Assembly (NCBI RefSeq): GCF_011299615.1
Contig: NZ_CP049861.1
Span: 930,001-994,000 of the forward strand
DNA: 64,000 bases
Origin: Erysipelothrix sp. HDW6C
Lineage (GTDB): Bacteria; Bacillota_I; Bacilli_A; Erysipelotrichales; Erysipelotrichaceae
Direction: 5' to 3'
The notes under the pieces were generated by a model that saw only the letters and a program-made list of their open reading frames with translations, was not told the DNA's origin and searched no databases. The position numbers and the translations under genes were made by a program. Numbering within the stretch: the stretch's first letter is position 1; every line of letters begins with the position of its first letter. Shown in pieces: positions 1 through 64,000 of the stretch.

Positions 1-300
1 GGTGATGATGTAGCACAGAATAGGGTTGCAAGCGAACTTGTAGCGATTTTCAGATCTATGGTGGACAATAATAAACAAGTTATAATAGTAACTCATAAAC
101 CTGAGCTTGTGGTGAATTTGGATGTTGATAATGTAATAATTTTGAAGCAAACCAATAATGGAAATATAGAGATTCACAATGGAGCACTTGAGTTTGAAAA
201 TGAACAAATTAATGTATTGGCAGAGGTTGCAAATACATTAGATGGAGGGGTTGAAACGATCAGAAAGAGATGGAAAAGATATGATAAAAAAAGTGATTGA
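1..300 (+). CDS. C-terminal part of a TrlF/SMC-like AAA ATPase (5' end outside window)
   Basis: The reading frame is open from base 1, so the gene starts upstream. The visible 99 residues contain a Walker-B/D-loop-like stretch followed by VIIVTHKPELVVN, the switch histidine region of ABC/SMC-type ATPases, then a tail ending LDGGVETIRKRWKRY. This pattern (THxPxLVVNxDxDxVIxL followed by a GGxExxxxRxxRY tail) is what I know from the C-terminus of TrlF-family ATPases, large proteins with an N-terminal PHP domain and an interrupted ATPase. The PHP half is not in the window, so the assignment rests on the tail alone. The following gene starts inside its last codons, which implies translational coupling. 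Confidence 0.6.
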   Translation, partial: GDDVAQNRVASELVAIFRSMVDNNKQVIIVTHKPELVVNLDVDNVIILKQTNNGNIEIHNGALEFENEQINVLAEVANTLDGGVETIRKRWKRYDKKSD

Positions 301-586
301 GATAAGAATCGAAGATAATAGTAGAATAGTGGTTACTAACCATTTAGGTGTTAATATAGAGATCGGCCTAGAAAAAAAGCAGATCTCTGCAAAAGACATA
401 TATGCATTACTGGATTTTGAAGAGAAAAGTGTGACTGAGCTAAGTCCTGCTGAGAGGCTCTCAGATGATAAAACATCCGGTCCAAGTAATGAGATTTATC
501 GTTTGTTTAATTATGTCTACGATTTATTAGCAAGTGTCATTGATGAGGTTGAAAAATTCCGAATAGAACTTGGAGAACATAATTAA
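281..586 (+). CDS. Small hypothetical protein coupled to the TrlF-like ATPase
   Basis: A 101-residue protein whose ATG at 281 overlaps the end of the upstream ATPase gene (stop at 298-300), with purine-rich GAAAGAGATGG upstream as a possible ribosome binding site. An in-frame ATG at 242 exists but lies deep in the upstream gene and has no better site. The N-terminus (MIKKVIEIRIEDNSRIVV) looks like beta strands; the C-terminal third (residues about 68-100) is amphipathic helix. No catalytic motif is visible and I do not recognise the family. Overlap with the ATPase gene suggests a partner subunit; that role is inference. Confidence 0.55.
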   Translation: MIKKVIEIRIEDNSRIVVTNHLGVNIEIGLEKKQISAKDIYALLDFEEKSVTELSPAERLSDDKTSGPSNEIYRLFNYVYDLLASVIDEVEKFRIELGEHN

Positions 587-613
587 TTAAGTAAATTTGA
601 AAATGGAGGAATT

Positions 614-652
614 ATGAACAAGCATGATTGCAGGGTTAGATATGTTTTCTAA
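614..652 (+). other. 12-codon mini-ORF with a strong ribosome binding site
   Basis: An ATG preceded by TGGAGGAATT opens a reading frame of only 12 codons (MNKHDCRVRYVF). The good Shine-Dalgarno sequence directly after the coupled gene suggests either a truncated third gene or a leader-type minigene. No homology can be argued at this length. Confidence 0.2.
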
Positions 653-784
653 ATTGAAGTTTGTTTTCCTAAACTTGCAATTATTAAGTAAGATTTCCCA
701 AGTGTTTAATGGTTAAGGTATGTAATGAGGGCGGAGATTATGCAGTATATAGCCTCATTATTAAAGTGCAAAGGGGACGATAAA

Positions 785-1675
785 ATGAGGTACGATGAAT
801 ATCTAGACTACTTAGACGAGTGTATTGATTATTGTGATCAGAGAGCGAGCGAGATTATTGAACACAAAGAAATAAATATTAATGTCTTTGACAACGTAAC
901 TAATGATGTTAAAGAGAAGCTAAATGGGGAATTTGCTGACACAATCGGCTTCTTAAAAGTGTTTCACATTTTGACAGTAGACTATATGGCCGAAATACTG
1001 AAACAATACAGAATTGATTGTTTTTCTAATCAAATAGTTCCGAATGAAGATATGTTTTATCTACACACCAGAGCTCTAAGAACCTATTTAGAAGTAGTTA
1101 TATTGATAAGTAATGGACTTTCTGATGGGGCATATGCAAGAAACAGGACTAATTATGAGATAATATCGATTATGAGAGTATTCAATAAGTACAAAGACGA
1201 TGCGAGCAAAGCATTTAGAAATACTAAGATTAACAGCAACAAGTGGATTTTAGACATAGAAAAAATCAGTAAGGATTTCTCAAGTAGGATGACACAATGG
1301 AGTAGAAAGAACTCTTTGAGTAATAAAGATATTGCATTGATTTGTAGTGGCGATGGTTTTGATTACATGAAGAAGTGGGAAGAAGTCTATAGAACTTCAA
1401 ACAACATCTTACATGTTAATTACGAAGGTACATATAGTTCGATTTCTTCAAAGGGTGAAATTGCTCTCAACCCAGGACACTCAAATGGCGGCATTGCTCT
1501 AGTTTCAGATCATGCAGTACAGTTAATTGCAATTGCAAATTCGATCTTCATTGATTACATGTTTTGTTTGGGGAACAAATCGCAAAGTCTCATTTCACTT
1601 ATTCATGAATTTAAATATACTAATCATTTTCTTGTAAATAACTTCAGAATGAAAAATGATCAACTAGTTGTATAA
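785..1675 (+). CDS. DUF5677-like protein
   Basis: About 296 residues if translation starts at ATG 785, which has AAGGGG eight bases upstream; in-frame starts at 725 and 740 lack a comparable site. The protein is helical. Its centre carries LHTRALRTYLEV, then GLSDGAYARNRTNYEI, the R/E-x-L...G...A..R...E pattern of DUF5677 proteins, a family of unknown function often found in accessory regions. A histidine/asparagine stretch (NNILHVNYEGTY) follows about 100 residues later. No membrane segment or signal peptide is visible. It sits alone between long intergenic stretches, as in a variable region. Function unknown. Confidence 0.55.
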   Translation: MRYDEYLDYLDECIDYCDQRASEIIEHKEININVFDNVTNDVKEKLNGEFADTIGFLKVFHILTVDYMAEILKQYRIDCFSNQIVPNEDMFYLHTRALRTYLEVVILISNGLSDGAYARNRTNYEIISIMRVFNKYKDDASKAFRNTKINSNKWILDIEKISKDFSSRMTQWSRKNSLSNKDIALICSGDGFDYMKKWEEVYRTSNNILHVNYEGTYSSISSKGEIALNPGHSNGGIALVSDHAVQLIAIANSIFIDYMFCLGNKSQSLISLIHEFKYTNHFLVNNFRMKNDQLVV

Positions 1676-1861
1676 GTATCAGTAACGTAAATAAGTTACT
1701 ACAAGAATCCAAGCGGTAGTGGTGATAAGTACATTGTGGTTACTCGAAAAGTGCATATGTGTTATTTGAAATACCATGAAGTACAAAATCTAGATTCTAA
1801 GTTAATAATTGTTATGGCAGAAACAAAGTAAATGAACTTAACCTGAGAGTGAGGTGGCGAT

Positions 1862-2443
1862 TTGGAACGGTTTAGATTAATGAGAAATATTGTCACCTGT
1901 AACAAGTGTGGTGACACAATTGAAAGCAAATATATAAGTGACTGTGTAAGATGTAAATGTGGAGCAATTGGTACGAATGGCGGAACAGAGTATCAAAGAC
2001 TAGTCGGTGAAAAAGGTGATATTTGCTTGAAAAAATCGATTTACAAAGATGCAAAACGTGGTACTTTAATTACACATAAAGAGTTAGGAAAATTAAAGAA
2101 AAATACTAAGGAGCTTATGGACTCCTTTGGTGTTATGAGTGTTGGTAATGGCTTTATAGATTGTATTTGTTCAAAAGATGAAATCATAAGATTCTCAGAT
2201 GCGCTGAGCAAGATAGATATAGAAGTAACACATTTTACTCTATGGGAAGTAGTTGAAAAACTTGATGATAAACCTAAAGCAGGTATGGGTGGACCAAAAA
2301 ACAGATTTGCTGAGGGATGGTATGCTGAACTAAATTGTAATAATTTTGAATACAGAGGTATAGAGAATCTGTTAGAAATTGTGAATCAATATGAATTAGA
2401 ATTTGGTTGTGTTGTAGCACCCGGGTTATGGCTAGATATTTAA
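1862..2443 (+). CDS. Zinc-ribbon protein (DUF7695-like N-terminus)
   Basis: 193 residues from a TTG start at 1862 preceded by GAGGTGG; the next in-frame ATG (1880) would cut close to the zinc motif. The N-terminus has two metal-knuckle pairs, TCNKCGDTIESK and DCVRCKCGAIG, consistent with a four-cysteine zinc ribbon (CxxC ... CxC), then GTNGGTEYQRLVG. This resembles the small DUF7695 family known to me from phage and accessory DNA of Bacillota. The remaining 140 residues (beginning SIYKDAKRGTLITHKEL, ending CVVAPGLWLDI) I do not recognise; they may be an immunity-like or toxin-resistance domain, but nothing visible proves it. Confidence 0.5.
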   Translation: MERFRLMRNIVTCNKCGDTIESKYISDCVRCKCGAIGTNGGTEYQRLVGEKGDICLKKSIYKDAKRGTLITHKELGKLKKNTKELMDSFGVMSVGNGFIDCICSKDEIIRFSDALSKIDIEVTHFTLWEVVEKLDDKPKAGMGGPKNRFAEGWYAELNCNNFEYRGIENLLEIVNQYELEFGCVVAPGLWLDI

Positions 2444-2607
2444 CATAGAAATAGCTTTTTTAATCGAATTCACACAATCACTTGATCGAAATAAATTGTA
2501 CTTTAGTTCCAATTGTGGTACAAGGACTACAGATAAGTCCTTACAAATATTCAGTTGTATATTTCGGCTGAAAAGCACATAGGGCACCATTTATAATTAC
2601 CTAAACT

Positions 2608-2644
2608 ATCTGTATGTGAGTTTCTCACGATACAGATTTTTTTT
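2608..2644 (+). terminator. Rho-independent terminator after the zinc-ribbon gene
   Basis: ATCTGTATGTGAG and CTCACGATACAGAT form a 13-bp stem with one bulged G and a TTT loop, followed by eight T residues. The gene-free stretch 2444-2791 otherwise contains only this and the minus-strand terminator at 2725-2761. Confidence 0.85.
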
Positions 2645-2724
2645 AATTATTCACTGAAGTTAAAGTGTTAATAGAGTACATCATGATATCGCTTCAGTCC
2701 AAAGATACATTAATTCTTATATCT

Positions 2725-2761
2725 AAAAAAACGACACCTGTAAGAAGTAATTATAGGTGTC
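2725..2761 (-). terminator. Terminator of the isochorismatase-like gene
   Basis: Arms GACACCTGTA and TATAGGTGTC (one wobble) enclose a 9-base loop; on the minus strand the hairpin is followed by a run of seven T, placed just after the stop of the minus-strand gene. Confidence 0.8.
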
Positions 2762-2791
2762 ATTGTACTTTTAATTTTCAATCGTATGTAA

Positions 2792-3280
2792 CTAAATTAA
2801 GTCAGGCAAATACTTAATCGTACACCCTTTACTTTGGTAGTACTCAAGCATTGGATCAATCTTCCTCTTATCATAACTTGTAATACAATCAGATAAGACC
2901 GTAACATCATAATTCTCTTTTCTCAGGTTGAAACAGGTAGACTTAACACAGGCGGTGGCATCGGCACCTGTAATAAAGAAATTTTGAATGTTGTTGTTGG
3001 CAATATACTCTCTAAACTGATCGCTCGTTAGTGCGTTTCCTTTGTACTTTGTAAAAATATTCTGCGATACCATTTTCAACTCAGATACCAAATTGGCTCC
3101 ATTTGTGCCAGTTTTAAACGTTCGGGTACCTGGTGAGAGATTTTCATGTCGTATATAAATCACATGATACTGATTTTGATCTGCCCAATCAATTGCAGTA
3201 TTGATGTTATCGATTATCTCTTTGTAATTCTTTGTAATATCGTTTTGAATGTCAATAATTACGAGTGCTGTAGGGTTCAT
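2792..3280 (-). CDS. Isochorismatase-like cysteine hydrolase
   Basis: 162 residues with the fold signature of isochorismatase/nicotinamidase hydrolases: ALVIIDIQND at the N-terminus (catalytic Asp10), FTKYKGNA (probable catalytic Lys78) and GADATACVKSTC (nucleophile Cys111, with the usual preceding cis-peptide region). The substrate cannot be read off; family members hydrolyse nicotinamide, N-carbamoyl compounds or other amides. The start is preceded by AGAAAGAGG. The gene is divergent from a WYL-domain regulator, and the shared 106-base region has a palindromic operator, so the two probably form a regulator/target pair. Confidence 0.85.
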   Translation of the reverse strand: MNPTALVIIDIQNDITKNYKEIIDNINTAIDWADQNQYHVIYIRHENLSPGTRTFKTGTNGANLVSELKMVSQNIFTKYKGNALTSDQFREYIANNNIQNFFITGADATACVKSTCFNLRKENYDVTVLSDCITSYDKRKIDPMLEYYQSKGCTIKYLPDLI

Positions 3281-3321
3281 TGTGGATACCTCTTTCTAGT
3301 TCATAAGTACTATAACATGCT

Positions 3322-3355
3322 ATTGTTGACACCGTTATGTCAACAATATATAATA
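3322..3355 (+). promoter_or_regulatory. Promoter of the WYL regulator with an overlapping palindromic operator
   Basis: TTGACA (3327-3332) and TATAAT (3350-3355) are separated by exactly 17 bases. A perfect 10-bp inverted repeat (TATTGTTGAC ... GTCAACAATA, 8-base spacer, 3322-3349) covers the -35 box and the spacer. The geometry predicts repression by a dimeric factor, most simply the WYL protein itself, and possible control of the divergent hydrolase. Confidence 0.7.
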
Positions 3356-3386
3356 TGTTGAAGAATTTTTGAAAAGAGGGACCGAT

Positions 3387-4316
3387 ATGAGATTGGATAG
3401 ACTCGTCAGTATTATTATGATTCTTTTGGATAAGAAACGAATTCCTGCACAGGAACTTGCAGATAAGTTCGAGGTATCTTTACGGACCATTTACCGCGAT
3501 ATTGATGCCATAGATATCGCAGGAATACCAATTCGATCCATACCGGGTGTTGGTGGTGGGTTTGAAATAATGCCCAAGTATAAGGTAGATTCCAATGTTT
3601 TTTCTCGCAATGACCTGTCGTCGATTCTATTAGGATTGTCAAGTGTGTCGGGTATTGTGCAAAGTGATACATTCATTCATGCGTTAGAAAAAGTAAAGAC
3701 GCTTATCCCTGATGAGCATGCGCGAGATATTGAGTTTAAGGCAAATCAAATTCATATCGATATGAGTCCATGGATTGGAAACATACAGATCCAGAATAAT
3801 TTGGAAGTTATTAAGCAAGCGCTTCATGCGGTAAAATTAGTTACCTTTTCCTATCGTGACCATCGTGGTAATATCACAGAGCGCACGGTTGAACCCTATC
3901 AATTGGTATTAAAAAGCAACCGATGGTATTGTCATAGTTATTGTTTGACTAAGAAAGACTATCGTCTGTTTCGGCTTTCTCGGATATCAAACGTAAGAAC
4001 CCTTTCACAATCCTTTGATGTGCGTGCTTATGAAAAACCACGGCTAGACTTTGATGACAGGTTAGAGACGATACAAACCAAAGTTAAAATCCGAATTCAT
4101 AAATCACTTGTAGATCGTGTTCTTGATTTTTGCACGTTTGATTGTCTCATTGAAGATGGCGATGCCCACTACATTTTGGAATTTCCATTTATTGAAAATG
4201 ACTTTTATTATAATACGATTTTAAGCTTTGGGAACAAATGTGAATGTCTTTCGCCAGCACACATTCGTGCTGAAGTAATCAATCGTATCGATGCCATATT
4301 GTCGATTTATATCTAA
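3387..4316 (+). CDS. WYL-domain transcriptional regulator (YafY/DeoR-like HTH)
   Basis: 309 residues. An N-terminal winged helix-turn-helix (residues about 3-60; core AQELADKFEVSLRTIYRDID) is followed by a WYL domain in which the motif reads NRWYCHSYC (residues about 178-186) and YRLFRLSRI. WYL domains sense small ligands or nucleic acids. ATG 3387 is chosen because AAAGAGGG lies six bases upstream; a TTG at 3369 is in frame but would lie ahead of this site. The promoter carries a palindrome, consistent with autoregulation. The divergent isochorismatase-like gene is the likely target. Confidence 0.88.
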   Translation: MRLDRLVSIIMILLDKKRIPAQELADKFEVSLRTIYRDIDAIDIAGIPIRSIPGVGGGFEIMPKYKVDSNVFSRNDLSSILLGLSSVSGIVQSDTFIHALEKVKTLIPDEHARDIEFKANQIHIDMSPWIGNIQIQNNLEVIKQALHAVKLVTFSYRDHRGNITERTVEPYQLVLKSNRWYCHSYCLTKKDYRLFRLSRISNVRTLSQSFDVRAYEKPRLDFDDRLETIQTKVKIRIHKSLVDRVLDFCTFDCLIEDGDAHYILEFPFIENDFYYNTILSFGNKCECLSPAHIRAEVINRIDAILSIYI

Positions 4317-4335
4317 ATTTTTGATTAATATTTGA

Positions 4336-4360
4336 AGCAAAGCGTAGTCTTTGCTTTTTT
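4336..4360 (+). terminator. Terminator after the WYL regulator
   Basis: AGCAAAG / CTTTGCT stem with a 6-base loop and a T tract. Confidence 0.8.
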
Positions 4361-4520
4361 ACAATCCAAGTGTACTTAACATTATCTTAATGTAACTTCC
4401 GCTTACATTGATTATTGTGTAATAAACGACATCTATTTTCAGAAAGCGATTTTCATTTGATGTCATTTCATGGTAGTATCACCGTAACATCAATTTAGTT
4501 TTGATTGTAAGGAGAACGAA

Positions 4521-5717
4521 ATGGAAATATTTATAAAAAATTTTGTTGAGAACAACAGCCTTTTCTATTTCTTCATCATCATGATTGTATTTGCCGTGGG
4601 TGATTTCATCGGAATAATCACCAAAGCAAAAATATCATCGGTGTTTGTGGTAATGGCTGTATTTCTTGGGGCATTTATGTTGGGAGTATTCCCGGCAGAT
4701 ATTGTAGAGCGAGCCGGACTCACGCAGATTGCGTCGATGTCAGCCGCGATTTTGATTTTCCATATGGGGACAATGATTAACTTGAAACAGTTAATCGCTG
4801 AATGGAAAACAGTGGTTACAGCGACGGCATCAATGATTGTAGTAATGTTAGCGTGTTTATTGTTGATTCCGATTATAGGGAGAGACAATGCAATTGTAGC
4901 GATTCCGGTGCTAAACGGGGGAATTATTTCAACGCAAATTATGAGCAATGCAGCTACGGATGCCAACTTGATCATTCCAGCAGCTTTTGCCGCGATTCTT
5001 TATGCAGTTAAGAAATTTGCAGGGGCTTACCCTGCGTCTTATGCTGGGGTGAAGGAAGCGGAAATCGCTTTAGATGCATATCGTAACGATAGAAAAAGTG
5101 TTAAGAATGTTGAAGAGTCCGTAAAGAAAGAAACGAAAGGTTTTGCAACAAAGTATTCAAAGTACTTCACAGATTTTACCTGTCTTATGATTGCCGTATG
5201 TTTTGCTTGGATCTCTGTTTCCTTGGGTAAGACGTTTACAGCGATTAACTATTCGCTTTGGGCGCTCTTATTTGGAGCAGTATTTGGGTACTTGGATATT
5301 GTACCGAGTCGTATCTTGGAAAAAGGGAAGGCATCAGGTATATTTTCGATGCTCGTATATGTAACGATTATTCCTTCCTTGAGTCGTGTCACATTGGATG
5401 ATTTGGCATCACTTGGACTTCAAATTGCAATTACTCTTGTAGTAACCATTGCTGCTTTGTATTTGGTATTCTCGGTTCTTCCAGGATGGAAGCTGTTAAA
5501 ATCAAAACATCTCGCATTTGGAGTTTCATTATGTCAGTATTTGGGTTTCCCAGCTACTTTCTTGGTATCGCATGAAATTGCGAAAGCGGTAACTGATGAT
5601 CCTCAAGAGCAACAGGTTGTTCTTGACCGTATCATGCCAAGTTATGTTGTAGCAGGCATGACAACTGTAACGACGTTATCGATTATCGTTGCTGGAATCT
5701 TTGTCGTATTTATTTAA
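4521..5717 (+). CDS. Polytopic membrane protein, putative transporter paired with ggt
   Basis: 398 residues with about ten hydrophobic segments in two blocks: one N-terminal (residues about 15-170) and one C-terminal (about 215-398), separated by a charged cytoplasmic linker (roughly 170-212, rich in K/E). The repeat-like layout resembles anion/amino-acid symporters such as GltS, but no diagnostic motif is visible and I do not assign a family. AAGGAG precedes the ATG. The gamma-glutamyltransferase gene starts 11 bases after its stop, so the pair is an operon; import of a gamma-glutamyl compound or glutamate is the simplest inference. Confidence 0.6.
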   Translation: MEIFIKNFVENNSLFYFFIIMIVFAVGDFIGIITKAKISSVFVVMAVFLGAFMLGVFPADIVERAGLTQIASMSAAILIFHMGTMINLKQLIAEWKTVVTATASMIVVMLACLLLIPIIGRDNAIVAIPVLNGGIISTQIMSNAATDANLIIPAAFAAILYAVKKFAGAYPASYAGVKEAEIALDAYRNDRKSVKNVEESVKKETKGFATKYSKYFTDFTCLMIAVCFAWISVSLGKTFTAINYSLWALLFGAVFGYLDIVPSRILEKGKASGIFSMLVYVTIIPSLSRVTLDDLASLGLQIAITLVVTIAALYLVFSVLPGWKLLKSKHLAFGVSLCQYLGFPATFLVSHEIAKAVTDDPQEQQVVLDRIMPSYVVAGMTTVTTLSIIVAGIFVVFI

Positions 5718-5727
5718 GGAGAAGTGT

Positions 5728-7338
5728 ATGAAATTTGATCAATATATGTACCGCTATCCCTCGCGTCGTAACTTAGTGTATGGGCGTAAAGGTATGGTTG
5801 GAACTGCAAGTCCGCTTGCATCACAAGTCGGACTAGAGATACTTAAAAAAGGCGGAAATGCCATTGATGCAGCCATTGCAACGGCGGCTGCGCTGACTGT
5901 AGTTGAACCATCAGGAAATGGTATTGGTGGCGATAATTTTGCGATTGTCTGGTTTGAAGGCGAAATGTACGGTTTGAATGCAAGTGGAGCTGCACCGGCT
6001 CTCATGGATGCGTATGCTATGAAGGATCGTGGCGATAAAGAAGTGACTAAATTTGGACTTGATCCTGTAACGGTACCTGGAGTTCCAAGCGGGTGGGTCG
6101 CATTGTCAAAACGATTTGGTAAACTTCCACTGGATGTTGTTTTAGAGCCAGCTGCAATCTTAGCGGAAGAGGGATTTCCAGTCTCTGTGAATGTTGCGCG
6201 CCTTTGGAAACGTTATTATAAGATTTACAGTGCTGCATTAAAGGACTATCCCATTCTTAACACTTGGTTTGAAACATTCTGTCCCGATGGACATCCTCTT
6301 GAGGCCGGTGAATTATTCAAGTCACCAGGTCATGCTAAAACGCTTCGTGACATTGGGGCAACAATGGGCGAATCGTTTTATTCGGGGGCGATTGCTGACG
6401 CAATTGATGCTTTCTCCAAAGAAAATGGTGGTTTCATTCGCAAAGATGACTTGATGAAGCATGAGGTGGAGTGGGTAAGGCCCTTGTCAGTGAATTATCG
6501 TGGTTATGATATCTGGGAACTACCACCAAACAGTATTGGCATCATGGCTTTGATGGCCCTAAATATTCTCGAAAACTTTGAACTAAGTGGAAAAGAAGAG
6601 GTGGATACATATCACAAGCAGATTGAATCAATGAAGCTTGCATTTGCCGATGGTATGGCTCATATTGGTGAACCAAAAACCATGCGCGTTGACTTGGACC
6701 ACTTACTTTCAAAAGAATATGGGACTGCCCGTAGTAAACTCATTGGAGACCAAGCACTTGAACCTGCTCCAGGAGAACTTGAGTCAAACGGGACAGTATA
6801 TTTCTCAACAGCAGATAAGGATGGTAATATGGTTTCCTTTATACAAAGTTGTTATACGGGATTTGGTTCAGGAAGCGTCGTTCCGGGTTTGGGAATCAGT
6901 CTCCATAATCGAGGGAGTCAATTTACACTTGAAGAAGGCCATCCAAACTTCTTAGAACCTGGAAAGCGACCGCTTCATACAATCATTCCGGGCTTCATTA
7001 CGAAAGATAACAAGCCTGTCGGGCCATTTGGAGTTATGGGAGGGCCCTTACAACCCCAAGCTCACATGCAGGTAGTCAGTAGTATGGTTGATTTCCATTT
7101 GAATCCCCAAGATGCACTGGATGCACCGCGATGGCAATGGGTATCCGGTAAGAAAGTTCAAGTCGAACATGGACTACCTTTCCATATTACAGAAGCACTA
7201 ATGCGTCGTGGGCATGAAATCGAGGTATTGAATGAAACAATCATGCTCGGTCGTGGCCAGATTATCATTCGAAATGAAGATGGTGTCCTAGTTGGTGGAA
7301 CCGAGCCTAGATCTGACGGTTATTTGGCCGTTTGGTAA
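5728..7338 (+). CDS. ggt: Gamma-glutamyltransferase / glutathione hydrolase, YwrD-like
   Basis: 536 residues from ATG 5728 (AAGGAG six bases upstream; an earlier in-frame TTG lies inside the upstream gene). Gamma-glutamyltransferases are N-terminal nucleophile enzymes that cleave themselves before a threonine and then hydrolyse or transfer the gamma-glutamyl group of glutathione. Visible signatures: GGNAIDAAIA and GNGIGGDNF near the N-terminus, then GTVYFSTADKDGN, where Thr356 is the predicted processing nucleophile, and PGKRPLHTIIPGF. No signal peptide is present, unlike the secreted enzymes, so it resembles the cytoplasmic YwrD branch. Cotranscribed with the upstream membrane protein, suggesting uptake followed by hydrolysis inside the cell. 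Confidence 0.88.
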   Translation: MKFDQYMYRYPSRRNLVYGRKGMVGTASPLASQVGLEILKKGGNAIDAAIATAAALTVVEPSGNGIGGDNFAIVWFEGEMYGLNASGAAPALMDAYAMKDRGDKEVTKFGLDPVTVPGVPSGWVALSKRFGKLPLDVVLEPAAILAEEGFPVSVNVARLWKRYYKIYSAALKDYPILNTWFETFCPDGHPLEAGELFKSPGHAKTLRDIGATMGESFYSGAIADAIDAFSKENGGFIRKDDLMKHEVEWVRPLSVNYRGYDIWELPPNSIGIMALMALNILENFELSGKEEVDTYHKQIESMKLAFADGMAHIGEPKTMRVDLDHLLSKEYGTARSKLIGDQALEPAPGELESNGTVYFSTADKDGNMVSFIQSCYTGFGSGSVVPGLGISLHNRGSQFTLEEGHPNFLEPGKRPLHTIIPGFITKDNKPVGPFGVMGGPLQPQAHMQVVSSMVDFHLNPQDALDAPRWQWVSGKKVQVEHGLPFHITEALMRRGHEIEVLNETIMLGRGQIIIRNEDGVLVGGTEPRSDGYLAVW

Positions 7339-7360
7339 TTCGAATCAAATTTATCTTTAT

Positions 7361-7390
7361 AGAGACAACACTTTTAAATGTTGTCTCTTT
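7361..7390 (+). terminator. Terminator after ggt
   Basis: AGAGACAACA / TGTTGTCTCT 10-bp perfect stem, 8-base loop, T-rich tail. Confidence 0.85.
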
Positions 7391-7402
7391 CTAATGCATA
7401 GT

Positions 7403-7431
7403 ATTCATTTTAATGGGTAATTTGTTATAAT
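7403..7431 (+). promoter_or_regulatory. Probable extended -10 promoter
   Basis: TGTTATAAT gives an extended -10 (TATAAT at 7426-7431); the -35 region is weak (ATTCAT, 17 bases upstream). It fits transcription of the following membrane-anchored gene. Confidence 0.4.
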
Positions 7432-7472
7432 GTATGGATGCCAATGGCTGAAGTTGAAATGGGTGGAGGATA

Positions 7473-8159
7473 ATGATGAAGACTGAGAAAAATGGTGCAA
7501 ATTTAAAAAGGAAATGGATTATTATAACTGCGATTTTAGTAGTGGCAGTTACTATGGCTTTATTTGTGTTGAATCAAAAGAAGGAGTTACCTTATGACAC
7601 GCTAGAATTTTCCCTCGCACCGATTGCACTTGAAATGCGAGCGGAGCCAATGAGTGAAGAAAATGACGGAATCATTCGCTTTAATATAGAGCGTAATTAT
7701 CAAGATTTTCCCATCGATAAGATTCAATCAATATCGTATGATGCGCGCGTTATCACTTCTGTTGACGGTGTTTATGGAACGATTAATCAGGTCGCAGATT
7801 TACGTAATAAGATTGTTGAAATGGGACTGGGAAATGAATTAGAATTCAATGAAGGAACAATCACATACGAAGGAAAGAATGGAATTCGCACCATGCCGTT
7901 TAAGTATATTGTTGTTGATACGAATTTTCCTGAATTGAGAGCTGTTAATGTTGTTGAGACAGAGCTTAATCAGGTTCCAGATTACAATACATTATTCATG
8001 GCAACGGATTCAGAAGATGGAGATCTTGCAATACGCGTTGAAGGAGAGGTTGATTATGGAGTTGCTGCAATTTATGAACTCTATGTGGTCGCTACAGATT
8101 CAAGTGGAAACATATCAAAGAAACCTTTCTTTTTGACGGTACATTCAAATGAAGAATAG
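7473..8159 (+). CDS. Membrane-anchored extracellular protein with Ig-like tail
   Basis: 228 residues. A basic N-terminus (NLKRK) and one hydrophobic helix (residues about 14-34) form a signal anchor; the rest is polar and should face outward. The C-terminal 60 residues (DYNTLFMATDSEDGDLAI ... YELYVVATDSSGNISKKPF) have the ATDxxGNxS pattern of bacterial Ig-like/DUF5011 domains, used as structural modules in surface proteins. The central part is unrecognised. Two adjacent ATG codons (7473, 7476) follow GGTGGAGGA. It is monocistronic, flanked by terminators on both sides. No enzymatic motif is visible. Confidence 0.65.
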   Translation: MMKTEKNGANLKRKWIIITAILVVAVTMALFVLNQKKELPYDTLEFSLAPIALEMRAEPMSEENDGIIRFNIERNYQDFPIDKIQSISYDARVITSVDGVYGTINQVADLRNKIVEMGLGNELEFNEGTITYEGKNGIRTMPFKYIVVDTNFPELRAVNVVETELNQVPDYNTLFMATDSEDGDLAIRVEGEVDYGVAAIYELYVVATDSSGNISKKPFFLTVHSNEE

Positions 8160-8181
8160 AAAACAAATGTGTTGAAGTATC

Positions 8182-8224
8182 AAAGTATAAAATTCAAGTA
8201 TATCTGAATTTTATACTTTTTTTA
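8182..8224 (+). terminator. Strong terminator
   Basis: A perfect 15-bp stem (AAAGTATAAAATTCA with its complement), 8-base loop, then a T tract. It insulates the M-box leader from upstream transcription. Confidence 0.9.
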
Positions 8225-8234
8225 ATTTAAAAAC

Positions 8235-8263
8235 TTGACATTCGTAAAAATAACATGTACCTT
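8235..8263 (+). promoter_or_regulatory. Probable promoter of the M-box leader
   Basis: TTGACA (8235-8240), 17-base spacer, TACCTT (8258-8263). The -10 is weak but placement 15-20 bases ahead of the aptamer is right. Confidence 0.5.
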
Positions 8264-8277
8264 GTAAAAGTAAATAC

Positions 8278-8430
8278 TATTTCCCGGTAGGTGAGGCTAC
8301 CATAAGGATATGGGTTGTTGCCGCAAAATAGTGGAGACACTATGCGTTGGTTTGAACAGGTGTTATCAAAAACAAGGTTTCACCTAATACAACTTCACCG
8401 CCTTATGGAGCTAAAGCTCAAACGGTATAC
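8278..8430 (+). promoter_or_regulatory. M-box (ykoK-type) Mg2+ riboswitch aptamer
   Basis: The leader carries the conserved M-box elements in order: GGTAGGTGAGGCTACC at the 5' side, GTTGTTGCCGCAAAATAGTGGAGACACTATGCGTTGG in the middle (positions 8314-8350, with the GGAGACAC core), and GGAGCTAAAGCTCAAACGG at the 3' side. M-boxes bind Mg2+ and switch off Mg2+ transporter genes when the ion is plentiful. Downstream lie a terminator (8467-8506) and an MgtA-type ATPase, as expected. Confidence 0.88.
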
Positions 8431-8466
8431 CATAATATAAAGCGAGTTTATTTTTGTTTTTACGTT

Positions 8467-8506
8467 GTGCACTATACCATTGTTTGAGATGGGGTGCACT
8501 TTTTTA
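8467..8506 (+). terminator. M-box-controlled intrinsic terminator
   Basis: GTGCAC ... GTGCAC outer stem with an inner CCAT/ATGG pairing and a T tract. The motif TATACCAT occurs both at the aptamer's 3' end and in the terminator's 5' arm, so the two could compete for the same partner strand; this would be the expression platform. 8507-8723 has no further recognisable feature. Confidence 0.75.
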
Positions 8507-8723
8507 TTGTGCTAGCCGAGGGTGAATGACTGTTTACACGTAGAGATGAGGTGAGGAATTGGACATAACTAATTGGTGTTGGGGTCAAAGAGATAATCTG
8601 TTTTTAGAAATGTATCATAATAAAATTTCTCACCACTTTACTGTGTAAGGGGAAAGTTTTTGATATATTTTAACCATCTTTTTGACTCAAACGAGACATT
8701 CTATGTGGAAAGGAGAAAGAAAG

Positions 8724-9062
8724 ATGGTTTTTTACTATGCAATGTTTGCAATTTTCTTTGTGCTGGTGAGTCTACTATTCTATTCAGGAAAGGGTTTTGA
8801 ATACATTCCAGGATGGAAGCAAACATCACCAGAAATAAAAAGATCAATAAACATTAAAGCTTTAAAAAATAATATGGGAATGATGTTTCTAGCGTTAGCC
8901 CTAATATTTGGAGTTTCTGTTTTTTCTGAAATTTTTAGAGAAAAAGTATTTATCTGGGCATCAATACTATGGATTATCGCCGCACGAATCAATATTAACT
9001 ATATTAGTCGGTCAAAGAAATTCCAAAATAAATCAGTTGAACCATTTGATGGTCGCGATTGA
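8724..9062 (+). CDS. DUF3784-like small membrane protein
   Basis: 112 residues from ATG 8724, which has AAAGGAG just upstream; an earlier in-frame TTG at 8682 precedes the ribosome binding site. There are three hydrophobic helices (residues about 2-20, 45-65 and 72-90). The segment SGKGFEYIPGWKQTSPE ... KNNMGMMFLALAL matches the G-K-G...GY/W...S/T layout of DUF3784 proteins. Function is unknown. It is the first gene after the M-box terminator, so it should be Mg2+-regulated together with mgtA, which starts 93 bases after its stop. Confidence 0.6.
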   Translation: MVFYYAMFAIFFVLVSLLFYSGKGFEYIPGWKQTSPEIKRSINIKALKNNMGMMFLALALIFGVSVFSEIFREKVFIWASILWIIAARININYISRSKKFQNKSVEPFDGRD

Positions 9063-9155
9063 TACAGAAAAACAAATGGACGAATAGTAATTGTCATACA
9101 ATTACTGAATCTGACAATTCTATTCATAAACTACAAAGATATGGAGGAGAAAGTC

Positions 9156-11912
9156 ATGTCAAGAAAAAAAATGCGTCGCATTAACGCAAAAAATAGTGCA
9201 ATAATAACTGATATTAACGCAAGATTAACTTTTGCAGCAACATCAGACGAAGAAACAATATTTAAGAAATTTAACACTCGTAATGAAGGATTATCAAATC
9301 GTGTAATTGAAAGAAATCGCACCAAGTATGGTGATAATGTAATTTCTAAGCAAAAACCAAAATCTCTTATTCAACGATTGTTCGGAGCGTTTATCAATCC
9401 ATTCACAATGATTCTCATTTTTCTCGCAATTGTATCAGGCATTACTGATATTTACATTCCAATGCGTTCGGGAGATGAAATTGATGTATTGACTGTAATC
9501 ATAATATTATCGATGGTTTTTATCTCAGGAATCCTTCGATTCTTACAAGAGACACGATCTGGAAACGCTGCTGAGAAACTGTTAGAAATGGTGACTACAA
9601 CAGCAACAATTCGTCGACAAGAAACTGGTGAAATAGAACTACCACTTGATGAAATCGTGGTTGGTGATATTGTTCGTCTTTCGGCTGGGGACATGCTACC
9701 GGCAGATGTGCGCATTACGAAAGCAAAGGACCTCTTTGTAAGTCAATCAGCGTTAACAGGAGAAAGCGAGCCATTTGAAAAATACAGTGAGCCTGAAAAA
9801 CAAGAAAAGAAATCGGCAACTGACTATTCAAATATGGGCTTTATGGGGAGTAATGTTATTAGTGGCACTGCAGAAGCCATCGTAATTTCAACTGGGGACG
9901 AAACGATGTTTGGATCCATGGCTCAGTCAATTTCAGAAGAACCAGTACAAACAAGTTTTGAAAAAGGTGTAAACTCAGTTTCTTGGGTACTTATTCGTTT
10001 CATGCTCATCATGGTTCCAATTGTATTCTTTATCAATGGATTTACAAAAGGAGACTGGATGGGTGCCTTCCTGTTTGGAATATCTATCGCTGTTGGACTA
10101 ACACCGGAGATGCTTCCAATGATTGTTACAACAAGCCTTGCAAAAGGTGCCGTGGCAATGTCGAAGGAAAAGACAATCATTAAGAATCTAAACTCTATAC
10201 AAAATTTGGGAGCGATCGATGTACTGTGTACTGATAAAACTGGAACCTTGACTGCAGATAAAGTTGTACTGCAATACCATTTAGATGTTAAGGGAAAAGA
10301 GAATGTTCAGGTGCTACGTCATGCATACCTAAACAGCTACTTCCAAACAGGACTTAAAAATTTGATGGATTTTGCCGTAATCAGCCGAACCGAACAAGAA
10401 AGTGAAAATGATGTTTCTTTGAACTATCTCAGCACCAACTATACGAAAGTTGATGAAATACCGTTTGATTTTGAACGACGTCGTATGAGTGTTGTTGTTC
10501 AAGATATGTCGGGTAAGGTGCAAATGATTACCAAAGGTGCCGTTGAAGAGATGCTATCAATTAGCAGTCACGTACAATACGGCAATACTATTGAACCTGT
10601 TACAGAGAAGGTGAAGCAAGACATTTTAAACACTGTTAACTCATTGAATGATGATGGAATGCGTGTTATTGCCGTTGCGCAAAAAACCAATCCATCACCC
10701 GTTGGAGCATTTGGAGTCCAAGATGAAAATGAAATGGTCCTATTAGGGTACCTTGCGTTCCTTGACCCACCAAAACAATCTGCCGCTGTGGCAATTCAAG
10801 CACTTTTGGATCATGGCGTCACAACTAAGATTCTCACTGGAGATAACGAAAAAGTTACGCGTTGGGTCTGCAAGCAAGTTGGAATTGAAATTGATGGACT
10901 CCTGTTAGGGGAGAATATTGAAGGTTTGACTGATATAGAATTGGAACGTGAAGCAAAGCGTTGCAATGTCTTTGCGAAAGTATCTCCTTCTCAAAAAGCA
11001 AGAATCATTAAAGCGTTGAGAGATGGCGGTCATACTGTCGGATTTATGGGGGATGGCATCAATGATGCAGCTGCAATGAAATCATCCGATGTTAGTGTTT
11101 CGGTGGATACAGCAGTGGATATTGCTAAAGAATCAGCGGATATTATTCTCTTAGAAAAAGACCTTATGGTTCTTGAAAAAGGGATTATTGAAGGAAGAAA
11201 AACATATGCAAATATGATCAAGTACATAAAAATGACAGCAAGTTCAAACTTTGGAAATATGTTCTCTGTCCTTGCTGCCAGTGCATTTCTACCATTCTTA
11301 CCAATGATGAGTGTCCACTTGATATTCCTAAACCTGATCTATGATATTTCCTGTACAGCGATTCCTTGGGATAATGTCGACGAAGAGTTTCTCATGGTTC
11401 CCAAGAAATGGGATCCAACCTCTGTTGGTAATTTCATGATTTGGATTGGTCCCACAAGTTCAGTCTTTGATTGGACAACGTATCTGTTGATGTATTTTAT
11501 AATTTGTCCGCAATTTGTTTCAGGGGGAGTGCTTTACAATAATATTGCGGTTAATGCCCTGGTTCAAAGTGGCCCATTGGCGGGGATGAATATGAGATTA
11601 GCCTATATGGCGATGTTCCATGCTGGTTGGTTTGTAGAGTCGATGTGGTCCCAAACTTTGGTCATTCACATGATTCGTACACCCAAGATTCCATTCATTC
11701 AAAGCCGTGCCTCAACACCATTGACTTTGATGACTTTTGCAGGAATTATTGCATTAACCATCATTCCATTTACTGGTTTTGGTCGCATGCTCGGATTCGT
11801 TGCATTGCCTGGGGTATACTTCGCATATCTCGCGTTAACAATTCTAGGGTACATGATTTTAGTAACCATTCTAAAGAAATTCTACATCCGTAGATATGGT
11901 GAATTGCTCTAA
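9156..11912 (+). CDS. mgtA: Mg2+-importing P-type ATPase, MgtA family
   Basis: 918 residues. Start ATG 9156 is preferred because an upstream in-frame ATG (9141) overlaps the GGAGG ribosome binding site itself. Type IIIB P-ATPase landmarks: SALTGES (actuator, TGES at 201-204), TDKTGTLT with phosphorylated Asp360, [10 protein letters not shown], and the hinge [20 protein letters not shown] followed by [19 protein letters not shown], which is characteristic of the Mg2+ branch. The enzyme uses ATP to bring Mg2+ into the cell against need when Mg2+ is scarce. The M-box riboswitch upstream supports the substrate. Length is normal for the family (about 900). Confidence 0.95.
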
Positions 11913-11927
11913 CTATTAATCATATAA

Positions 11928-11968
11928 AAACCATCATGAAGACGAATCTTCGTGATGGTTTGTTTTTA
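11928..11968. terminator. Bidirectional terminator between mgtA and the nucleoside hydrolase gene
   Basis: AAACCATCATGAAG / CTTCGTGATGGTTT stem with T tract on the plus side and A tract on the other; the two flanking genes converge here. Confidence 0.85.
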
Positions 11969-11970
11969 TT

Positions 11971-12915
11971 TTAGCTAACCACAGTGTCAATTGACTTGAT
12001 TAGTAACTCTTTAAATGCTTGAGGATTCATATCAATTGCAACATCAACAGTATGTGTTGTGATGTCAGAAATGCGACTGAGATCAAGAATCGTACGACCG
12101 TATTGTTGTTCACTTGTTAGGACTGTAACTGGCAGTTTCACAGTCTTTACAAGCGTAGGTTCAAGTGCAACGATAGCTGCAAGCGCATCATGCATAGCGG
12201 CTCCATGCCATTGTGGATAAACGAGTTCATGCGCTTTAAAATAGTGATCTTGAATGTTAAGGAGGGTTTCGGATTTGTTGCTAAGTGTCTTCCAATGTTC
12301 GAGGTCAGAGCGTGTGATAATAGCGCGTGATGTAACATCAAGTCCAATCATTGTAATCGGAATGCCACTCTCAAAAACAACCTTGGCAGCTTCTGCATCA
12401 TGCGAAATGTTTGCCTCTGCAAAAGGGGAAACATTGCCAGGAACACAAAGTGCACCACCCATAAGAATGATTCGCTCAACGTTTTGCATTGCTTGTTGAT
12501 TCAGTGTTATTGCCTGGGCAATATTTGTAAGTGGTCCGGTTGCGATAAGTGTAAGATTCTTTACATTTTGAGCCTGACTCACGATGAAATCTATAGCGTT
12601 TTCAGATGTTGACACGGATTGATTTTCATCAAAATGAACATCACCAATTCCATTATCACCATGGAAAACCTTACCACCCCGTAGCTGTACGAATGATGAT
12701 TCATGCATCGCATGTTCAGCACCACAGTATACAGGAATAGCATTACGTCCAAGCAAATGTAAAAGGTTCGCACAGTTTAGTGCGGCACTGTTAACATCAA
12801 CATTTCCATAAACAGCAGTGATGCCAACAATATCCACATTGGGCTGGGCGAGTAAGTAGGCGATAGCCAGACAGTCATCGATTCCGGTATCGACATCTAG
12901 GATTATTTTCTTCAT
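11971..12915 (-). CDS. Nucleoside hydrolase (inosine/uridine-preferring type)
   Basis: 314 residues, full length for the family. The N-terminal DVDTGIDDCLA supplies the Ca2+-binding aspartates; further signatures are TGPLTNIA, ILMGGA, GNVSPFAEANISHDAEAA (ribose-contacting Asn and Glu region) and HDALA, whose Asp completes the metal site. These enzymes split nucleosides into base and ribose in the cytoplasm. Its ATG shares one base with the stop of the preceding membrane gene. In this operon with adenine deaminase it points to purine nucleoside salvage; the exact base preference cannot be read from sequence. Confidence 0.92.
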   Translation of the reverse strand: MKKIILDVDTGIDDCLAIAYLLAQPNVDIVGITAVYGNVDVNSAALNCANLLHLLGRNAIPVYCGAEHAMHESSFVQLRGGKVFHGDNGIGDVHFDENQSVSTSENAIDFIVSQAQNVKNLTLIATGPLTNIAQAITLNQQAMQNVERIILMGGALCVPGNVSPFAEANISHDAEAAKVVFESGIPITMIGLDVTSRAIITRSDLEHWKTLSNKSETLLNIQDHYFKAHELVYPQWHGAAMHDALAAIVALEPTLVKTVKLPVTVLTSEQQYGRTILDLSRISDITTHTVDVAIDMNPQAFKELLIKSIDTVVS

Positions 12916-13400
12916 TAGGATCCCATCAACCAGATACCGATTTGGGCAATAATAACACGTCCAAGGTAACTACCCATGAATACAAAAAGTCCAACAATTA
13001 CAAATTTCCATGAATTCTTGGTTAAGTCTCCAAGATTGTTGGCAACGGATACTCCTGCGAACGCAAGTACGGGTGTTGTGATTGCTAAGAAGTTTACGGC
13101 ACCAATTACAGTTACAAAGAATGGTGAAATTAAGCAAAATACAAGGGATGTAAGAGATACCCAACCGAGTACCGGGAAGTCAGCCAGTATTTTTATGCCG
13201 GTTTTCTTCATGAGTTCAGCAATAATTAAACCAATAAATGAGAAACCAACAAGGACAAGAACACCCCATAATGTATCAAGTGTAATCGGTGTTGATTCAG
13301 GATTCTTAATAAGTTTGATTCCTTGGGTAAATAGAATAAGGAATGCACCCAATAATAACATCTTTAAACGTGGTAATTGATCTTTTAGAATTTGTGTCAT
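12915..13400 (-). CDS. Small subunit-like membrane protein paired with DUF3100 protein
   Basis: 161 residues with about five hydrophobic helices (residues about 13-27, 43-65, 75-97, 103-120 and 132-155). AGGAGG lies six bases before the ATG. It starts eight bases after the DUF3100-type gene ends and its stop overlaps the nucleoside hydrolase start, so the three are translated as a unit. I do not recognise it as a named family. With its neighbour it probably forms a two-component transporter for a base or nucleoside; this is inferred from context only. Confidence 0.6.
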   Translation of the reverse strand: MTQILKDQLPRLKMLLLGAFLILFTQGIKLIKNPESTPITLDTLWGVLVLVGFSFIGLIIAELMKKTGIKILADFPVLGWVSLTSLVFCLISPFFVTVIGAVNFLAITTPVLAFAGVSVANNLGDLTKNSWKFVIVGLFVFMGSYLGRVIIAQIGIWLMGS

Positions 13401-13408
13401 AATGCCTC

Positions 13409-14206
13409 CTAGTTAATTGCTCTTTCTTTTTTAAAGATTTTATAGATAAAGTTCATCAATGGAACGGATAAGAATACCATAATATATGTTCCCATGAAAC
13501 TTGTCACAAGTTGGCTTGCTCCAGCAAAGGATGTAATCGTGTCCGCATGTTGTGGATAAAGACCGACTATTGCACTTGATGCAGCAGTCATCATACTTGC
13601 TGATCCAAGACCGGACCCGATTGCAAGGGCTCGATAATCAAATCCCACCGCATTTAAGATTGGGGGAATAAAACTAAAGATGAGCGCTCCGAAGAGTGTT
13701 CCAACGAGGTACATGGACAGAATGCCCCGTCCTTCCTCACTATCAAGGCCATTCTTTTCAGTTATATAGGCGAGTTCACCTTCACGTCCAATACCAAGAG
13801 TAGCGCCAATAGCTTCACGATTTAAGCCAAGCAAGAGGGCAATTGGAAGTCCAAGTAGTACAGTTCCGACATTCCCAACGGTTTGGAAAAGAAAGACCCA
13901 ACCAAATTGCATAATTTCATTGATCTTTGGAGCAACATCAGCTCCATAACGCGCCATTAGTGGAAGCATAATGAAGATAAGGTTTGCACCTGCGAATTTG
14001 ATGTTTGCGTCTGAATAAATTTTCTTAAGGATGCCTTTACGCCACTTAGGGATTCCAACAATCATGGTTATTAAGACTGCGAAGACAAGTGGTAAGACGA
14101 GAATTTTGATTGTTCCGACATTAATAATTTGTACACCAATTAATTCTGAAATGGCGATAACAATCATAATGAAGATAAAAAATAAGATCTTATTTGTGTT
14201 TTTCAT
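13409..14206 (-). CDS. DUF3100 family membrane protein
   Basis: 265 residues, seven to eight hydrophobic segments. The central soluble-looking loop contains GREAIGATLGIGREGELAYI..NGLDSEEGRG, which I associate with DUF3100, followed by a glycine/serine-rich helix GLGSASMMTAASSAIVG typical of transport helices. Start ATG 14206 has TAGGAGA upstream. It lies between the GNAT gene and the small membrane protein in an adenine deaminase operon. DUF3100 has no agreed function to my knowledge; a purine or nucleoside carrier is the best contextual reading. Confidence 0.7.
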   Translation of the reverse strand: MKNTNKILFFIFIMIVIAISELIGVQIINVGTIKILVLPLVFAVLITMIVGIPKWRKGILKKIYSDANIKFAGANLIFIMLPLMARYGADVAPKINEIMQFGWVFLFQTVGNVGTVLLGLPIALLLGLNREAIGATLGIGREGELAYITEKNGLDSEEGRGILSMYLVGTLFGALIFSFIPPILNAVGFDYRALAIGSGLGSASMMTAASSAIVGLYPQHADTITSFAGASQLVTSFMGTYIMVFLSVPLMNFIYKIFKKERAIN

Positions 14207-14215
14207 TGTTTTCTC

Positions 14216-14650
14216 CTAGTTATTTATTGATTTGGTCATTTTAATATGTGATGCTCCGAAAATCATAAAGTGATCATCGACAGGTGTAAATCCGTATTTT
14301 TCGTACATACTGATAAGACGACTTTGTGCGACAATTGCGACTGTTTGTACGTTTGTTTTTTCAATAAAAGTGAGGGCTTCGTTAAGGATTCCCTTACTTA
14401 ATGACTGTTGACGGTATTCCTTGAGTACGGAAACACGCTCGATAAATGCGATGGTATTCTCAATTCGCACCCGACAACTTGCAATTACTTTCTCTGAATG
14501 AGTATAAATAATGTGTGTACACGTTTGGTCGTAATCGTCTGCAACAACACACGTATCCAAGCCTTGTTCAACAACAAAAACTTCGTTGCGAGCTGTTTTC
14601 AACAGGGACCAAATGGGTTCATTCCAAATATTTCGAATAATCGTTTGCAT
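14216..14650 (-). CDS. GNAT family N-acetyltransferase
   Basis: 144 residues. The GNAT core is visible: beta strand VIASCRVRIENTIAFIERVSVLKEYRQQSLSKGIL, where the usual R/Q-x-x-G-x-G/A acetyl-CoA loop reads RQQSLSKG (a relaxed version), then the C-terminal strand YEKYGFTPV. The ElaA-like opening (RNEVFVVEQ) suggests the small-substrate branch. The gene starts four bases downstream of the adenine deaminase stop, in the same operon. Its substrate is unknown and its tie to purine metabolism is unclear. Confidence 0.8.
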   Translation of the reverse strand: MQTIIRNIWNEPIWSLLKTARNEVFVVEQGLDTCVVADDYDQTCTHIIYTHSEKVIASCRVRIENTIAFIERVSVLKEYRQQSLSKGILNEALTFIEKTNVQTVAIVAQSRLISMYEKYGFTPVDDHFMIFGASHIKMTKSINN

Positions 14651-14653
14651 AGC

Positions 14654-16423
14654 TTAGTTTCCTGTAAAGAGGGGTTTGATGACTTTATCACTGACTGCAA
14701 CAAGTCCTAAGTCTGACATCTTTGCTTCGGGAATAACGATGAGAGACAACGTTGTAATTCGCATCAATGGATTGATAAACTCAGTCATACCAAGACTGCG
14801 GTTTGCTTCTTTCATTGCGCGATTCTCTCTGGCAACATCCTCAGCTTCTAAATTGGACATCAGTCCAAATACAGGTAGATCCAATGTGTGAAGAATTGCT
14901 CCATCTTTGACCGCAGACATCCCACCACCTTGATTCATAAGCGCATTGGCGGCAATAAGTGCATTAGCAGGGGTGTTGTATACGATTGTAAGGTTATGTG
15001 AGTCATGTGATACGGTCGAGGATAAGGCTCCGCCTTGCATCCCAAAATTCTTAACAATTCCCAAAGCAATAGCATCGCTTCCTTGGTGTCGGTTAACAAC
15101 GGCAACAAAATTGAATGCCTCTGGAAGGATAATTTTAGAGTCTTTAACCTCGAGCGTAAATTGTGAAACCGTTGTGATTGAAGAGAATGGCGAATGGTAT
15201 TCAATACCATTTACTTCGATGTGCCCATTTTCAATAGGTGCTTGAATTTCAAAGTCAGCAACTGTCAATGGTTTAACAAAAACTGTATTTTCTTTTTCAA
15301 TTGGAAAGTCTTTAACTGGAAATGAGACATCAACGCTTCCATTTGATGCAACTTGTTGTCCCTCGTAAAAGACACGTGTGGGGTGAATGGATTCCAAAGT
15401 ATCAACAACCAAGAGATCGGCAATATACCCAGGTGCAATAGCACCAAGATTATCGATATGAACTTCACGAGCACTATTTAATGTAGCACAGCGAATGGCA
15501 TCAATGGGATCCATTCCATAAGATATTGCGGAATTGACGACTTCATTCATATGTCCATTCACCAGAACATCTTCAGCTTCTTTGTCATCACTGCATAAGC
15601 ACAGTGTATCGAGATAGCGTGATCCCTTTACGGCTTCCCAAATGTCTTTAACATTTTTTGTAATTGAACTTTCTCTTGCATCCACGAATAATCCAGCGCG
15701 AAGTTTCTCCAAACCTTCAACCCCTGAACGCGATTCATGGCAACTACGAGGACCACCACAAATATAAGCAGATAGGTCTCGACCCATTACTGATGGCGCA
15801 TGTCCTTGAATAAAGAGTCCGCGTTGTTCAGATGCAGCGATGATATCCATCATGCGGTCTTCGCCATTGATAACGCCAAGATAATCCATGACTTCAGCAA
15901 GCCCAATGACACGATCTAATGATGCAAGTTCTTCTATTTCTTGAACCCCAAATTCAGCACCAGATTTTTCAAGTCCTAAAACGGATGGAACACAACTTGG
16001 AATATCAACGAAATGACGCATCGGAAGTCCCTCTGCGCTGTCATGCATGTATTTTACACCACGAACTCCGGTTACGTTGGCTGCCTCATGAGGGTCAGTC
16101 ATAATCGTTGTTGTTCCATGGGGTAATGCAGCTTTGGTAAAGTTAACAGGTGTTAACATGGTGGATTCAATGTGCATGTGGGCATCGATTAATCCTGGAA
16201 TTACGTATTTCTGTTCAATATCAATAACATTTTTACCAGAAACTGTTTCGCAATTGTCATACTCGACGTGCGCGATGGCATTGTCTGATATATAAATATC
16301 ACCAAGTCGAATTTCCCCCGTAAATAAGTTCAGTATGTTGGCATTTGCTAACACCACATCTGCTTGTTGATCCCCACGGGCTGTAGCGATGAGTTTTGCT
16401 TTATTCGTATATTTAAGTTTCAC
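14654..16423 (-). CDS. ade: Adenine deaminase
   Basis: 589 residues, starting at GTG 16423 with AGGAGGA upstream. Bacterial adenine deaminase is an amidohydrolase-fold metalloenzyme turning adenine into hypoxanthine and ammonia. Visible motifs: PGLIDAHMHIEST (metal-binding His pair), TTTIMTDPHEAANV, GHAPSV, LCSDDKEAEDV (metal Asp) and the C-terminal block HDSHNLTIVY plus QGGGMSAV, both diagnostic of the Ade branch rather than other amidohydrolases. It is the first gene of the salvage operon. A purine riboswitch of the guanine class lies about 390 bases upstream on the same strand. Confidence 0.95.
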   Translation of the reverse strand: MKLKYTNKAKLIATARGDQQADVVLANANILNLFTGEIRLGDIYISDNAIAHVEYDNCETVSGKNVIDIEQKYVIPGLIDAHMHIESTMLTPVNFTKAALPHGTTTIMTDPHEAANVTGVRGVKYMHDSAEGLPMRHFVDIPSCVPSVLGLEKSGAEFGVQEIEELASLDRVIGLAEVMDYLGVINGEDRMMDIIAASEQRGLFIQGHAPSVMGRDLSAYICGGPRSCHESRSGVEGLEKLRAGLFVDARESSITKNVKDIWEAVKGSRYLDTLCLCSDDKEAEDVLVNGHMNEVVNSAISYGMDPIDAIRCATLNSAREVHIDNLGAIAPGYIADLLVVDTLESIHPTRVFYEGQQVASNGSVDVSFPVKDFPIEKENTVFVKPLTVADFEIQAPIENGHIEVNGIEYHSPFSSITTVSQFTLEVKDSKIILPEAFNFVAVVNRHQGSDAIALGIVKNFGMQGGALSSTVSHDSHNLTIVYNTPANALIAANALMNQGGGMSAVKDGAILHTLDLPVFGLMSNLEAEDVARENRAMKEANRSLGMTEFINPLMRITTLSLIVIPEAKMSDLGLVAVSDKVIKPLFTGN

Positions 16424-16523
16424 ACTTGTCCTCCTAACTTAAATAGTGAGAATAAGAAGTGTACAATGCTAACATTAAAGCATGAGAGGCGTCCGTAAGC
16501 GCACAAATCATACATTCATATAG

Positions 16524-16561
16524 CAAAAGAAAATCCAACTTTACGCGATAAAAAGTTGGAT
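16524..16561 (-). terminator. Intrinsic terminator between the purine riboswitch and ade
   Basis: On the minus strand ATCCAACTTT / AAAGTTGGAT form a perfect 10-bp stem followed by TTTTCTTTT. The stop codon of the small ORF 16541-16771 lies in its loop. It could be the distal expression platform of the riboswitch or simply end the small transcript. Confidence 0.75.
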
Positions 16562-16771
16562 GAATTTTAGTTTGTTATAGTCCCCAAAAACGTTAGTTGA
16601 ATCTAAATTCTGTACAGTATACATGATAAGTGATTGCGCTTTGATTCGTAGGTGTTTCAAACAAATTTCACACTGTATAAAAACCAACAATGAAAAATCA
16701 GTGCTGTGTCGGTAGGATTCAATAGTGCTGGCATTTGAGAAACGATAAAAATCAGATAGCTGAACCATCAT
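16541..16771 (-). CDS. Small ORF between riboswitch and terminator
   Basis: 76 codons. The start has a near-ideal site (AAGGAGAT five bases before ATG), which is the main reason to take it seriously. The product has no recognisable domain; it contains one CxxC pair (CEICLK) and a phenylalanine/tyrosine-rich N-terminus. It is the first ORF after the purine riboswitch and ends inside the terminator hairpin ahead of ade. It may be a regulatory leader ORF rather than a functional protein. Confidence 0.35.
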   Translation of the reverse strand: MMVQLSDFYRFSNASTIESYRHSTDFSLLVFIQCEICLKHLRIKAQSLIMYTVQNLDSTNVFGDYNKLKFIQLFIA

Positions 16772-16813
16772 CAGTATCTCCTTATTCTAATTCCGATATC
16801 TCAAACGTAGAAA

Positions 16814-16877
16814 CGTCATAGTACTTAATTTACGGTTAAGTGTAGAGACTGCCCACCAATTTGGACATTATATAACG
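16814..16877 (-). promoter_or_regulatory. Purine riboswitch aptamer, guanine/hypoxanthine class
   Basis: On the minus strand: P1 CGTTATA / TATGACG (7 bp, one wobble), J1/2 TATAAT, a short P2 (GTCCA / TGGGC), J2/3 with GTCTCTAC, P3 ACTTAA / TTAAGT closing the canonical seven-base loop CCGTAAA, then J3/1 TACTATG. The base equivalent to position 74 is C (ACTATG), which specifies guanine/hypoxanthine rather than adenine. It lies upstream of adenine deaminase, whose product is hypoxanthine, so it probably gives product feedback on the salvage operon. Confidence 0.85.
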
Positions 16878-17039
16878 GAATAAGGACAGTATACCATATC
16901 TCATGTGAAAGACAATAATAATTCATCCCAAAAGAATGAAATAAAAGTTGGGTTCAGTGATTGTGATAAAGCGGTTTATTATGAACTATCACCAACAGGC
17001 GATTGCTTATCATTCGCTAAAATGTTATATTATCTTCAT

Positions 17040-17115
17040 GGGGTTTTAGCTCAGTTGGTAGAGCGCTTCGCTGGCAGTGAAGAGGTCAGCGGTTCGAACC
17101 CGCTAAGCTCCACCA
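17040..17115 (+). tRNA. tRNA-Ala (anticodon GGC)
   Basis: Complete cloverleaf with encoded CCA. Acceptor GGGGTTT pairs with AAGCTCC and includes the G3:U70 pair that identifies tRNA-Ala; D arm GCTCAGTTGGTAGAGC; anticodon arm TTCGC-TGGCAGT-GAAG with GGC; T arm with GGTTCGAACCC; discriminator A. Confidence 0.95.
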
Positions 17116-17128
17116 TTAGAGAAACTGT

Positions 17129-17148
17129 ACCCGCTTGATGCGGGTTTT
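17129..17148 (+). terminator. Terminator after tRNA-Ala
   Basis: ACCCGC TTGAT GCGGGT followed by TTTT, 14 bases after the tRNA. Confidence 0.75.
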
Positions 17149-17185
17149 ATGCTTTTATGGAAAATATAAGAAAATGGGTGGGCAA

Positions 17186-18172
17186 ATGAGTATTGATAAA
17201 TTAGTAAAAAAGATTACAAATAATAAGCAACATATTGAACTTACGATTCTAGAGAGTGACGCAGAGAACTGGAAGCAAGCGTGTTATGGAATGAATGGTG
17301 TTGCGCGCAAACCATCAGGACTTCGCTATGAGATTGGTTCATTAACCAAAATTTTCACAGCAACACTGGTTGCTAAACTTTTAGATAAAGGCGTTCTAAA
17401 TCTTACCGAGGTTCAGAGCCTGGTAGACAATGGCGAGTATGTAAATATACCAAGCATTCAAAGGCTTGCGACGCATACTTCAGGATTTACATATCAACCT
17501 CTTACGCGAATTCAAAATTTAGCAATGTTTGCCAGTGTTCTCACGGGTGGTAAAGCATGTGTGGATAATCCGTTTGTAGGGAAATCAAGTAAGACACAGA
17601 TATTGGATTCTGTCAGGACAATTAAGAATTATAATGAGGTTCATCCATTCTATTATTCAAACATTAACTATGCACTGTTGGCATTGCTATGCGAACAGGC
17701 AGTTGGGACACCTTATGTTGAACAGATGATGTCATTAATTGAATCAGATCTTGAACTCACAGATACAAACTTTAAATTTGAAAACGTAATGCTTGGAAAT
17801 GCGGGAAAGCATCGACAAGGGAATTGGTGTTGGAATGTCGAGGAAAGTATGATTGCATCAGGCGGTTTATACTCTACAGCTGCTGATTTACGTAAGTTTC
17901 TTACATTCCATTTTAATGAGAGTCATGATCATCCGTTCGTGGATATCATGAAAATAAAACATGCAACTGGACCGAAAGCCTATGATATGGGTCTTGCTTG
18001 GAAACTGCAAGACGAAGATATTCTATGGCATAATGGAGGAACAGGATGTTTTAACCTCTTTATTGGTATGAATCAGAATACAGGCAAGAAGGCTGTTGTG
18101 CTTTCAAACTATAGATCGTTAAATATAGATAAACTAGGATTAACACTTTTACGAAACGATTCACTTAAGTAG
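17186..18172 (+). CDS. Serine hydrolase of the beta-lactamase/AmpC-like superfamily (PF00144)
   Basis: 328 residues from ATG 17186 (GGGTGGGC upstream). An earlier in-frame start at 17135 lies in the tRNA terminator. The active site motifs of class C-like serine hydrolases are present: SLTK (nucleophile Ser and general base Lys), YSN (YxN motif in FYYSNINYALLAL) and HNGG (the KTG-equivalent box). No signal peptide or lipobox is visible, so it is predicted to be cytoplasmic and is more likely an esterase or peptidase-like hydrolase than a resistance beta-lactamase. Monocistronic with its own terminator. Confidence 0.85.
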   Translation: MSIDKLVKKITNNKQHIELTILESDAENWKQACYGMNGVARKPSGLRYEIGSLTKIFTATLVAKLLDKGVLNLTEVQSLVDNGEYVNIPSIQRLATHTSGFTYQPLTRIQNLAMFASVLTGGKACVDNPFVGKSSKTQILDSVRTIKNYNEVHPFYYSNINYALLALLCEQAVGTPYVEQMMSLIESDLELTDTNFKFENVMLGNAGKHRQGNWCWNVEESMIASGGLYSTAADLRKFLTFHFNESHDHPFVDIMKIKHATGPKAYDMGLAWKLQDEDILWHNGGTGCFNLFIGMNQNTGKKAVVLSNYRSLNIDKLGLTLLRNDSLK

Positions 18173-18194
18173 AATCCGCCTCTATGATTAATTT

Positions 18195-18219
18195 ACTCAT
18201 TCAAAGAATGAGTTTTTTT
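18195..18219 (+). terminator. Terminator after the serine hydrolase
   Basis: ACTCATTC AA/A GAATGAGT stem with a run of seven T. The rest of 18173-18384 is an AT-rich leader containing a possible GCTTCA...TGAAGC pairing ahead of the peptide gene. Confidence 0.8.
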
Positions 18220-18384
18220 ATGTTACCACCGGAGCGAATCAAATGACCACTGATACATAAACCATTCATTTGTAGATTAATCTATGATATATTTTTTGAA
18301 ATCGTAGGAATGGTAGCTTCAACTTCTTAGTTTAAGGTAGGTGAAGCGATTGTATCACTTAGATTCAAAGAGAGGAGGATACGC

Positions 18385-18549
18385 ATGAAAGGATTCTATA
18401 TTCCAATTGGCAACCAAACGAAATTAGATGATGCGACGGTTATGGCAAGCTACACTGTTGCCTGGGCAGGCGGTGTATTTATCATTATTGATAAGATTAC
18501 AGCTACTGATGCAGTACTTGAGTCAAAACCAATGTTATCATTCGCATAA
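18385..18549 (+). CDS. 54-residue peptide, putative precursor of an exported/modified peptide
   Basis: Starts MKGFYIPIGNQTKLDDATVM and ends ESKPMLSFA. An excellent ribosome binding site (GAGAGGAGGAT) precedes the ATG. The middle (residues about 17-35) is hydrophobic, with SYTVAWAGGVFIII; there is no cysteine, so lanthionine, sactipeptide or disulphide chemistry is excluded. A Gly-Gly pair (29-30) is present but the residues before it do not fit a classical double-glycine leader, and the exporter in the cluster has no C39 peptidase. The gene is followed by an attenuator-like hairpin and then three unknown genes and an ABC exporter, the layout of a peptide biosynthesis cluster. Role inferred. 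Confidence 0.55.
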   Translation: MKGFYIPIGNQTKLDDATVMASYTVAWAGGVFIIIDKITATDAVLESKPMLSFA

Positions 18550-18591
18550 TTTTGTACGGTTAATCTAACGTGTCTTATGAGTTGTCTTTGA

Positions 18592-18628
18592 TTGAAGTGG
18601 TGGTGAACTACTGCTGCTTCAATTCTTG
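18592..18628 (+). terminator. Leaky terminator/attenuator between peptide gene and biosynthetic genes
   Basis: TTGAAG / CTTCAA plus a wobble-rich inner stem (TGGTGGT with ACTGCTG) gives a 13-bp hairpin with a 5-base loop, followed by a T-rich but interrupted tail (TTCTTGCATTCTTT). Such a site would keep precursor transcripts in excess over downstream enzyme transcripts. Confidence 0.6.
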
Positions 18629-18659
18629 CATTCTTTAGTTTGATGGAAAAGAGGATCCC

Positions 18660-19556
18660 ATGAATACAATTGAAATTGCTAGAAGAATAAACAAACTGTC
18701 TTTAGATTGGATTATCAAGAATCTTGCAGACTTTTCACTTGAATCGCAATATTTTTCTCAAGAAAAAGACAGTCAACTCAAGATGGTAGCGGAGCTGTGT
18801 TTCGTAATGTTACCTGCACTCAATTCAAACGTTAATAATGGGCAAACTGGGCCGATTCTCAATCAAATTCAAAAAACGATTACTACTATAAACTTTCAAA
18901 GTATTTTTGAGGAGAATATTAATCGAATCGCGACAATTGGAATTATAAATGTGTTTGCTTATAAATTACGAGACAAGCACATTATTGATATGGATTTTGT
19001 ACGAAATCATGACTTAGTACAGAAACTGGATAACCTTCCGTTTCGAAAGATGGATTTAAAATTCATACTAGAACTGTCTGATGTTGAAGTGGCATTAGGT
19101 TATTATGATTTGTATATGGAAACAACGTTGGGGAATATGCAACCGCCGCACACGTTGACATTTATGGATATGTATAGTGTCACACATACAGTGTTTTACA
19201 TTACGAAACTAAGTAGAGGAATTAAAGAGAAAAGAATCCTTCCGCAACAAGAGAAAATTCATCGCTACTTAATGGTTCTCTTAATTATGTGTCGCAAGGA
19301 AAAGAATTTTGATCTGTTATTTGAGATTATCTATGCAATTACACTTGTTGATTATCAAATGGACGCGATGGATAGGTTAAGTATTCAAGAAAGTTTGAAG
19401 TACAGTTATGAACGCGTGCAGAAAATCGGGTACTTTGAATCCTATGAAGGGATGAACAAATATGTTGATACTCAGGTTAAAGCGTTCGAATTAACCTACC
19501 ACACAGTATTGGTTGCATTTGGGATGAGTCAGGAACTGTTGAGGGTTGAATTATGA
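18660..19556 (+). CDS. Unknown protein with DUF6895-like toroid motifs (peptide cluster)
   Basis: 298 residues, mostly alpha helical. ATG 18660 follows AAAAGAGGA. Two motifs are striking: MYSVTHTVFYITKLSRG (residues about 178-194) and ELTYHTVLVAFGMS near the C-terminus. A TH-x-x-FY...R followed by YHTxLVA pair is what I recall from DUF6895 proteins, which are predicted alpha/alpha toroids related in fold to terpene cyclase and lanthionine cyclase domains; this is from memory and not searched. The next gene overlaps it by four bases. It could modify the peptide, bind it, or provide immunity. Confidence 0.5.
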   Translation: MNTIEIARRINKLSLDWIIKNLADFSLESQYFSQEKDSQLKMVAELCFVMLPALNSNVNNGQTGPILNQIQKTITTINFQSIFEENINRIATIGIINVFAYKLRDKHIIDMDFVRNHDLVQKLDNLPFRKMDLKFILELSDVEVALGYYDLYMETTLGNMQPPHTLTFMDMYSVTHTVFYITKLSRGIKEKRILPQQEKIHRYLMVLLIMCRKEKNFDLLFEIIYAITLVDYQMDAMDRLSIQESLKYSYERVQKIGYFESYEGMNKYVDTQVKAFELTYHTVLVAFGMSQELLRVEL

Positions 19557-20275
19557 TGCAGCATGACAAACTTATTGAATCAATACTCAAAGAGCCTATT
19601 GAACTAGAATACTATCTAAAAACTCTAGGCAGATTAAGCGATTATCTTCTTATGATGGATATCACAAAGGAGTCAGATGACTTGTTCAATCCTTACTTTA
19701 GATTCTTAGATAGAGTTTCGTTGTCGGAAATAATACGGTGTAACCGACATTTGATCTATGAAGTTGCTTCAATTGTTCTCATTCTCAATCAAAATAATGA
19801 ACGATTCATAGATAGAGATATAGATGGGACTACAGAGATGTTCTACAATACATTCTCAGTGAATTGGGTAAACGGAATTGAGAAGACTCTAATCCGAAAA
19901 ATTCGACATAATTGGATCGTTACTGCATTTGAAATTACAGGTGTAGCGTTGGAAGAATACACTTACACATCATCCTTTTTCGAAAAATATCTCTACCAAG
20001 AATTTGTAAATATCGAGACTGAGCTAAAACTATCACGCTCGATTCTTGGAGAAGAAATATCCGATGAACCACTTCTAGAAATTGCTTCAACACAATTTCC
20101 AAGTGAGGTCGAAAAAAGGATCAATCAATTATTGCTGCTTGGATGTTTTACTGTTGATAGATGCATAAACATAATTGAGAGTTTGACCGATGATATGATT
20201 AAGTTGTTACCGCTTGAAAAACTGATTCTTGTTAATTTTATGATCAAGAAAGTGAGGTCTCTTCATAATGAGTAA
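19553..20275 (+). CDS. Unknown helical protein (peptide cluster)
   Basis: 240 residues; its ATG overlaps the upstream stop in an ATGA junction, and a second ATG follows directly. The product is rich in leucine, isoleucine and acidic residues and predicted helical throughout (for example LEYYLKTLGRLSDYLLMMD and SEIIRCNRHLIYEVASIVLIL), with no transmembrane segment long enough to be sure of. No catalytic motif is visible. Its place between two toroid-like genes and coupled translation argue that the products work together, possibly as a complex. Confidence 0.45.
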   Translation: MMQHDKLIESILKEPIELEYYLKTLGRLSDYLLMMDITKESDDLFNPYFRFLDRVSLSEIIRCNRHLIYEVASIVLILNQNNERFIDRDIDGTTEMFYNTFSVNWVNGIEKTLIRKIRHNWIVTAFEITGVALEEYTYTSSFFEKYLYQEFVNIETELKLSRSILGEEISDEPLLEIASTQFPSEVEKRINQLLLLGCFTVDRCINIIESLTDDMIKLLPLEKLILVNFMIKKVRSLHNE

Positions 20276-20882
20276 CCGGTTTAAGGATGATCAAAAAAAA
20301 GAGCAAATAACGACAGATTTCGACGGTTTTGAGAGTGCTAATAACGCGAAACTCAATGTATTCCTGCACTTAGCCCATCATTTAAAGAATCGAGAGGGCA
20401 GTCAACATTGTAAGAGTGAACAAAGTGAATTGAGACTTGAAGATAGAGAAGCATTACTTTGTAAGTTTCTGACGTACGATGCTGAGACTTATTTTGAAAT
20501 GATTGTTGAATTAATAAAGTCTGACACACCTTGCACAAATCATCAAAATCAGCCACTGATGAATCTAATTGAAGGACTGCTGCATTGCTTTATGCAAGCA
20601 TACGATATCGAGTCTTTTTCAATCACACTTTTATTAGCAATGTACTTAAATCCTAAGGCAGAATGTATAAAAGAATCCATGCAGTTTATTCACTACCAAA
20701 AACGCGAAGAAGGCTTATTTGGCTACTTGAATCCATTGAATAGGGACTATCATAGTATAGATACGTATCACAACTTTATCGAACCAACATCTGCATATTT
20801 TTTAACATTATTAAAATTGAACCAAAGTTTCTTAAGAAATACCAACGAAGTGTGCAAAAGGAGAAGCCATGACAATCGTTAA
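20268..20882 (+). CDS. Unknown protein with toroid-like repeat motif (peptide cluster)
   Basis: 204 residues. It starts eight bases before the upstream stop and ends fourteen bases into the ABC transporter gene. The C-terminal half contains QKREEGLFGYLNPLNRDYHSI followed by a PTSAYFLTLLKL helix; QxxxGxFGYLNP is reminiscent of the Q-x-x-D-G-x-F-G turns that close alpha/alpha barrels in cyclase-like proteins and of partners of DUF6895 proteins. Its N-terminus is polar and charged. Function unknown; a partner of the 18660 gene product is the most economical reading. Confidence 0.45.
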   Translation: MSNRFKDDQKKEQITTDFDGFESANNAKLNVFLHLAHHLKNREGSQHCKSEQSELRLEDREALLCKFLTYDAETYFEMIVELIKSDTPCTNHQNQPLMNLIEGLLHCFMQAYDIESFSITLLLAMYLNPKAECIKESMQFIHYQKREEGLFGYLNPLNRDYHSIDTYHNFIEPTSAYFLTLLKLNQSFLRNTNEVCKRRSHDNR

Positions 20883-22449
20883 GTACGGGAAAAAGAAAAC
20901 ATTAATATTCTTGTTAGCATTAATAGCAATGAAGAATACGGGGAGCATCTTTATTGCTTACATCATCAATCAATTTATTGACGCTGCTGATACACGAAAT
21001 ATTGAGCTTTTTTTAAGATTTGCAGGCATAGGTATTATTGGGCTAGTACTGTATATGATAGTAGGGGTTGTAGTCGTTAAAATACAGAATAAATATATAA
21101 GGGATGTAAATTTAAAAATTAAGACTACTGTACTCGAACATACATTTGTGGACAGTGTTCAATCGGATGATGTCACGGACACATTATCCTTTATGATGAA
21201 TGATCTTAAACTTTTAGAAAAACAAGGGATTGAAGGGGAGCTAACGATTCTCGGTCTTGTGATTCAATTTGTATTGGCAGTAGTGGCTGCTTTATTTTAC
21301 GACTGGGCCACAGCGTTGGTATTCCTAGTTGGAGGGCTAATTCCTTCAATCGTATCGAAGAAAAGCGAACCGAGAATAATGAAAGCATCGGAAAAATGGA
21401 CTCAGTCAAACAGTGAATATACTAACTATTTAGAGAATACTTTGAATGGCATTCAAACAATAAAAACATATAAGGTTGGTGATGCATTTATAAATCTTAT
21501 TGAGCAACGAATGCGTCAATCAGAGTTAAGTTTAGAGGTAATGAATGGCGTTGTTGGTGTTGTCCAAACAGTCATTACAACAATTGCATATATTTTTGGT
21601 ATTGTACTCCCTTTCGGATTTGGAGTGTATCGTGTTATTCATGGCAATCTAACATTGGGAGGATTCATGGCGGTTGTGCAACTCAATAATTCAATTTTGA
21701 ATCCGTTAATCGGCGTTTTAAATCTGCGAAACAGTTTAAAGTCAACGACACATATCAGTACTAAAATTGCGGAGATGGTTAAGGAACCAATGTCGCGAAA
21801 GATCCATTCTAATGTCGATATGGTGAGCAGTCTTGAAGTAAAAGAGGTGAGCCTTAAAATAGACGATAAAACATTGTTTAGCGATATTTCTCTAGATATT
21901 CGACCAGGCGATAATGTGCTTATTATGGCACCTTCAGGAGTTGGGAAAACTTCTTTCTTAACTGCATTACTCGGTATGCGAACATTCACAAGTGGAGAGT
22001 ATATGATTAATAATAAGGACGCGCAGATGATTGATGGAGATACTTTGTTTGAATACTTTAGTTATGTTAATCAAGCACCTTATGTCTTTAATGAATCCCT
22101 TGAGTTTAATTTAACACTTGGCGAAAGTGTCTCTAAAGAAAGATTTGAAGCGACATTGAAAGCAACAGAGTTAGACACTCTAGTGCATGAGAAAGGATTA
22201 AGTTATGTAATTGAGAACAGTGGCACTAATTTATCGAAAGGACAAATACAGCGAATTGAAATAGCTCGAGCGTTGCTAAGTAACCGACCGATAATGCTCG
22301 CGGATGAAATGACTGCTGCACTCGACACGGAAACAGGGCAGCGCATACGAAAAATGTTACTGAAATCAGATGTGACTCTCATCGAAGTTGCACATCATAT
22401 TAGTGAAACTGAAAAAATGAGCTATGACCACGTTTTGAATTTATCATAA
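20869..22449 (+). CDS. ABC exporter (TMD-NBD fusion) of the peptide cluster
   Basis: 526 residues. Residues about 10-290 form the exporter-type membrane domain; the nucleotide-binding domain follows with Walker A APSGVGKTS, signature NLSKGQIQRIEIARAL and Walker B PIMLADEMTAALD. The signature is LSKGQ rather than LSGGQ, and the switch histidine is in VAHHIS. There is no N-terminal C39 peptidase domain, so any leader removal must be done elsewhere. AAGGAG precedes ATG 20869, which lies inside the previous gene. Homodimer expected. As the last gene of the cluster it is the likely exporter of, or immunity pump against, the 54-residue peptide. Confidence 0.8.
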   Translation: MTIVKYGKKKTLIFLLALIAMKNTGSIFIAYIINQFIDAADTRNIELFLRFAGIGIIGLVLYMIVGVVVVKIQNKYIRDVNLKIKTTVLEHTFVDSVQSDDVTDTLSFMMNDLKLLEKQGIEGELTILGLVIQFVLAVVAALFYDWATALVFLVGGLIPSIVSKKSEPRIMKASEKWTQSNSEYTNYLENTLNGIQTIKTYKVGDAFINLIEQRMRQSELSLEVMNGVVGVVQTVITTIAYIFGIVLPFGFGVYRVIHGNLTLGGFMAVVQLNNSILNPLIGVLNLRNSLKSTTHISTKIAEMVKEPMSRKIHSNVDMVSSLEVKEVSLKIDDKTLFSDISLDIRPGDNVLIMAPSGVGKTSFLTALLGMRTFTSGEYMINNKDAQMIDGDTLFEYFSYVNQAPYVFNESLEFNLTLGESVSKERFEATLKATELDTLVHEKGLSYVIENSGTNLSKGQIQRIEIARALLSNRPIMLADEMTAALDTETGQRIRKMLLKSDVTLIEVAHHISETEKMSYDHVLNLS

Positions 22450-22578
22450 TTAAAAGCGAAATGAAGAGTATCTCTCTAAATTTTGTAAACTAGTAATTAC
22501 CTTGATTCTTGTGTATATTTGTATTAGTACATAATTTTGCATTTGTTGAAAACATAGCGTATCAAGGTAGGAGAAAAT

Positions 22579-23409
22579 ATGAAATTTTCAAGTATTTCAC
22601 CGTTAACATTTAAAATAGCAGTCCGTGGCCATATTATGAAACGCTCAATTAAGAATGCTTTTAGTGGGAACAAGATAGCCAAGAAAAAATCGGACACGGA
22701 TCTCCCATATCGAATCTACACACATAAATCGCTTATCATGCGTAAGCTCGGCAATACAAATCTAAAACTTCAAGAGAACAAAAAAGTTAACCTTGGAATT
22801 GCCGCACCTAAGATAACTGGAATCCTAATTCGACCCGGTGAAACATTCTCGTTTTGGAGTCTTGTTGGTCCGCAGACACTTCGAAATGGGTATCTTGAAG
22901 GTGTAACCATTGCCGGCAACAAAGTTACTCAAGGATTGGGTGGCGGTATGTGTCAGTTTACAAATCTCATTCATTGGATTATCTTACATACACCGCTGAC
23001 GATATCGGAGTATCACTCTCACGATCGTTTTGATTTGTTTCCTGATTATAAGCGACAAGTGCCTTTTGGTGTTGGTTCATCCATAATTTATAATTATTTG
23101 GACTATCGGTTCACAAATAACACAGAAGACACTTATCAACTTAATGTATGGACAGATGATACCTATCTGAATGGGGAACTGCTGTGTTCATCACAGTTAC
23201 CTATGAAGTATCATATCCGATGTGAAGATGAGTATTTTATTAAAGAAGATGACAATGTATTCCGCAGGAATAAGATATATAGAGTTTGCAATGACAAACT
23301 AACAGGTGTTGAACTGGAGAAGACGCTCATTAAAACGAATAATGCCCGTGTCATGTATGATTATGATTTGATTCCACAACCAGTTAGAAATAATCCGCAA
23401 GTTTCATAA
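22579..23409 (+). CDS. VanW family protein
   Basis: 276 residues with the VanW core: RPGETFSFWSLVGPQTLRNGYLEG ... GLGGGMCQFTNLIHWIILHTPL, then ERxSHxxxDLFPDYKRQVPFG, here HSHDRFDLFPDYKRQVPFG. VanW is an accessory protein of some vancomycin clusters with no settled function, and stand-alone copies are common in Bacillota without resistance genes, as here (no ligase or dehydrogenase nearby). No signal peptide is visible. Its last 26 bases overlap the convergent Crp/Fnr regulator gene. Start ATG 22579 follows AGGTAGGAG. Confidence 0.88.
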   Translation: MKFSSISPLTFKIAVRGHIMKRSIKNAFSGNKIAKKKSDTDLPYRIYTHKSLIMRKLGNTNLKLQENKKVNLGIAAPKITGILIRPGETFSFWSLVGPQTLRNGYLEGVTIAGNKVTQGLGGGMCQFTNLIHWIILHTPLTISEYHSHDRFDLFPDYKRQVPFGVGSSIIYNYLDYRFTNNTEDTYQLNVWTDDTYLNGELLCSSQLPMKYHIRCEDEYFIKEDDNVFRRNKIYRVCNDKLTGVELEKTLIKTNNARVMYDYDLIPQPVRNNPQVS

Positions 23410-24043
23410 GTTGTTTCCGATTGAGAATTCTGTAATTAGAACCCTCTTTTACAACGATTCCTTTTGCACATAATTGTTGGAGTGTATAGAGCAGGTGTCG
23501 ATAACTTACATTTAGATACTCCGCTACTTCCACATGTTTTTCTTCATAAAGATTTTCATGTTCGGTTGTTAGTATGAACCGTGAAAATCGTTTTATGAGT
23601 GGGTAATTTAGTTCCTCACTTAGACGATCAGTTCGACTCAATAATTTTTGTGCAAGATAGGTACTAAGCGACTTTAAAAATAGAATATCATTCATCAAGA
23701 CATCTTTGTTACTTTCGAATGGAATGACAAGGCAAGAACACTGACGTTGGGCAACAACGTCTTTTGTTTGTGTCTCCACGCTGAGGAGTCCAAGTTCGCC
23801 AATGTATTCACCCTCTTGAATAAAGTGCAAAATTGCGCGTTTACCATTTTCATGGTGTTTGTATATTTTCGCACTACCCTTCAGTAAAATGTAAAGGTTA
23901 TTATTTGGTTTTGCAAGATGGGTAATGAACGTCCCGCGTTCAAAATCTTTGACGTGAACATTTGTAAGTTTTTTGTTTGATTGGAGTGCTCTAATAGTTT
24001 GCAATGGGGATGTGGTGGATGAATCTTCGTGGTTATTCTTCAT
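23384..24043 (-). CDS. Crp/Fnr-family transcriptional regulator, YeiL-like
   Basis: 219 residues. An N-terminal cyclic-nucleotide-binding fold (residues about 25-140; NNLYILLKGSAKIYKHHENGKRAILHFIQEGEYIGELGLL spans the jelly roll) is followed by a winged helix (YLNVSYRHLLYTLQQL). The usual cAMP-binding Arg/Ser signature is not obvious, so another or no ligand is likely. Length and architecture match YeiL-type regulators. A TGTGA-N6-TCATA palindrome lies in the promoter region shared with the divergent YczE-like gene, which makes autoregulation and control of that gene likely. Confidence 0.82.
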   Translation of the reverse strand: MKNNHEDSSTTSPLQTIRALQSNKKLTNVHVKDFERGTFITHLAKPNNNLYILLKGSAKIYKHHENGKRAILHFIQEGEYIGELGLLSVETQTKDVVAQRQCSCLVIPFESNKDVLMNDILFLKSLSTYLAQKLLSRTDRLSEELNYPLIKRFSRFILTTEHENLYEEKHVEVAEYLNVSYRHLLYTLQQLCAKGIVVKEGSNYRILNRKQLMKLADYF

Positions 24044-24056
24044 GTTTTTCTCCTTA

Positions 24057-24072
24057 TGTGAGATATCTCATA
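24057..24072. promoter_or_regulatory. Crp/Fnr-type palindrome in divergent promoter region
   Basis: TGTGAGATATCTCATA matches the Crp-type TGTGA-N6-TCACA plan with one mismatch and contains the perfect palindrome TGAGATATCTCA. It lies 14 bases ahead of the YeiL-like start and 46 bases ahead of the divergent gene. Confidence 0.55.
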
Positions 24073-24117
24073 TAATTATCTGACTTACTATGATAAATTA
24101 CAAGTATTAAGGATGGA

Positions 24118-24753
24118 ATGCAAATGCGAAAATTAATTGTAGCACTGGTATTTTATATGATGAGTGGCTTTGGAATTAGCTTAACAATATTGGCAAATAT
24201 AGGGGTAAGTAGTTTTAACTCATTAAATTTGAGTTTGGCGAATCTTACAAATATAAAGATTGGTACTATGACAATGATGGTGAATGGATTATTTTTGATC
24301 GGCTACATAATACTGACGAAAGGTCGTTATTTGAGAAAATACTTGATGCAGTCAGGAAGTGTGCTTATGTTGGGACAGGTTATAAACTTTTTCACATACA
24401 TTGTATTTAGAAATATTCAAATTACCCATTATGCTTTGGCATTACTTGTATTTTTATCTGGAACGATAATTGCTGGGTTTGGCACTGGGATGGTCTTAAA
24501 TCTAGGGTATCTTTCTTTTCCAATTGAAAGTCTATGTAACGTATTGGCTGAGAGGTATAATATACCGTTCACGAGGCTGCGTTACGGGGTTGATGTCTTT
24601 TCGGTGTCGTGTTCGCTACTTATCTCGTTTGTCACTCACTCGCCCGTTTATGTGCGCGAAGGTACACTCATCAGCCTTGTCGCTCTTTCCTTGACGATTG
24701 GAACAACCAAGCGTATGTATGAAAAGCGTAATTTAGACCTGAAAATGTCATAA
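24118..24753 (+). CDS. YczE/YyaS/YitT-like integral membrane protein
   Basis: 211 residues with five to six membrane helices. The opening (FYMMSGFGISLTILANIGVSSFNSLNLSLA) and the second repeat (GFGTGMVLNLGYLSFPIESLCNVLAERYNIPFTRLRYGVDV) fit the YczE branch of the DUF161-type membrane proteins, whose function is unknown. ATG 24118 follows AAGGATGG at good spacing; ATG 24124 is possible. Divergent from the Crp/Fnr regulator, which probably controls it. Confidence 0.75.
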   Translation: MQMRKLIVALVFYMMSGFGISLTILANIGVSSFNSLNLSLANLTNIKIGTMTMMVNGLFLIGYIILTKGRYLRKYLMQSGSVLMLGQVINFFTYIVFRNIQITHYALALLVFLSGTIIAGFGTGMVLNLGYLSFPIESLCNVLAERYNIPFTRLRYGVDVFSVSCSLLISFVTHSPVYVREGTLISLVALSLTIGTTKRMYEKRNLDLKMS

Positions 24754-24796
24754 ATCATGATTTATAGTGTATTTAACAGCTCTATAAGAAAACCAT

Positions 24797-24811
24797 AAGA
24801 AAGCGCTTGCT
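24797..24811 (+). promoter_or_regulatory. cre-like site (CcpA)
   Basis: AAGAAAGCGCTTGCT fits 14 of 15 positions of the WTGNAANCGNWNNCW consensus. It lies just upstream of the antitermination leader of the beta-glucoside operon, as expected for catabolite repression. Confidence 0.6.
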
Positions 24812-24846
24812 TTACATCAAATCGTATGCTAGTATTGACATATACA

Positions 24847-24876
24847 GGATAGTGATTGTCATAAACAAGCTAAACC
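24847..24876 (+). promoter_or_regulatory. RAT sequence (binding site of BglG/LicT-type antiterminator)
   Basis: The sequence runs GGATAGTGATT ... AAGCTAAACC over 30 bases, aligning with the known RAT pattern GGATTGTTACTG...GGCAAAACC. Its 3' end overlaps the 5' arm of the terminator at 24872-24915, so folding of one excludes the other. Confidence 0.8.
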
Positions 24877-24915
24877 TACGCACAACAATTGTTGTTTTTT
24901 GCGTAGGTTTTTCTT
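24872..24915 (+). terminator. Leader terminator controlled by antitermination
   Basis: AAACCTACGCA pairs with TGCGTAGGTTT (11 bp) and is followed by TTCTTATTT. Confidence 0.85.
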
Positions 24916-24948
24916 ATTTATTTGTTCAGTAAATACAGGGGTGACACT

Positions 24949-25791
24949 ATGAGGATTGAAAAAATACTCAATAACAATGTTGTAATTGTAAAAGATGATA
25001 TGGGCAATGAGCAAATTGTAATGGGGAGGGGATTAGCGTATCAACGGCGTGTTGGGGAAGAAATAGAAGATGCGATAATAGATAAGGTTTTTACGCTCAC
25101 GAATCAAGATGCATCAACGAAGTTTCAGGAACTGATTGTGGATATCCCACTGGATCACATTCAACTTGCTGAGGAGGTCGTTTCTTATGCCAAATCGCAT
25201 CTTAATAAAAATCTTAACGAGATGATTTATATCAGTTTAGTTGATCATATATATACCTCAATTCTTCGTGCACAAGATGGCATTAATATAAAAAATGCAC
25301 TTCTGTGGGATATTCGCCGCTTTTATTGTGAGGAGTATAAAGTAGGATTGCATGCCCTTGATATGATAGAGGAACGATTTGGAATTCGTCTTTTGGACGA
25401 TGAGGCAGGGTTCATAGCTTTACATATCGTGAATGCAGAATTGGACGATAAGAGTATCCAAGATATGTACCAAATCACGAAAATCATGCAAGAAATCACA
25501 AATATTGTGAGGTATGAATTCCAGATTGAATTTGATGAAGACAGTGTTTACTATTATCGATTTATTACACATCTGAAATTCTTTGCACAACGTTTGATTG
25601 GAAAGAATACCTATACGGGCGGTAATGAAGAAGATTTACTTTTTGTTATTCGCAATAAATACATAAATTCATATCAGTGCACTGTAAAAATTGGTGAGTT
25701 TATTGAGAAACGTTATAATTATGGTTTATCGGATGAAGAGATGGTTTATTTAACGATTCATATTGAGCGTGTAATCTATAAGACTCAATAG
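24949..25791 (+). CDS. licT: BglG/LicT-family transcription antiterminator
   Basis: 280 residues from ATG 24949, which has AGGGGTGA upstream. An N-terminal RNA-binding CAT domain (MRIEKILNNNVVIVKDDMGNEQ ... GRGLAYQRRVG) is followed by two PTS regulation domains; conserved histidines appear in SLVDHIYTSI, FIALHIVNAE, RFITHLKFFAQR and YLTIHIERV. When the cognate PTS substrate is present the protein is dephosphorylated by the permease, binds the RAT in its own leader and prevents termination. Operon order with EIIBCA and a GH1 enzyme supports beta-glucoside control. Confidence 0.92.
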   Translation: MRIEKILNNNVVIVKDDMGNEQIVMGRGLAYQRRVGEEIEDAIIDKVFTLTNQDASTKFQELIVDIPLDHIQLAEEVVSYAKSHLNKNLNEMIYISLVDHIYTSILRAQDGINIKNALLWDIRRFYCEEYKVGLHALDMIEERFGIRLLDDEAGFIALHIVNAELDDKSIQDMYQITKIMQEITNIVRYEFQIEFDEDSVYYYRFITHLKFFAQRLIGKNTYTGGNEEDLLFVIRNKYINSYQCTVKIGEFIEKRYNYGLSDEEMVYLTIHIERVIYKTQ

Positions 25792-25812
25792 CAAAATCAA
25801 TCGAAAGGGGTG

Positions 25813-29258
<3,446 letters not shown>

Positions 29259-29288
29259 CCTTTATTAAATAATGTAATCGATGAAATC

Positions 29289-29317
29289 TTGCATTAGAAA
29301 ATCTAATGTGATATTAT
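29289..29317 (+). promoter_or_regulatory. Promoter with internal palindrome, exporter operon
   Basis: TTGCAT (29289-29294), 17-base spacer, TATTAT (29312-29317). A perfect inverted repeat CATTAGA-AAA-TCTAATG (29292-29308) fills the spacer, so a bound dimer would block RNA polymerase. No regulator gene is adjacent. Confidence 0.65.
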
Positions 29318-29339
29318 CTGTTGAGCAAAATACGCTAAT

Positions 29340-29418
29340 GATCATCGCCGGATGATCTTGGGACGATTCATGTGCTTCGTAGGCAAAACGAAGAAGCACA
29401 TTGGTCGTCCTTTTTTTT
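29340..29418 (+). terminator. Attenuator: small hairpin plus strong terminator in the exporter leader
   Basis: Hairpin 1: GATCATC GCCG GATGATC (29340-29357). Hairpin 2: GGACGA...TCGTCC outer and ATGTGCTTCG...CGA/AGCACAT inner stem, followed by eight T (29361-29418). The terminator sits between the promoter and the first exporter gene, so expression must pass it; conditional antitermination is likely but its trigger is not visible. Confidence 0.75.
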
Positions 29419-29442
29419 GAGTATGATGCAAAGGAGAAGATG

Positions 29443-31179
29443 ATGAAGTTAATTAATGAATTTATACGAAAGAATAAACTATTGGTAGGGGGAACACTGG
29501 TGCTCTTGCTTGTCCAATTTATAACTATTCTATACATACCGTACCTTGTCGCACATATCGTGGATGATGGTATTGTTCAGGGGCGTTTTGATATCGTCAT
29601 GCAATTGGGGGTCGAAATGGTAATTGCATCCATAATTGGCGTTATTGTTGCAGTTGCGTGCAGTTACTATTCCTCTGTTATTTCCACAAAGTTTGGCTCA
29701 GACTTACGTATGACCGTGTTCAATAAAGTACAAACACTTTCATATAAAGATGCTGAAGAGTATGGAGTTTCTGCGTTGGTCTCACGAATCACCTCTGATG
29801 TTGTGAATATTCAACAAGTTGTTGTGATGACGTTCCAAATGATTTTGCCAGGACCCTTTATTGGAATTGTATGTGTTGTCATGTCATTCATGGTATCAGC
29901 AGAAATGGGATGGATTGCGCTTGGGACAGTGAGCATTTTTATGGGAGTCGCAGTCCTTGTGACCATCTTATCGTTCCCTTATTTAAAATCTATTCAGAAG
30001 TACTTAGATAAAATGATGCTTGTTTTACGCGAGTCATTTATCGGTGTTCGTATTATTCGAGCCTTTGATAACTCGAAATATGAACAAGAACGTACCGACA
30101 AGACATTTGATGATTATGCAGATAATATGATTAAGATTAACCGTTTATTTGCATTTCTTACACCAATCGCATATTCCGTATTGGGATTTTCAATGGTTGC
30201 CATACTTTGGTTTGGTTTAATCCATGTACCATCGGGCAGTATGCCAATCGGTGAAGTCACTGCAGTCATTGAATATACAACGCTTGCGGTTCTTACATTA
30301 GTCATGGCGGCATTGGTTGTGGTAATGCTACCAAGAGCTTATGCTGCCTTGCTGCGAATTCAAGATATCTTAGATATTAATCCAAGTATTCAAGATTTAA
30401 AGTCTCACCAACAAGTTCGCATTGACGATGTCAAAGACAATGTTATTGTGTTTGATAATGTTTCGTTTGATTATGACGGAGGCGAAAACTACGCCGTCCA
30501 CGATATTAACTTTTCATGTAAAGTTGGCGAAACTACAGCGATTATCGGTGCAACAGGTTCTGGTAAAAGTACGGTTGCGAAGATGATGATGCGGTTATTA
30601 GATGTGAGTTCAGGTTCCATAAAATTTGCGGATAAAGATATCCGTGATCTATCGCAAGAACATTTACGCGATTACATCAGCTATGTTCCACAAAAAGCAT
30701 TTTTATTTAGTGGGACTGTACGCGAAAATATTAAATTCCATGACCCAAGTTTGTCTGATAATGCCATGATGGCAGCTGCAAACACCGCACAAGCTCACGA
30801 TTTCATCTCGGGTCTTGAATCGGGATATGATGCCGTTGTAGCACGTGGTGGAATGAACTTCTCTGGGGGGCAAAAACAACGCATTAGTATTGCTCGAGCA
30901 TTAAGTAAACCCAGTGATTTGTATATTTTTGATGATAGCTTCTCGGCTTTAGATTATAAAACCGATGCAAAGTTACGAAAAGCATTGCGTGAAGAATTTA
31001 GCGATAAGGCAATTCTTATTATTGCCCAACGTGTAAGTTCGATTATGCACGCTGATAACATTATTGTAATGGATAAGGGACGGATTATTGCTGAGGGTAA
31101 ACATGAAGACCTCTTAGTAAATAGCGAAGTGTATCGTGACTTTGCCCGTTCGCAACATATCTTAGTTGAGGAGGTTTAG
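29443..31179 (+). CDS. Heterodimeric ABC exporter, subunit with degenerate ATP site
   Basis: About 578 residues. A six-helix exporter domain (residues about 15-310) is fused to an NBD with Walker A GATGSGKST, signature FSGGQKQRISIARAL and Walker B LYIFDDSFSALD. The catalytic Glu after Walker B is Asp and the switch His is Gln (IIAQRVSSI), the hallmark of the non-catalytic half of heterodimeric multidrug exporters such as TM287/288 or LmrCD. Of two adjacent ATGs (29440, 29443), the second is better spaced from AAAGGAG. The partner gene starts two bases after its stop. Confidence 0.9.
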   Translation: MKLINEFIRKNKLLVGGTLVLLLVQFITILYIPYLVAHIVDDGIVQGRFDIVMQLGVEMVIASIIGVIVAVACSYYSSVISTKFGSDLRMTVFNKVQTLSYKDAEEYGVSALVSRITSDVVNIQQVVVMTFQMILPGPFIGIVCVVMSFMVSAEMGWIALGTVSIFMGVAVLVTILSFPYLKSIQKYLDKMMLVLRESFIGVRIIRAFDNSKYEQERTDKTFDDYADNMIKINRLFAFLTPIAYSVLGFSMVAILWFGLIHVPSGSMPIGEVTAVIEYTTLAVLTLVMAALVVVMLPRAYAALLRIQDILDINPSIQDLKSHQQVRIDDVKDNVIVFDNVSFDYDGGENYAVHDINFSCKVGETTAIIGATGSGKSTVAKMMMRLLDVSSGSIKFADKDIRDLSQEHLRDYISYVPQKAFLFSGTVRENIKFHDPSLSDNAMMAAANTAQAHDFISGLESGYDAVVARGGMNFSGGQKQRISIARALSKPSDLYIFDDSFSALDYKTDAKLRKALREEFSDKAILIIAQRVSSIMHADNIIVMDKGRIIAEGKHEDLLVNSEVYRDFARSQHILVEEV

Positions 31180-31181
31180 AC

Positions 31182-33011
31182 ATGTTCAAATTCAAAAGAA
31201 AAGCACGTAAGGTAGAGACACCGGGTGTATCCGATAAACCACAAGATACAAAACGCGCCATGAAGTTGTTTATAAACTTATTGATGCAGAATAAAGTTCG
31301 TGTGTTGATTGTTATTGCAATGGCGATTACAGGGAGTATTCTCTATACATTAATTCCTTGGTATATGGGAGAGGCAATTGACCATGTTATCGCATTGATA
31401 GATCAATTCGGAATTGGTAACTTTACGATTGATGATGTTATTTCCGTAATAATGAACCCAATCATCGCTTTACTAATTGTTTCGTCATTATCATTTGTTG
31501 TTTCCTTCATACAAGAACGAATGATGGCATACGTCAGTGAGGATTCAGGATCTCATTTGCGTAAAATGATTACCGATAAAATGGTGCGATTGCCACTGCG
31601 TTTCTACGACGATGTTAAAGTTGGGGAAATATTAAGTCGCAATGCAGTTGATATTGAACGTATTGCGGAAATATTGGTTGTTGGTTTCAATCAATTCTTA
31701 TCGTCATTCTTTAATATTGTTATTGGCTTGGGACTCATGATGTGGATGAGTGCGCAATTAACGCTCATTGTCTTAGTACTCATTGCTGTAAGTACCTACG
31801 TGACGATGGTAATATCGCGCAAGAGTCAAGATTCATTTATGGAAAACTTCGCAACACTGGGTGTCTTCAATAGTATTGTCGAAGAGATGTTTACAGGTAA
31901 CATGCTCATAAAAGTCTTTAATCAGCAAGAGGATTCAATTGATCGTGTTATTGCTGCAAATGAGGCACATGATAAAGCACACTTAAAAGCAATGTTCATG
32001 AACTATGCCATTTATCCCGCTGTTCGGTTCTTGAACCAAATTGCCTTTATCGTAAGTGCGGTATTTGGGGGGCTACTTGCTATTCGCGGATCAATGTCGG
32101 TCGGTGTAGTTCAGGCGTATTTACAATATGTCTCACAAGTTTCTGAGCCGATAACAGAAGCATCTTTCATTATCAACTCTTTTCAAGCATCTTTGTCATC
32201 CATCGAACGTGTTTACGAAATAATTGATATGGATGAAGAAGTTCCAGATGTAAGCAATCCACAATTTCCTGAAGTTGTTGAAGGCCGTGTTGAATTCAAT
32301 GATGTCTCATTTGGGTACATCTATGATCAACCAATTATGAACTCCGTGAATTTTACAGCCAAACCAAAACAAATGGTCGCGGTTGTTGGTCCAACAGGAG
32401 CAGGTAAAACAACACTCATTAATCTTCTCATGCGTTTTTATGAGGTGAATAAGGGTGAAATTCTATTTGATAACATCAATATCAAGGATATGACCAAAAA
32501 AGATGTTCGCAGTTTATTTGGTATGGTCCTGCAGGATACATGGCTCTTTGAAGGAACGGTAGCGGATAATATTGCATATGGGAAAAAAGATGCAAGTCGC
32601 GAGGAAGTTATTGCTGCGGCGAAACTTGCACAATGCCATGAGTTTATCGAGATGCTACCACAAGGCTACGATACCCTTATATCGTCCGACGCGAGCATTG
32701 TGTCACAAGGACAACAACAATTGCTTACCATTGCACGAACTGCGCTTACCAACCCACCACTCCTGATTCTTGATGAGGCGACATCTAATATTGATACGAT
32801 TACTGAAATTAAGATTCAAAAGGCGTTGGATGAAATAATGGAAGGCCGCACGAGTTTCGTTATTGCACACAGATTGTCAACCATTCGAAATGCTGACTTA
32901 ATCCTTGTTATGGATAAAGGGAATGTTGTTGAATCCGGTAATCACGATCAACTAATTGAAAAAGAAGGTATGTATGCGGACCTCTACAACAGTCAATTTG
33001 TAAATGCATAA
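31182..33011 (+). CDS. Heterodimeric ABC exporter, catalytic partner subunit
   Basis: 609 residues. Membrane domain (residues about 35-330) with the extended first extracellular region typical of this partner, then an NBD: Walker A GPTGAGKTT, signature VSQGQQQLLTIART (degenerate, as in TM288-type partners), Walker B LLILDEATSNID with intact Glu, and IAHRLSTI with intact switch His. Together with the upstream subunit it forms one canonical and one degenerate ATP site. Such pumps export drugs, lipids or peptides; the substrate cannot be read here. GAGGAGG precedes the start. Confidence 0.92.
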   Translation: MFKFKRKARKVETPGVSDKPQDTKRAMKLFINLLMQNKVRVLIVIAMAITGSILYTLIPWYMGEAIDHVIALIDQFGIGNFTIDDVISVIMNPIIALLIVSSLSFVVSFIQERMMAYVSEDSGSHLRKMITDKMVRLPLRFYDDVKVGEILSRNAVDIERIAEILVVGFNQFLSSFFNIVIGLGLMMWMSAQLTLIVLVLIAVSTYVTMVISRKSQDSFMENFATLGVFNSIVEEMFTGNMLIKVFNQQEDSIDRVIAANEAHDKAHLKAMFMNYAIYPAVRFLNQIAFIVSAVFGGLLAIRGSMSVGVVQAYLQYVSQVSEPITEASFIINSFQASLSSIERVYEIIDMDEEVPDVSNPQFPEVVEGRVEFNDVSFGYIYDQPIMNSVNFTAKPKQMVAVVGPTGAGKTTLINLLMRFYEVNKGEILFDNINIKDMTKKDVRSLFGMVLQDTWLFEGTVADNIAYGKKDASREEVIAAAKLAQCHEFIEMLPQGYDTLISSDASIVSQGQQQLLTIARTALTNPPLLILDEATSNIDTITEIKIQKALDEIMEGRTSFVIAHRLSTIRNADLILVMDKGNVVESGNHDQLIEKEGMYADLYNSQFVNA

Positions 33012-33044
33012 AAAATGCTGTGTCTTAGGACGCAGCATTTTTTC
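33012..33044. terminator. Bidirectional terminator
   Basis: AAAATGCTGTGTC / GACGCAGCATTTT stem, loop TTAG, with T tract on plus and A tract serving the convergent minus gene. Confidence 0.85.
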
Positions 33045-34123
33045 TAACGATTTTGAAACTCGTTAATGCGAATATTCTTGATTTTTCCATTGCGCAAATC
33101 AACAGCCTTCTCCAATACATCACCATAGTTATCAAAAATAAATTGGTACATATAGGGAATGAGTCCTTTTGATATCTGATAGGATGCACTATCCCACAAT
33201 AATGATGGTGTATGATCAACCCCATAATAGGTTATGTTACCACATTGAAATGTTGGATTTGCAAAGTCAGTTGGTTTTGCAAAAGGGAAACCCATACCCT
33301 CATCACAACTAACGTCGATAATGAGACACGGCTTCTTAAATAGAAGAACGTCCGCATCGGTCATAAACATTACAGGTTTAATCGGGTTTTGCAAGATCCC
33401 ATTTAAAATGATATCGGATTGAGCAAACTCGTCAACCAACCGTGGCTTTCCAGGAACATCGACACGTAAAACATGATCCCCATCAAAATAGAGTTGTGAA
33501 TACGTAATCGCGTGAATGCGATCTGCGATTAGGTGAGTTGGTCGCCAACTGTAAACCTCAATATCATTAAACCCCTTACTTCTTAGAGCATGAATTGCCC
33601 CACGACTTACAGACCCAAAACTCATTATCTTAACTTTTTTCTGAGGTCCATAGTAACCATCGGTGCCCTGAATATCGAGCGCATGCTCGACTGCACAGTA
33701 TCCAGCCAATTCGTTATTCGTTTGAAAGAGGTGAACGCGCCCACGTTTGGTTTCATAATACATATTTTCCCATGCAACATAGGTGAGTTTCTTTTCAATT
33801 CCGATGTCGACAATGTCTTTGTTTTGAACAGAATGAATCCATCCAAACAGTGTTGCCCCATCTTTCATTTGCTTAATATCATCCAAAACAGGTTTTGTCA
33901 TCACAACCTTATCGCTGTTTGCGATCAAGATATCACGACTCAGGCAACGATTTCCAGTATATTCTGTTAGTTTTTCATCAGTATATCCAAATTGATTCCC
34001 ATAACCTGTTTCAAAAACGAGGTTGCGTAAGACATCATCATTCATCGATTCGAGAAATGATGGGTGAATGGGTACCCTGCGTTCAAACGGCTTCAATGAG
34101 CTTCCAATAACTGCAACTTTCAT
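33044..34123 (-). CDS. Alanine dehydrogenase/PNT-family NAD(P) enzyme, carboxyethylornithine-synthase-like
   Basis: 359 residues from ATG 34123 (TATGGAGGTAA upstream; the longer frame start at 34153 precedes this site). The N-terminal ERRVPIHPSFL and the TGYGNQFGYTDEKL region match the AlaDH/PNT N-terminal domain; the nucleotide fold is around KVKIMSFGSVSRGAIHAL, followed by ILNGILQNP and IIDVSCDEGMG. The C-terminal VDHTPSLLWDSAS strongly recalls N5-(carboxyethyl)ornithine synthase, which condenses pyruvate with ornithine, so an opine-type reductive amination of pyruvate is possible. Plain alanine dehydrogenase is the alternative. Confidence 0.75.
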   Translation of the reverse strand: MKVAVIGSSLKPFERRVPIHPSFLESMNDDVLRNLVFETGYGNQFGYTDEKLTEYTGNRCLSRDILIANSDKVVMTKPVLDDIKQMKDGATLFGWIHSVQNKDIVDIGIEKKLTYVAWENMYYETKRGRVHLFQTNNELAGYCAVEHALDIQGTDGYYGPQKKVKIMSFGSVSRGAIHALRSKGFNDIEVYSWRPTHLIADRIHAITYSQLYFDGDHVLRVDVPGKPRLVDEFAQSDIILNGILQNPIKPVMFMTDADVLLFKKPCLIIDVSCDEGMGFPFAKPTDFANPTFQCGNITYYGVDHTPSLLWDSASYQISKGLIPYMYQFIFDNYGDVLEKAVDLRNGKIKNIRINEFQNR

Positions 34124-34269
34124 ACGATTACCTCCATATTTATTCTGTAACAATTATATCACAATAAGAATAATGGAAGAAAACACCACATGAATCTCAT
34201 AATTTGGTTGTTAATTATCACAAATAAGAGTGTACATGCTACAATTAGATTAGAAAAGAGCGTGATATT

Positions 34270-34626
34270 ATGGAAAAGGAACCACGTATATTTGGTCAAT
34301 CCTTTGCAAGCGTCTATCCTCATTATATTGCGAAGGCGCAACGCAAAGGTCGAACACAACAAGAGGTTGACGAAATAATTTATTGGCTTACGGGCTATGA
34401 TGAAACGATGTTACGACAACAACTGTCTCAAGAAGTAAGCATTAAGACATTCTTTGCTGATATGCCGCAGCTAAATGATAATGTAGGTCTAATTAAAGGT
34501 ATGATTTGCGGTTATCGAGTCGAGGAAATTGAAGACCCATTAATGCAGAAAATCCGTTATCTTGATAAGCTGATTGATGAACTTGCCAAAGGAAAATCAA
34601 TGGAGAAAATTCTCCGAGTAACATAA
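34270..34626 (+). CDS. DUF2200 family protein
   Basis: 118 residues. The N-terminal [38 protein letters not shown] closely follows the DUF2200 pattern (VYPxYxxKAxRKGRTxxEVDxxIxWLTGY). Such proteins are small, soluble and of unknown function; some are YdhG/DUF1801-like in fold. The ATG follows AGAGCGTGATATT, a weak ribosome binding site. Monocistronic, with a bidirectional terminator downstream. Confidence 0.82.
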
Positions 34627-34655
34627 AACCCACTACGTGAGAAGTGGGTTTGTTT
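34627..34655. terminator. Bidirectional terminator
   Basis: AACCCACT / AGTGGGTT stem with TGTTT tail, between two convergent genes. Confidence 0.8.
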
Positions 34656-35130
34656 AGATGATCTTGATAAAGTCGTCAATAGTTGGGGTAATCTGAGGAA
34701 TGTCTGTAATTGTGATTGCCTGACCCGATGTCACAATGAGTGGACTGATTGTTGATTTTCCTTGAGACTTGATAAAGTCCCAATCAACAATAGCGAGTTT
34801 ATCACCACGCTTAACTTTATCTCCTTTTTTAACGAGAACCGTAAATCCTTGTCCATTTAATTCCACAGTATCAATCCCCAAATGTACCAAAAGTTCTACG
34901 CCATCCTCGCGACTGATACCGTAGGCATGCCCAGTGGGAAATACGACGGTTAATACCCCATCACACGGCGCATAAATATTATTATCTGTTGGCTCAATGG
35001 CAACGCCTTCACCCATATAACCTTGGGCAAAAACTTGATCCGGTACATCTTTGAGTGGTATAACGGTTCCACTTGTAAATGCATTGATTTGATGATCGAT
35101 TGACTTCTTATTGCGACTGAATAATCCCAT
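34654..35130 (-). CDS. crr: PTS glucose-type EIIA protein
   Basis: 158 residues, single-domain EIIA of the glucose family. Two active-site histidines are visible: FPTGHAYGI (His68) and LLVHLGIDTVEL (His83, the phosphorylated one by family analogy), with KKGDKVKRGDKL further on. It receives phosphate from HPr and passes it to EIIB domains lacking their own EIIA. It is monocistronic and divergent from an RpiR-type regulator, which may respond to phosphosugars. Confidence 0.92.
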   Translation of the reverse strand: MGLFSRNKKSIDHQINAFTSGTVIPLKDVPDQVFAQGYMGEGVAIEPTDNNIYAPCDGVLTVVFPTGHAYGISREDGVELLVHLGIDTVELNGQGFTVLVKKGDKVKRGDKLAIVDWDFIKSQGKSTISPLIVTSGQAITITDIPQITPTIDDFIKII

Positions 35131-35324
35131 TTTTCCCTCCGTAAAAACAAATGCTAGTATAAAAACTCTAATATTAGTTTAACATATACATTGCAAATAT
35201 TGTAGGTCATGACACAGGTATTGACGTAAATATATGAAAGAGATCATCGTAGATTTAATGTTGTGCCGTAATAGTAAATGATATAATAAGATAAATAGTG
35301 ATACGAATCACACAAGGAGAGACT

Positions 35325-36182
35325 ATGGATATGATGAAGCGCATCGCGTCACTTCCCAATGTAACGACAAGTGAGCAAGAACTCATTGATTTTATCTTGG
35401 AGAACCCACAACGGTTCTTAACCTTAAAGCCTAAGGAAATTGCTGACAAGGCTTTTGTATCACTATCGACAGTATATCGTTTGGTTGATAAACTTGAACT
35501 AAACGGTGTGAGTGATTTACAAGATGTTATTACTGCACATCTTTTGGATATTAAACATGAGGCTATCATCGAAGATTTTGATTATCCACTTTTGGCCAAT
35601 CAGTCGATCGATGCGATGAATCAAAACATGCGTACGCTTTATCAACGCACAATCCAAAATACCAGTGATATGATAGATTCAATAGCACTTGAAGCAATTA
35701 CAGATGCACTGATACATGCTCAAGAAATAAGCATTTATGCAGCGTCTGCTAATGTATATCTTGCGGAAAATTTCAAATTCCAGATGTTAGAAATTGGTGT
35801 TAATGTTCATGTCTTCACCGAAGACTACATGCAACGTTTGCGAGCTGCAAACAGTAACGACCAAGAGGTCGCAATCGTTGTGTCGTTTGGTGGAAGAAGT
35901 ACAACGATGCAGGCGGTCATGGATATATTAAAAGCAAATAACGTGACGACGGTCCTATTAACATCAAAACATACAAATCGTCTTTCGACACTTGCTGATC
36001 ATGTCCTTACGCTCTCTTCATTTGAAGATCATAGTGATAAGATATCTTCCTATGTGACCCGACTGTCGATACTTTATCTTTTTGACATGTTATATTCAGC
36101 GTATTTCATTCGCAAATATAACCAGAATATCAAGTTCAAGCGATCATCTTACAAAAAAATGAATCCTAAAGAAAAAGAATGA
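35325..36182 (+). CDS. MurR/RpiR-family transcriptional regulator
   Basis: 285 residues from ATG 35325 with AAGGAGAG upstream. An N-terminal helix-turn-helix (residues about 2-75; KPKEIADKAFVSLSTVYRLVDKLELNG) is followed by a SIS domain (residues about 110-240) with EISIYAASANVYLAENF and IVVSFGGRSTTMQAV, a phosphosugar-binding Ser/Gly loop. Such regulators sense sugar phosphates. The divergent crr gene is a likely target. TATAAT is present about 45 bases ahead of the start, without a convincing -35. Confidence 0.88.
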   Translation: MDMMKRIASLPNVTTSEQELIDFILENPQRFLTLKPKEIADKAFVSLSTVYRLVDKLELNGVSDLQDVITAHLLDIKHEAIIEDFDYPLLANQSIDAMNQNMRTLYQRTIQNTSDMIDSIALEAITDALIHAQEISIYAASANVYLAENFKFQMLEIGVNVHVFTEDYMQRLRAANSNDQEVAIVVSFGGRSTTMQAVMDILKANNVTTVLLTSKHTNRLSTLADHVLTLSSFEDHSDKISSYVTRLSILYLFDMLYSAYFIRKYNQNIKFKRSSYKKMNPKEKE

Positions 36183-36206
36183 GCGTAAACTCATTCTTTT
36201 TCTTTT
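36177..36206. terminator. Bidirectional terminator overlapping two stop codons
   Basis: GAATGAG / CTCATTC stem, 6-base loop, then TTTTTCTTTT. Confidence 0.7.
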
Positions 36207-37081
36207 AATCCATGAGTATACTTAAATAGACTGGGGATGCGGGTAAATAATTCATACGCAATACCATCATCATTATTGGATAATGTAATTGTATCTGCCA
36301 CATCTTTAACTACTGCCTCAGCATTCGCCATTGCAACGCCAATATCGGCAAACCCAAGCATCGAGAGATCGTTAAGACCATCACCAAACGCAATAATATT
36401 CCCTTGATTCAGGAAGCCTTGATCATATAAACGTTGGAGTGTTTGTGCTTTATCAACATCTTTATGCGTAAACTCGAAGTAAAAGGGAGCAGAAAATACA
36501 CAGTGTAGTGTGTCCTTGAAAGGGGCTTGAATTGCGACATAGGAACTTTGAAGATACTTTGGATCAGCTGCAATCAAAACCTTATGGGGTTCGAAATCAA
36601 CAAACTCAGCAAGGGATGCCACCTCTTGAAGAAGAAACTTCCCACCACGCGCTTCATACTGGATAATATTCACATATTTGTTTCCCATCAAATCCATATC
36701 AATCTTACGTGAGAAAACATCATGCACATACATAGTTTGACCTTGAGTAACCATCGTTGTGACGTTAAATTCATCAAGATGTCTCAAAAGGGATGTCGTT
36801 GTTGTGCAATCAATAACATGTTCAAAATAGGTTTCTTTTGTAGTGTAGTTCAATACATGCGCACCGTTGAAGGAAATAATGAGGCCATTGTGATGATGCA
36901 TTTGAAGCTCCTCAGCAAATTCAAGCATTCCAGAAGTAGGCCGTCCAGAAGCAAGTATGAGCTGTATGCCTTGTTCTTGAGCCTTTATCAGTGTTTGTTT
37001 TGTCAGCTCGCTCACGCTCTTATTGTTGGTTAAGAGCGTTCCATCTAAATCGAGAATTATCGTACCAATTTCTGTTCTCAT
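36191..37081 (-). CDS. HAD-superfamily (Cof-type) phosphatase
   Basis: 297 residues from ATG 37081 (GAGGTG upstream; an in-frame GTG at 37090 is part of that site). Motif I is IILDLDGTLL (nucleophile and acid Asp), motif II LILASGRPTSGM, and motif IV IIAFGDGLNDLSML with GVAMANA, the C2B-cap Cof signature. These enzymes dephosphorylate sugar phosphates or related metabolites; the substrate is unknown. Convergent with the RpiR gene. Confidence 0.9.
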   Translation of the reverse strand: MRTEIGTIILDLDGTLLTNNKSVSELTKQTLIKAQEQGIQLILASGRPTSGMLEFAEELQMHHHNGLIISFNGAHVLNYTTKETYFEHVIDCTTTTSLLRHLDEFNVTTMVTQGQTMYVHDVFSRKIDMDLMGNKYVNIIQYEARGGKFLLQEVASLAEFVDFEPHKVLIAADPKYLQSSYVAIQAPFKDTLHCVFSAPFYFEFTHKDVDKAQTLQRLYDQGFLNQGNIIAFGDGLNDLSMLGFADIGVAMANAEAVVKDVADTITLSNNDDGIAYELFTRIPSLFKYTHGLKEKE

Positions 37082-37198
37082 GTGTATCACCTCAACAAAA
37101 TTATAGCATGTGGTGATGAGGAAATATGCGATGCAGATGATGTTGAGATAACAGTTTCTTTATCACCCAAAAATAACACAATTTTGAAACATATGTAT

Positions 37199-37224
37199 CA
37201 AAAAAGGAACGTTAAACGTTCCTT
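37199..37224 (-). terminator. Terminator of the KdgT gene
   Basis: On the minus strand AAGGAACGT / ACGTTCCTT hairpin followed by TTTTTTG. Confidence 0.75.
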
Positions 37225-38203
37225 AAGCAAGTTCTTCCATTGGAAGTATGTCGTCACATTCCTCAATAACTGTAGTACCTTCGCGCTTGGCAATTTGTTT
37301 GGCATAGAAGTCAACCAAGAATGGAACGATGATCATCGTAACAATTGAAGCGGTAGCACACATGGCTGCCGTAACAGGAACAAGTTCTTGCAATGAAGGG
37401 TCAGTTGCAGCAATAAGAGCCGGTGTGAGGGCGGAGTTTGCGGCAACAGTTCCCATTGCGATTCCCAAAGGTGTTTTCTTTTTGAGGGTGAGGTTGTAGA
37501 TATAATGAATGATAAAACCAAGTAAGAGTGAAATAACTCCAAGTAAGATTCCGGGAATACCCGCAACAAGTAAATTGGATAGATTGGATGTTGCACCCAC
37601 TGAGAATGTCATAAACATAACAATTAAGTCTTGGGAATCTTTACATAACTTCTTGAACTCAGGGTCAAGATTACCCCATATAACACCAATTCCAATTAGA
37701 ATTAGAACAGAGATAATTTCTGCGAAAGGAATTTGTGCTGAACCTGAAAGGCCCATAACGATCAAGGTTCCGAAGGGACCGTTTTTTAATGAGAGAACCG
37801 ATACTGCTCCAGCATCACTTCCATCCCCATATTCACCACACAATGCGGCGTATAATGAGCTGTTGTTACTTGGTAGCGCGCAGTACAGTGCGAAGGGTGT
37901 AATTCCTAGGATTCCTGCAGGTCCAAACATACGCCCTGCAATCCATCCAACAACACCACTTAAGACAAGTTTAAGAATAAGTAGAATGGAGCCTTTGTAT
38001 AATGGTAGGCCTGCTTGCTTTATATTAATCTGTGTTCCGCAAATGATGAGGAATAATCCCATAAGTACAGCACTACCATTTTTAAACAGTGAAGTCGATG
38101 GACCTCCAAGATTTAAAATTTGTGGAAAGAATGTATTTAACACCATTCCAAGAATTAAGGGGACGATGACACATCCTCCAGGTATTTTTTTTAATGTTTT
38201 CAT
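37223..38203 (-). CDS. kdgT: 2-keto-3-deoxygluconate permease, KdgT family
   Basis: 326 residues from ATG 38203 (GAGGAGAA upstream). Ten or so membrane helices. Signature pieces: PGGCVIVPLILGMVLNTFFP at the N-terminus, FKNGSAVLMGLFLIICGTQI, FALYCALPSNNSSLYAALCGEYGD and AANSALTPALIAATDP. KdgT proteins import 2-keto-3-deoxygluconate with protons. The rest of the KDG pathway (kinase, aldolase) is not in the window, so the true substrate may differ. A LysR-type gene, frameshifted in this sequence, lies divergently and was presumably its regulator. Confidence 0.88.
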   Translation of the reverse strand: MKTLKKIPGGCVIVPLILGMVLNTFFPQILNLGGPSTSLFKNGSAVLMGLFLIICGTQINIKQAGLPLYKGSILLILKLVLSGVVGWIAGRMFGPAGILGITPFALYCALPSNNSSLYAALCGEYGDGSDAGAVSVLSLKNGPFGTLIVMGLSGSAQIPFAEIISVLILIGIGVIWGNLDPEFKKLCKDSQDLIVMFMTFSVGATSNLSNLLVAGIPGILLGVISLLLGFIIHYIYNLTLKKKTPLGIAMGTVAANSALTPALIAATDPSLQELVPVTAAMCATASIVTMIIVPFLVDFYAKQIAKREGTTVIEECDDILPMEELA

Positions 38204-38359
38204 TGCGTTCTCCTCTTTGTGCATTGTGCAACGAGCTGTTAGATGCTAAGTTTGCAGTCAATTTCTTCTAACAACTTTGTATCTTAATTTTACAACAGGA
38301 TAAAATATAAGTATAATTAAGAAATAAAATACTTTTAATAAAAATAATTTATAGGAGTC

Positions 38360-39213
38360 ATGATGCAAAACACACGAGAAATGAAACGCCTCTACACATT
38401 TAAGGCAGTATACGAACTAAACAGTTTTTCCCGCGCAGCAGAGATTATGTTTATAACCCAAGCGGCTGTGTCCATTCAAATTCAGCAACTCGAGGAAGAA
38501 GTTGAAGCAATATTCTTTCAGAGAAATGGTCGAAACTCAATTATTCCAACCGAAGCGGGACGATTATTTTATAAACAGGTAATTAAGATGATTGATGAGT
38601 GGCAGAATACGATGACTCTTTTAAATGAGGTCTCTAACATTCGAAACCGCTGTACAATTGGATGCTCGCATTCATTTTCAAATACATATCTTCCAAGTCT
38701 TGTAGTTCAGTTGATAAAGCAATTTCCGGCAGTTGATTTCAAATTTTCAGTGGACAACTCGCAGGTCGTATATGATGGCGTAATGAAACGGACGATTGAC
38801 TTTGGTGTCATCGAACGCGCCCTTCCAATTGAAGAGTCACTTGAACGCATTCAACTTGTTGCTGATAGTTTAGTGCTGGCTGGTAATCCTGATGGAAAGC
38901 AATGGATCATGCGAGAACAAGATTCGGGAATTCATTATTACAATAAAATGTTTCTTGATGAGGAAGGGATAACCCCGAGGCTGTTGTCACAATAAATGAC
39001 AATGACCTCATACTCAAGGTATTGGAGGAAGGATGGGGAACATCTTTAGTCTCCAAACAAAACGCACAGGGCCACAACTTTCCAACCATTGAGTTGGATA
39101 AAAAGTATTCCCGCAACTATTACCTCATTCAAACAACAATGAACGATTTTCCACGAGAGATTGTCGACTTCGTTGTTAATTATGTCCAGCAAATGCATGC
39201 CAACCAAGGGTAA
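38360..39213 (+). pseudogene. LysR-family regulator, frameshifted at a C run
   Basis: The first 211 codons encode a LysR HTH (residues about 10-65; FSRAAEIMFITQAAVSIQIQQLEEEV) and part of the substrate-binding domain, ending prematurely at TAA 38993-38995. Reading from the other frame immediately after the CCCC run near 38972-38975 restores the family: EAVVTINDNDLILKVLEEGWGTSLVSKQ... to the stop at 39213. Adding one C gives a continuous protein of about 284 residues, normal for LysR. The gene is divergent from kdgT. A true mutation, phase variation in the C run, or an assembly error would all look the same. Confidence 0.8.
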
Positions 39214-39248
39214 CCTTGGTTTTAATTTTGAAAAAAAGAGTATGCACG

Positions 39249-39300
39249 TTGACATAGTGATAGAAAGGGTATATTATCAAACATACCGAATGAATGTTTG
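39249..39300 (+). promoter_or_regulatory. Promoter and TetR-type operator
   Basis: TTGACA (39249-39254), 17-base spacer, TATTAT (39272-39277). Directly after the -10 lies the inverted repeat CAAACAT-N9-ATGTTTG (39278-39300), covering the predicted start of transcription 20 bases ahead of the TetR gene; autorepression is likely. Confidence 0.7.
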
Positions 39301-39319
39301 GTGTCAGGAGAAACAAAAG

Positions 39320-39943
39320 ATGAAGAATCGCTATGACTCAGAAGCAACCATCAACGATATCTTGGATGTCGCCACTGCACTCTTTATTGAAAAGGGTTAT
39401 GAGAAAACATCAATCCAGGATATTGTGAAAGGATTGGATGGTCTTACACGTGGTGCAATCTATCACCACTTTGATTCAAAGGATGACATTATCAGTGCAG
39501 TAATGCGGCGAATGTTTCCAGAAAATGACTATTTCGCGCAACTCAAACATCGGACAGATTTAACAGGTCTTGAAAAGTTACGTGAGGTTTATTTGGAATC
39601 GATTTTTAACGATCAGGTCCAGTCATTTTTTATGCAATCTGCAGCACTGTTGAAGAATCCCAGATTCTTTGTTGAATACATGAAAGTGAATGCATCAGTA
39701 TTCTCACCTCAGATTATGGAATTGTTGGATGAGGGGAATGCGGATGGGTCATTGGATGTGAAATATACAAAATATGTATCCGAGGTTGTGTTACTTCTCT
39801 TGGGAACTTGGTTTGTACAGGAAATATTCCCTGTTACAGTTGATGAGTTTCGCGAGAAAATATATGCAACAAAGTATATATTGGACAGCATCGGTATTGA
39901 TTTGTTGAATGACGAAATTATGAAAAAGACCATGGTCTTTTAA
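39320..39943 (+). CDS. TetR-family transcriptional regulator
   Basis: 207 residues from ATG 39320 (TCAGGAGAAA upstream; the longer frame runs back through the LysR gene and the promoter). The N-terminal HTH is typical: ATALFIEKGYEKTSIQDIVKG...TRGAIYHHFDSKDDI (residues about 15-58). The ligand domain is unrecognised. It is followed after 17 bases by a membrane-anchored hydrolase, which it presumably controls with itself through the palindrome at 39278-39300. Confidence 0.88.
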   Translation: MKNRYDSEATINDILDVATALFIEKGYEKTSIQDIVKGLDGLTRGAIYHHFDSKDDIISAVMRRMFPENDYFAQLKHRTDLTGLEKLREVYLESIFNDQVQSFFMQSAALLKNPRFFVEYMKVNASVFSPQIMELLDEGNADGSLDVKYTKYVSEVVLLLLGTWFVQEIFPVTVDEFREKIYATKYILDSIGIDLLNDEIMKKTMVF

Positions 39944-39960
39944 GTAGAAAGAGGATAGTT

Positions 39961-40896
39961 TTGAAAAAATTTGGTAAGGTAGTGAAGAAAATGCTTATTG
40001 GTTTATTGGTAGTATTAGTTGTGTTCTTTACAGGAACATTTATATTTGGTCGTGTGACACTTAATAATAACAAAGCGAAGATTGAGCCATACGGACAAAA
40101 GGTTGATGTCATGGGTAAACAAATGAATGTCTACATTCAAGGTAATGGTGAAGAGACAATTGTGATGATTCCTGGATATGGAACACCGTCCCCAACCCTT
40201 GACTTTGCACCATTAATTGATGAACTGTCAGGCAAGTACCGTGTTGTTGTACTTGAACCCTTTGGTTACGGTCTCAGTGATGAAACAGATCGTGAACGTA
40301 CTCCTGCAAATATGATTGAAGAGTACCATGAAGCTATTAAAGCACTTGGTATTGATAAATTTGTATTTATGGGACACTCAATTGGTGGAATTTATATTTT
40401 AAATTATGTTAATACATACCCAGGTGAAGTTACGGCATTCATTGGTGTGGACACAAGTGTTCCAGATCAACCAAGTACAAGTCTTCCTTCAGGTCTCTTT
40501 AAGTTCGCGAAGAAATCAGGAATTCTAAGTCTTGTTCAAGAGTTCTATATGGAGAGTGGCGCACCTGCAACAGTGTGGGAAGGTCAAAAAGAAAACTATG
40601 ATTTGATTGCCGATGTGAATGCGTTTAATGATACGACGATGAATGAGTTGGGTAATCTTACAAATATTTTCGAGTCATCACGTGGTTTGAAACTGCCTGC
40701 AGACTTACCGGTATATCTCTTTGTACAAGAACATAACACGGGTGTCGAACGATGGACAGAAATGCATCAAGCACAAATGGCTGAAGGTAAGAATGGTAAA
40801 ATGCTTCTCATTGATGCGGATCATTATCTCCACCATACGGAATCAAAATTAATTGCCAGTGAAACAATTAAATACCTTGAAAGTTTGAAACAATAA
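39961..40896 (+). CDS. Membrane-anchored alpha/beta hydrolase
   Basis: 311 residues from TTG 39961 with AGAAAGAGGA upstream. One N-terminal helix (residues about 10-30) anchors it, catalytic domain outside by the positive-inside rule. The fold's landmarks are VMIPGYGTPSP (oxyanion region), nucleophile elbow MGHSIGGIY (Ser in GHSIGG) and a C-terminal LIDADHYLHHT with the likely catalytic His; VEPFGYGLSDE-like VVLEPFGYGLSDETD precedes the elbow. Substrate unknown; lipid esters or peptidoglycan-linked esters are possible outside the cell. Operon with TetR. Confidence 0.85.
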   Translation: MKKFGKVVKKMLIGLLVVLVVFFTGTFIFGRVTLNNNKAKIEPYGQKVDVMGKQMNVYIQGNGEETIVMIPGYGTPSPTLDFAPLIDELSGKYRVVVLEPFGYGLSDETDRERTPANMIEEYHEAIKALGIDKFVFMGHSIGGIYILNYVNTYPGEVTAFIGVDTSVPDQPSTSLPSGLFKFAKKSGILSLVQEFYMESGAPATVWEGQKENYDLIADVNAFNDTTMNELGNLTNIFESSRGLKLPADLPVYLFVQEHNTGVERWTEMHQAQMAEGKNGKMLLIDADHYLHHTESKLIASETIKYLESLKQ

Positions 40897-40902
40897 TTTT
40901 TG

Positions 40903-40933
40903 AAGATACTGTGAAAACGCAGTATCTTTTTTT
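40903..40933 (+). terminator. Terminator after the hydrolase gene
   Basis: AAGATACTG / CAGTATCTT stem with a T tract. Confidence 0.85.
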
Positions 40934-40940
40934 GTTTTTA

Positions 40941-40989
40941 TTGACAGAATCATGAATTCACGATATTCTCTAAATGCGAATCATTTGCA
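40941..40989 (+). promoter_or_regulatory. Promoter with Fur/Zur-like box
   Basis: TTGACA (40941-40946), 17-base spacer, TATTCT (40964-40969). At 40975-40989 TGCGAATCATTTGCA is a 7-1-7 imperfect palindrome (two unmatched positions), the layout of Fur-family boxes, covering the predicted transcription start. Zinc control by Zur would fit the downstream gene. Confidence 0.5.
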
Positions 40990-41027
40990 ACTGGAGAAAA
41001 GTGCGTCATGATTCGGAGGAGGATATT

Positions 41028-41978
41028 ATGAAGAAAATAGCAATTTTGTTGAGTGTAATACTAACTTTAGTAGGGTGCTCATCCAAAGATAAAACTGACA
41101 CTGAAGCGATAAAAGTTGTAACTAGTTTTTATCCCTTGTACGATTTCACATTAAAAATTGGTGGCGATCACGTTGAAATTATAAATATTGTAGGAAGCTC
41201 AGAAGCGCATGGTTTTGAGCCTTCACCACAAAATCTTATCGATATAAATGAAGCGGATATTTTTATATATAATGGTGCTGGTATGGAGCCTTGGGTTGAA
41301 AAGGTACTTGCAACAATTGAAAACAAAGAGCTTACCATCATAAATGCCAGTGAAAAAATTGCCCTCATGGAATCGGATCATAATCACGATCACGAAACAT
41401 CCGATGATGATCATGAAGAACACTCCGACCATGACCACGAAGATCATGATCATGGTATTTATGATCCCCACACATGGCTTGATCCTGAGAATGCGCGGAT
41501 TCAGATGGCAGCAATTCGCGATGCGCTCATTGGATTGGATGCCCAAAACAGCCGTGACTATACTGAAAACTACGATCGCTACGACAGCGAGATTACAAAA
41601 TTGATGTCTGAGTTCTCAGAGAAACTAAGCAATACAACTCGTAAAGAAATTATTGTTGATCACCCAGCATTTGGATATCTATTGCACCGATTCGGTATTG
41701 AACAAATTGCGATTACTGGGGGAAGTCTGGAGAGTGAACCTACGATTAAAGATATCGAGGCAGCCATTCAACAAATAAAAGATCTTGATGCAAAAGTAAT
41801 TTATGTTGAAACGTTGAGTGATTTAAAAATTGCCAATGTATTAAATAAAGAGTTAGGAGTTCAAGTACTTACGCTAAATACCCTTGAATCCATGACTAAA
41901 GATGCCTTGGTATCAGGCAATGATTATTTCTCTGTAATGCGACAAAACATGGATAATATTCTCGAGGGCCTAAAGTAA
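41028..41978 (+). CDS. Zinc ABC transporter substrate-binding lipoprotein (ZnuA/AdcA-like)
   Basis: 316 residues from ATG 41028 (CGGAGGAGG upstream). Lipobox LVGC with Cys17. Cluster A-I binding fold: VVTSFYPLYDF, SSEAHGFEPSP (metal His61), a histidine/aspartate-rich loop at residues about 117-143 with DHDHEDHDH, and DPHTWLDPENA (metal His148). The His-rich loop is diagnostic of zinc rather than manganese carriers. It captures Zn2+ at the outer membrane face for an ABC permease, but no permease or ATPase gene is adjacent, so the partners must be elsewhere. A Fur-like box overlaps its promoter. Confidence 0.92.
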   Translation: MKKIAILLSVILTLVGCSSKDKTDTEAIKVVTSFYPLYDFTLKIGGDHVEIINIVGSSEAHGFEPSPQNLIDINEADIFIYNGAGMEPWVEKVLATIENKELTIINASEKIALMESDHNHDHETSDDDHEEHSDHDHEDHDHGIYDPHTWLDPENARIQMAAIRDALIGLDAQNSRDYTENYDRYDSEITKLMSEFSEKLSNTTRKEIIVDHPAFGYLLHRFGIEQIAITGGSLESEPTIKDIEAAIQQIKDLDAKVIYVETLSDLKIANVLNKELGVQVLTLNTLESMTKDALVSGNDYFSVMRQNMDNILEGLK

Positions 41979-42017
41979 ACTATGATAGAATAGTTTCACA
42001 ATGAAAGCGAGTGTTGT

Positions 42018-42881
42018 ATGAAAATCATAAAAATTGGTGATAAGGAGTATTTCTACTCCAATGATATAAGAGAAAATAATGAAGTAAGAAACAGTTTCAA
42101 CAAGCTTGCCCTAGAGACATTTGACCTTTCATTTGATGGTTGGTATCAAAGTGGATTTTGGAACGAAAACTACCGCCCCTTTGTGTTACTTGATGGTACG
42201 CGTGTTGTTGCCAATGTATCTGCAAATATTTTGGACTTTGATATAAAGGAGGAGAGAAAGAAAACTGTTCAGATTGGAACCGTCATGTGTGATCATGACT
42301 ATCGCAACCAGGGGCTGGTTCGCTACTTAATGGATCGTGTCATTGAGACGTTTGAAACATCCATGGATGCAATCTATCTTTATGCTAATGGTTCAGTTCT
42401 CGAATTTTATGAAAAGTTTGGATTCAAGCCAGCTTTGGAATACCATCAAACATTTCAAACGTACCCCTTGATATCGACATTCAAACATGTGGTTCTTGAT
42501 CCGCGTACAATCGCTTCACTGCAGTCTGCATTCGAACAAGGCAATGCGATGTCGTCTGCGCGTATGAAGAATAACTTCGATTTGGTGATGTTTTACTGCA
42601 CAGGGCCTTTTAACAATTCGGTCTATTACAGTGAAGTCCACAATTGCTTTGCGATTTATGAAGATGGAGTCTTATACGATCTCTATGGAAAAGATGCGGA
42701 CTTAAAAACAATACTTCATGAACTCGGTAATGGAACATCTATTACATTAGGATTTATGGCAGAAGGATTATTAGAGCCCGTAACTGCGGTGTTGGAAGAG
42801 GATACCTATCTCTTTGTTTATAACAAACTTGAGAATATTTTTGCAGAACCTTTGTTGTTACCACTACTTTCTCATGCATAG
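42018..42881 (+). CDS. GNAT family N-acetyltransferase, two-domain
   Basis: 287 residues. The GNAT core lies in the first half: VQIGTVMCDHDYRNQGLVRYLMD, where RNQGL is the acetyl-CoA pyrophosphate loop, then IYLYANGSVLEFYEKFGFKPA. The second half (from about residue 150) looks like a degenerate second GNAT or a substrate domain. No signal peptide. The start follows GAAAGCGAG, a modest site. Substrate unknown. The gene is monocistronic and ends at a bidirectional terminator. Confidence 0.8.
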   Translation: MKIIKIGDKEYFYSNDIRENNEVRNSFNKLALETFDLSFDGWYQSGFWNENYRPFVLLDGTRVVANVSANILDFDIKEERKKTVQIGTVMCDHDYRNQGLVRYLMDRVIETFETSMDAIYLYANGSVLEFYEKFGFKPALEYHQTFQTYPLISTFKHVVLDPRTIASLQSAFEQGNAMSSARMKNNFDLVMFYCTGPFNNSVYYSEVHNCFAIYEDGVLYDLYGKDADLKTILHELGNGTSITLGFMAEGLLEPVTAVLEEDTYLFVYNKLENIFAEPLLLPLLSHA

Positions 42882-42883
42882 TA

Positions 42884-42913
42884 AAGCCACGTTTTAGAAA
42901 CGTGGCTCTTTTT
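42884..42913. terminator. Bidirectional terminator
   Basis: AAGCCACGTTT / AAACGTGGCTT-like stem followed by TTTTTAA, between convergent genes. Confidence 0.8.
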
Positions 42914-43637
42914 AATTATCTTGTTTTGTTGGCGCAATAACCAACTCACGGATGGATACTTCTTGCGGTAAAGAGAACATCATCAATGCAGCATTGGCAA
43001 CATGACGCGGGTCCATGGAATATCCTCCCATCGTATCTTTCCACACCACATAGTCATCCTTAATCTTTTGATTACTAGTGTGCGATAGTAACTCGGTTTC
43101 GGCAGCTCCTGGTGAAAGCACAAGAACACGCACATTGCTTCCAGAAATTTCTTGCCTTAATGTTTCACTTAATGCATGAACACCGTATTTTGTGGCAGAA
43201 TAAACGGCATGATTTGTAAATGTCTTGAATCCAGCAATTGATGAAATATTAATAATCGTACCACTCTCGCGTTCAATCATACTTTCAATTACGCTTCGTG
43301 TACCATTTAGAACACCACTCACGTTGACATTGATCATTGTTTGCCATTCTTGTGGATCTTGGTTCCAAATATTACCAAGCAACATGACCCCAGCATTGTT
43401 AATCAATAAATCAACAGGACCAAACTGTGCCACGGCTTCATTCACTGAACTTTGAAATGCATCAGCATCCGTGACGTCAACTTTTCGAATCATGACATTA
43501 TCAAGGTTCAACGCTTCAATTAATTCAGTACGACGCGCAATTAATAATAATGGATGTCCTGCATCATGAAAGACGCGGGCCATTTCTTTTCCAAAACCAC
43601 TGCTTGCACCTGTTATAACTACTAATCCTTTTTCCAT
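42912..43637 (-). CDS. Short-chain dehydrogenase/reductase
   Basis: 241 residues, classical SDR. Cofactor loop VITGASSGFGKEMA, NNAG (LINNAGVML), catalytic Ser in NISSIAGF and YSATK with catalytic Tyr and Lys, followed by SPGAAETE. An arginine after beta-2 (LIARR) suggests NADP. Substrate unknown. It is divergent from an HxlR-type regulator with a 27-bp palindrome between, which is the common arrangement for redox- or aldehyde-responsive SDR genes. Confidence 0.92.
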   Translation of the reverse strand: MEKGLVVITGASSGFGKEMARVFHDAGHPLLLIARRTELIEALNLDNVMIRKVDVTDADAFQSSVNEAVAQFGPVDLLINNAGVMLLGNIWNQDPQEWQTMINVNVSGVLNGTRSVIESMIERESGTIINISSIAGFKTFTNHAVYSATKYGVHALSETLRQEISGSNVRVLVLSPGAAETELLSHTSNQKIKDDYVVWKDTMGGYSMDPRHVANAALMMFSLPQEVSIRELVIAPTKQDN

Positions 43638-43685
43638 ACTTATACCTCACTTGTAGGAATAGTGTATAATGAATGCAAACACCTG

Positions 43686-43712
43686 CCTAGTACGCACATT
43701 CGTGTAACTAGG
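43686..43712. promoter_or_regulatory. Palindromic operator between SDR and HxlR genes
   Basis: CCTAGT ... ACTAGG (43686-43691 and 43707-43712) with a further inner GCAC/GTGT symmetry. The 27-bp element sits between the divergent genes and is the probable HxlR-type binding site. Confidence 0.55.
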
Positions 43713-43742
43713 TAACATCAAGGTAACTAAAGGAGGGGCACA

Positions 43743-44075
43743 ATGTATCTCAATGAGTTTGATGCAACACTAAAAATAATCCAAGGAAAATGGAAAACAG
43801 TCATTCTCTATGAATTGTATGAGAGTAAGGTTGTTCGCTTTAACGCAATGCGTGAGATCATTGGCGAGATTTCCAACAAGACACTCACACATCAACTGCG
43901 AGAACTTGAGTCGGATGGTTTGGTAATTCGCACCGTCCATCCTACCATACCTCCTCATGTAGATTATGAGTTATCGGAAAAGGGGAAAACAATAATCCCC
44001 GTATTAAATATGATTTGCGATTGGGGTTTGGAGAATACCGACCACGATCAACTTGAAACGACCTTGTGTCGATAA
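43743..44075 (+). CDS. HxlR-family transcriptional regulator
   Basis: 110 residues, one winged-helix domain. The HxlR signature GKWKTVILYEL is followed by RFNAMREIIGEISNKTLTHQLRELESDGLVIR and VDYELSEKGKTIIPVL. The usual redox cysteine near the N-terminus (CP-motif of HypR/YodB types) is absent, so a non-thiol signal is likely. AAAGGAGGGG precedes the ATG. It probably regulates the divergent SDR. Confidence 0.9.
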   Translation: MYLNEFDATLKIIQGKWKTVILYELYESKVVRFNAMREIIGEISNKTLTHQLRELESDGLVIRTVHPTIPPHVDYELSEKGKTIIPVLNMICDWGLENTDHDQLETTLCR

Positions 44076-44076
44076 A

Positions 44077-44103
44077 AAAACCAAGCGCTTGCTTGGTTTT
44101 ATT
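44077..44103. terminator. Bidirectional terminator
   Basis: AAAACCAAGC / GCTTGGTTTT stem, GCTT loop. Confidence 0.8.
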
Positions 44104-44785
44104 CTGCATTAGGGAATTTACCTTTTGGATAGACTTCCAAGTCAGGAAGTTCGAGAATATCTTTGTAGTCATAGTCAAACAAATACTCTTGCATCGTTCC
44201 ATTATCAACTTCCAATTTTAATGTCATCTTGTGATTGGGCTTATCAAAAGTAAGGATTGCCTTATCAATAACGGCATCAGCGCCTTCGATGGTTAAATCT
44301 CGGTATTCAAGGATTAGCACATCGTTCTCCACTTTTCGCTCGGGGACAGACTTGCTGAAATCAATGATGTCGTACATTTTACTCCAGTTCGCTAAGTCGC
44401 GTTCGCGTTGTTCTTGATTATAAATGTCGTGGAAGTCGCTGTCTTGAGGACTCTCAGTTAGCCACTCTGATGAACTATATTTACCATCATCCATTGATAT
44501 TAGGGTATGGTGTTGATAATAGGGTCCCTCTTTAAAGTAGAAGTATGTAATACCATTTTGACTTCGGCGGTGTGTTTCGTTTGTGTCGTAGGCATAAGAA
44601 TTTTCTATCTTCATCATCAACGATGTAGTATTGACATCAATTCGAAACCCATTAACGTTACCGTTAATAATTGTATTTGCCTCTGCTTGTAATTCTGCTG
44701 CATTAGTAATACCTGAATAGGAATCTTTGCTCTGACATCCAACAATTAGCAAAAAACACGTAAAAATCAATAAATACTTTTTCAT
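44099..44785 (-). CDS. Putative lipoprotein
   Basis: 228 residues. Signal peptide with lipobox IVGC (Cys17), then a polar domain rich in charged and aromatic residues. The pattern ANTIINGNVNGFRIDVNTTSLM ... YKDILELPDLEVYPKGKF resembles the beta-rich outer-surface lipoproteins of the LppX/DUF6612-like kind, but I cannot name the family. AGGAGAATATT lies upstream of the start. Monocistronic. Confidence 0.7.
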   Translation of the reverse strand: MKKYLLIFTCFLLIVGCQSKDSYSGITNAAELQAEANTIINGNVNGFRIDVNTTSLMMKIENSYAYDTNETHRRSQNGITYFYFKEGPYYQHHTLISMDDGKYSSSEWLTESPQDSDFHDIYNQEQRERDLANWSKMYDIIDFSKSVPERKVENDVLILEYRDLTIEGADAVIDKAILTFDKPNHKMTLKLEVDNGTMQEYLFDYDYKDILELPDLEVYPKGKFPNAE

Positions 44786-44856
44786 AATATTCTCCTATAA
44801 ATTCTTATACAAGAGTATCACAATTGCATATCAAAAGGTAGGTTTAATTTACGTTT

Positions 44857-45762
44857 CTAAATATGCTTAATAAGATTTGCAATGTATTGATGTGATTTAA
44901 TCGAAGATTCGCTGGTAAAGTTCAGTGAGGCTTCTTTGCGCTTTGCAGCTTGAACAAATGTTGTGATGATTTGTGTAAACCCGCGCTTATCTAAGGTAGG
45001 GGTCCAATCTCCAAAGCGTTCAACACTGCAGCCTTCGCTATTGTTAATGATGAGTCGATCCATCTCTTCGCTGCGATAGAATCCACTTGCACTCATAACC
45101 TCAACTGTTTCACTTCTGCCGCCAGATTTCATATTTATCATTGCAGTCGCTGTACTGTACTCAGTTTCAAATTGAATGGAGGCATGTTGAAGCGCGCCTT
45201 CAATCTCAACAACGCGGTAGTGCGTATTAATAACCGGTGCATCCAATAAGAAAAGCGCCAAATCGACAACATGAATCATCATGTCATATAAAGCAAATGT
45301 TGTATCCTGTAAAGCATTCTCACGTGTCTTTTGAACAGTGATTACAGATTTGTTAGGGACAGCTTTAAGTCGTGTATTAATTGGACTCACACGACGATTA
45401 AAACCTGTCATAAGAATCAACCCTTTCTGAGCCGCTAAATCATGAAGCTCGATTACTTCATTAATGTCCTCACTAACGGGTTTGTCAACATAAACATGGA
45501 TTCCTTTATTTAAAAACTTTCGAATTAATTGTGCATGCGTATCCGTTGGTGTATGAATAAACACTGCTGTAATTCCGGATTCTATAAAAGTATCAAAATT
45601 GTGAAAAGTATGATTGAGACCATATTTTGCTTTGAGTGTTGCCAACTTATCTTCATTCCGAGTAAACATGTGCCACTCAACTTGTTCTTGCATCTGTAAC
45701 ATTACTGGGAGGTATGCTTTAATGGCAATTCCACCTAAACCCATTACACCTATTTTTTGCAT
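44857..45762 (-). CDS. Gfo/Idh/MocA-family oxidoreductase
   Basis: 301 residues from ATG 45762 (GAGGAAAAGAT upstream; the in-frame upstream start at 45795 lies ahead of this site). N-terminal Rossmann fold (IGVMGLGGIA), then FIHTPTDTHAQLIRKFLNKGIHVYVDKPVSEDINEV with the catalytic-lysine motif DKP, and LMTGFNRRVSP. The C-terminal domain has MKSGGRSETVEV. NAD(P)-dependent sugar or cyclitol dehydrogenase by family; substrate unknown. The YceM/MviM-like length fits. tRNA-Arg lies divergently upstream. Confidence 0.85.
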   Translation of the reverse strand: MQKIGVMGLGGIAIKAYLPVMLQMQEQVEWHMFTRNEDKLATLKAKYGLNHTFHNFDTFIESGITAVFIHTPTDTHAQLIRKFLNKGIHVYVDKPVSEDINEVIELHDLAAQKGLILMTGFNRRVSPINTRLKAVPNKSVITVQKTRENALQDTTFALYDMMIHVVDLALFLLDAPVINTHYRVVEIEGALQHASIQFETEYSTATAMINMKSGGRSETVEVMSASGFYRSEEMDRLIINNSEGCSVERFGDWTPTLDKRGFTQIITTFVQAAKRKEASLNFTSESSIKSHQYIANLIKHI

Positions 45763-45826
45763 ATTATCTTTTCCTCTTTTTCCTATCCAAATCATAGCAC
45801 ATTTGTGGTATCATATTCATGGTAAT

Positions 45827-45902
45827 ACGCCCGTGGCGCAACGGATAGCGCGTTTGATTCCGGTTCAAAAGGCTGCAGGTTCGATTCCTGTCGGGCGTGC
45901 CA
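45827..45902 (+). tRNA. tRNA-Arg (anticodon CCG)
   Basis: Full cloverleaf with encoded CCA: acceptor ACGCCCG / CGGGCGT, D arm GCGC...GCGC, anticodon stem TTTGA / TCAAA around TTCCGGT (CCG), T arm GCAGG-TTCGATT-CCTGT, discriminator G. Confidence 0.93.
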
Positions 45903-46078
45903 TTAATCGAATTATCAGGAAGCACTCGCTTCTTTTTTTTAATCTCAATCGAAAAGAGCAATAAACTTTACAAAATATTGAAATAAACTCTAATAAGTGG
46001 TATTGTTATCGTCTAACAAGTCGGGTCCGCTTCGCTCACGGATGACCCTTAATTATCGAAGGATATTAAGGAGGTCAT

Positions 46079-47044
46079 ATGATAGAAGTAGACAAAATAT
46101 CCAAAACATTCCGAATACCGATGCGAAAAGCGGGCATTAAAGAGGCAGTACGTGCCTTTTTTGTGCGTGAGTATAAAGAAATAAAGGCCCTCGATGATGT
46201 GTCGTTTAAAATAGATGAAGGTGAGATTGTGGGTTATATTGGACCCAATGGTGCGGGCAAGAGTAGTACGATTAAAATTATGTCAGGGATACTGCGTCCA
46301 GACGCAGGGAAATGCTCTATAAATGGGATAGACCCGTCTGCGAAGCGTCGCGAACATGCACAGCAGATTGGGGTTGTATTTGGTCAACGATCACAATTAT
46401 GGTGGGATATTCCAGTCATTGATTCATTCGAACTGCTGAGAGATATGTATCAGATTCCTCAGGCAGATTATAGAGAACGATTGCAAGCACTAATCACCTT
46501 GTTGAAGTTGGGAGAAATCATACAGATGCCGACCCGACAATTGAGTTTAGGACAACGCATGCGATGTGAAATCGTTGCATCTTTGCTTCATAATCCCAAA
46601 GTACTCTTTCTTGATGAGCCGACAATTGGCTTGGATGCCGAATCCAAACTTTCAGTACGTTCTTTCATACGGGAAATTAACAGACGATACAATACGACGG
46701 TCGTACTGACGACCCATGACATGCAAGATATTGAATCACTTGCGACGCGAATCATCCTCATTGGTAGAGGGAGAATACTGTTTGATGGGAGCGTCGATGC
46801 TTTGAAACAACGCTATCAAGTCAAAAAAATGATTAAAGTTAAGTTTAGGAGTGGAACCCTGAATCCGAGTTCCTTATATGAAATTATTAGCATTGATAAT
46901 GGATTGGCGAGTGTTCGGGTGTTGGGGTCAATATCTTGTGTTCTTGATGCACTGACAAAGCAATTGGAAGTAGAAGATATAGAAATGCAGGAAGAGTCAA
47001 TTGACGATATTATCTTGAATATGTATCGGACGCTACAGATATGA
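46079..47044 (+). CDS. ABC-2 type exporter ATPase (DrrA/YbhF-like)
   Basis: 321 residues. Walker A GPNGAGKSS, Q-loop VVFGQRSQLWWDIP, signature QLSLGQRMRCEIVASLL, Walker B VLFLDEPTIGLD and switch His TTHDMQD; the C-terminal 90 residues are the regulatory tail of this family. AAGGAGG precedes the ATG. The next gene overlaps in ATGA. With the two membrane proteins it forms an export system of the DUF990/PF06182 kind, whose substrates are mostly unknown (some are linked to antibiotics or surface polymers). Confidence 0.92.
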   Translation: MIEVDKISKTFRIPMRKAGIKEAVRAFFVREYKEIKALDDVSFKIDEGEIVGYIGPNGAGKSSTIKIMSGILRPDAGKCSINGIDPSAKRREHAQQIGVVFGQRSQLWWDIPVIDSFELLRDMYQIPQADYRERLQALITLLKLGEIIQMPTRQLSLGQRMRCEIVASLLHNPKVLFLDEPTIGLDAESKLSVRSFIREINRRYNTTVVLTTHDMQDIESLATRIILIGRGRILFDGSVDALKQRYQVKKMIKVKFRSGTLNPSSLYEIISIDNGLASVRVLGSISCVLDALTKQLEVEDIEMQEESIDDIILNMYRTLQI

Positions 47045-47820
47045 GTATCTACCATTCACTGTTGCGGACGCGTATTCTAGCCGGCCTCCAATATAGAGGT
47101 GCTGCAATTGCGGGCATGATGACTCAGTTTGTGTGGGGATTTTTATCCATTATGCTTTTTAATGTCCTGGGTCAAGGAATTATGGATCCTGAGGATGTTG
47201 CAACATATGTGTGGCTACGCCAAGCCTTTTTGGCACTTACAGCAGTGTGGGCAATGGACGCATCAATTTTTCCGATGATTGAGAGTGGAGAAGTAGCATA
47301 TGAGTGTTTGCGCCCCATCAACCTGTACTTTCTTTGGTTTGTGCGAAATATTGCCCATCGTATATCACGATGCCTTTTGCGATTTGCACCCGTTATCATC
47401 GTTGCGTTAGTACTGCCAGAACCTTTTCGATTGACATTACCTGCGACGCCATTGCATGGATTAATGTTTATTGTATCACTACTAATGACAATGCTTCTTG
47501 TGGTATCCGTTAATATGCTGATGTACGTATTTACATTCTTTTCAAAAAATTCATTGGGGATTCGCGTGATTTTTATGGGGATATTTGATTTGCTCGATGG
47601 TGGAACCATTCCACTTCCTTTCTTTCCGGAAGTGTTTCAAAGGATATTATCTTACACATTCTTTATTGGTCTTCAAACAACACCGCTTTTCATTTATCTT
47701 GGACAGATGAATCCGCTTCATGGATTGTTATTACAGATAATTTGGTTTTTGATTATAACGGGATGTGGATATTTTCTTTTGAACATTGCGCTAAGAGAGG
47801 TTGAAGTCTATGGTGGTTAA
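47041..47820 (+). CDS. ABC-2 membrane subunit 1 (PF06182-like)
   Basis: 259 residues, six hydrophobic helices. The opening RTRILAGLQYRGAAIAGMMTQFVWGF and the central NSLGIRVIFMGIFDLLDGGTIPLPFFPE fit the DUF990/PF06182 permease family. Starts within the ATPase stop codon and is followed by the second permease, whose start lies within its last codons. No signal peptide; the first helix serves as anchor. Confidence 0.85.
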   Translation: MSIYHSLLRTRILAGLQYRGAAIAGMMTQFVWGFLSIMLFNVLGQGIMDPEDVATYVWLRQAFLALTAVWAMDASIFPMIESGEVAYECLRPINLYFLWFVRNIAHRISRCLLRFAPVIIVALVLPEPFRLTLPATPLHGLMFIVSLLMTMLLVVSVNMLMYVFTFFSKNSLGIRVIFMGIFDLLDGGTIPLPFFPEVFQRILSYTFFIGLQTTPLFIYLGQMNPLHGLLLQIIWFLIITGCGYFLLNIALREVEVYGG

Positions 47821-48586
47821 TATCAAACTCTATGCGAAGTTTCTTGCGATGCATCTAAAAGTACAGCTGCAAAATCGTATGTCGTTTGTGCTGATGACTT
47901 TAGGGCAAGCAGTCATGGCGTTTACAGGAATTGCTGCGGTGCTCATACTAATGAATAATAATACGGAAATATTGGGCTTCAGTCGTGCGGAAGTTCTTGT
48001 CTGTGGATCGGTTGTGATGATGGCATTCTCTTTAGCAGAATGCTTCGGCCGTGGTTTTGATATATTCCCAAGATTGCTTGGGAACGGTCAATTTGACCGC
48101 ATGTTGGTGCGGCCATGTAACATACTATTTCAAGTCTTTGCCAGTACCGTAGATATAACACGTTTTGGAAGAGTAGCTGTATCACTCGTTGTACTCATTT
48201 TTGCAATACAATCGGTTACCATAACAAGCTATTTATTATTGTTGAGTATGATTGCATCAGGAATGATTGTGTTTATATGCCTTTTCATCATTTATGGGGC
48301 ATTGAGCTTCTTTACAACAGAATCATTGGAGTTCATGAACATTCTAACTGATGGTGGTCGTGAATTTGGTAAGGTGCCGTTCTCGTTTTACGGTCAACAT
48401 GTCTTAAGATTTTTGACCTACGTCGTACCATTGGCATGTTTTCAGTATTATCCGTCATTGTTCTTGCTTGGTAAAACAACGACAATAGGGTATGCATTGT
48501 ATCCTTTATTGAGTTTAATCTTTATGATACCAACATACTTTATTTGGATAATGGGTCGACGTCACTACCGTTCAACTGGTTCGTAA
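47810..48586 (+). CDS. ABC-2 membrane subunit 2 (PF06182-like)
   Basis: About 258 residues from ATG 47810 (AAGAGAGG upstream; a TTG at 47801 is in frame). Six helices; LIMMAFSLAECFGRGFDIFPRLLGNGQFDRMLVRPCN-type text (VMMAFSLAECFGRGFDIF ... GQFDRMLVRPCN) is typical of the second permease of these systems, as is the C-terminal VVPLACFQYYPSLFLLGK. It pairs with the preceding subunit as a heterodimer driven by the 46079 ATPase. Confidence 0.85.
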   Translation: MVVNIKLYAKFLAMHLKVQLQNRMSFVLMTLGQAVMAFTGIAAVLILMNNNTEILGFSRAEVLVCGSVVMMAFSLAECFGRGFDIFPRLLGNGQFDRMLVRPCNILFQVFASTVDITRFGRVAVSLVVLIFAIQSVTITSYLLLLSMIASGMIVFICLFIIYGALSFFTTESLEFMNILTDGGREFGKVPFSFYGQHVLRFLTYVVPLACFQYYPSLFLLGKTTTIGYALYPLLSLIFMIPTYFIWIMGRRHYRSTGS

Positions 48587-48655
48587 GTTAAATGATTTGA
48601 GAGTTGATAAAGAATCGTGTATATTGAGGATATAAAAAGGAAAAGAGAATCGAGT

Positions 48656-49102
48656 ATGGAATGGAAAAAGAAAACAACAATTGAAGCACCAATCGAGAAG
48701 GTTTGGCGTCTTTTTAATGAAGAGAACTACATGCGCATTATGCCACAAGTTGTAGCATACAAGAAAATTTCAAGCGATCCAAAGACACGAACAACAATTT
48801 ATGAGGAAACGTATCGTGAAGGAAAGCGCGAAGAGACCTATGAACTAACCGAAGTGATTGAAATAGATACAGAAACAGAAAAATTGAGAAGATTTTCATT
48901 CACCGTTGCGAATGCGATTGTCTCAAAGGGAAGCTTTCATCTAAAACGGATTGACGAGAATCGTACTGAGTTTATTTACAGTGGCAGTAATGTTGGAAAA
49001 AACCTATTCTTCAAGTTTGTTTTGCGTCTGTCTTCGAAGAAAGCAAATGAAAAAGTCGTTGTCGATTTTATGAATCGCGTGAAGGCTGAGGCACAACTAT
49101 AA
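48656..49102 (+). CDS. SRPBCC (polyketide cyclase/START-like) protein
   Basis: 148 residues from ATG 48656. MEWKKKTTIEAPIEKVWRLFNEENYMRIMPQV is the standard beginning of the SRPBCC helix-grip fold, with TRFIYSGSN-type strands (NRTEFIYSGSNVG) and a long C-terminal helix. These domains bind hydrophobic ligands. No catalytic residues are obvious. The ribosome binding site is weak (AGAGAATCGAG). Function unknown. Confidence 0.8.
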   Translation: MEWKKKTTIEAPIEKVWRLFNEENYMRIMPQVVAYKKISSDPKTRTTIYEETYREGKREETYELTEVIEIDTETEKLRRFSFTVANAIVSKGSFHLKRIDENRTEFIYSGSNVGKNLFFKFVLRLSSKKANEKVVVDFMNRVKAEAQL

Positions 49103-49212
49103 TCAAGTATCATATTCGGAAATGGCAATGCCCTTTTTTTCTGCATGTACTCTAAATCAGGGGCGGGGATATGTTACAATACATGCAATGAGTAGATGAT
49201 TGTGAGGGATTT

Positions 49213-49905
49213 ATGATGAATGAATTTGGACAAAGAATCGGTGCAAGTGTTCCAAGATGGAAAAGACGAAATCTGCCAGGAGAAAAAACACTTAACGGGC
49301 GCTATTGCCGCTTGGAGCGGATCAATTTAGAAAAACATGGTGATGGATTGTTTAACGTGTATGGACCGCAGTCACCACTGGAGAATTGGACATACATGCC
49401 AATTGATTCCTTTGAAGATAGAGACGCATTCAATGCATATTTTTCAGGACTTGAGCAACGATTGGCATCTGCAATTTATGCAATTATAAGTTCTGAGACC
49501 AACGAAGTCATAGGAAGTATCTCCCTTATGCGAATTGATCCTGATAACGGTACGATTGAGGTAGGCTATGTTGTTTATTCGGATGCTTTGAAGCGTACGA
49601 GAATGGCAACAGAAGTTCAATGGCTCTTGGGTAACTATGTGTTCAATGAACTTGGTTATCGTCGCTTCGAGTGGAAGTGTGATGTTTTAAACCAACCATC
49701 ATATAATGCTGCATTACGTTATGGATTTGTATTTGAAGGAATCTTTCGTAATGCACTTATTTACAAGGGTAGAACGCGTGATACAGCGTGGTTCTCAATT
49801 ATTAACGATGAATGGGAAGCATTACAAAAACGCTATGAGGTGTGGCTTGATCCAAGCAACTTTGATAGCCAGGGACAACAAATTAAAAGATTATCAGACT
49901 GCTAG
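49213..49905 (+). CDS. GNAT acetyltransferase, RimJ/RimL type
   Basis: 230 residues. The RimJ/RimL arrangement is clear: LNGRYCRLERINLEKHGDGLF, ENWTYMPIDSFEDRDAF, GSISLMRIDPDNGTIEVGYVVYSDALKRTRMATEV (acetyl-CoA loop KRTRMATE), then FEWKCDVLNQPSYNAALRYGFVFEGIFRN. Related proteins acetylate protein N-termini, ribosomal proteins or aminoglycoside-like amines; the substrate here is unknown. Two adjacent ATGs (49213, 49216) follow GAGGGATT. Confidence 0.9.
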   Translation: MMNEFGQRIGASVPRWKRRNLPGEKTLNGRYCRLERINLEKHGDGLFNVYGPQSPLENWTYMPIDSFEDRDAFNAYFSGLEQRLASAIYAIISSETNEVIGSISLMRIDPDNGTIEVGYVVYSDALKRTRMATEVQWLLGNYVFNELGYRRFEWKCDVLNQPSYNAALRYGFVFEGIFRNALIYKGRTRDTAWFSIINDEWEALQKRYEVWLDPSNFDSQGQQIKRLSDC

Positions 49906-49910
49906 AGAGT

Positions 49911-49935
49911 AAGGACGCCATTGGCGTCCTTTAAT
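49911..49935. terminator. Bidirectional terminator
   Basis: AAGGACGCC ATT GGCGTCCTT, T-rich on both outer flanks. Confidence 0.85.
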
Positions 49936-50551
49936 TTAAATAATCTAGAATATCAACCAATCGAGAAACGGTTATATCGGCACGTTTATGAGCGTTTTCC
50001 ATTGATGTAAAATATACAGCAATAATTTCTGCATTTTTTGCACATTCAACATCAAGAATGCGATCACCAACATAATAGCTGTGATTACGGTCGAGGTCAT
50101 ATTTATCAATAAGGTAATCAAGTGCTTCGGGATGTGGTTTTCTTTGAAATTTATTATCACTGGTGACAACTTCGATAAATAAATCAAGAATCCCATTACG
50201 CTTCAAGCTATCAAATGCAGCCAAACCATTATGGGTGTAGACATAATGTTCATAGCCACGATCGTTCAAAGTTTTGAGGACATGAATTGCACCGTCAATG
50301 AGACCGATTGTGTGCTCGTTCTCTTTACTGTACTCAAACATAATCTTACGAATGGCTGCAGTATCTACGCCATGCTCGTGGGAAAAGAATTCAATAAAGC
50401 TGCGAACTGAATCCTTGATGATGGCATCGTGGATGAATTCGGGTGAGTATTCGGTATTGAAGGTTTGGGTCATCGTATGGATACTCGCGACAATGAGTGG
50501 GTAGGAGTCGAGCAGTGTGCCGTCCAAGTCCCATATTACTGTTTTTTTCAT
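49931..50551 (-). CDS. HAD-family phosphatase, phosphoglycolate-phosphatase-like
   Basis: 206 residues. Motif I VIWDLDGTLLDS, motif II VYTHNG, motif III KPHPEALDYLI and motif IV YYVGDRILDVECAKNA, with a helical C1 cap (residues about 15-80). This is the Gph/PGMB-like branch; substrate unknown. Divergent from the remnant region 50671-51040. Confidence 0.9.
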   Translation of the reverse strand: MKKTVIWDLDGTLLDSYPLIVASIHTMTQTFNTEYSPEFIHDAIIKDSVRSFIEFFSHEHGVDTAAIRKIMFEYSKENEHTIGLIDGAIHVLKTLNDRGYEHYVYTHNGLAAFDSLKRNGILDLFIEVVTSDNKFQRKPHPEALDYLIDKYDLDRNHSYYVGDRILDVECAKNAEIIAVYFTSMENAHKRADITVSRLVDILDYLN

Positions 50552-50670
50552 AAAGTCTCCCTTAGGTGTATTGTACTATCATATCAAATTATCAAAAAGA
50601 AAAGAAACCACAGGGTTTCTTAAACATAACAATGACCTTTTTGTTTTACTTTTGACAACTTGATTCAGTT

Positions 50671-51040
50671 ATGGATATACAACGTCGCTTAACAGTAATC
50701 TTAGATGAAATTGTGGATTAATACGACTATCTTGATTCTTTAGACTTCAACTTGAAACTTTGCTTGCCCCAACATATGGGGCAAGGAAGCGCAGAATCAA
50801 TGAATGTTCTCCAACAAGGAATCACATCTATCAAGGACGGCTTGCAGTCTGGGTTCGCAGATCGTGGGGCATCAATACTTTGTCGAAGATTCAAGTGCTG
50901 TATTAGTACATATTATTTGCTTGTTAATTTTGGGTAAGAAGAAAGAAGATAAGGATATTACTCTCTTTAATGCTGGGATTACCTTCGAGATGTATGTTCC
51001 GTTTGTATTTGTCGCAAACAAAACAAACCCGAACGCATAA
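50671..51040 (+). pseudogene. Possible decayed gene with internal stop and frameshift
   Basis: From ATG 50671 the frame reads MDIQRRLTVILDEIVD, stops at TAA 50719-50721, then continues in the same frame as YDYLDSLDFNLKL ... SMNVLQQGITSIKDGLQSGFADRG to a GGGG run near 50868. After a one-base shift the text continues HQYFVEDSSAVLVHIICL ... VFVANKTNPNA and stops at 51040. The amphipathic, protein-like text across both frames suggests a lost gene of about 120 codons. I do not recognise the family, and chance open frames cannot be excluded. Nothing else is visible in 50552-51239 except hairpins at 50763-50785 and 51066-51099. Confidence 0.3.
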
Positions 51041-51065
51041 TTCGTACATATCATACCCGATAAAA

Positions 51066-51099
51066 ATGCAAATAGTCCTCTTCAAAGGGCTATTTGCAT
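51066..51099. terminator. Hairpin, probable terminator
   Basis: ATGCAAATAG / CTATTTGCAT 10-bp perfect stem; the minus side continues into ATTTTTA, the plus side lacks a T run. Confidence 0.5.
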
Positions 51100-51239
51100 A
51101 TCTAATACACCATTTGTGGTATTGTATGTTATTTTCAATTGATTGTTAGTAAGTAAGTATGAATTTTGTTATACTATGATTACATTTTACGAACGTAAAA
51201 GGGGAATCGTGGCACAAAAATGTCACGTTGGAGAAAAAA

Positions 51240-52100
51240 ATGAATAAAATTGCAATCGTTTGTGACTCTTCAGTTTCATTTACAAAAGACGAAGTTGAAG
51301 CGTTTGGTGTTTATATTGCACCATTAACCATTACACACAATGGAAAAGCCTATGTTGACCAAGTGACCATTACTCAAGATGAAGTCAATGACTTGCTGCG
51401 TGAGCACCAAATTATCACGACATCGCAACCAAACATCGGAACAATGATTGATATACTTACAGAGATTAAAGCAAAAGACTATGATCATGTATTTATTTTA
51501 AGTATTGGAACTGCATTGTCGGGTTCATACTCAGCGTTCCAACATGCGGTATCGGATGTGGAAATGGATAATGTAACTGTAATCAATACATACTCAATTA
51601 CAGGTCCAGTTCAACAAGGGGTTCGTGCAATTCGTGCAATGAATGAACAAGGCGACTCCATTGATACAATTCGTGAATATCTTGAATACATCTTCGATAA
51701 TCAAGTTTCCTATGTTTATCCGGAAACACTTGACCAGGTCGTAATGAGTGGTCGTATGTCCCGTAGTGCACAAAAAATCGCATCCCTTTTACGTGTTAAA
51801 CCAATTTTGTACCTTGAAAATAAAGGTGAGGCAATCGAAAAACTTGGAATTGCGCGTACAGATAAGAAAATATTCCAATTGCTTGTGGATGATTTCATTA
51901 AAAATAATGTAACACCATTGACGCATGACTTATATTTACTTGAGAGTGAGGGAATGGCTACCGTTGAAGCATTCCGTGATTATCTCTTTGCAAAAATGGG
52001 CGCGTTCCAAAATTACGTCATCAATTTACCTGCAGCAGTTGCGACACATGCTGGATTGGGAACAATCGCCGTTCAATGGTGTCCAAAGCTAAAACGTTAA
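51240..52100 (+). CDS. DegV family fatty-acid-binding protein
   Basis: 286 residues from ATG 51240, seven bases after TTGGAG (the in-frame TTG 51228 is part of the binding site). The DegV hallmark IAIVCDSSVSF opens the protein; TTSQPNIGTM with the lipid-carboxylate-binding Ser/Thr, FILSIGTALSGSYSAFQ and MSGRMSRSAQKIASLLRVKPIL follow. DegV/FakB proteins present fatty acids to the kinase FakA for phosphorylation and use in phospholipids. FakA is not in the window. Monocistronic by appearance. Confidence 0.92.
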   Translation: MNKIAIVCDSSVSFTKDEVEAFGVYIAPLTITHNGKAYVDQVTITQDEVNDLLREHQIITTSQPNIGTMIDILTEIKAKDYDHVFILSIGTALSGSYSAFQHAVSDVEMDNVTVINTYSITGPVQQGVRAIRAMNEQGDSIDTIREYLEYIFDNQVSYVYPETLDQVVMSGRMSRSAQKIASLLRVKPILYLENKGEAIEKLGIARTDKKIFQLLVDDFIKNNVTPLTHDLYLLESEGMATVEAFRDYLFAKMGAFQNYVINLPAAVATHAGLGTIAVQWCPKLKR

Positions 52101-52238
52101 AACAAAGGAGTGCTTCATAATAAAGAAGAATCGAAAAGCATTCTTGTCGCTAGGAATTAGCAATATCACTGCTGTATTCTTTGGTTCATAATCTCTTTAG
52201 TACACATTTTTGAATACGTATAAAAGGAGATTATAGAC

Positions 52239-52628
52239 ATGAATAAAATAACACGTAAAACACCGCTGACGGTCAATGCACCTGTTGGCAAGTATGCACA
52301 CATTACAAAAATACCTGCTGGTCTGGATTGGTATGCTTTCTCAGGACAAATTGGAGTTGATGCTGATGGGAATATCAGTGAAGATTTCAATACACAAGTT
52401 CGCCAAACATTTCAAAATATACACGATGTTCTTGAACATGAAGGACTTACACCTGCGGATATTGTGAAAGTTAACATCTGGTCGGTGTCTGAGATTGATT
52501 GGGATTTCTTTTACGCCACATGGGATACTTTCTTCAATGAAGACTACCCATCGATGACGATTGCATACATAACAGCACTTGGTTTGCCGGAAATAAAACT
52601 TGAGATTGATGTTTGGGCGGCAAAGTAA
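52239..52628 (+). CDS. Rid-family (YjgF/YER057c) protein lacking the deaminase arginine
   Basis: 129 residues with the Rid fold: APVGKYAHITKI, AFSGQIGVDADGNISEDFNTQVRQTFQNIHDVLEHEGL and VKVNIWSVSEIDWDFF. In RidA the segment before the last strand reads YPxR, and the arginine binds the imine/enamine substrate; here it reads YPSMTIAY, with Met in place of Arg. It is thus unlikely to be a classical enamine deaminase and belongs to one of the other Rid subfamilies. AAAGGAGAT precedes the ATG; no operon partner. Confidence 0.82.
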   Translation: MNKITRKTPLTVNAPVGKYAHITKIPAGLDWYAFSGQIGVDADGNISEDFNTQVRQTFQNIHDVLEHEGLTPADIVKVNIWSVSEIDWDFFYATWDTFFNEDYPSMTIAYITALGLPEIKLEIDVWAAK

Positions 52629-52639
52629 ATACTATCACG

Positions 52640-52662
52640 AAGAGGGGACACCCCTCTTTTTT
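52640..52662 (+). terminator. Terminator after the Rid gene
   Basis: AAGAGGGG ACA CCCCTCTT stem followed by TTTTG. Confidence 0.85.
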
Positions 52663-52752
52663 GTAGGACACATGAAATGCATGAGATACCGCTTAAAAAC
52701 ACCTGTTTGAGCGTCCGCATGCTATTATAGGGTTACAAGGAGGCGATATACC

Positions 52753-54309
52753 ATGCCACAGAACGAAAAGAACGATGCATTTCAAAGTACAGTTGAGACA
52801 GCATTTTACCATAATAATGTTCAAACCATAGATTCGGTGGGTGAAGCATACTATCTTGCCGCAAATGCTCCACGTACACTTGTTACTGATCTTCCTGTAA
52901 AGCACACCCAAGAGTTGGGATTACCCAAGGATGCCCGTGTTTTGGTGGACAACAATGGATCTGTTGTTGGACGAACGGCAGTTGCGCGACGGATTATCGG
53001 TGTTGACAATGATCATGATTATACAAAAATTCTTCAAGATGCGATAGCAATGAGTCATGAGCGCCATTTTGTCGCAGCAAAAGCCGTTGTAGGATTGAGT
53101 GACGCATTTTCAATGGCTGCGCATGTCATGGTTGATCATACAGACATCAACAATCTCTACAATTTTATGATTAACTTTGAGGCAAATGCTAGCTTTACCT
53201 CCCAAGGAACAATCTTTCTTTATGTTGATTCCACATGGACACACCCAGAATTCCCCAAAGGTCTCGTAATTCTTGATCCAAAGTCGAATTCGGGAGCTGT
53301 ACTGGGTCTTAATTATTTTGGAGAAATTAAGAAAGCGGTACTTTCATTGGCATGGCACCATGCTAAAACGCTAAACTTTGTCCCATGTCATGGCGGACTC
53401 AAACAGATAACACACAATGGACGTTCCCATACAATGGCGGTTTTTGGGCTTTCAGGCTCGGGGAAATCAACCATTACACTTGCGGAACATGGTCCTGATT
53501 TTGATGTGAGTGTTCTTCACGATGATGCATTTTTAATTAATAAGGAAACACTTGAGACTTTGGCTCTTGAGCCATCATACTTCGACAAGACTGCGGATTA
53601 TCCAATGGGACATCCTGCCATCGATTACTTTATAAGTGTCCAAAATAATGGTGTAACACTTGATGCTACTGGACGGCGTGTTCTTGTCACAGAGGATATC
53701 CGTAATGGGAATGGTCGAACCATCAAATCACGCTATTGGACAAAAAATCGTGTTGATAGTTTAGAATCACCTGTACAAAGTATTTTTTGGATTATGAAAG
53801 ATGATGCGTTTCCGCCCTTGGTGAAGATTAACGATCCAGTTCTTGCTTCAGCATTGGGAGCGACAATGACAACAACACGTTCGAATGCTGAAAACACCGA
53901 TCAGGTTGGTCAACTTGTTGTTGAACCCTATGCAAACCCATTCCGATTGTATCCTTTGGTTGATGATTATATAGCATTTAAAGATTTGTTTAAGAAACAA
54001 GGCGTCGAGTGTTATATTCTAAATACGGGACACTTCAATGGTAAGAAAATTACACCGGAAGTTACCCTTGGTGCAGTTGAAGCGGTTGCGACACAAACTG
54101 CAACCTATGAGGGATTTGGTCCACTCAAGCAAATGCAAATATATAAGGTTGAAGGGTTTGTTCCTGACTTTAACGATGAAACATACGTTGAACGTGTAAA
54201 GCAATCACTCGCACTTCGTAATAATTATTTATCAGAAACAACTGCTTGGAACTGGTTGCCATTAGAAACACAAACGGCTATTGATACACTTTGCAAATCG
54301 TTGCAATAA
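52753..54309 (+). CDS. pckA: Phosphoenolpyruvate carboxykinase (ATP type)
   Basis: 518 residues. The ATP-dependent PEPCK landmarks are present: the P-loop kinase-1a motif GLSGSGKST, kinase-2 VLHDDAF and the adenine-binding C-terminal part with NTDQVGQLVVEPYANPFRLYP. It interconverts oxaloacetate + ATP and PEP + ADP + CO2 in the cytoplasm. Sited directly before the citrate carrier, it may either draw oxaloacetate from citrate cleavage toward PEP or replenish oxaloacetate. Start ATG 52753 follows AAGGAGG. A terminator (54369-54395) separates it from the carrier gene. Confidence 0.88.
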   Translation: MPQNEKNDAFQSTVETAFYHNNVQTIDSVGEAYYLAANAPRTLVTDLPVKHTQELGLPKDARVLVDNNGSVVGRTAVARRIIGVDNDHDYTKILQDAIAMSHERHFVAAKAVVGLSDAFSMAAHVMVDHTDINNLYNFMINFEANASFTSQGTIFLYVDSTWTHPEFPKGLVILDPKSNSGAVLGLNYFGEIKKAVLSLAWHHAKTLNFVPCHGGLKQITHNGRSHTMAVFGLSGSGKSTITLAEHGPDFDVSVLHDDAFLINKETLETLALEPSYFDKTADYPMGHPAIDYFISVQNNGVTLDATGRRVLVTEDIRNGNGRTIKSRYWTKNRVDSLESPVQSIFWIMKDDAFPPLVKINDPVLASALGATMTTTRSNAENTDQVGQLVVEPYANPFRLYPLVDDYIAFKDLFKKQGVECYILNTGHFNGKKITPEVTLGAVEAVATQTATYEGFGPLKQMQIYKVEGFVPDFNDETYVERVKQSLALRNNYLSETTAWNWLPLETQTAIDTLCKSLQ

Positions 54310-54368
54310 CAATTTAGTAGAAATTTCACAAGTGAATCACACAGTTTTCCCACAATGAACACGCATTT

Positions 54369-54395
54369 GAGCCACTTTCTAGTGGCTCTTTGTTT
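54369..54395 (+). terminator. Terminator after pckA
   Basis: GAGCCACT TTCT AGTGGCTC followed by TTTGTTT. Confidence 0.85.
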
Positions 54396-54481
54396 ACATA
54401 TGCACTTGTTTAAGGGTAAACTAAGAAGTGTTTACCAAGTGTTTTTCATGTTTTTACAGTGTTTTTAATGAAGAAAACCCA

Positions 54482-54510
54482 TTGATGTAATCGCTTTCCG
54501 CGCTTATGAT
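54482..54510 (+). promoter_or_regulatory. Promoter of the citrate carrier gene with overlapping cre
   Basis: TTGATG (54482-54487), 17-base spacer, TATGAT (54505-54510). TGTAATCGCTTTCC (54486-54499) matches 13 of 14 cre positions (TGWAANCGNTNWCA) and lies across the -35/spacer, so CcpA would repress citrate uptake when better sugars are present. Confidence 0.65.
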
Positions 54511-54559
54511 GGACGTACATTCTTAGAAAAAGAATTTCCACAGGGAGGAGAAATACATT

Positions 54560-55951
54560 ATGTCACTTGCTTTGACAATCTTAGCATGGGGAATGATCGC
54601 CGTATTCTTGGTCTTGATAATGAAGAAAAAATTATCACCATTTACAGCGTTGATTATTGTTCCATTGGTATTTGCTCTTATCGGGTCGTTTATGGGACTC
54701 TATACAGATCAAATCATTGAATTAAAAGAAATAGCCAATCCAACATTTATGGATCAAATTTGGATTTTGGGGGATTTTGTTCTCGCAGGGATTAAGAAGA
54801 CTTCAACAACAGGAATTATGTTGCTCTTCGCAATCTTCTACTTTGCAATTATGCTTGATGCAGGAATGTTTGACCCAATCACACGTGTCATGATTAAATT
54901 CGCGAACGGTGATCCATTAAAAGTTTTAGTTGCTACAGCAGTTGTTGCAGCTTCGGTTTCATTAAATGGTGATGGAACAACGACAACATTAATTACATGT
55001 ACTGCCTTTATACCTCTGTATAAAAAGCTTGGCATGAAGATGATGAACTTGGGTGTTATTGTTATCTTGATGAATACAATTATGAACTTACTACCATGGG
55101 GTGGTCCTACAGCACGTGTTATCTCAGTATTACCTGAGTTAAACGGTATGGATTCACAAATCATGCAAGCTTTAATGCCTGGAATGATTCTTGCGACATT
55201 ATACATGTTGGGAGTATCGGTATACTTAGGTCTTAAAGAACGTAAACGTATTGGTATTAAAGTCTTAAGTGAAAAAGAATTGCTTGAACTTACATCAACA
55301 ACGGATGAAAAAGAATTGGCAAACAAACGTCCAAAACTCTTTGTTCCTAACTTGATTTTAACAATTACTTTAATTGCAATGTTGATGATTGAAGGAACAT
55401 TCCCTTCAGTATTCTTGTTCTTAGTTGGAACTGTTATCGCATTGTTAATGAACTATCCAAAACTTAAAGACCAAAAAGCTCGCTTGCATGAAAACTCAGG
55501 TGATGCGGTCGCTGTTGTTATCTTGGTTCTTGGAGCTGGGGTATTTACAGGACTCTTTACAAGTACAGGTATGTCTGATGCATTAGCACACAGTCTAACG
55601 CAAATCATCCCAACAAGCTTCGGAAAATTCTGGGGACTTGTGGTTGCATTCTTATCAGCACCAGGTACATTCTTCTTATCAAACGACGCATTCTACTATG
55701 GTGTACTTCCAGTCTTAACAGACGCAGGTGCTACATACGGATGGACACAAATGGAATTAGGTATCGCTTCCCTTCTTGGACAAGCATTCCACTTACTCAG
55801 TCCACTTGTTGCCTTCATTTACTTACTCTTACAAATGACAGAGTTGGAAATGGGTGAATGGCAAAAAGAATCTGCGAAGTGGGCAATTGGTATCTTCGTG
55901 ATATTCGTTGTTGTTGCCGGTGTCACTGGCGCAGTTCCATTCTTTAAATAA
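54560..55951 (+). CDS. citH: Citrate transporter, CitMHS family
   Basis: 463 residues, about twelve membrane helices with a charged central loop (residues about 225-265). Motifs of the CitMHS family: SLNGDGTTTTLITCTAF, LLPWGGPTARV and GAGVFTGLFTSTGMSDALA, with the C-terminal FLSNDAFYYGVLPVL. CitM/CitH carriers import citrate as a complex with a divalent metal (Mg2+ or Ca2+) in symport with protons. GGAGGAG precedes the ATG. cre-controlled promoter upstream; located before the oxaloacetate decarboxylase/citrate lyase operon as in enterococcal cit clusters. Confidence 0.92.
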   Translation: MSLALTILAWGMIAVFLVLIMKKKLSPFTALIIVPLVFALIGSFMGLYTDQIIELKEIANPTFMDQIWILGDFVLAGIKKTSTTGIMLLFAIFYFAIMLDAGMFDPITRVMIKFANGDPLKVLVATAVVAASVSLNGDGTTTTLITCTAFIPLYKKLGMKMMNLGVIVILMNTIMNLLPWGGPTARVISVLPELNGMDSQIMQALMPGMILATLYMLGVSVYLGLKERKRIGIKVLSEKELLELTSTTDEKELANKRPKLFVPNLILTITLIAMLMIEGTFPSVFLFLVGTVIALLMNYPKLKDQKARLHENSGDAVAVVILVLGAGVFTGLFTSTGMSDALAHSLTQIIPTSFGKFWGLVVAFLSAPGTFFLSNDAFYYGVLPVLTDAGATYGWTQMELGIASLLGQAFHLLSPLVAFIYLLLQMTELEMGEWQKESAKWAIGIFVIFVVVAGVTGAVPFFK

Positions 55952-55962
55952 ATTGTAAAATA

Positions 55963-56016
55963 AAAGGAGCGGGTAGCTATGGAACATTAGTTTCCAAGCT
56001 GTCTGCTCCTTTATAA
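55963..56016. terminator. Bidirectional long-stem terminator
   Basis: AAAGGAGC...GCTCCTTT outer and AGCT-TGGAA/TTTCCAAGCT inner pairing, about 50 bases, between convergent citH and bioY. Confidence 0.75.
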
Positions 56017-56532
56017 TTAAAATCGTTTCGGCATGCGTTTGGCAACAAGGTAACTTAACCCCATCGAAATAAAATCAGTGGGAAGAAACATGAGCCAGTA
56101 TGATACGACAAGTTTCGAAAGTGGCAGTGTCACTCCTGCATTAAATTTAAGATTGAAATAAAGTATGGGTAGTGCAATTGCATACAGAACAAGACTTCCA
56201 CAAAGAAATGCGATTGGCTTTGATATTTTATGAAAAAGCGTGTTGATCACAAGAACCATGGGAATGAATCCAAGGATGAAACCAAATGTGGGTGATGCAA
56301 CAATTTCAAGCCCACCGCGTCCTCCTGAGAATATTGGGAGCCCAAGTAAGCCCATGAGAATATAGGTGATTACCGCAAAGAAGGCTTGCTTTCGAGTGAG
56401 TAAGACTGCTGTTAGACTCAAAGCAAATACTTGGAGTGTGAATGGAATAACTGGAATTGGAATGGTAATTAATGCACCGATAGCAATGAAACATGCAAAC
56501 AGTGCTGAAAGCGTTAGATCTTTGATTGTCAT
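56017..56532 (-). CDS. bioY: Biotin transporter BioY
   Basis: 171 residues, six membrane helices. BioY hallmarks: ITIPIPVIPFTLQVFAL and GLLGLPIFSGGRGGLEIVASPTFGFILGF (the GRGG...PTxGF core). BioY is the biotin-binding S component of ECF transporters and can work with the shared EcfA/EcfT module. Its start overlaps birA by four bases. Biotin uptake beside biotin ligase and next to a biotin-dependent decarboxylase is a clear functional grouping. Confidence 0.95.
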   Translation of the reverse strand: MTIKDLTLSALFACFIAIGALITIPIPVIPFTLQVFALSLTAVLLTRKQAFFAVITYILMGLLGLPIFSGGRGGLEIVASPTFGFILGFIPMVLVINTLFHKISKPIAFLCGSLVLYAIALPILYFNLKFNAGVTLPLSKLVVSYWLMFLPTDFISMGLSYLVAKRMPKRF

Positions 56533-57503
56533 TTGAAATTTCCCCTTATGCTGACTTCTCCAGAATTTAAAATTCGTTCTTGGTTGTTGGCATCACGAAC
56601 ACGAAGGTATCCATTTTCTGTAATATCAATGGCCTCATATTCGGTATCCCCTTCATCTTTGATCGTAATCTTGCGACCAAGAATATTGCTATAGCTCGTA
56701 TATTCTTGAATTAAGGTTGTACGGTTATGGGGAATGGTGTGATAGATGGCATAGAATTCATTGATGAAATTCGTAATTAATGCATTGCGATCAATGGTTT
56801 GATGCGAAGCGTCTTCAAGAGATGTGTAAATTGCACTTAAATCTTTTGGTAAGTGTTCATCGTGGGTGATATTTATTCCCAATCCAAGTACTACAAAACG
56901 GTATTGACGGGTTTCGAGTACAATCTCTCCTTCAGTTAGAATGCCGGCAAGTTTGCGCCCATCGATGTAGATGTCATTAAGCCATTTGATGGTTGGGTTC
57001 ACATTGAGTCGTTTCTTAATGGAACGAACAAGTGCAACCGCTGCAGCAATCGTTAACAGTTGGACATCAATAAGTTCCAAGGTTGGACGAAGAATGAAAC
57101 TCATATAAATACCGTGTTTTGCAGGGGAGTGAAACGATCGACCCATGCGTCCTCGACCACCTGTCTGTTCATCAGAAACAATCAATGCATTGTTGATGTT
57201 TGAATCTTGTGCTAAAAGTTTAGCATATGTATTTGTAGAGTTTACAGAAGGTAGGTACTCAAGGCTTGAAATTGTATCTGCATGAAGTCCATCTAGGATT
57301 TGTTTGCGTGATAAATTACCGTTGAGGCTCATCAAAGCATAGCCTTGATTCCGTACCGATTCGATTTCATAGTTTTGTTGCTTTAGTTTTTGAACTTCTT
57401 TCCAAACGTTTGCGCGCGTCATCATCATTGCCTGGGCAATTGCTTCACCGCTGACGAATTCGCCGATGTTTGCTTCAAGTATATCGAGAACTGATTGTGA
57501 CAT
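56529..57503 (-). CDS. birA: Bifunctional biotin ligase/repressor BirA
   Basis: 324 residues from ATG 57503 (GGAGGTTC upstream; the longer frame start precedes the site). An N-terminal winged helix (residues about 2-60; SGEAIAQAMMMTRANVWKEVQKL) makes it the regulator type. The catalytic part has SDEQTGGRGRMGRSFHSP (biotin/AMP loop GRGRMGR), WLNDIYIDGRKLAGILTE and GLGININ-like GLGINITHDE. It activates biotin and attaches it to carrier lysines, here presumably OadD Lys103, and represses its own operon through the palindrome at 57545-57575 when biotin is replete. Confidence 0.95.
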   Translation of the reverse strand: MSQSVLDILEANIGEFVSGEAIAQAMMMTRANVWKEVQKLKQQNYEIESVRNQGYALMSLNGNLSRKQILDGLHADTISSLEYLPSVNSTNTYAKLLAQDSNINNALIVSDEQTGGRGRMGRSFHSPAKHGIYMSFILRPTLELIDVQLLTIAAAVALVRSIKKRLNVNPTIKWLNDIYIDGRKLAGILTEGEIVLETRQYRFVVLGLGINITHDEHLPKDLSAIYTSLEDASHQTIDRNALITNFINEFYAIYHTIPHNRTTLIQEYTSYSNILGRKITIKDEGDTEYEAIDITENGYLRVRDANNQERILNSGEVSIRGNFK

Positions 57504-57522
57504 AAAGAACCTCCATGGAAGA

Positions 57523-57575
57523 AGAATACCATGTGTATACACGATTGTAAACTATTTGTTTTTCAAAAGTTTACA
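57523..57575 (-). promoter_or_regulatory. birA-bioY promoter and BirA operator
   Basis: Minus strand: TTTACA, 17-base spacer, TATTCT (plus coordinates 57546-57551 and 57523-57528). TTGTAAAC (57545-57552) and GTTTACA (57569-57575) separated by 16 bases match the known BirA site TTGTAAAC-N14-16-GTTTACAA with one base off, and cover the -35 box. Confidence 0.8.
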
Positions 57576-57645
57576 TTAAATGTATTTTGAGTGTTTTTAG
57601 CGACTGTATTGGCGTAAAAAACATCATAAAACCACGGTTATTCAA

Positions 57646-57661
57646 GTGTATACATTATAAT
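57646..57661 (+). promoter_or_regulatory. Probable activator-dependent promoter of the oad-cit operon
   Basis: A good -10 (TATAAT 57656-57661) has no recognisable -35. Just ahead lies GTGTATACA (57646-57654); the same motif occurs as the perfect palindrome GTGTATACAC at 57532-57541. GTNTANAC is the core of many GntR-family operators, and enterococcal citrate operons are activated by the GntR-type CitO, so these are candidate regulator sites. No citO gene is in the window. Confidence 0.45.
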
Positions 57662-57688
57662 TAAAGAGTAGAAAGAGCAGGTGCTGGC

Positions 57689-58000
57689 ATGTTTTGGAAC
57701 AAACGTAAAAACAAAACAATTGAAGATAAACCGCAAGCGCAAAAGCCTGTTGCAGTAGCACAACCTGTGGTCATTGACTTCACAGAAGCCATCGACGATC
57801 CAGAGGAACGTGATACGGTAGCGGTTATTGCCTCAGCTATTTTATCTACAAGCTATGACAATGCGAATGTCCGTGTAACATCGGTCCGTCGTGTTGATCA
57901 AGACAAAGAGGCAGCAGCAATTATTGCGGCTGCAGTATTGGCTCATGATAAGCCAGAATCAACGTTTAAGTTGGTAAGTATCACAGAAGGGAGCAATTAA
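57689..58000 (+). CDS. oadH: OadH-like small subunit of oxaloacetate decarboxylase
   Basis: 103 residues. After a basic N-terminus (MFWNKRKNK) and a proline/alanine linker comes TVAVIASAILSTS ... KEAAAIIAAAVLAHDK, alanine-rich helices as in the soluble C-terminal part of gamma subunits (OadG/OadH). No membrane segment is seen. First gene of the operon, in the position of oadH in enterococcal cit clusters. It probably helps assemble the decarboxylase; catalytic role unknown. The ribosome binding site (GCAGGTGC) is modest. Confidence 0.7.
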   Translation: MFWNKRKNKTIEDKPQAQKPVAVAQPVVIDFTEAIDDPEERDTVAVIASAILSTSYDNANVRVTSVRRVDQDKEAAAIIAAAVLAHDKPESTFKLVSITEGSN

Positions 58001-58003
58001 AGT

Positions 58004-58417
58004 ATGCTAAGAAAATTTAGAGTTAAATTAAACGACAAAGAATATGTTGTTGAAATGGAAGAAATTGGAAACCCAGAGGGTGCTTCATTTGCACAACCAG
58101 CAGCACCAGCACCAGTAGCAACTGCTGCACCAGTACAAGCTGCAGCCGCAGAAACACCTGTTGTTGCACCAGCACCTGTCGCAGCACCTGTTAATGTTGA
58201 AGGTGGTGTTGAAATTACAGCACCAATGCCAGGAAACATTCTTGATGTGTTGGTTAATGTTGGTGACGTCGTTGCGGAAAACCAAGTACTCCTTGTATTG
58301 GAAGCGATGAAAATGGAAAACAACATCGTTGCTACACAAGCAGGAACAGTTGTTGCAATTTCAGCACAAAAAGGATCAACCATTGATGTTGGTCAAGTAA
58401 TGGTCGTTATTAAGTAA
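58004..58417 (+). CDS. oadD: Biotin carrier subunit of oxaloacetate decarboxylase
   Basis: 137 residues. Short N-terminal domain (residues 1-26), a flexible Ala/Pro/Val-rich linker (about 29-66), then a biotinyl domain with VLEAMKMENNI, biotin on Lys103. It carries the carboxyl group from oxaloacetate to the OadB membrane pump. Starts three bases after oadH and is followed after 13 bases by oadB. The separate carrier gene (rather than fusion to OadA) matches the enterococcal and Malonomonas-type arrangement. Confidence 0.93.
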   Translation: MLRKFRVKLNDKEYVVEMEEIGNPEGASFAQPAAPAPVATAAPVQAAAAETPVVAPAPVAAPVNVEGGVEITAPMPGNILDVLVNVGDVVAENQVLLVLEAMKMENNIVATQAGTVVAISAQKGSTIDVGQVMVVIK

Positions 58418-58430
58418 AGGAAGGTAAAAA

Positions 58431-59540
58431 ATGGACTTTTTTCAGGGATTTATGACAATTAGTGCCGGCCAAGTAACCATGATGGTTATTGGTGGTATCT
58501 TAATCTATTTAGGAATAGTGAAGGAATATGAACCAACACTTTTAGTTCCAATGGGACTGGGAGCTATCTTGGTAAACTTCCCAAACTCAGGTTTGATTAC
58601 ACAACCCGGAGGACCGGTAGGGGTTCTGAATATCTTATTCGAAGCAGGGATCGAAACAGAATTGTTCCCACTGCTCATCTTTATTGGAATTGGTGCAATG
58701 ATTGACTTTGGTCCATTGCTACAAAATCCATCAATGCTACTTTATGGAGCTGCTGCTCAATTTGGAATTTTCTTTACAGTTGTTGTTGCAGTACTCTTTA
58801 ATTTCCCAATTGCAGAAGCTGCTACAATCGGTATTATCGGTGCCGCAGATGGTCCAACATCAATCTTTGTTGCTAACAAGTTAGCGCCACAATTGTTAGG
58901 TCCAATCACTGTTGCTGCTTATTCATACATGGCTCTCGTTCCAATTATTCAACCTGCTGCTATTAAATTAGTAACAACGAAAAAAGAACGTGCTATTAAG
59001 ATGACCTATAAGGCTTCAGGTGTCTCGAAACGTACGAAGATTTTATTCCCAATTATTATTTCAATTGTTGCCGGATTTATTTCACCAGTATCATTACCAC
59101 TTGTTGGATTCTTGATGTTTGGTAACTTGCTTCGTGAATGTGGTGTTCTTGAACGCCTCAGCCTAACAGCACAAAATGAACTCGTTAACATTGTTTCAAT
59201 CTTACTTGGATTTACGATTGCATTAAAAATGACAGCGGATCAATTCTTAACATGGCAAACACTGTTAATTATCGCGTTTGGTCTTGTCGCTTTCATTATG
59301 GATACAATCGGTGGCGTACTCTTTGCGAAATTTATTAATATCTTCCGTAAAGAAAAGATCAACCCAATGATTGGTGGCGCAGGTATCTCCGCGTTCCCAA
59401 TGTCAGCGCGTGTTGTTCAAAAACTTGCTACCGAAGCAGATCCGCAAAACTTTGTCCTTAACTATTCAATCGGAGCGAACGTCTCGGGTCAAATCGCATC
59501 AGTTATTGCTGGTGGTATGATCTTGATGTTCTTCGCTTAG
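58431..59540 (+). CDS. oadB: Na+-pumping oxaloacetate decarboxylase beta subunit
   Basis: 369 residues, nine or so membrane helices. Family motifs: GAMIDFGPLLQNP (the conserved Asp of the Na+ path), IGIIGAADGPTSIFVANKLAP and GGAGISAFPMSARVVQ. OadB decarboxylates carboxybiotin and couples this to Na+ export, making a sodium gradient from citrate fermentation. AAAGGAAGG precedes the ATG. Usual length for the Gram-positive type. Confidence 0.95.
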   Translation: MDFFQGFMTISAGQVTMMVIGGILIYLGIVKEYEPTLLVPMGLGAILVNFPNSGLITQPGGPVGVLNILFEAGIETELFPLLIFIGIGAMIDFGPLLQNPSMLLYGAAAQFGIFFTVVVAVLFNFPIAEAATIGIIGAADGPTSIFVANKLAPQLLGPITVAAYSYMALVPIIQPAAIKLVTTKKERAIKMTYKASGVSKRTKILFPIIISIVAGFISPVSLPLVGFLMFGNLLRECGVLERLSLTAQNELVNIVSILLGFTIALKMTADQFLTWQTLLIIAFGLVAFIMDTIGGVLFAKFINIFRKEKINPMIGGAGISAFPMSARVVQKLATEADPQNFVLNYSIGANVSGQIASVIAGGMILMFFA

Positions 59541-59556
59541 GAAAAGGAGTATCAAT

Positions 59557-59691
59557 ATGAATGTAGATATGGTCGCTTTAACAGAAGCGTTTAAAATTAT
59601 GGGTATTGGCATGGGTGGTATTTTCTTAGCTCTTGGCATTATCTATGCAGCAAGTGTTGTCTTACTAAAAGTATTTCCTGAAGACAAATAA
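59557..59691 (+). CDS. Mini OadG-like gamma subunit, 44 residues
   Basis: ATG with AAAAGGAG upstream encodes MNVDMVALTEAFKIMGIGMG, a continuous hydrophobic helix (GIFLALGIIYAASVVLL) and KVFPEDK. OadG gamma subunits are small single-helix proteins whose helix reads xxxxxxGMGxVFxxLxxLxxxV; IMGIGMGGIFLALGIIY fits this. The usual proline-rich zinc-binding C-terminal tail is missing, and the OadH-like gene may supply that part. It sits between oadB and citC with tight spacing on both sides. Too short for many gene finders. Confidence 0.75.
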   Translation: MNVDMVALTEAFKIMGIGMGGIFLALGIIYAASVVLLKVFPEDK

Positions 59692-59703
59692 GGAGGAACT
59701 GAC

Positions 59704-60747
59704 ATGGCGGATATTCGAAGACTGTTTGTTCACCAACAACGTGATGTTTACGATATGTGGGTTGGATTTTTAAATCAAGCAAACATACGTCATGAAGACA
59801 ATGTTGAATTTGTTTATGGTGTTTTTGAAGGGGACCAGCTGATTGCAACTGGATCCATCTATCAAAATATTCTAAAATGCATTGCAGTTTGCAAAGACTT
59901 TACAGGTGGTGCAACTTTAAGTCAGTTGATCTCGCATCTTATGAGTGAGGTGATGGATCGTGGCTTTAAAGCGTGCTATGTGTATACAAAACCCGATACG
60001 ACCCAGTCCTTTGAATACTTAGGTTTCAAAGAGATTGGTCGTGTTGATGGCGAATTGGTGTTTTTAGAAAAAGCAATCAATGGATTTGATTCCTATTTGG
60101 AGTCAATTCAGCAGTATCGCCATGAAGATGGCGTGAGTGCAGCAATTGTAATGAATGCAAATCCTTTTACAAAAGGGCATCAGTATCTTGTTGAGAGTGC
60201 GGCAGCTGCAGTAGACTACGTGTTCGTCTTTGTTTTATCGGAAGATGCATCAGCATTTCCTGCAGCAGTACGCAAGCAACTTGTGATGGCGGGTGTTTCG
60301 CATTTGGATAATGTAACCGTACTTGATACTGGGAGTTACATGGTATCATCGCAAACATTTCCATCGTACTTTCTTAAAGAATCCAGTGATGTAACCCGAA
60401 TTCAAGCGGAACTGGATGCAAGTATCTTTAAGAATCGCATTGCGAAGACAATGAATATACGTGTTCGATTTGTTGGCGAAGAGCCATTCTCTGAGGCAAC
60501 AAATATATACAATACTGCCTTAAAAACTGTCCTTGAACCCGAAGTGCAACTGCGCATTATTCCTCGTAAACAAGAGGGTGACGTCGTTATTAGTGCCACA
60601 CGTGTTCGAGAACACTTGTACCTTAATGATTTAGAGTTCGTCAAAGAACTCGTGCCAACGACGACTTATGATTATTTAACGTCACAAGCCGGTCAAAGTC
60701 TCATAGAAGACATACGAAACGGAGGGAAATCAATTGGCAAAGTTTGA
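59704..60747 (+). CDS. citC: [Citrate (pro-3S)-lyase] ligase
   Basis: 347 residues. N-terminal GNAT-like part ([28 protein letters not shown]) followed by a nucleotidyltransferase domain with [16 protein letters not shown] (HxGH-type nucleotide motif), [15 protein letters not shown] and [18 protein letters not shown]-like [17 protein letters not shown]. CitC acetylates the prosthetic group of the lyase acyl carrier subunit with acetate and ATP, activating citrate lyase. AAGGAGG precedes the ATG. citD begins inside its 3' end. Confidence 0.95.
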
Positions 60748-61054
60748 AATTAAAGACCAAGCGATTGCAGGGACACTGGAATCGTCAGATTTACAAATTA
60801 CCATTGATCAAAACAATGGTAAAGGTATCGAAATTGATTTACAAAGTAGTGTAGAATTTCAATTTGGTAAACGCATCCGTGAGGTTATCACAGAAACATT
60901 ATCAAATTTAGAGATTACAGATGCTAAAGTATCTGTCGTAGACCAAGGTGCCTTGGATTGTACAATCATTGCGCGTACAATCGCAGTTGTACACCGTGCG
61001 TCAGGAGTCACTGAAAATATTGATTGGGAGGCGCTTGAATCATGGAACGTTTAA
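60734..61054 (+). CDS. citD: Citrate lyase gamma subunit (acyl carrier protein)
   Basis: 106 residues from TTG 60734 with CGGAGGG upstream, overlapping citC by 14 bases. [15 protein letters not shown] is the attachment site for the phosphoribosyl-dephospho-CoA cofactor (a Ser in ESSD). It shuttles acetyl and citryl groups between the alpha and beta subunits. citE begins 13 bases before its end. Length is normal. Confidence 0.95.
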
Positions 61055-61938
61055 GAAGAACGATGATGTTTTTGCCTGCAAGTAATCCAGGGATGTTACG
61101 CGATGCTAACCTCTATGGTGCAGACTCAATTATGTTTGACCTTGAAGACTCGGTTTCACTGAAAGAAAAAGATAGTTCACGATTCCTTGTATATCAAGCA
61201 GTGAAAACATTTGATTATGGGGATACTGAAATTATTGTTCGTATCAATGACTTAGCACAAGGTGGTCGTGATGATATTCATGCGATGGTTCGTGCGGGTA
61301 TCGATGTAATCCGTTTGCCAAAAACAGAATCTGCTGAAGATGTTCATGCTGTTGAAGCAGTTATTCTTGAAGCAGAAACACAATGCGGACGTGAAATTGG
61401 ATCAACAAAAATCTTTACAGCAATTGAAGGACCCTTGGGTGTATTGAATGCATATTCAATTGCAACATCAAGTCAACGTATTATTGGGATGGCGATTGGT
61501 GCTGAGGATTATGTTACATCTATGAAAACACGTCGTTATCCAGAACGTGCCAGTGAAGAAATTTTCTTTGCGCGCTCAATGATCGTGCATGCTGCACGTG
61601 CTGCTGGTATTGCTGCAGTTGATACTGTATTCTCAGATGTTAACGATCCAGAAACACTGGAACGTGAGACAGAATTTATCAAGCAACTTGGCTTTGATGG
61701 AAAATCAGTCATTAACCCACGTCAGATTCCAATTGTTAACAAAGTATTCCGTCCATCCGATAAAGAAATTAAGAATGCGATGGATGTTATCGCCGCAATC
61801 AATGAAGCTGAAGCACGCGGTTCAGGTGTTATTGCCTTGAACGGTAAAATGATTGATAAACCAATTGTTGAACGTGCTGAACGTGTCTTAATGTTAGCTC
61901 GCGCAGCGGGTATTGACGTTGATGGGAAGGGGAAATAA
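61042..61938 (+). CDS. citE: Citrate lyase beta subunit (citryl-ACP lyase)
   Basis: 298 residues, TIM-barrel HpcH/CitE family. [32 protein letters not shown] opens the protein; catalytic/metal residues are in ARINDL-type [26 protein letters not shown] (metal Glu) and IGAEDYVT (metal Asp). It splits citryl-ACP into acetyl-ACP and oxaloacetate. Overlaps citD and is followed two bases after its stop by citF. Confidence 0.96.
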
Positions 61939-61940
61939 TC

Positions 61941-63485
61941 ATGAAAGAAAATAAAGTTGGCCGCATGATTCCAGATGTGTATGCAGAAAAATACGGTGTC
62001 TTTGTTGATCAATTTGATCGCAAACCAACCTACAAGCGCGCAAGTGCTGATGTAACTGCTGTATTACCTGGGGAATCAAAACTGAGAGACTCTATTAAAG
62101 ATGTTATCATCGAATCGGGATTAAAAGATGGTATGACTGTTTCATTCCATCACCACTTCCGTGAAGGTGATGCCGTTCTCAATATGGTTATGGCTGAAAT
62201 CGCCAAATTAGGAATTAAGAATTTAACCCTTGCATCAAGCTCGATTGCCAATGTTCACGAACCAATTATTGAACATATCCGTAATGGTGTTATTACCAAT
62301 ATTACTTCAAGTGGATTGCGTGATAAAGTTGGAGCTGCTATTTCAAGTGGTATCCTTGAAAATCCAGTTGTGATTCGTTCACACGGTGGTCGCGCACGCG
62401 CCATTGAAATGGGTGATATTGAAATCGATGTGGCCTTCTTAGGTGCACCAAGTTCTGATGACTATGGAAATGCAAACGGATCTCATGGAAAAGCAACCTG
62501 TGGTGCATTGGGTTATGCTCGTGTCGATGCAGAGTTCGCTAAGAAAGTTGTTATTATTACCGACAATCTTGTGCCGTATCCAAATACACCAATCAGCATT
62601 CCGCAAAATCATGTTGACTATGTTGTTGTCGTTGATTCAATTGGTGATCCAAACGGAATTGCCAAGGGAGCAACACGCTTCACAAGTAACCCTAAGGAAT
62701 TGTTGATTGCTGAATACGCAAGTAAAGTTATTACTGAATCACCATACTTCAAAAATGGTTTTTCATTCCAAGCAGGATCGGGTGGATCAGCACTTGCTGT
62801 CGCGCGTTTCCTTAAAGATGAAATGATTGCTAAGGAAGTAAAAGCTGGTTTCGCATTGGGTGGTTTGACAGGTCACATGTGTCAAATGCTCGAAGAAGGA
62901 TTAATTGATACAATTATTGATACACAGTCATTTGACCGTGGCGCAATTGAATCCATTAAGAATAACGAGAAACACTATGAAATCAGTGCATCCATGTATG
63001 CCAACCCTGGTAACAAGGGGGCGGCTGTAAATAAACTTGACGTTGTTGTCCTTTCAGCACTTGAAGTTGACACAAACTTTAATGTTAATGTTATGACAGG
63101 ATCTGATGGTGTCATTCGTGGCGCCTCAGGTGGACACTGTGATACTGCAGCGGGTGCAAAATTAAGCATCATCTTATCACCGATTGTTCGTGGACGTATC
63201 CCAACAATTGTTGATAATGTAAATACAATTATTACACCGGGCCAATCAATCGATGTTGTAGTTACGGAAGTCGGAATTGCGATTAACCCACTACGTCAAG
63301 ATTTGATTGAAGCCTTCAAGAATCTAAACATTCCGCAATTTACGATTGAGGAATTACGCGACAAAGCTTACAGCATTGTTGGAACACCAGAACCAATCAA
63401 ATATGGTGAGAAAGTTGTTGCCCTCATAGAATATCGTGATGGTAGCATCATCGACGTTGTAAACAATGTCCAAAGAAACGACTAA
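61941..63485 (+). CDS. citF: Citrate lyase alpha subunit (citrate-ACP transferase)
   Basis: 514 residues. CoA-transferase fold with GMTVSFHHHFREGDAVLNMV, VIRSHGGRARAIEMGDIEIDVAFLGAP, SFDRGAIESI and SGGHCDTAAGAKLSI. It exchanges acetate for citrate on the carrier protein. Full family length. citX starts ten bases before its stop. Confidence 0.96.
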   Translation: MKENKVGRMIPDVYAEKYGVFVDQFDRKPTYKRASADVTAVLPGESKLRDSIKDVIIESGLKDGMTVSFHHHFREGDAVLNMVMAEIAKLGIKNLTLASSSIANVHEPIIEHIRNGVITNITSSGLRDKVGAAISSGILENPVVIRSHGGRARAIEMGDIEIDVAFLGAPSSDDYGNANGSHGKATCGALGYARVDAEFAKKVVIITDNLVPYPNTPISIPQNHVDYVVVVDSIGDPNGIAKGATRFTSNPKELLIAEYASKVITESPYFKNGFSFQAGSGGSALAVARFLKDEMIAKEVKAGFALGGLTGHMCQMLEEGLIDTIIDTQSFDRGAIESIKNNEKHYEISASMYANPGNKGAAVNKLDVVVLSALEVDTNFNVNVMTGSDGVIRGASGGHCDTAAGAKLSIILSPIVRGRIPTIVDNVNTIITPGQSIDVVVTEVGIAINPLRQDLIEAFKNLNIPQFTIEELRDKAYSIVGTPEPIKYGEKVVALIEYRDGSIIDVVNNVQRND

Positions 63486-64000
63486 AGTCGTCATTCTAAC
63501 TACTGCGCAAGACGCATTTCAAAGTGGTGAAGAACCTACTTTGGAACTCGTCTTGCATCATCGCGAGAACCGCGTGCAGTTCCAAAATAAACTTGTCGCC
63601 ATGTATCCCAAAAATACACTCATTGCTCTAAAAGTTAATATGCCAGGACCTATTAAGAACAATGAATTGGTACAAGCATTGATTGGAATTGGCAAGCAGT
63701 TACTCAAAACGTATACAACCAACCAAGGTTGGCAATGTGTCTATGAAAAAGATATTGATACATTAGCCGGCGTTGAATACTTCGTTGTTGTTGATGAACC
63801 ATCGATAACAAACGTAAAAAAAGCCATGATTGATTTGGAAGATCATCAACTGCTTGGTCGCTTGTTCGACCTTGATGTCTTCCAGTCCGATTATGGATCG
63901 ATTTCGCGCGAAGATTTGGGTTACACATCACGTCGATGCTTGATCTGTCATGAGTCGAGTAAAGACTGTGGTCGCAATCGTACCCATTCGGTCCGCGAAC
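63476..64000 (+). CDS. citX: Holo-citrate lyase synthase CitX (3' end outside window)
   Basis: The ATG at 63476 overlaps citF by ten bases; the frame stays open to the end of the window (175 codons). The text LLGRLFDLDVFQSD, ISREDLGYTSRRCLICHES and CGRNRTHSVRE is the conserved CitX region (GRLxDxDV...R..lG...R.CliC...C.R.R.H). CitX transfers the phosphoribosyl-dephospho-CoA prosthetic group to CitD. Whether it is fused to CitG (CitXG) cannot be seen. oadA and citG/citM are expected to follow. Confidence 0.9.

Follow-up and report, generated by a model that had tools for sequence, protein, structure and literature searches.

A DUF6895 operon of Erysipelothrix sp. HDW6C as a candidate non-lasso pathway to an epimerised ribosomal peptide

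Introduction

What does a bacterium make with a small cysteine-free peptide, three coupled genes of no evident family and an ABC exporter? This question is raised by positions 18385-22449 of a 64,000-nucleotide stretch, here called the window, of the 2.36 Mb genome of Erysipelothrix sp. HDW6C. A reading of the sequence alone had proposed a bacteriocin, a signal or a ribosomally synthesized and post-translationally modified peptide (RiPP) of a type that could not be matched to a known class. To our knowledge, few enzymes that do not use radical chemistry give rise to D-residues in ribosomal peptides. D-amino acids occur in linear, hydrophobic RiPPs such as the linaridins, which have a two-protein epimerase, and the YydF/EpeX epipeptides, which pair a small precursor with an ABC exporter. 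Recently, an epimerase of lasso peptides was reported from the DUF6895 family (Shi et al. 2026 ACS Catal). One of the window's genes belongs to this family, in a setting that is not that of a lasso peptide.

Results and Discussion

A peptide gene precedes four overlapping genes

The locus consists of a 54-residue ORF, a hairpin and four overlapping genes, the last of which encodes the exporter (Table 1). The DUF6895 gene and gene B overlap by ATGA (4 bases), B and C by 8 bases, and C and the exporter gene by 14, confirming that the four genes overlap. Searches with Pfam and NCBIfam models likewise upheld the statement that the usual RiPP enzymes are absent, as no LanM, LanB, LanC, radical SAM, YcaO or lasso gene was found in the cluster. 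A terminator-like hairpin behind the upstream S12 hydrolase gene indicates that the peptide operon is a transcription unit apart from it. The hairpin inside the operon had been called an attenuator. A stable structure does exist (-16.7 kcal/mol against shuffled sequences at the z-score in Table 1), but because it has no T-run and no counterpart was seen in the two relatives that were folded (L022 and L038), attenuation is unproven and only one reading; the hairpin may serve in processing, attenuation or stabilisation.

Table 1. Features of the window in and around the peptide operon
Feature	Position	Strand	Evidence
tRNA-Ala (GGC), left edge of lineage-specific stretch	17040..17115	+	ARAGORN
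S12 (PF00144) serine hydrolase, predicted cytoplasmic	17186..18172	+	Pfam E 1.8e-24
Terminator-like hairpin with T-run, 3' of S12 gene	18195..18220	+	Sequence
Precursor peptide of 54 residues, with its core predicted around SYTVAWAGGVFIII	18385..18549	+	ORF, precursor families, PSSM/HMM ranking
16-bp hairpin between precursor and enzyme genes, no T-run	18590..18624	+	Folding, z -5.4
DUF6895 protein of 298 residues, proposed to epimerise a peptide without SAM	18660..19556	+	PF21836 E 4.6e-60
Protein B, 240 aa, without known family	19553..20275	+	Pfam/NCBIfam negative; same place in L022, L038, L041, L046
Protein C of 204 residues (YQKREEGLFGYLNPL), paralogue divergent from DUF6895, putative partner subunit	20268..20882	+	hhalign; adjacency
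ABC exporter, TMD+NBD, no C39 peptidase	20869..22449	+	Pfam

Two congeners share the flank to the left of the cluster (the adenine deaminase gene together with 16734-16917) before the sequences diverge, and the matching stretches of these congeners (L064/L065) have no tRNA at the place of the window's tRNA-Ala. The S12 protein has a best match of only 5.6e-7 among 12 congeners, and GC content falls from 0.37-0.42 upstream to 0.34-0.37 within the cluster. The VanW gene at 22579-23409 was rejected as a cluster member because 69%-identical homologues occur in congeners that lack the cluster. The flank divergence, the remote S12 matches, the VanW homologues and the GC shift together mark the stretch from the tRNA-Ala at 17040 to 22449 as lineage-specific, and it was probably acquired.

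The first of the four genes encodes a DUF6895 protein

The product of the first overlapping gene scores 203.9 bits against PF21836 (DUF6895; cut-off 23.8) over residues 13-290, which places it in the family. Calling three of the coupled genes unknown was therefore too strong, as one belongs to PF21836 and another, protein C, is a PF21836 paralogue. Alignments of 40 and 32 DUF6895 proteins share seven invariant residues, in window numbering Y172, T175, H176, D218, E222, G257 and H281. T175-H176 lie within THTVFY and H281 within YHTVLVA, two motifs that had been described as toroid-like. The predicted structure, modelled with loci from outside the plasmid collection, is all-helical and appears barrel-like (pLDDT 84.7, pTM 0.88). 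Sequence searches of the PDB with the protein returned nothing credible, and a Foldseek search of the PDB with the model gave no match at E < 0.001; the best hits were α/α barrels with TM up to 0.55, with haptocorrin and a glucuronate dehydratase at that value. The toroid-like description is thus supported for this protein at the level of fold class, through a confident all-α model and weak PDB matches, and for protein C only by its profile similarity to DUF6895.

We slightly favor, at a little better than even confidence, a RiPP other than a lasso peptide: DUF6895 together with C would epimerise its core, with B as an accessory protein, and the product would then be exported. The N-terminal part of the precursor would be bound by a DUF6895-C complex, possibly assisted by B. 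DUF6895 would then turn one or more L-residues of the SYTVAWAGGVFIII core into D-residues through acid/base catalysis that needs no cofactor, using the invariant His, Asp and Glu residues of its putative helical barrel. The operon has no obvious protease to cut off the leader; this step may fall to the S12 hydrolase encoded upstream, which is predicted to be cytoplasmic. The ABC protein would carry the product, a putative bacteriocin or signal, out of the cell. The epimerase role proposed here draws on family membership and on one reported member.

The resemblance to known epimerases is partial. No protein of the window matches a linaridin or radical SAM family, which sets the cluster apart from the linaridin and epipeptide systems. 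The lasso-peptide epimerase MslH has a calcineurin-like fold, whereas the model of the window DUF6895 protein consists of helices only, and its sequence matches no such family. MslH is metal-dependent and acts on the lasso peptide MS-271 (PMC10406935); the trait we propose it to share with the window protein is that a ribosomal peptide is epimerised by acid/base chemistry without SAM. The system reported by Shi et al. and ours are alike in the name of the Pfam family and in having a ribosomal peptide as substrate. They differ in that the window genome lacks a lasso peptidase and an above-cut-off cyclase homologue, that the precursor is not lasso-like, and that the cluster contains paralogue C, protein B and an exporter. 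A genome-wide search found no lasso B2 peptidase (PF13471), and one for the asparagine synthase-like lasso cyclase (PF00733) found only a below-cut-off fragment match of 39 positions far from the cluster. The product is therefore not a lasso peptide, and that candidate was rejected. The earlier statement that it matches no known class was right in this sense, since no described RiPP class with the same gene set was found.

DUF6895 and C might instead catalyze macrocyclisation, dehydration, side-chain crosslinking or proteolysis, with the lasso epimerase as a specialised branch of the family. The window protein is only about 14-26% identical to other aligned members, α/α barrels host many chemistries (a glucuronate dehydratase is among the weak matches), and precursor cores vary strongly between branches. 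Set against this, none of those branches departs from the Y, T-H, D, E and H residues, suggesting one chemistry, and the sole characterised member known to us is called an epimerase. On balance we consider a different chemistry unlikely.

Protein C is a divergent paralogue that recurs with DUF6895

Profile comparison of C with DUF6895 by hhalign (probability 93.4, E 2.5e-7) identifies C as a divergent DUF6895 paralogue. In 35 of 47 loci a protein of the C family neighbors DUF6895 or, in 21 cases, is fused to it, and many of these 35 loci were left out when the C model was built. A scan with this model gave only one match away from DUF6895. The fusions and constant adjacency suggest that C and DUF6895 form a complex. 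On a Streptomyces plasmid (L006:5878-6582), an orphan C-type protein lies in a stretch with no detectable DUF6895 and is probably the remnant of a decayed module.

Protein B showed no detectable relation to the DUF6895 and C profiles and no known family in Pfam or NCBIfam, and its predicted structure has a pLDDT of 38. Proteins in the same position at four other loci are too divergent for any firm statement. The full order precursor-DUF6895-B-C is found in L022, B. siamensis (L038:7826-10568) and B. velezensis (L041:7404-10148). In the latter two, which would be convenient models for laboratory work, the cluster lies a few kb from LipL-/Pta-like genes; the B. velezensis precursor ORF is at L041:7404-7583.

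An S12 hydrolase gene lies just upstream

The serine hydrolase gene immediately 5' of the cluster had been overlooked. Its ORF was listed from a TTG at 17135; we prefer the ATG at 17186. The S12 family includes D-residue-directed members. The protein combines PF00144 with the SxxK/YxN-type motifs of PBP-type thioesterases (SLTK, YSN and HNGG), enzymes that link an L-residue at the N-terminus with a D-residue at the C-terminus of nonribosomal peptides (PMC11735501). The C-terminal lipocalin-like domain of these thioesterases (PMC11735501) is absent, as PF00144 covers residues 63-327 of 345 and leaves no room for it. The S12 protein may act in the pathway as a peptidase or cyclase directed at D-residues.

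The preferred reading can be extended by making the hydrolase integral, such that it recognizes a D-residue made by DUF6895 and releases the core or cyclises it head to tail. S12 genes also abut DUF6895 in four Actinomycetota loci (L008, L010, L011 and L029), the congeners have only remote matches to the window protein, and the joining of L- to D-termini by PBP-type thioesterases (PMC11735501) offers a chemical precedent. Yet a terminator separates the S12 gene from the operon, most DUF6895 loci lack such a gene, the lipocalin domain is missing and S12 genes are common. We regard this extension as doubtful.

The exporter carries no C39 peptidase

The 526-residue exporter contains only ABC_membrane and ABC_tran domains, in agreement with the claim that it lacks a C39 peptidase. 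A double-glycine/C39 bacteriocin was rejected on this ground. Among NCBIfam models the best match is the streptosactin exporter GggC (NF050039, E 1.3e-61). GggC also exports a small RiPP; however, the match scores 209 bits, below the model's cut-off of 750, and the window cluster has no sactisynthase. At 22230-22250 the ABC signature reads LSKGQ in place of LSGGQ. Most DUF6895 relatives have no neighboring exporter or protease. A TMD-NBD exporter of the window type adjoins DUF6895 only in Ruoffia (L049), and other ABC genes lie nearby in L003, L022, L038 and L041.

The Ruoffia locus bears on another explanation, in which the ABC protein exports an unmodified pheromone or bacteriocin and DUF6895, C and B serve as chaperones, as sensors or in immunity. 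There an HTH/TPR-type regulator stands beside the peptide, DUF6895 and exporter genes; peptide receptors are found among all-helical proteins that lack cofactor motifs, and the fold search gave weak Rgg2 matches. The strictly invariant polar residues of DUF6895 speak against such roles, as do the enzymatic activity reported for the family and loci that consist of the peptide and DUF6895-C alone, with neither exporter nor regulator. We think it improbable, somewhat more so than a different chemistry, that the peptide leaves the cell unmodified.

The 54-residue peptide resembles precursors of other lineages

The peptide, MKGFYIPIGNQTKLDDATVMASYTVAWAGGVFIIIDKITATDAVLESKPMLSFA, is free of cysteine and is preceded by an AGGAGG site (GAGAGGAGGATACGC-ATG), so that a small ORF with a strong ribosome binding site is borne out. 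Its predicted core, SYTVAWAGGVFIII, is hydrophobic and contains tryptophan. A PSSM made only from precursors of other lineages ranked the peptide first of 758 window ORFs, and when its residues were shuffled 100,000 times, 236 of the shuffled sequences reached its score. A full-length precursor HMM again ranked it first, but at E = 0.71; the similarity is therefore short and backed mainly by position.

Directly 5' of DUF6895, a precursor-like small ORF is present in 41 of the 46 loci outside the window, as called by eye and without a formal control; the same inspection found no confident precursor ORF in L009, L014, L035, L040 and L046. A small ORF thus recurs beside the modifying gene in unrelated genomes, as is characteristic of RiPP pathways. 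The sequence-only reading had made its proposal depend on conservation of the small ORF beside these genes in related genomes. That comparison was run, and the conservation seen elsewhere leaves a cluster of peptide, modifying proteins and exporter well supported. A chance ORF beside unrelated genes, for which only the non-significant full-length HMM match speaks, is very unlikely given the first rank of the core match, the ribosome binding site and the positional recurrence, and on these sequence grounds we judge the peptide to be more than that.

In 23 loci the precursor ends in an AW-type core (e.g. GYVLAWERYVLVV) that resembles the window's; examples are those of Streptomyces (GYVLAWERYVLVVA), Caldalkalibacillus (GGVLAWSGYVLVWK), B. 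siamensis and B. velezensis (GNSFAWSGWVLVVP) and Hymenobacter (DSVVAWSGYVVVTK). Other branches have differing C-termini (AAWELVTKDFVYKG, IGPWYAYH, NWKFICNRSHWCLVVPK and WLLILSAPLPRPKK), so the core is branch-specific. The nearest parallels to the window cluster are in B. velezensis, B. siamensis and Caldalkalibacillus.

The module is patchy among relatives and widespread beyond them

DUF6895 was absent from the 12 congeners searched, and among overlapping samples of 98, 395 (class) and 392 (phylum) genomes, only this genome was positive. No relatives were found in the viral_contigs and phages collections. Such patchiness is as expected of an accessory pathway. Used alone as a query against genome_contigs, the window protein found no close relatives. 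A tblastn search of plasmids recovered relatives from Pseudalkalibacillus, Streptomyces, Kitasatospora and Cupriavidus. While an alignment of 8 sequences was too diverse to scan with, a conserved-motif alignment seeded from the plasmid relatives detected 38 loci in genome_contigs. Altogether, DUF6895 loci span Bacillota, Actinomycetota, Cyanobacteria, Chloroflexota, Pseudomonadota, Bacteroidota and others.

We consider the wide spread of the precursor-DUF6895-C module the most interesting part of the finding. We tentatively suggest, with less confidence than we have in the window pathway itself, that it represents a widespread undescribed RiPP class in which a cofactor-free complex of two barrels inverts residues of a Trp/Tyr-containing hydrophobic core independently of any lasso fold, with an S12-coupled sub-branch for release or cyclisation. 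The epimerase family has recently been described; what is new here is the non-lasso, exporter-linked setting, and our literature search found no description of the module. If DUF6895 and C are such an enzyme, a three-gene module from soil, marine, phototrophic and host-associated bacteria, the easily handled Bacillus velezensis included, would be a source of D-residue peptides. It would also provide a simple genetic signature for mining, which would escape RiPP tools that look for known enzymes.

Several loci depart from the simple arrangement. Lederbergia (L012:7343-7859) has two near-identical tandem precursor ORFs 5' of DUF6895 and a shorter leader-like ORF after it (9508-9684). Two Streptomyces loci (L008:4037-7892 and L010:3782-7724) combine two DUF6895 paralogues with an extra unknown protein and an S12 hydrolase, and precursors of this branch end in LLLSPPxPRPKKG. 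In Dictyobacter (L019 and L021:6400-9840), two precursor-like ORFs precede DUF6895-C, and the loci adjoin GvpL/F-like and AAA ATPase genes reminiscent of a gas-vesicle cluster. A Rokubacteria MAG (L033:4953-5748) also has two precursor-like ORFs before DUF6895, with an N-terminal twin-arginine-like signal (RRxFMxKAA) and the core EAWIVLTxCGSN.
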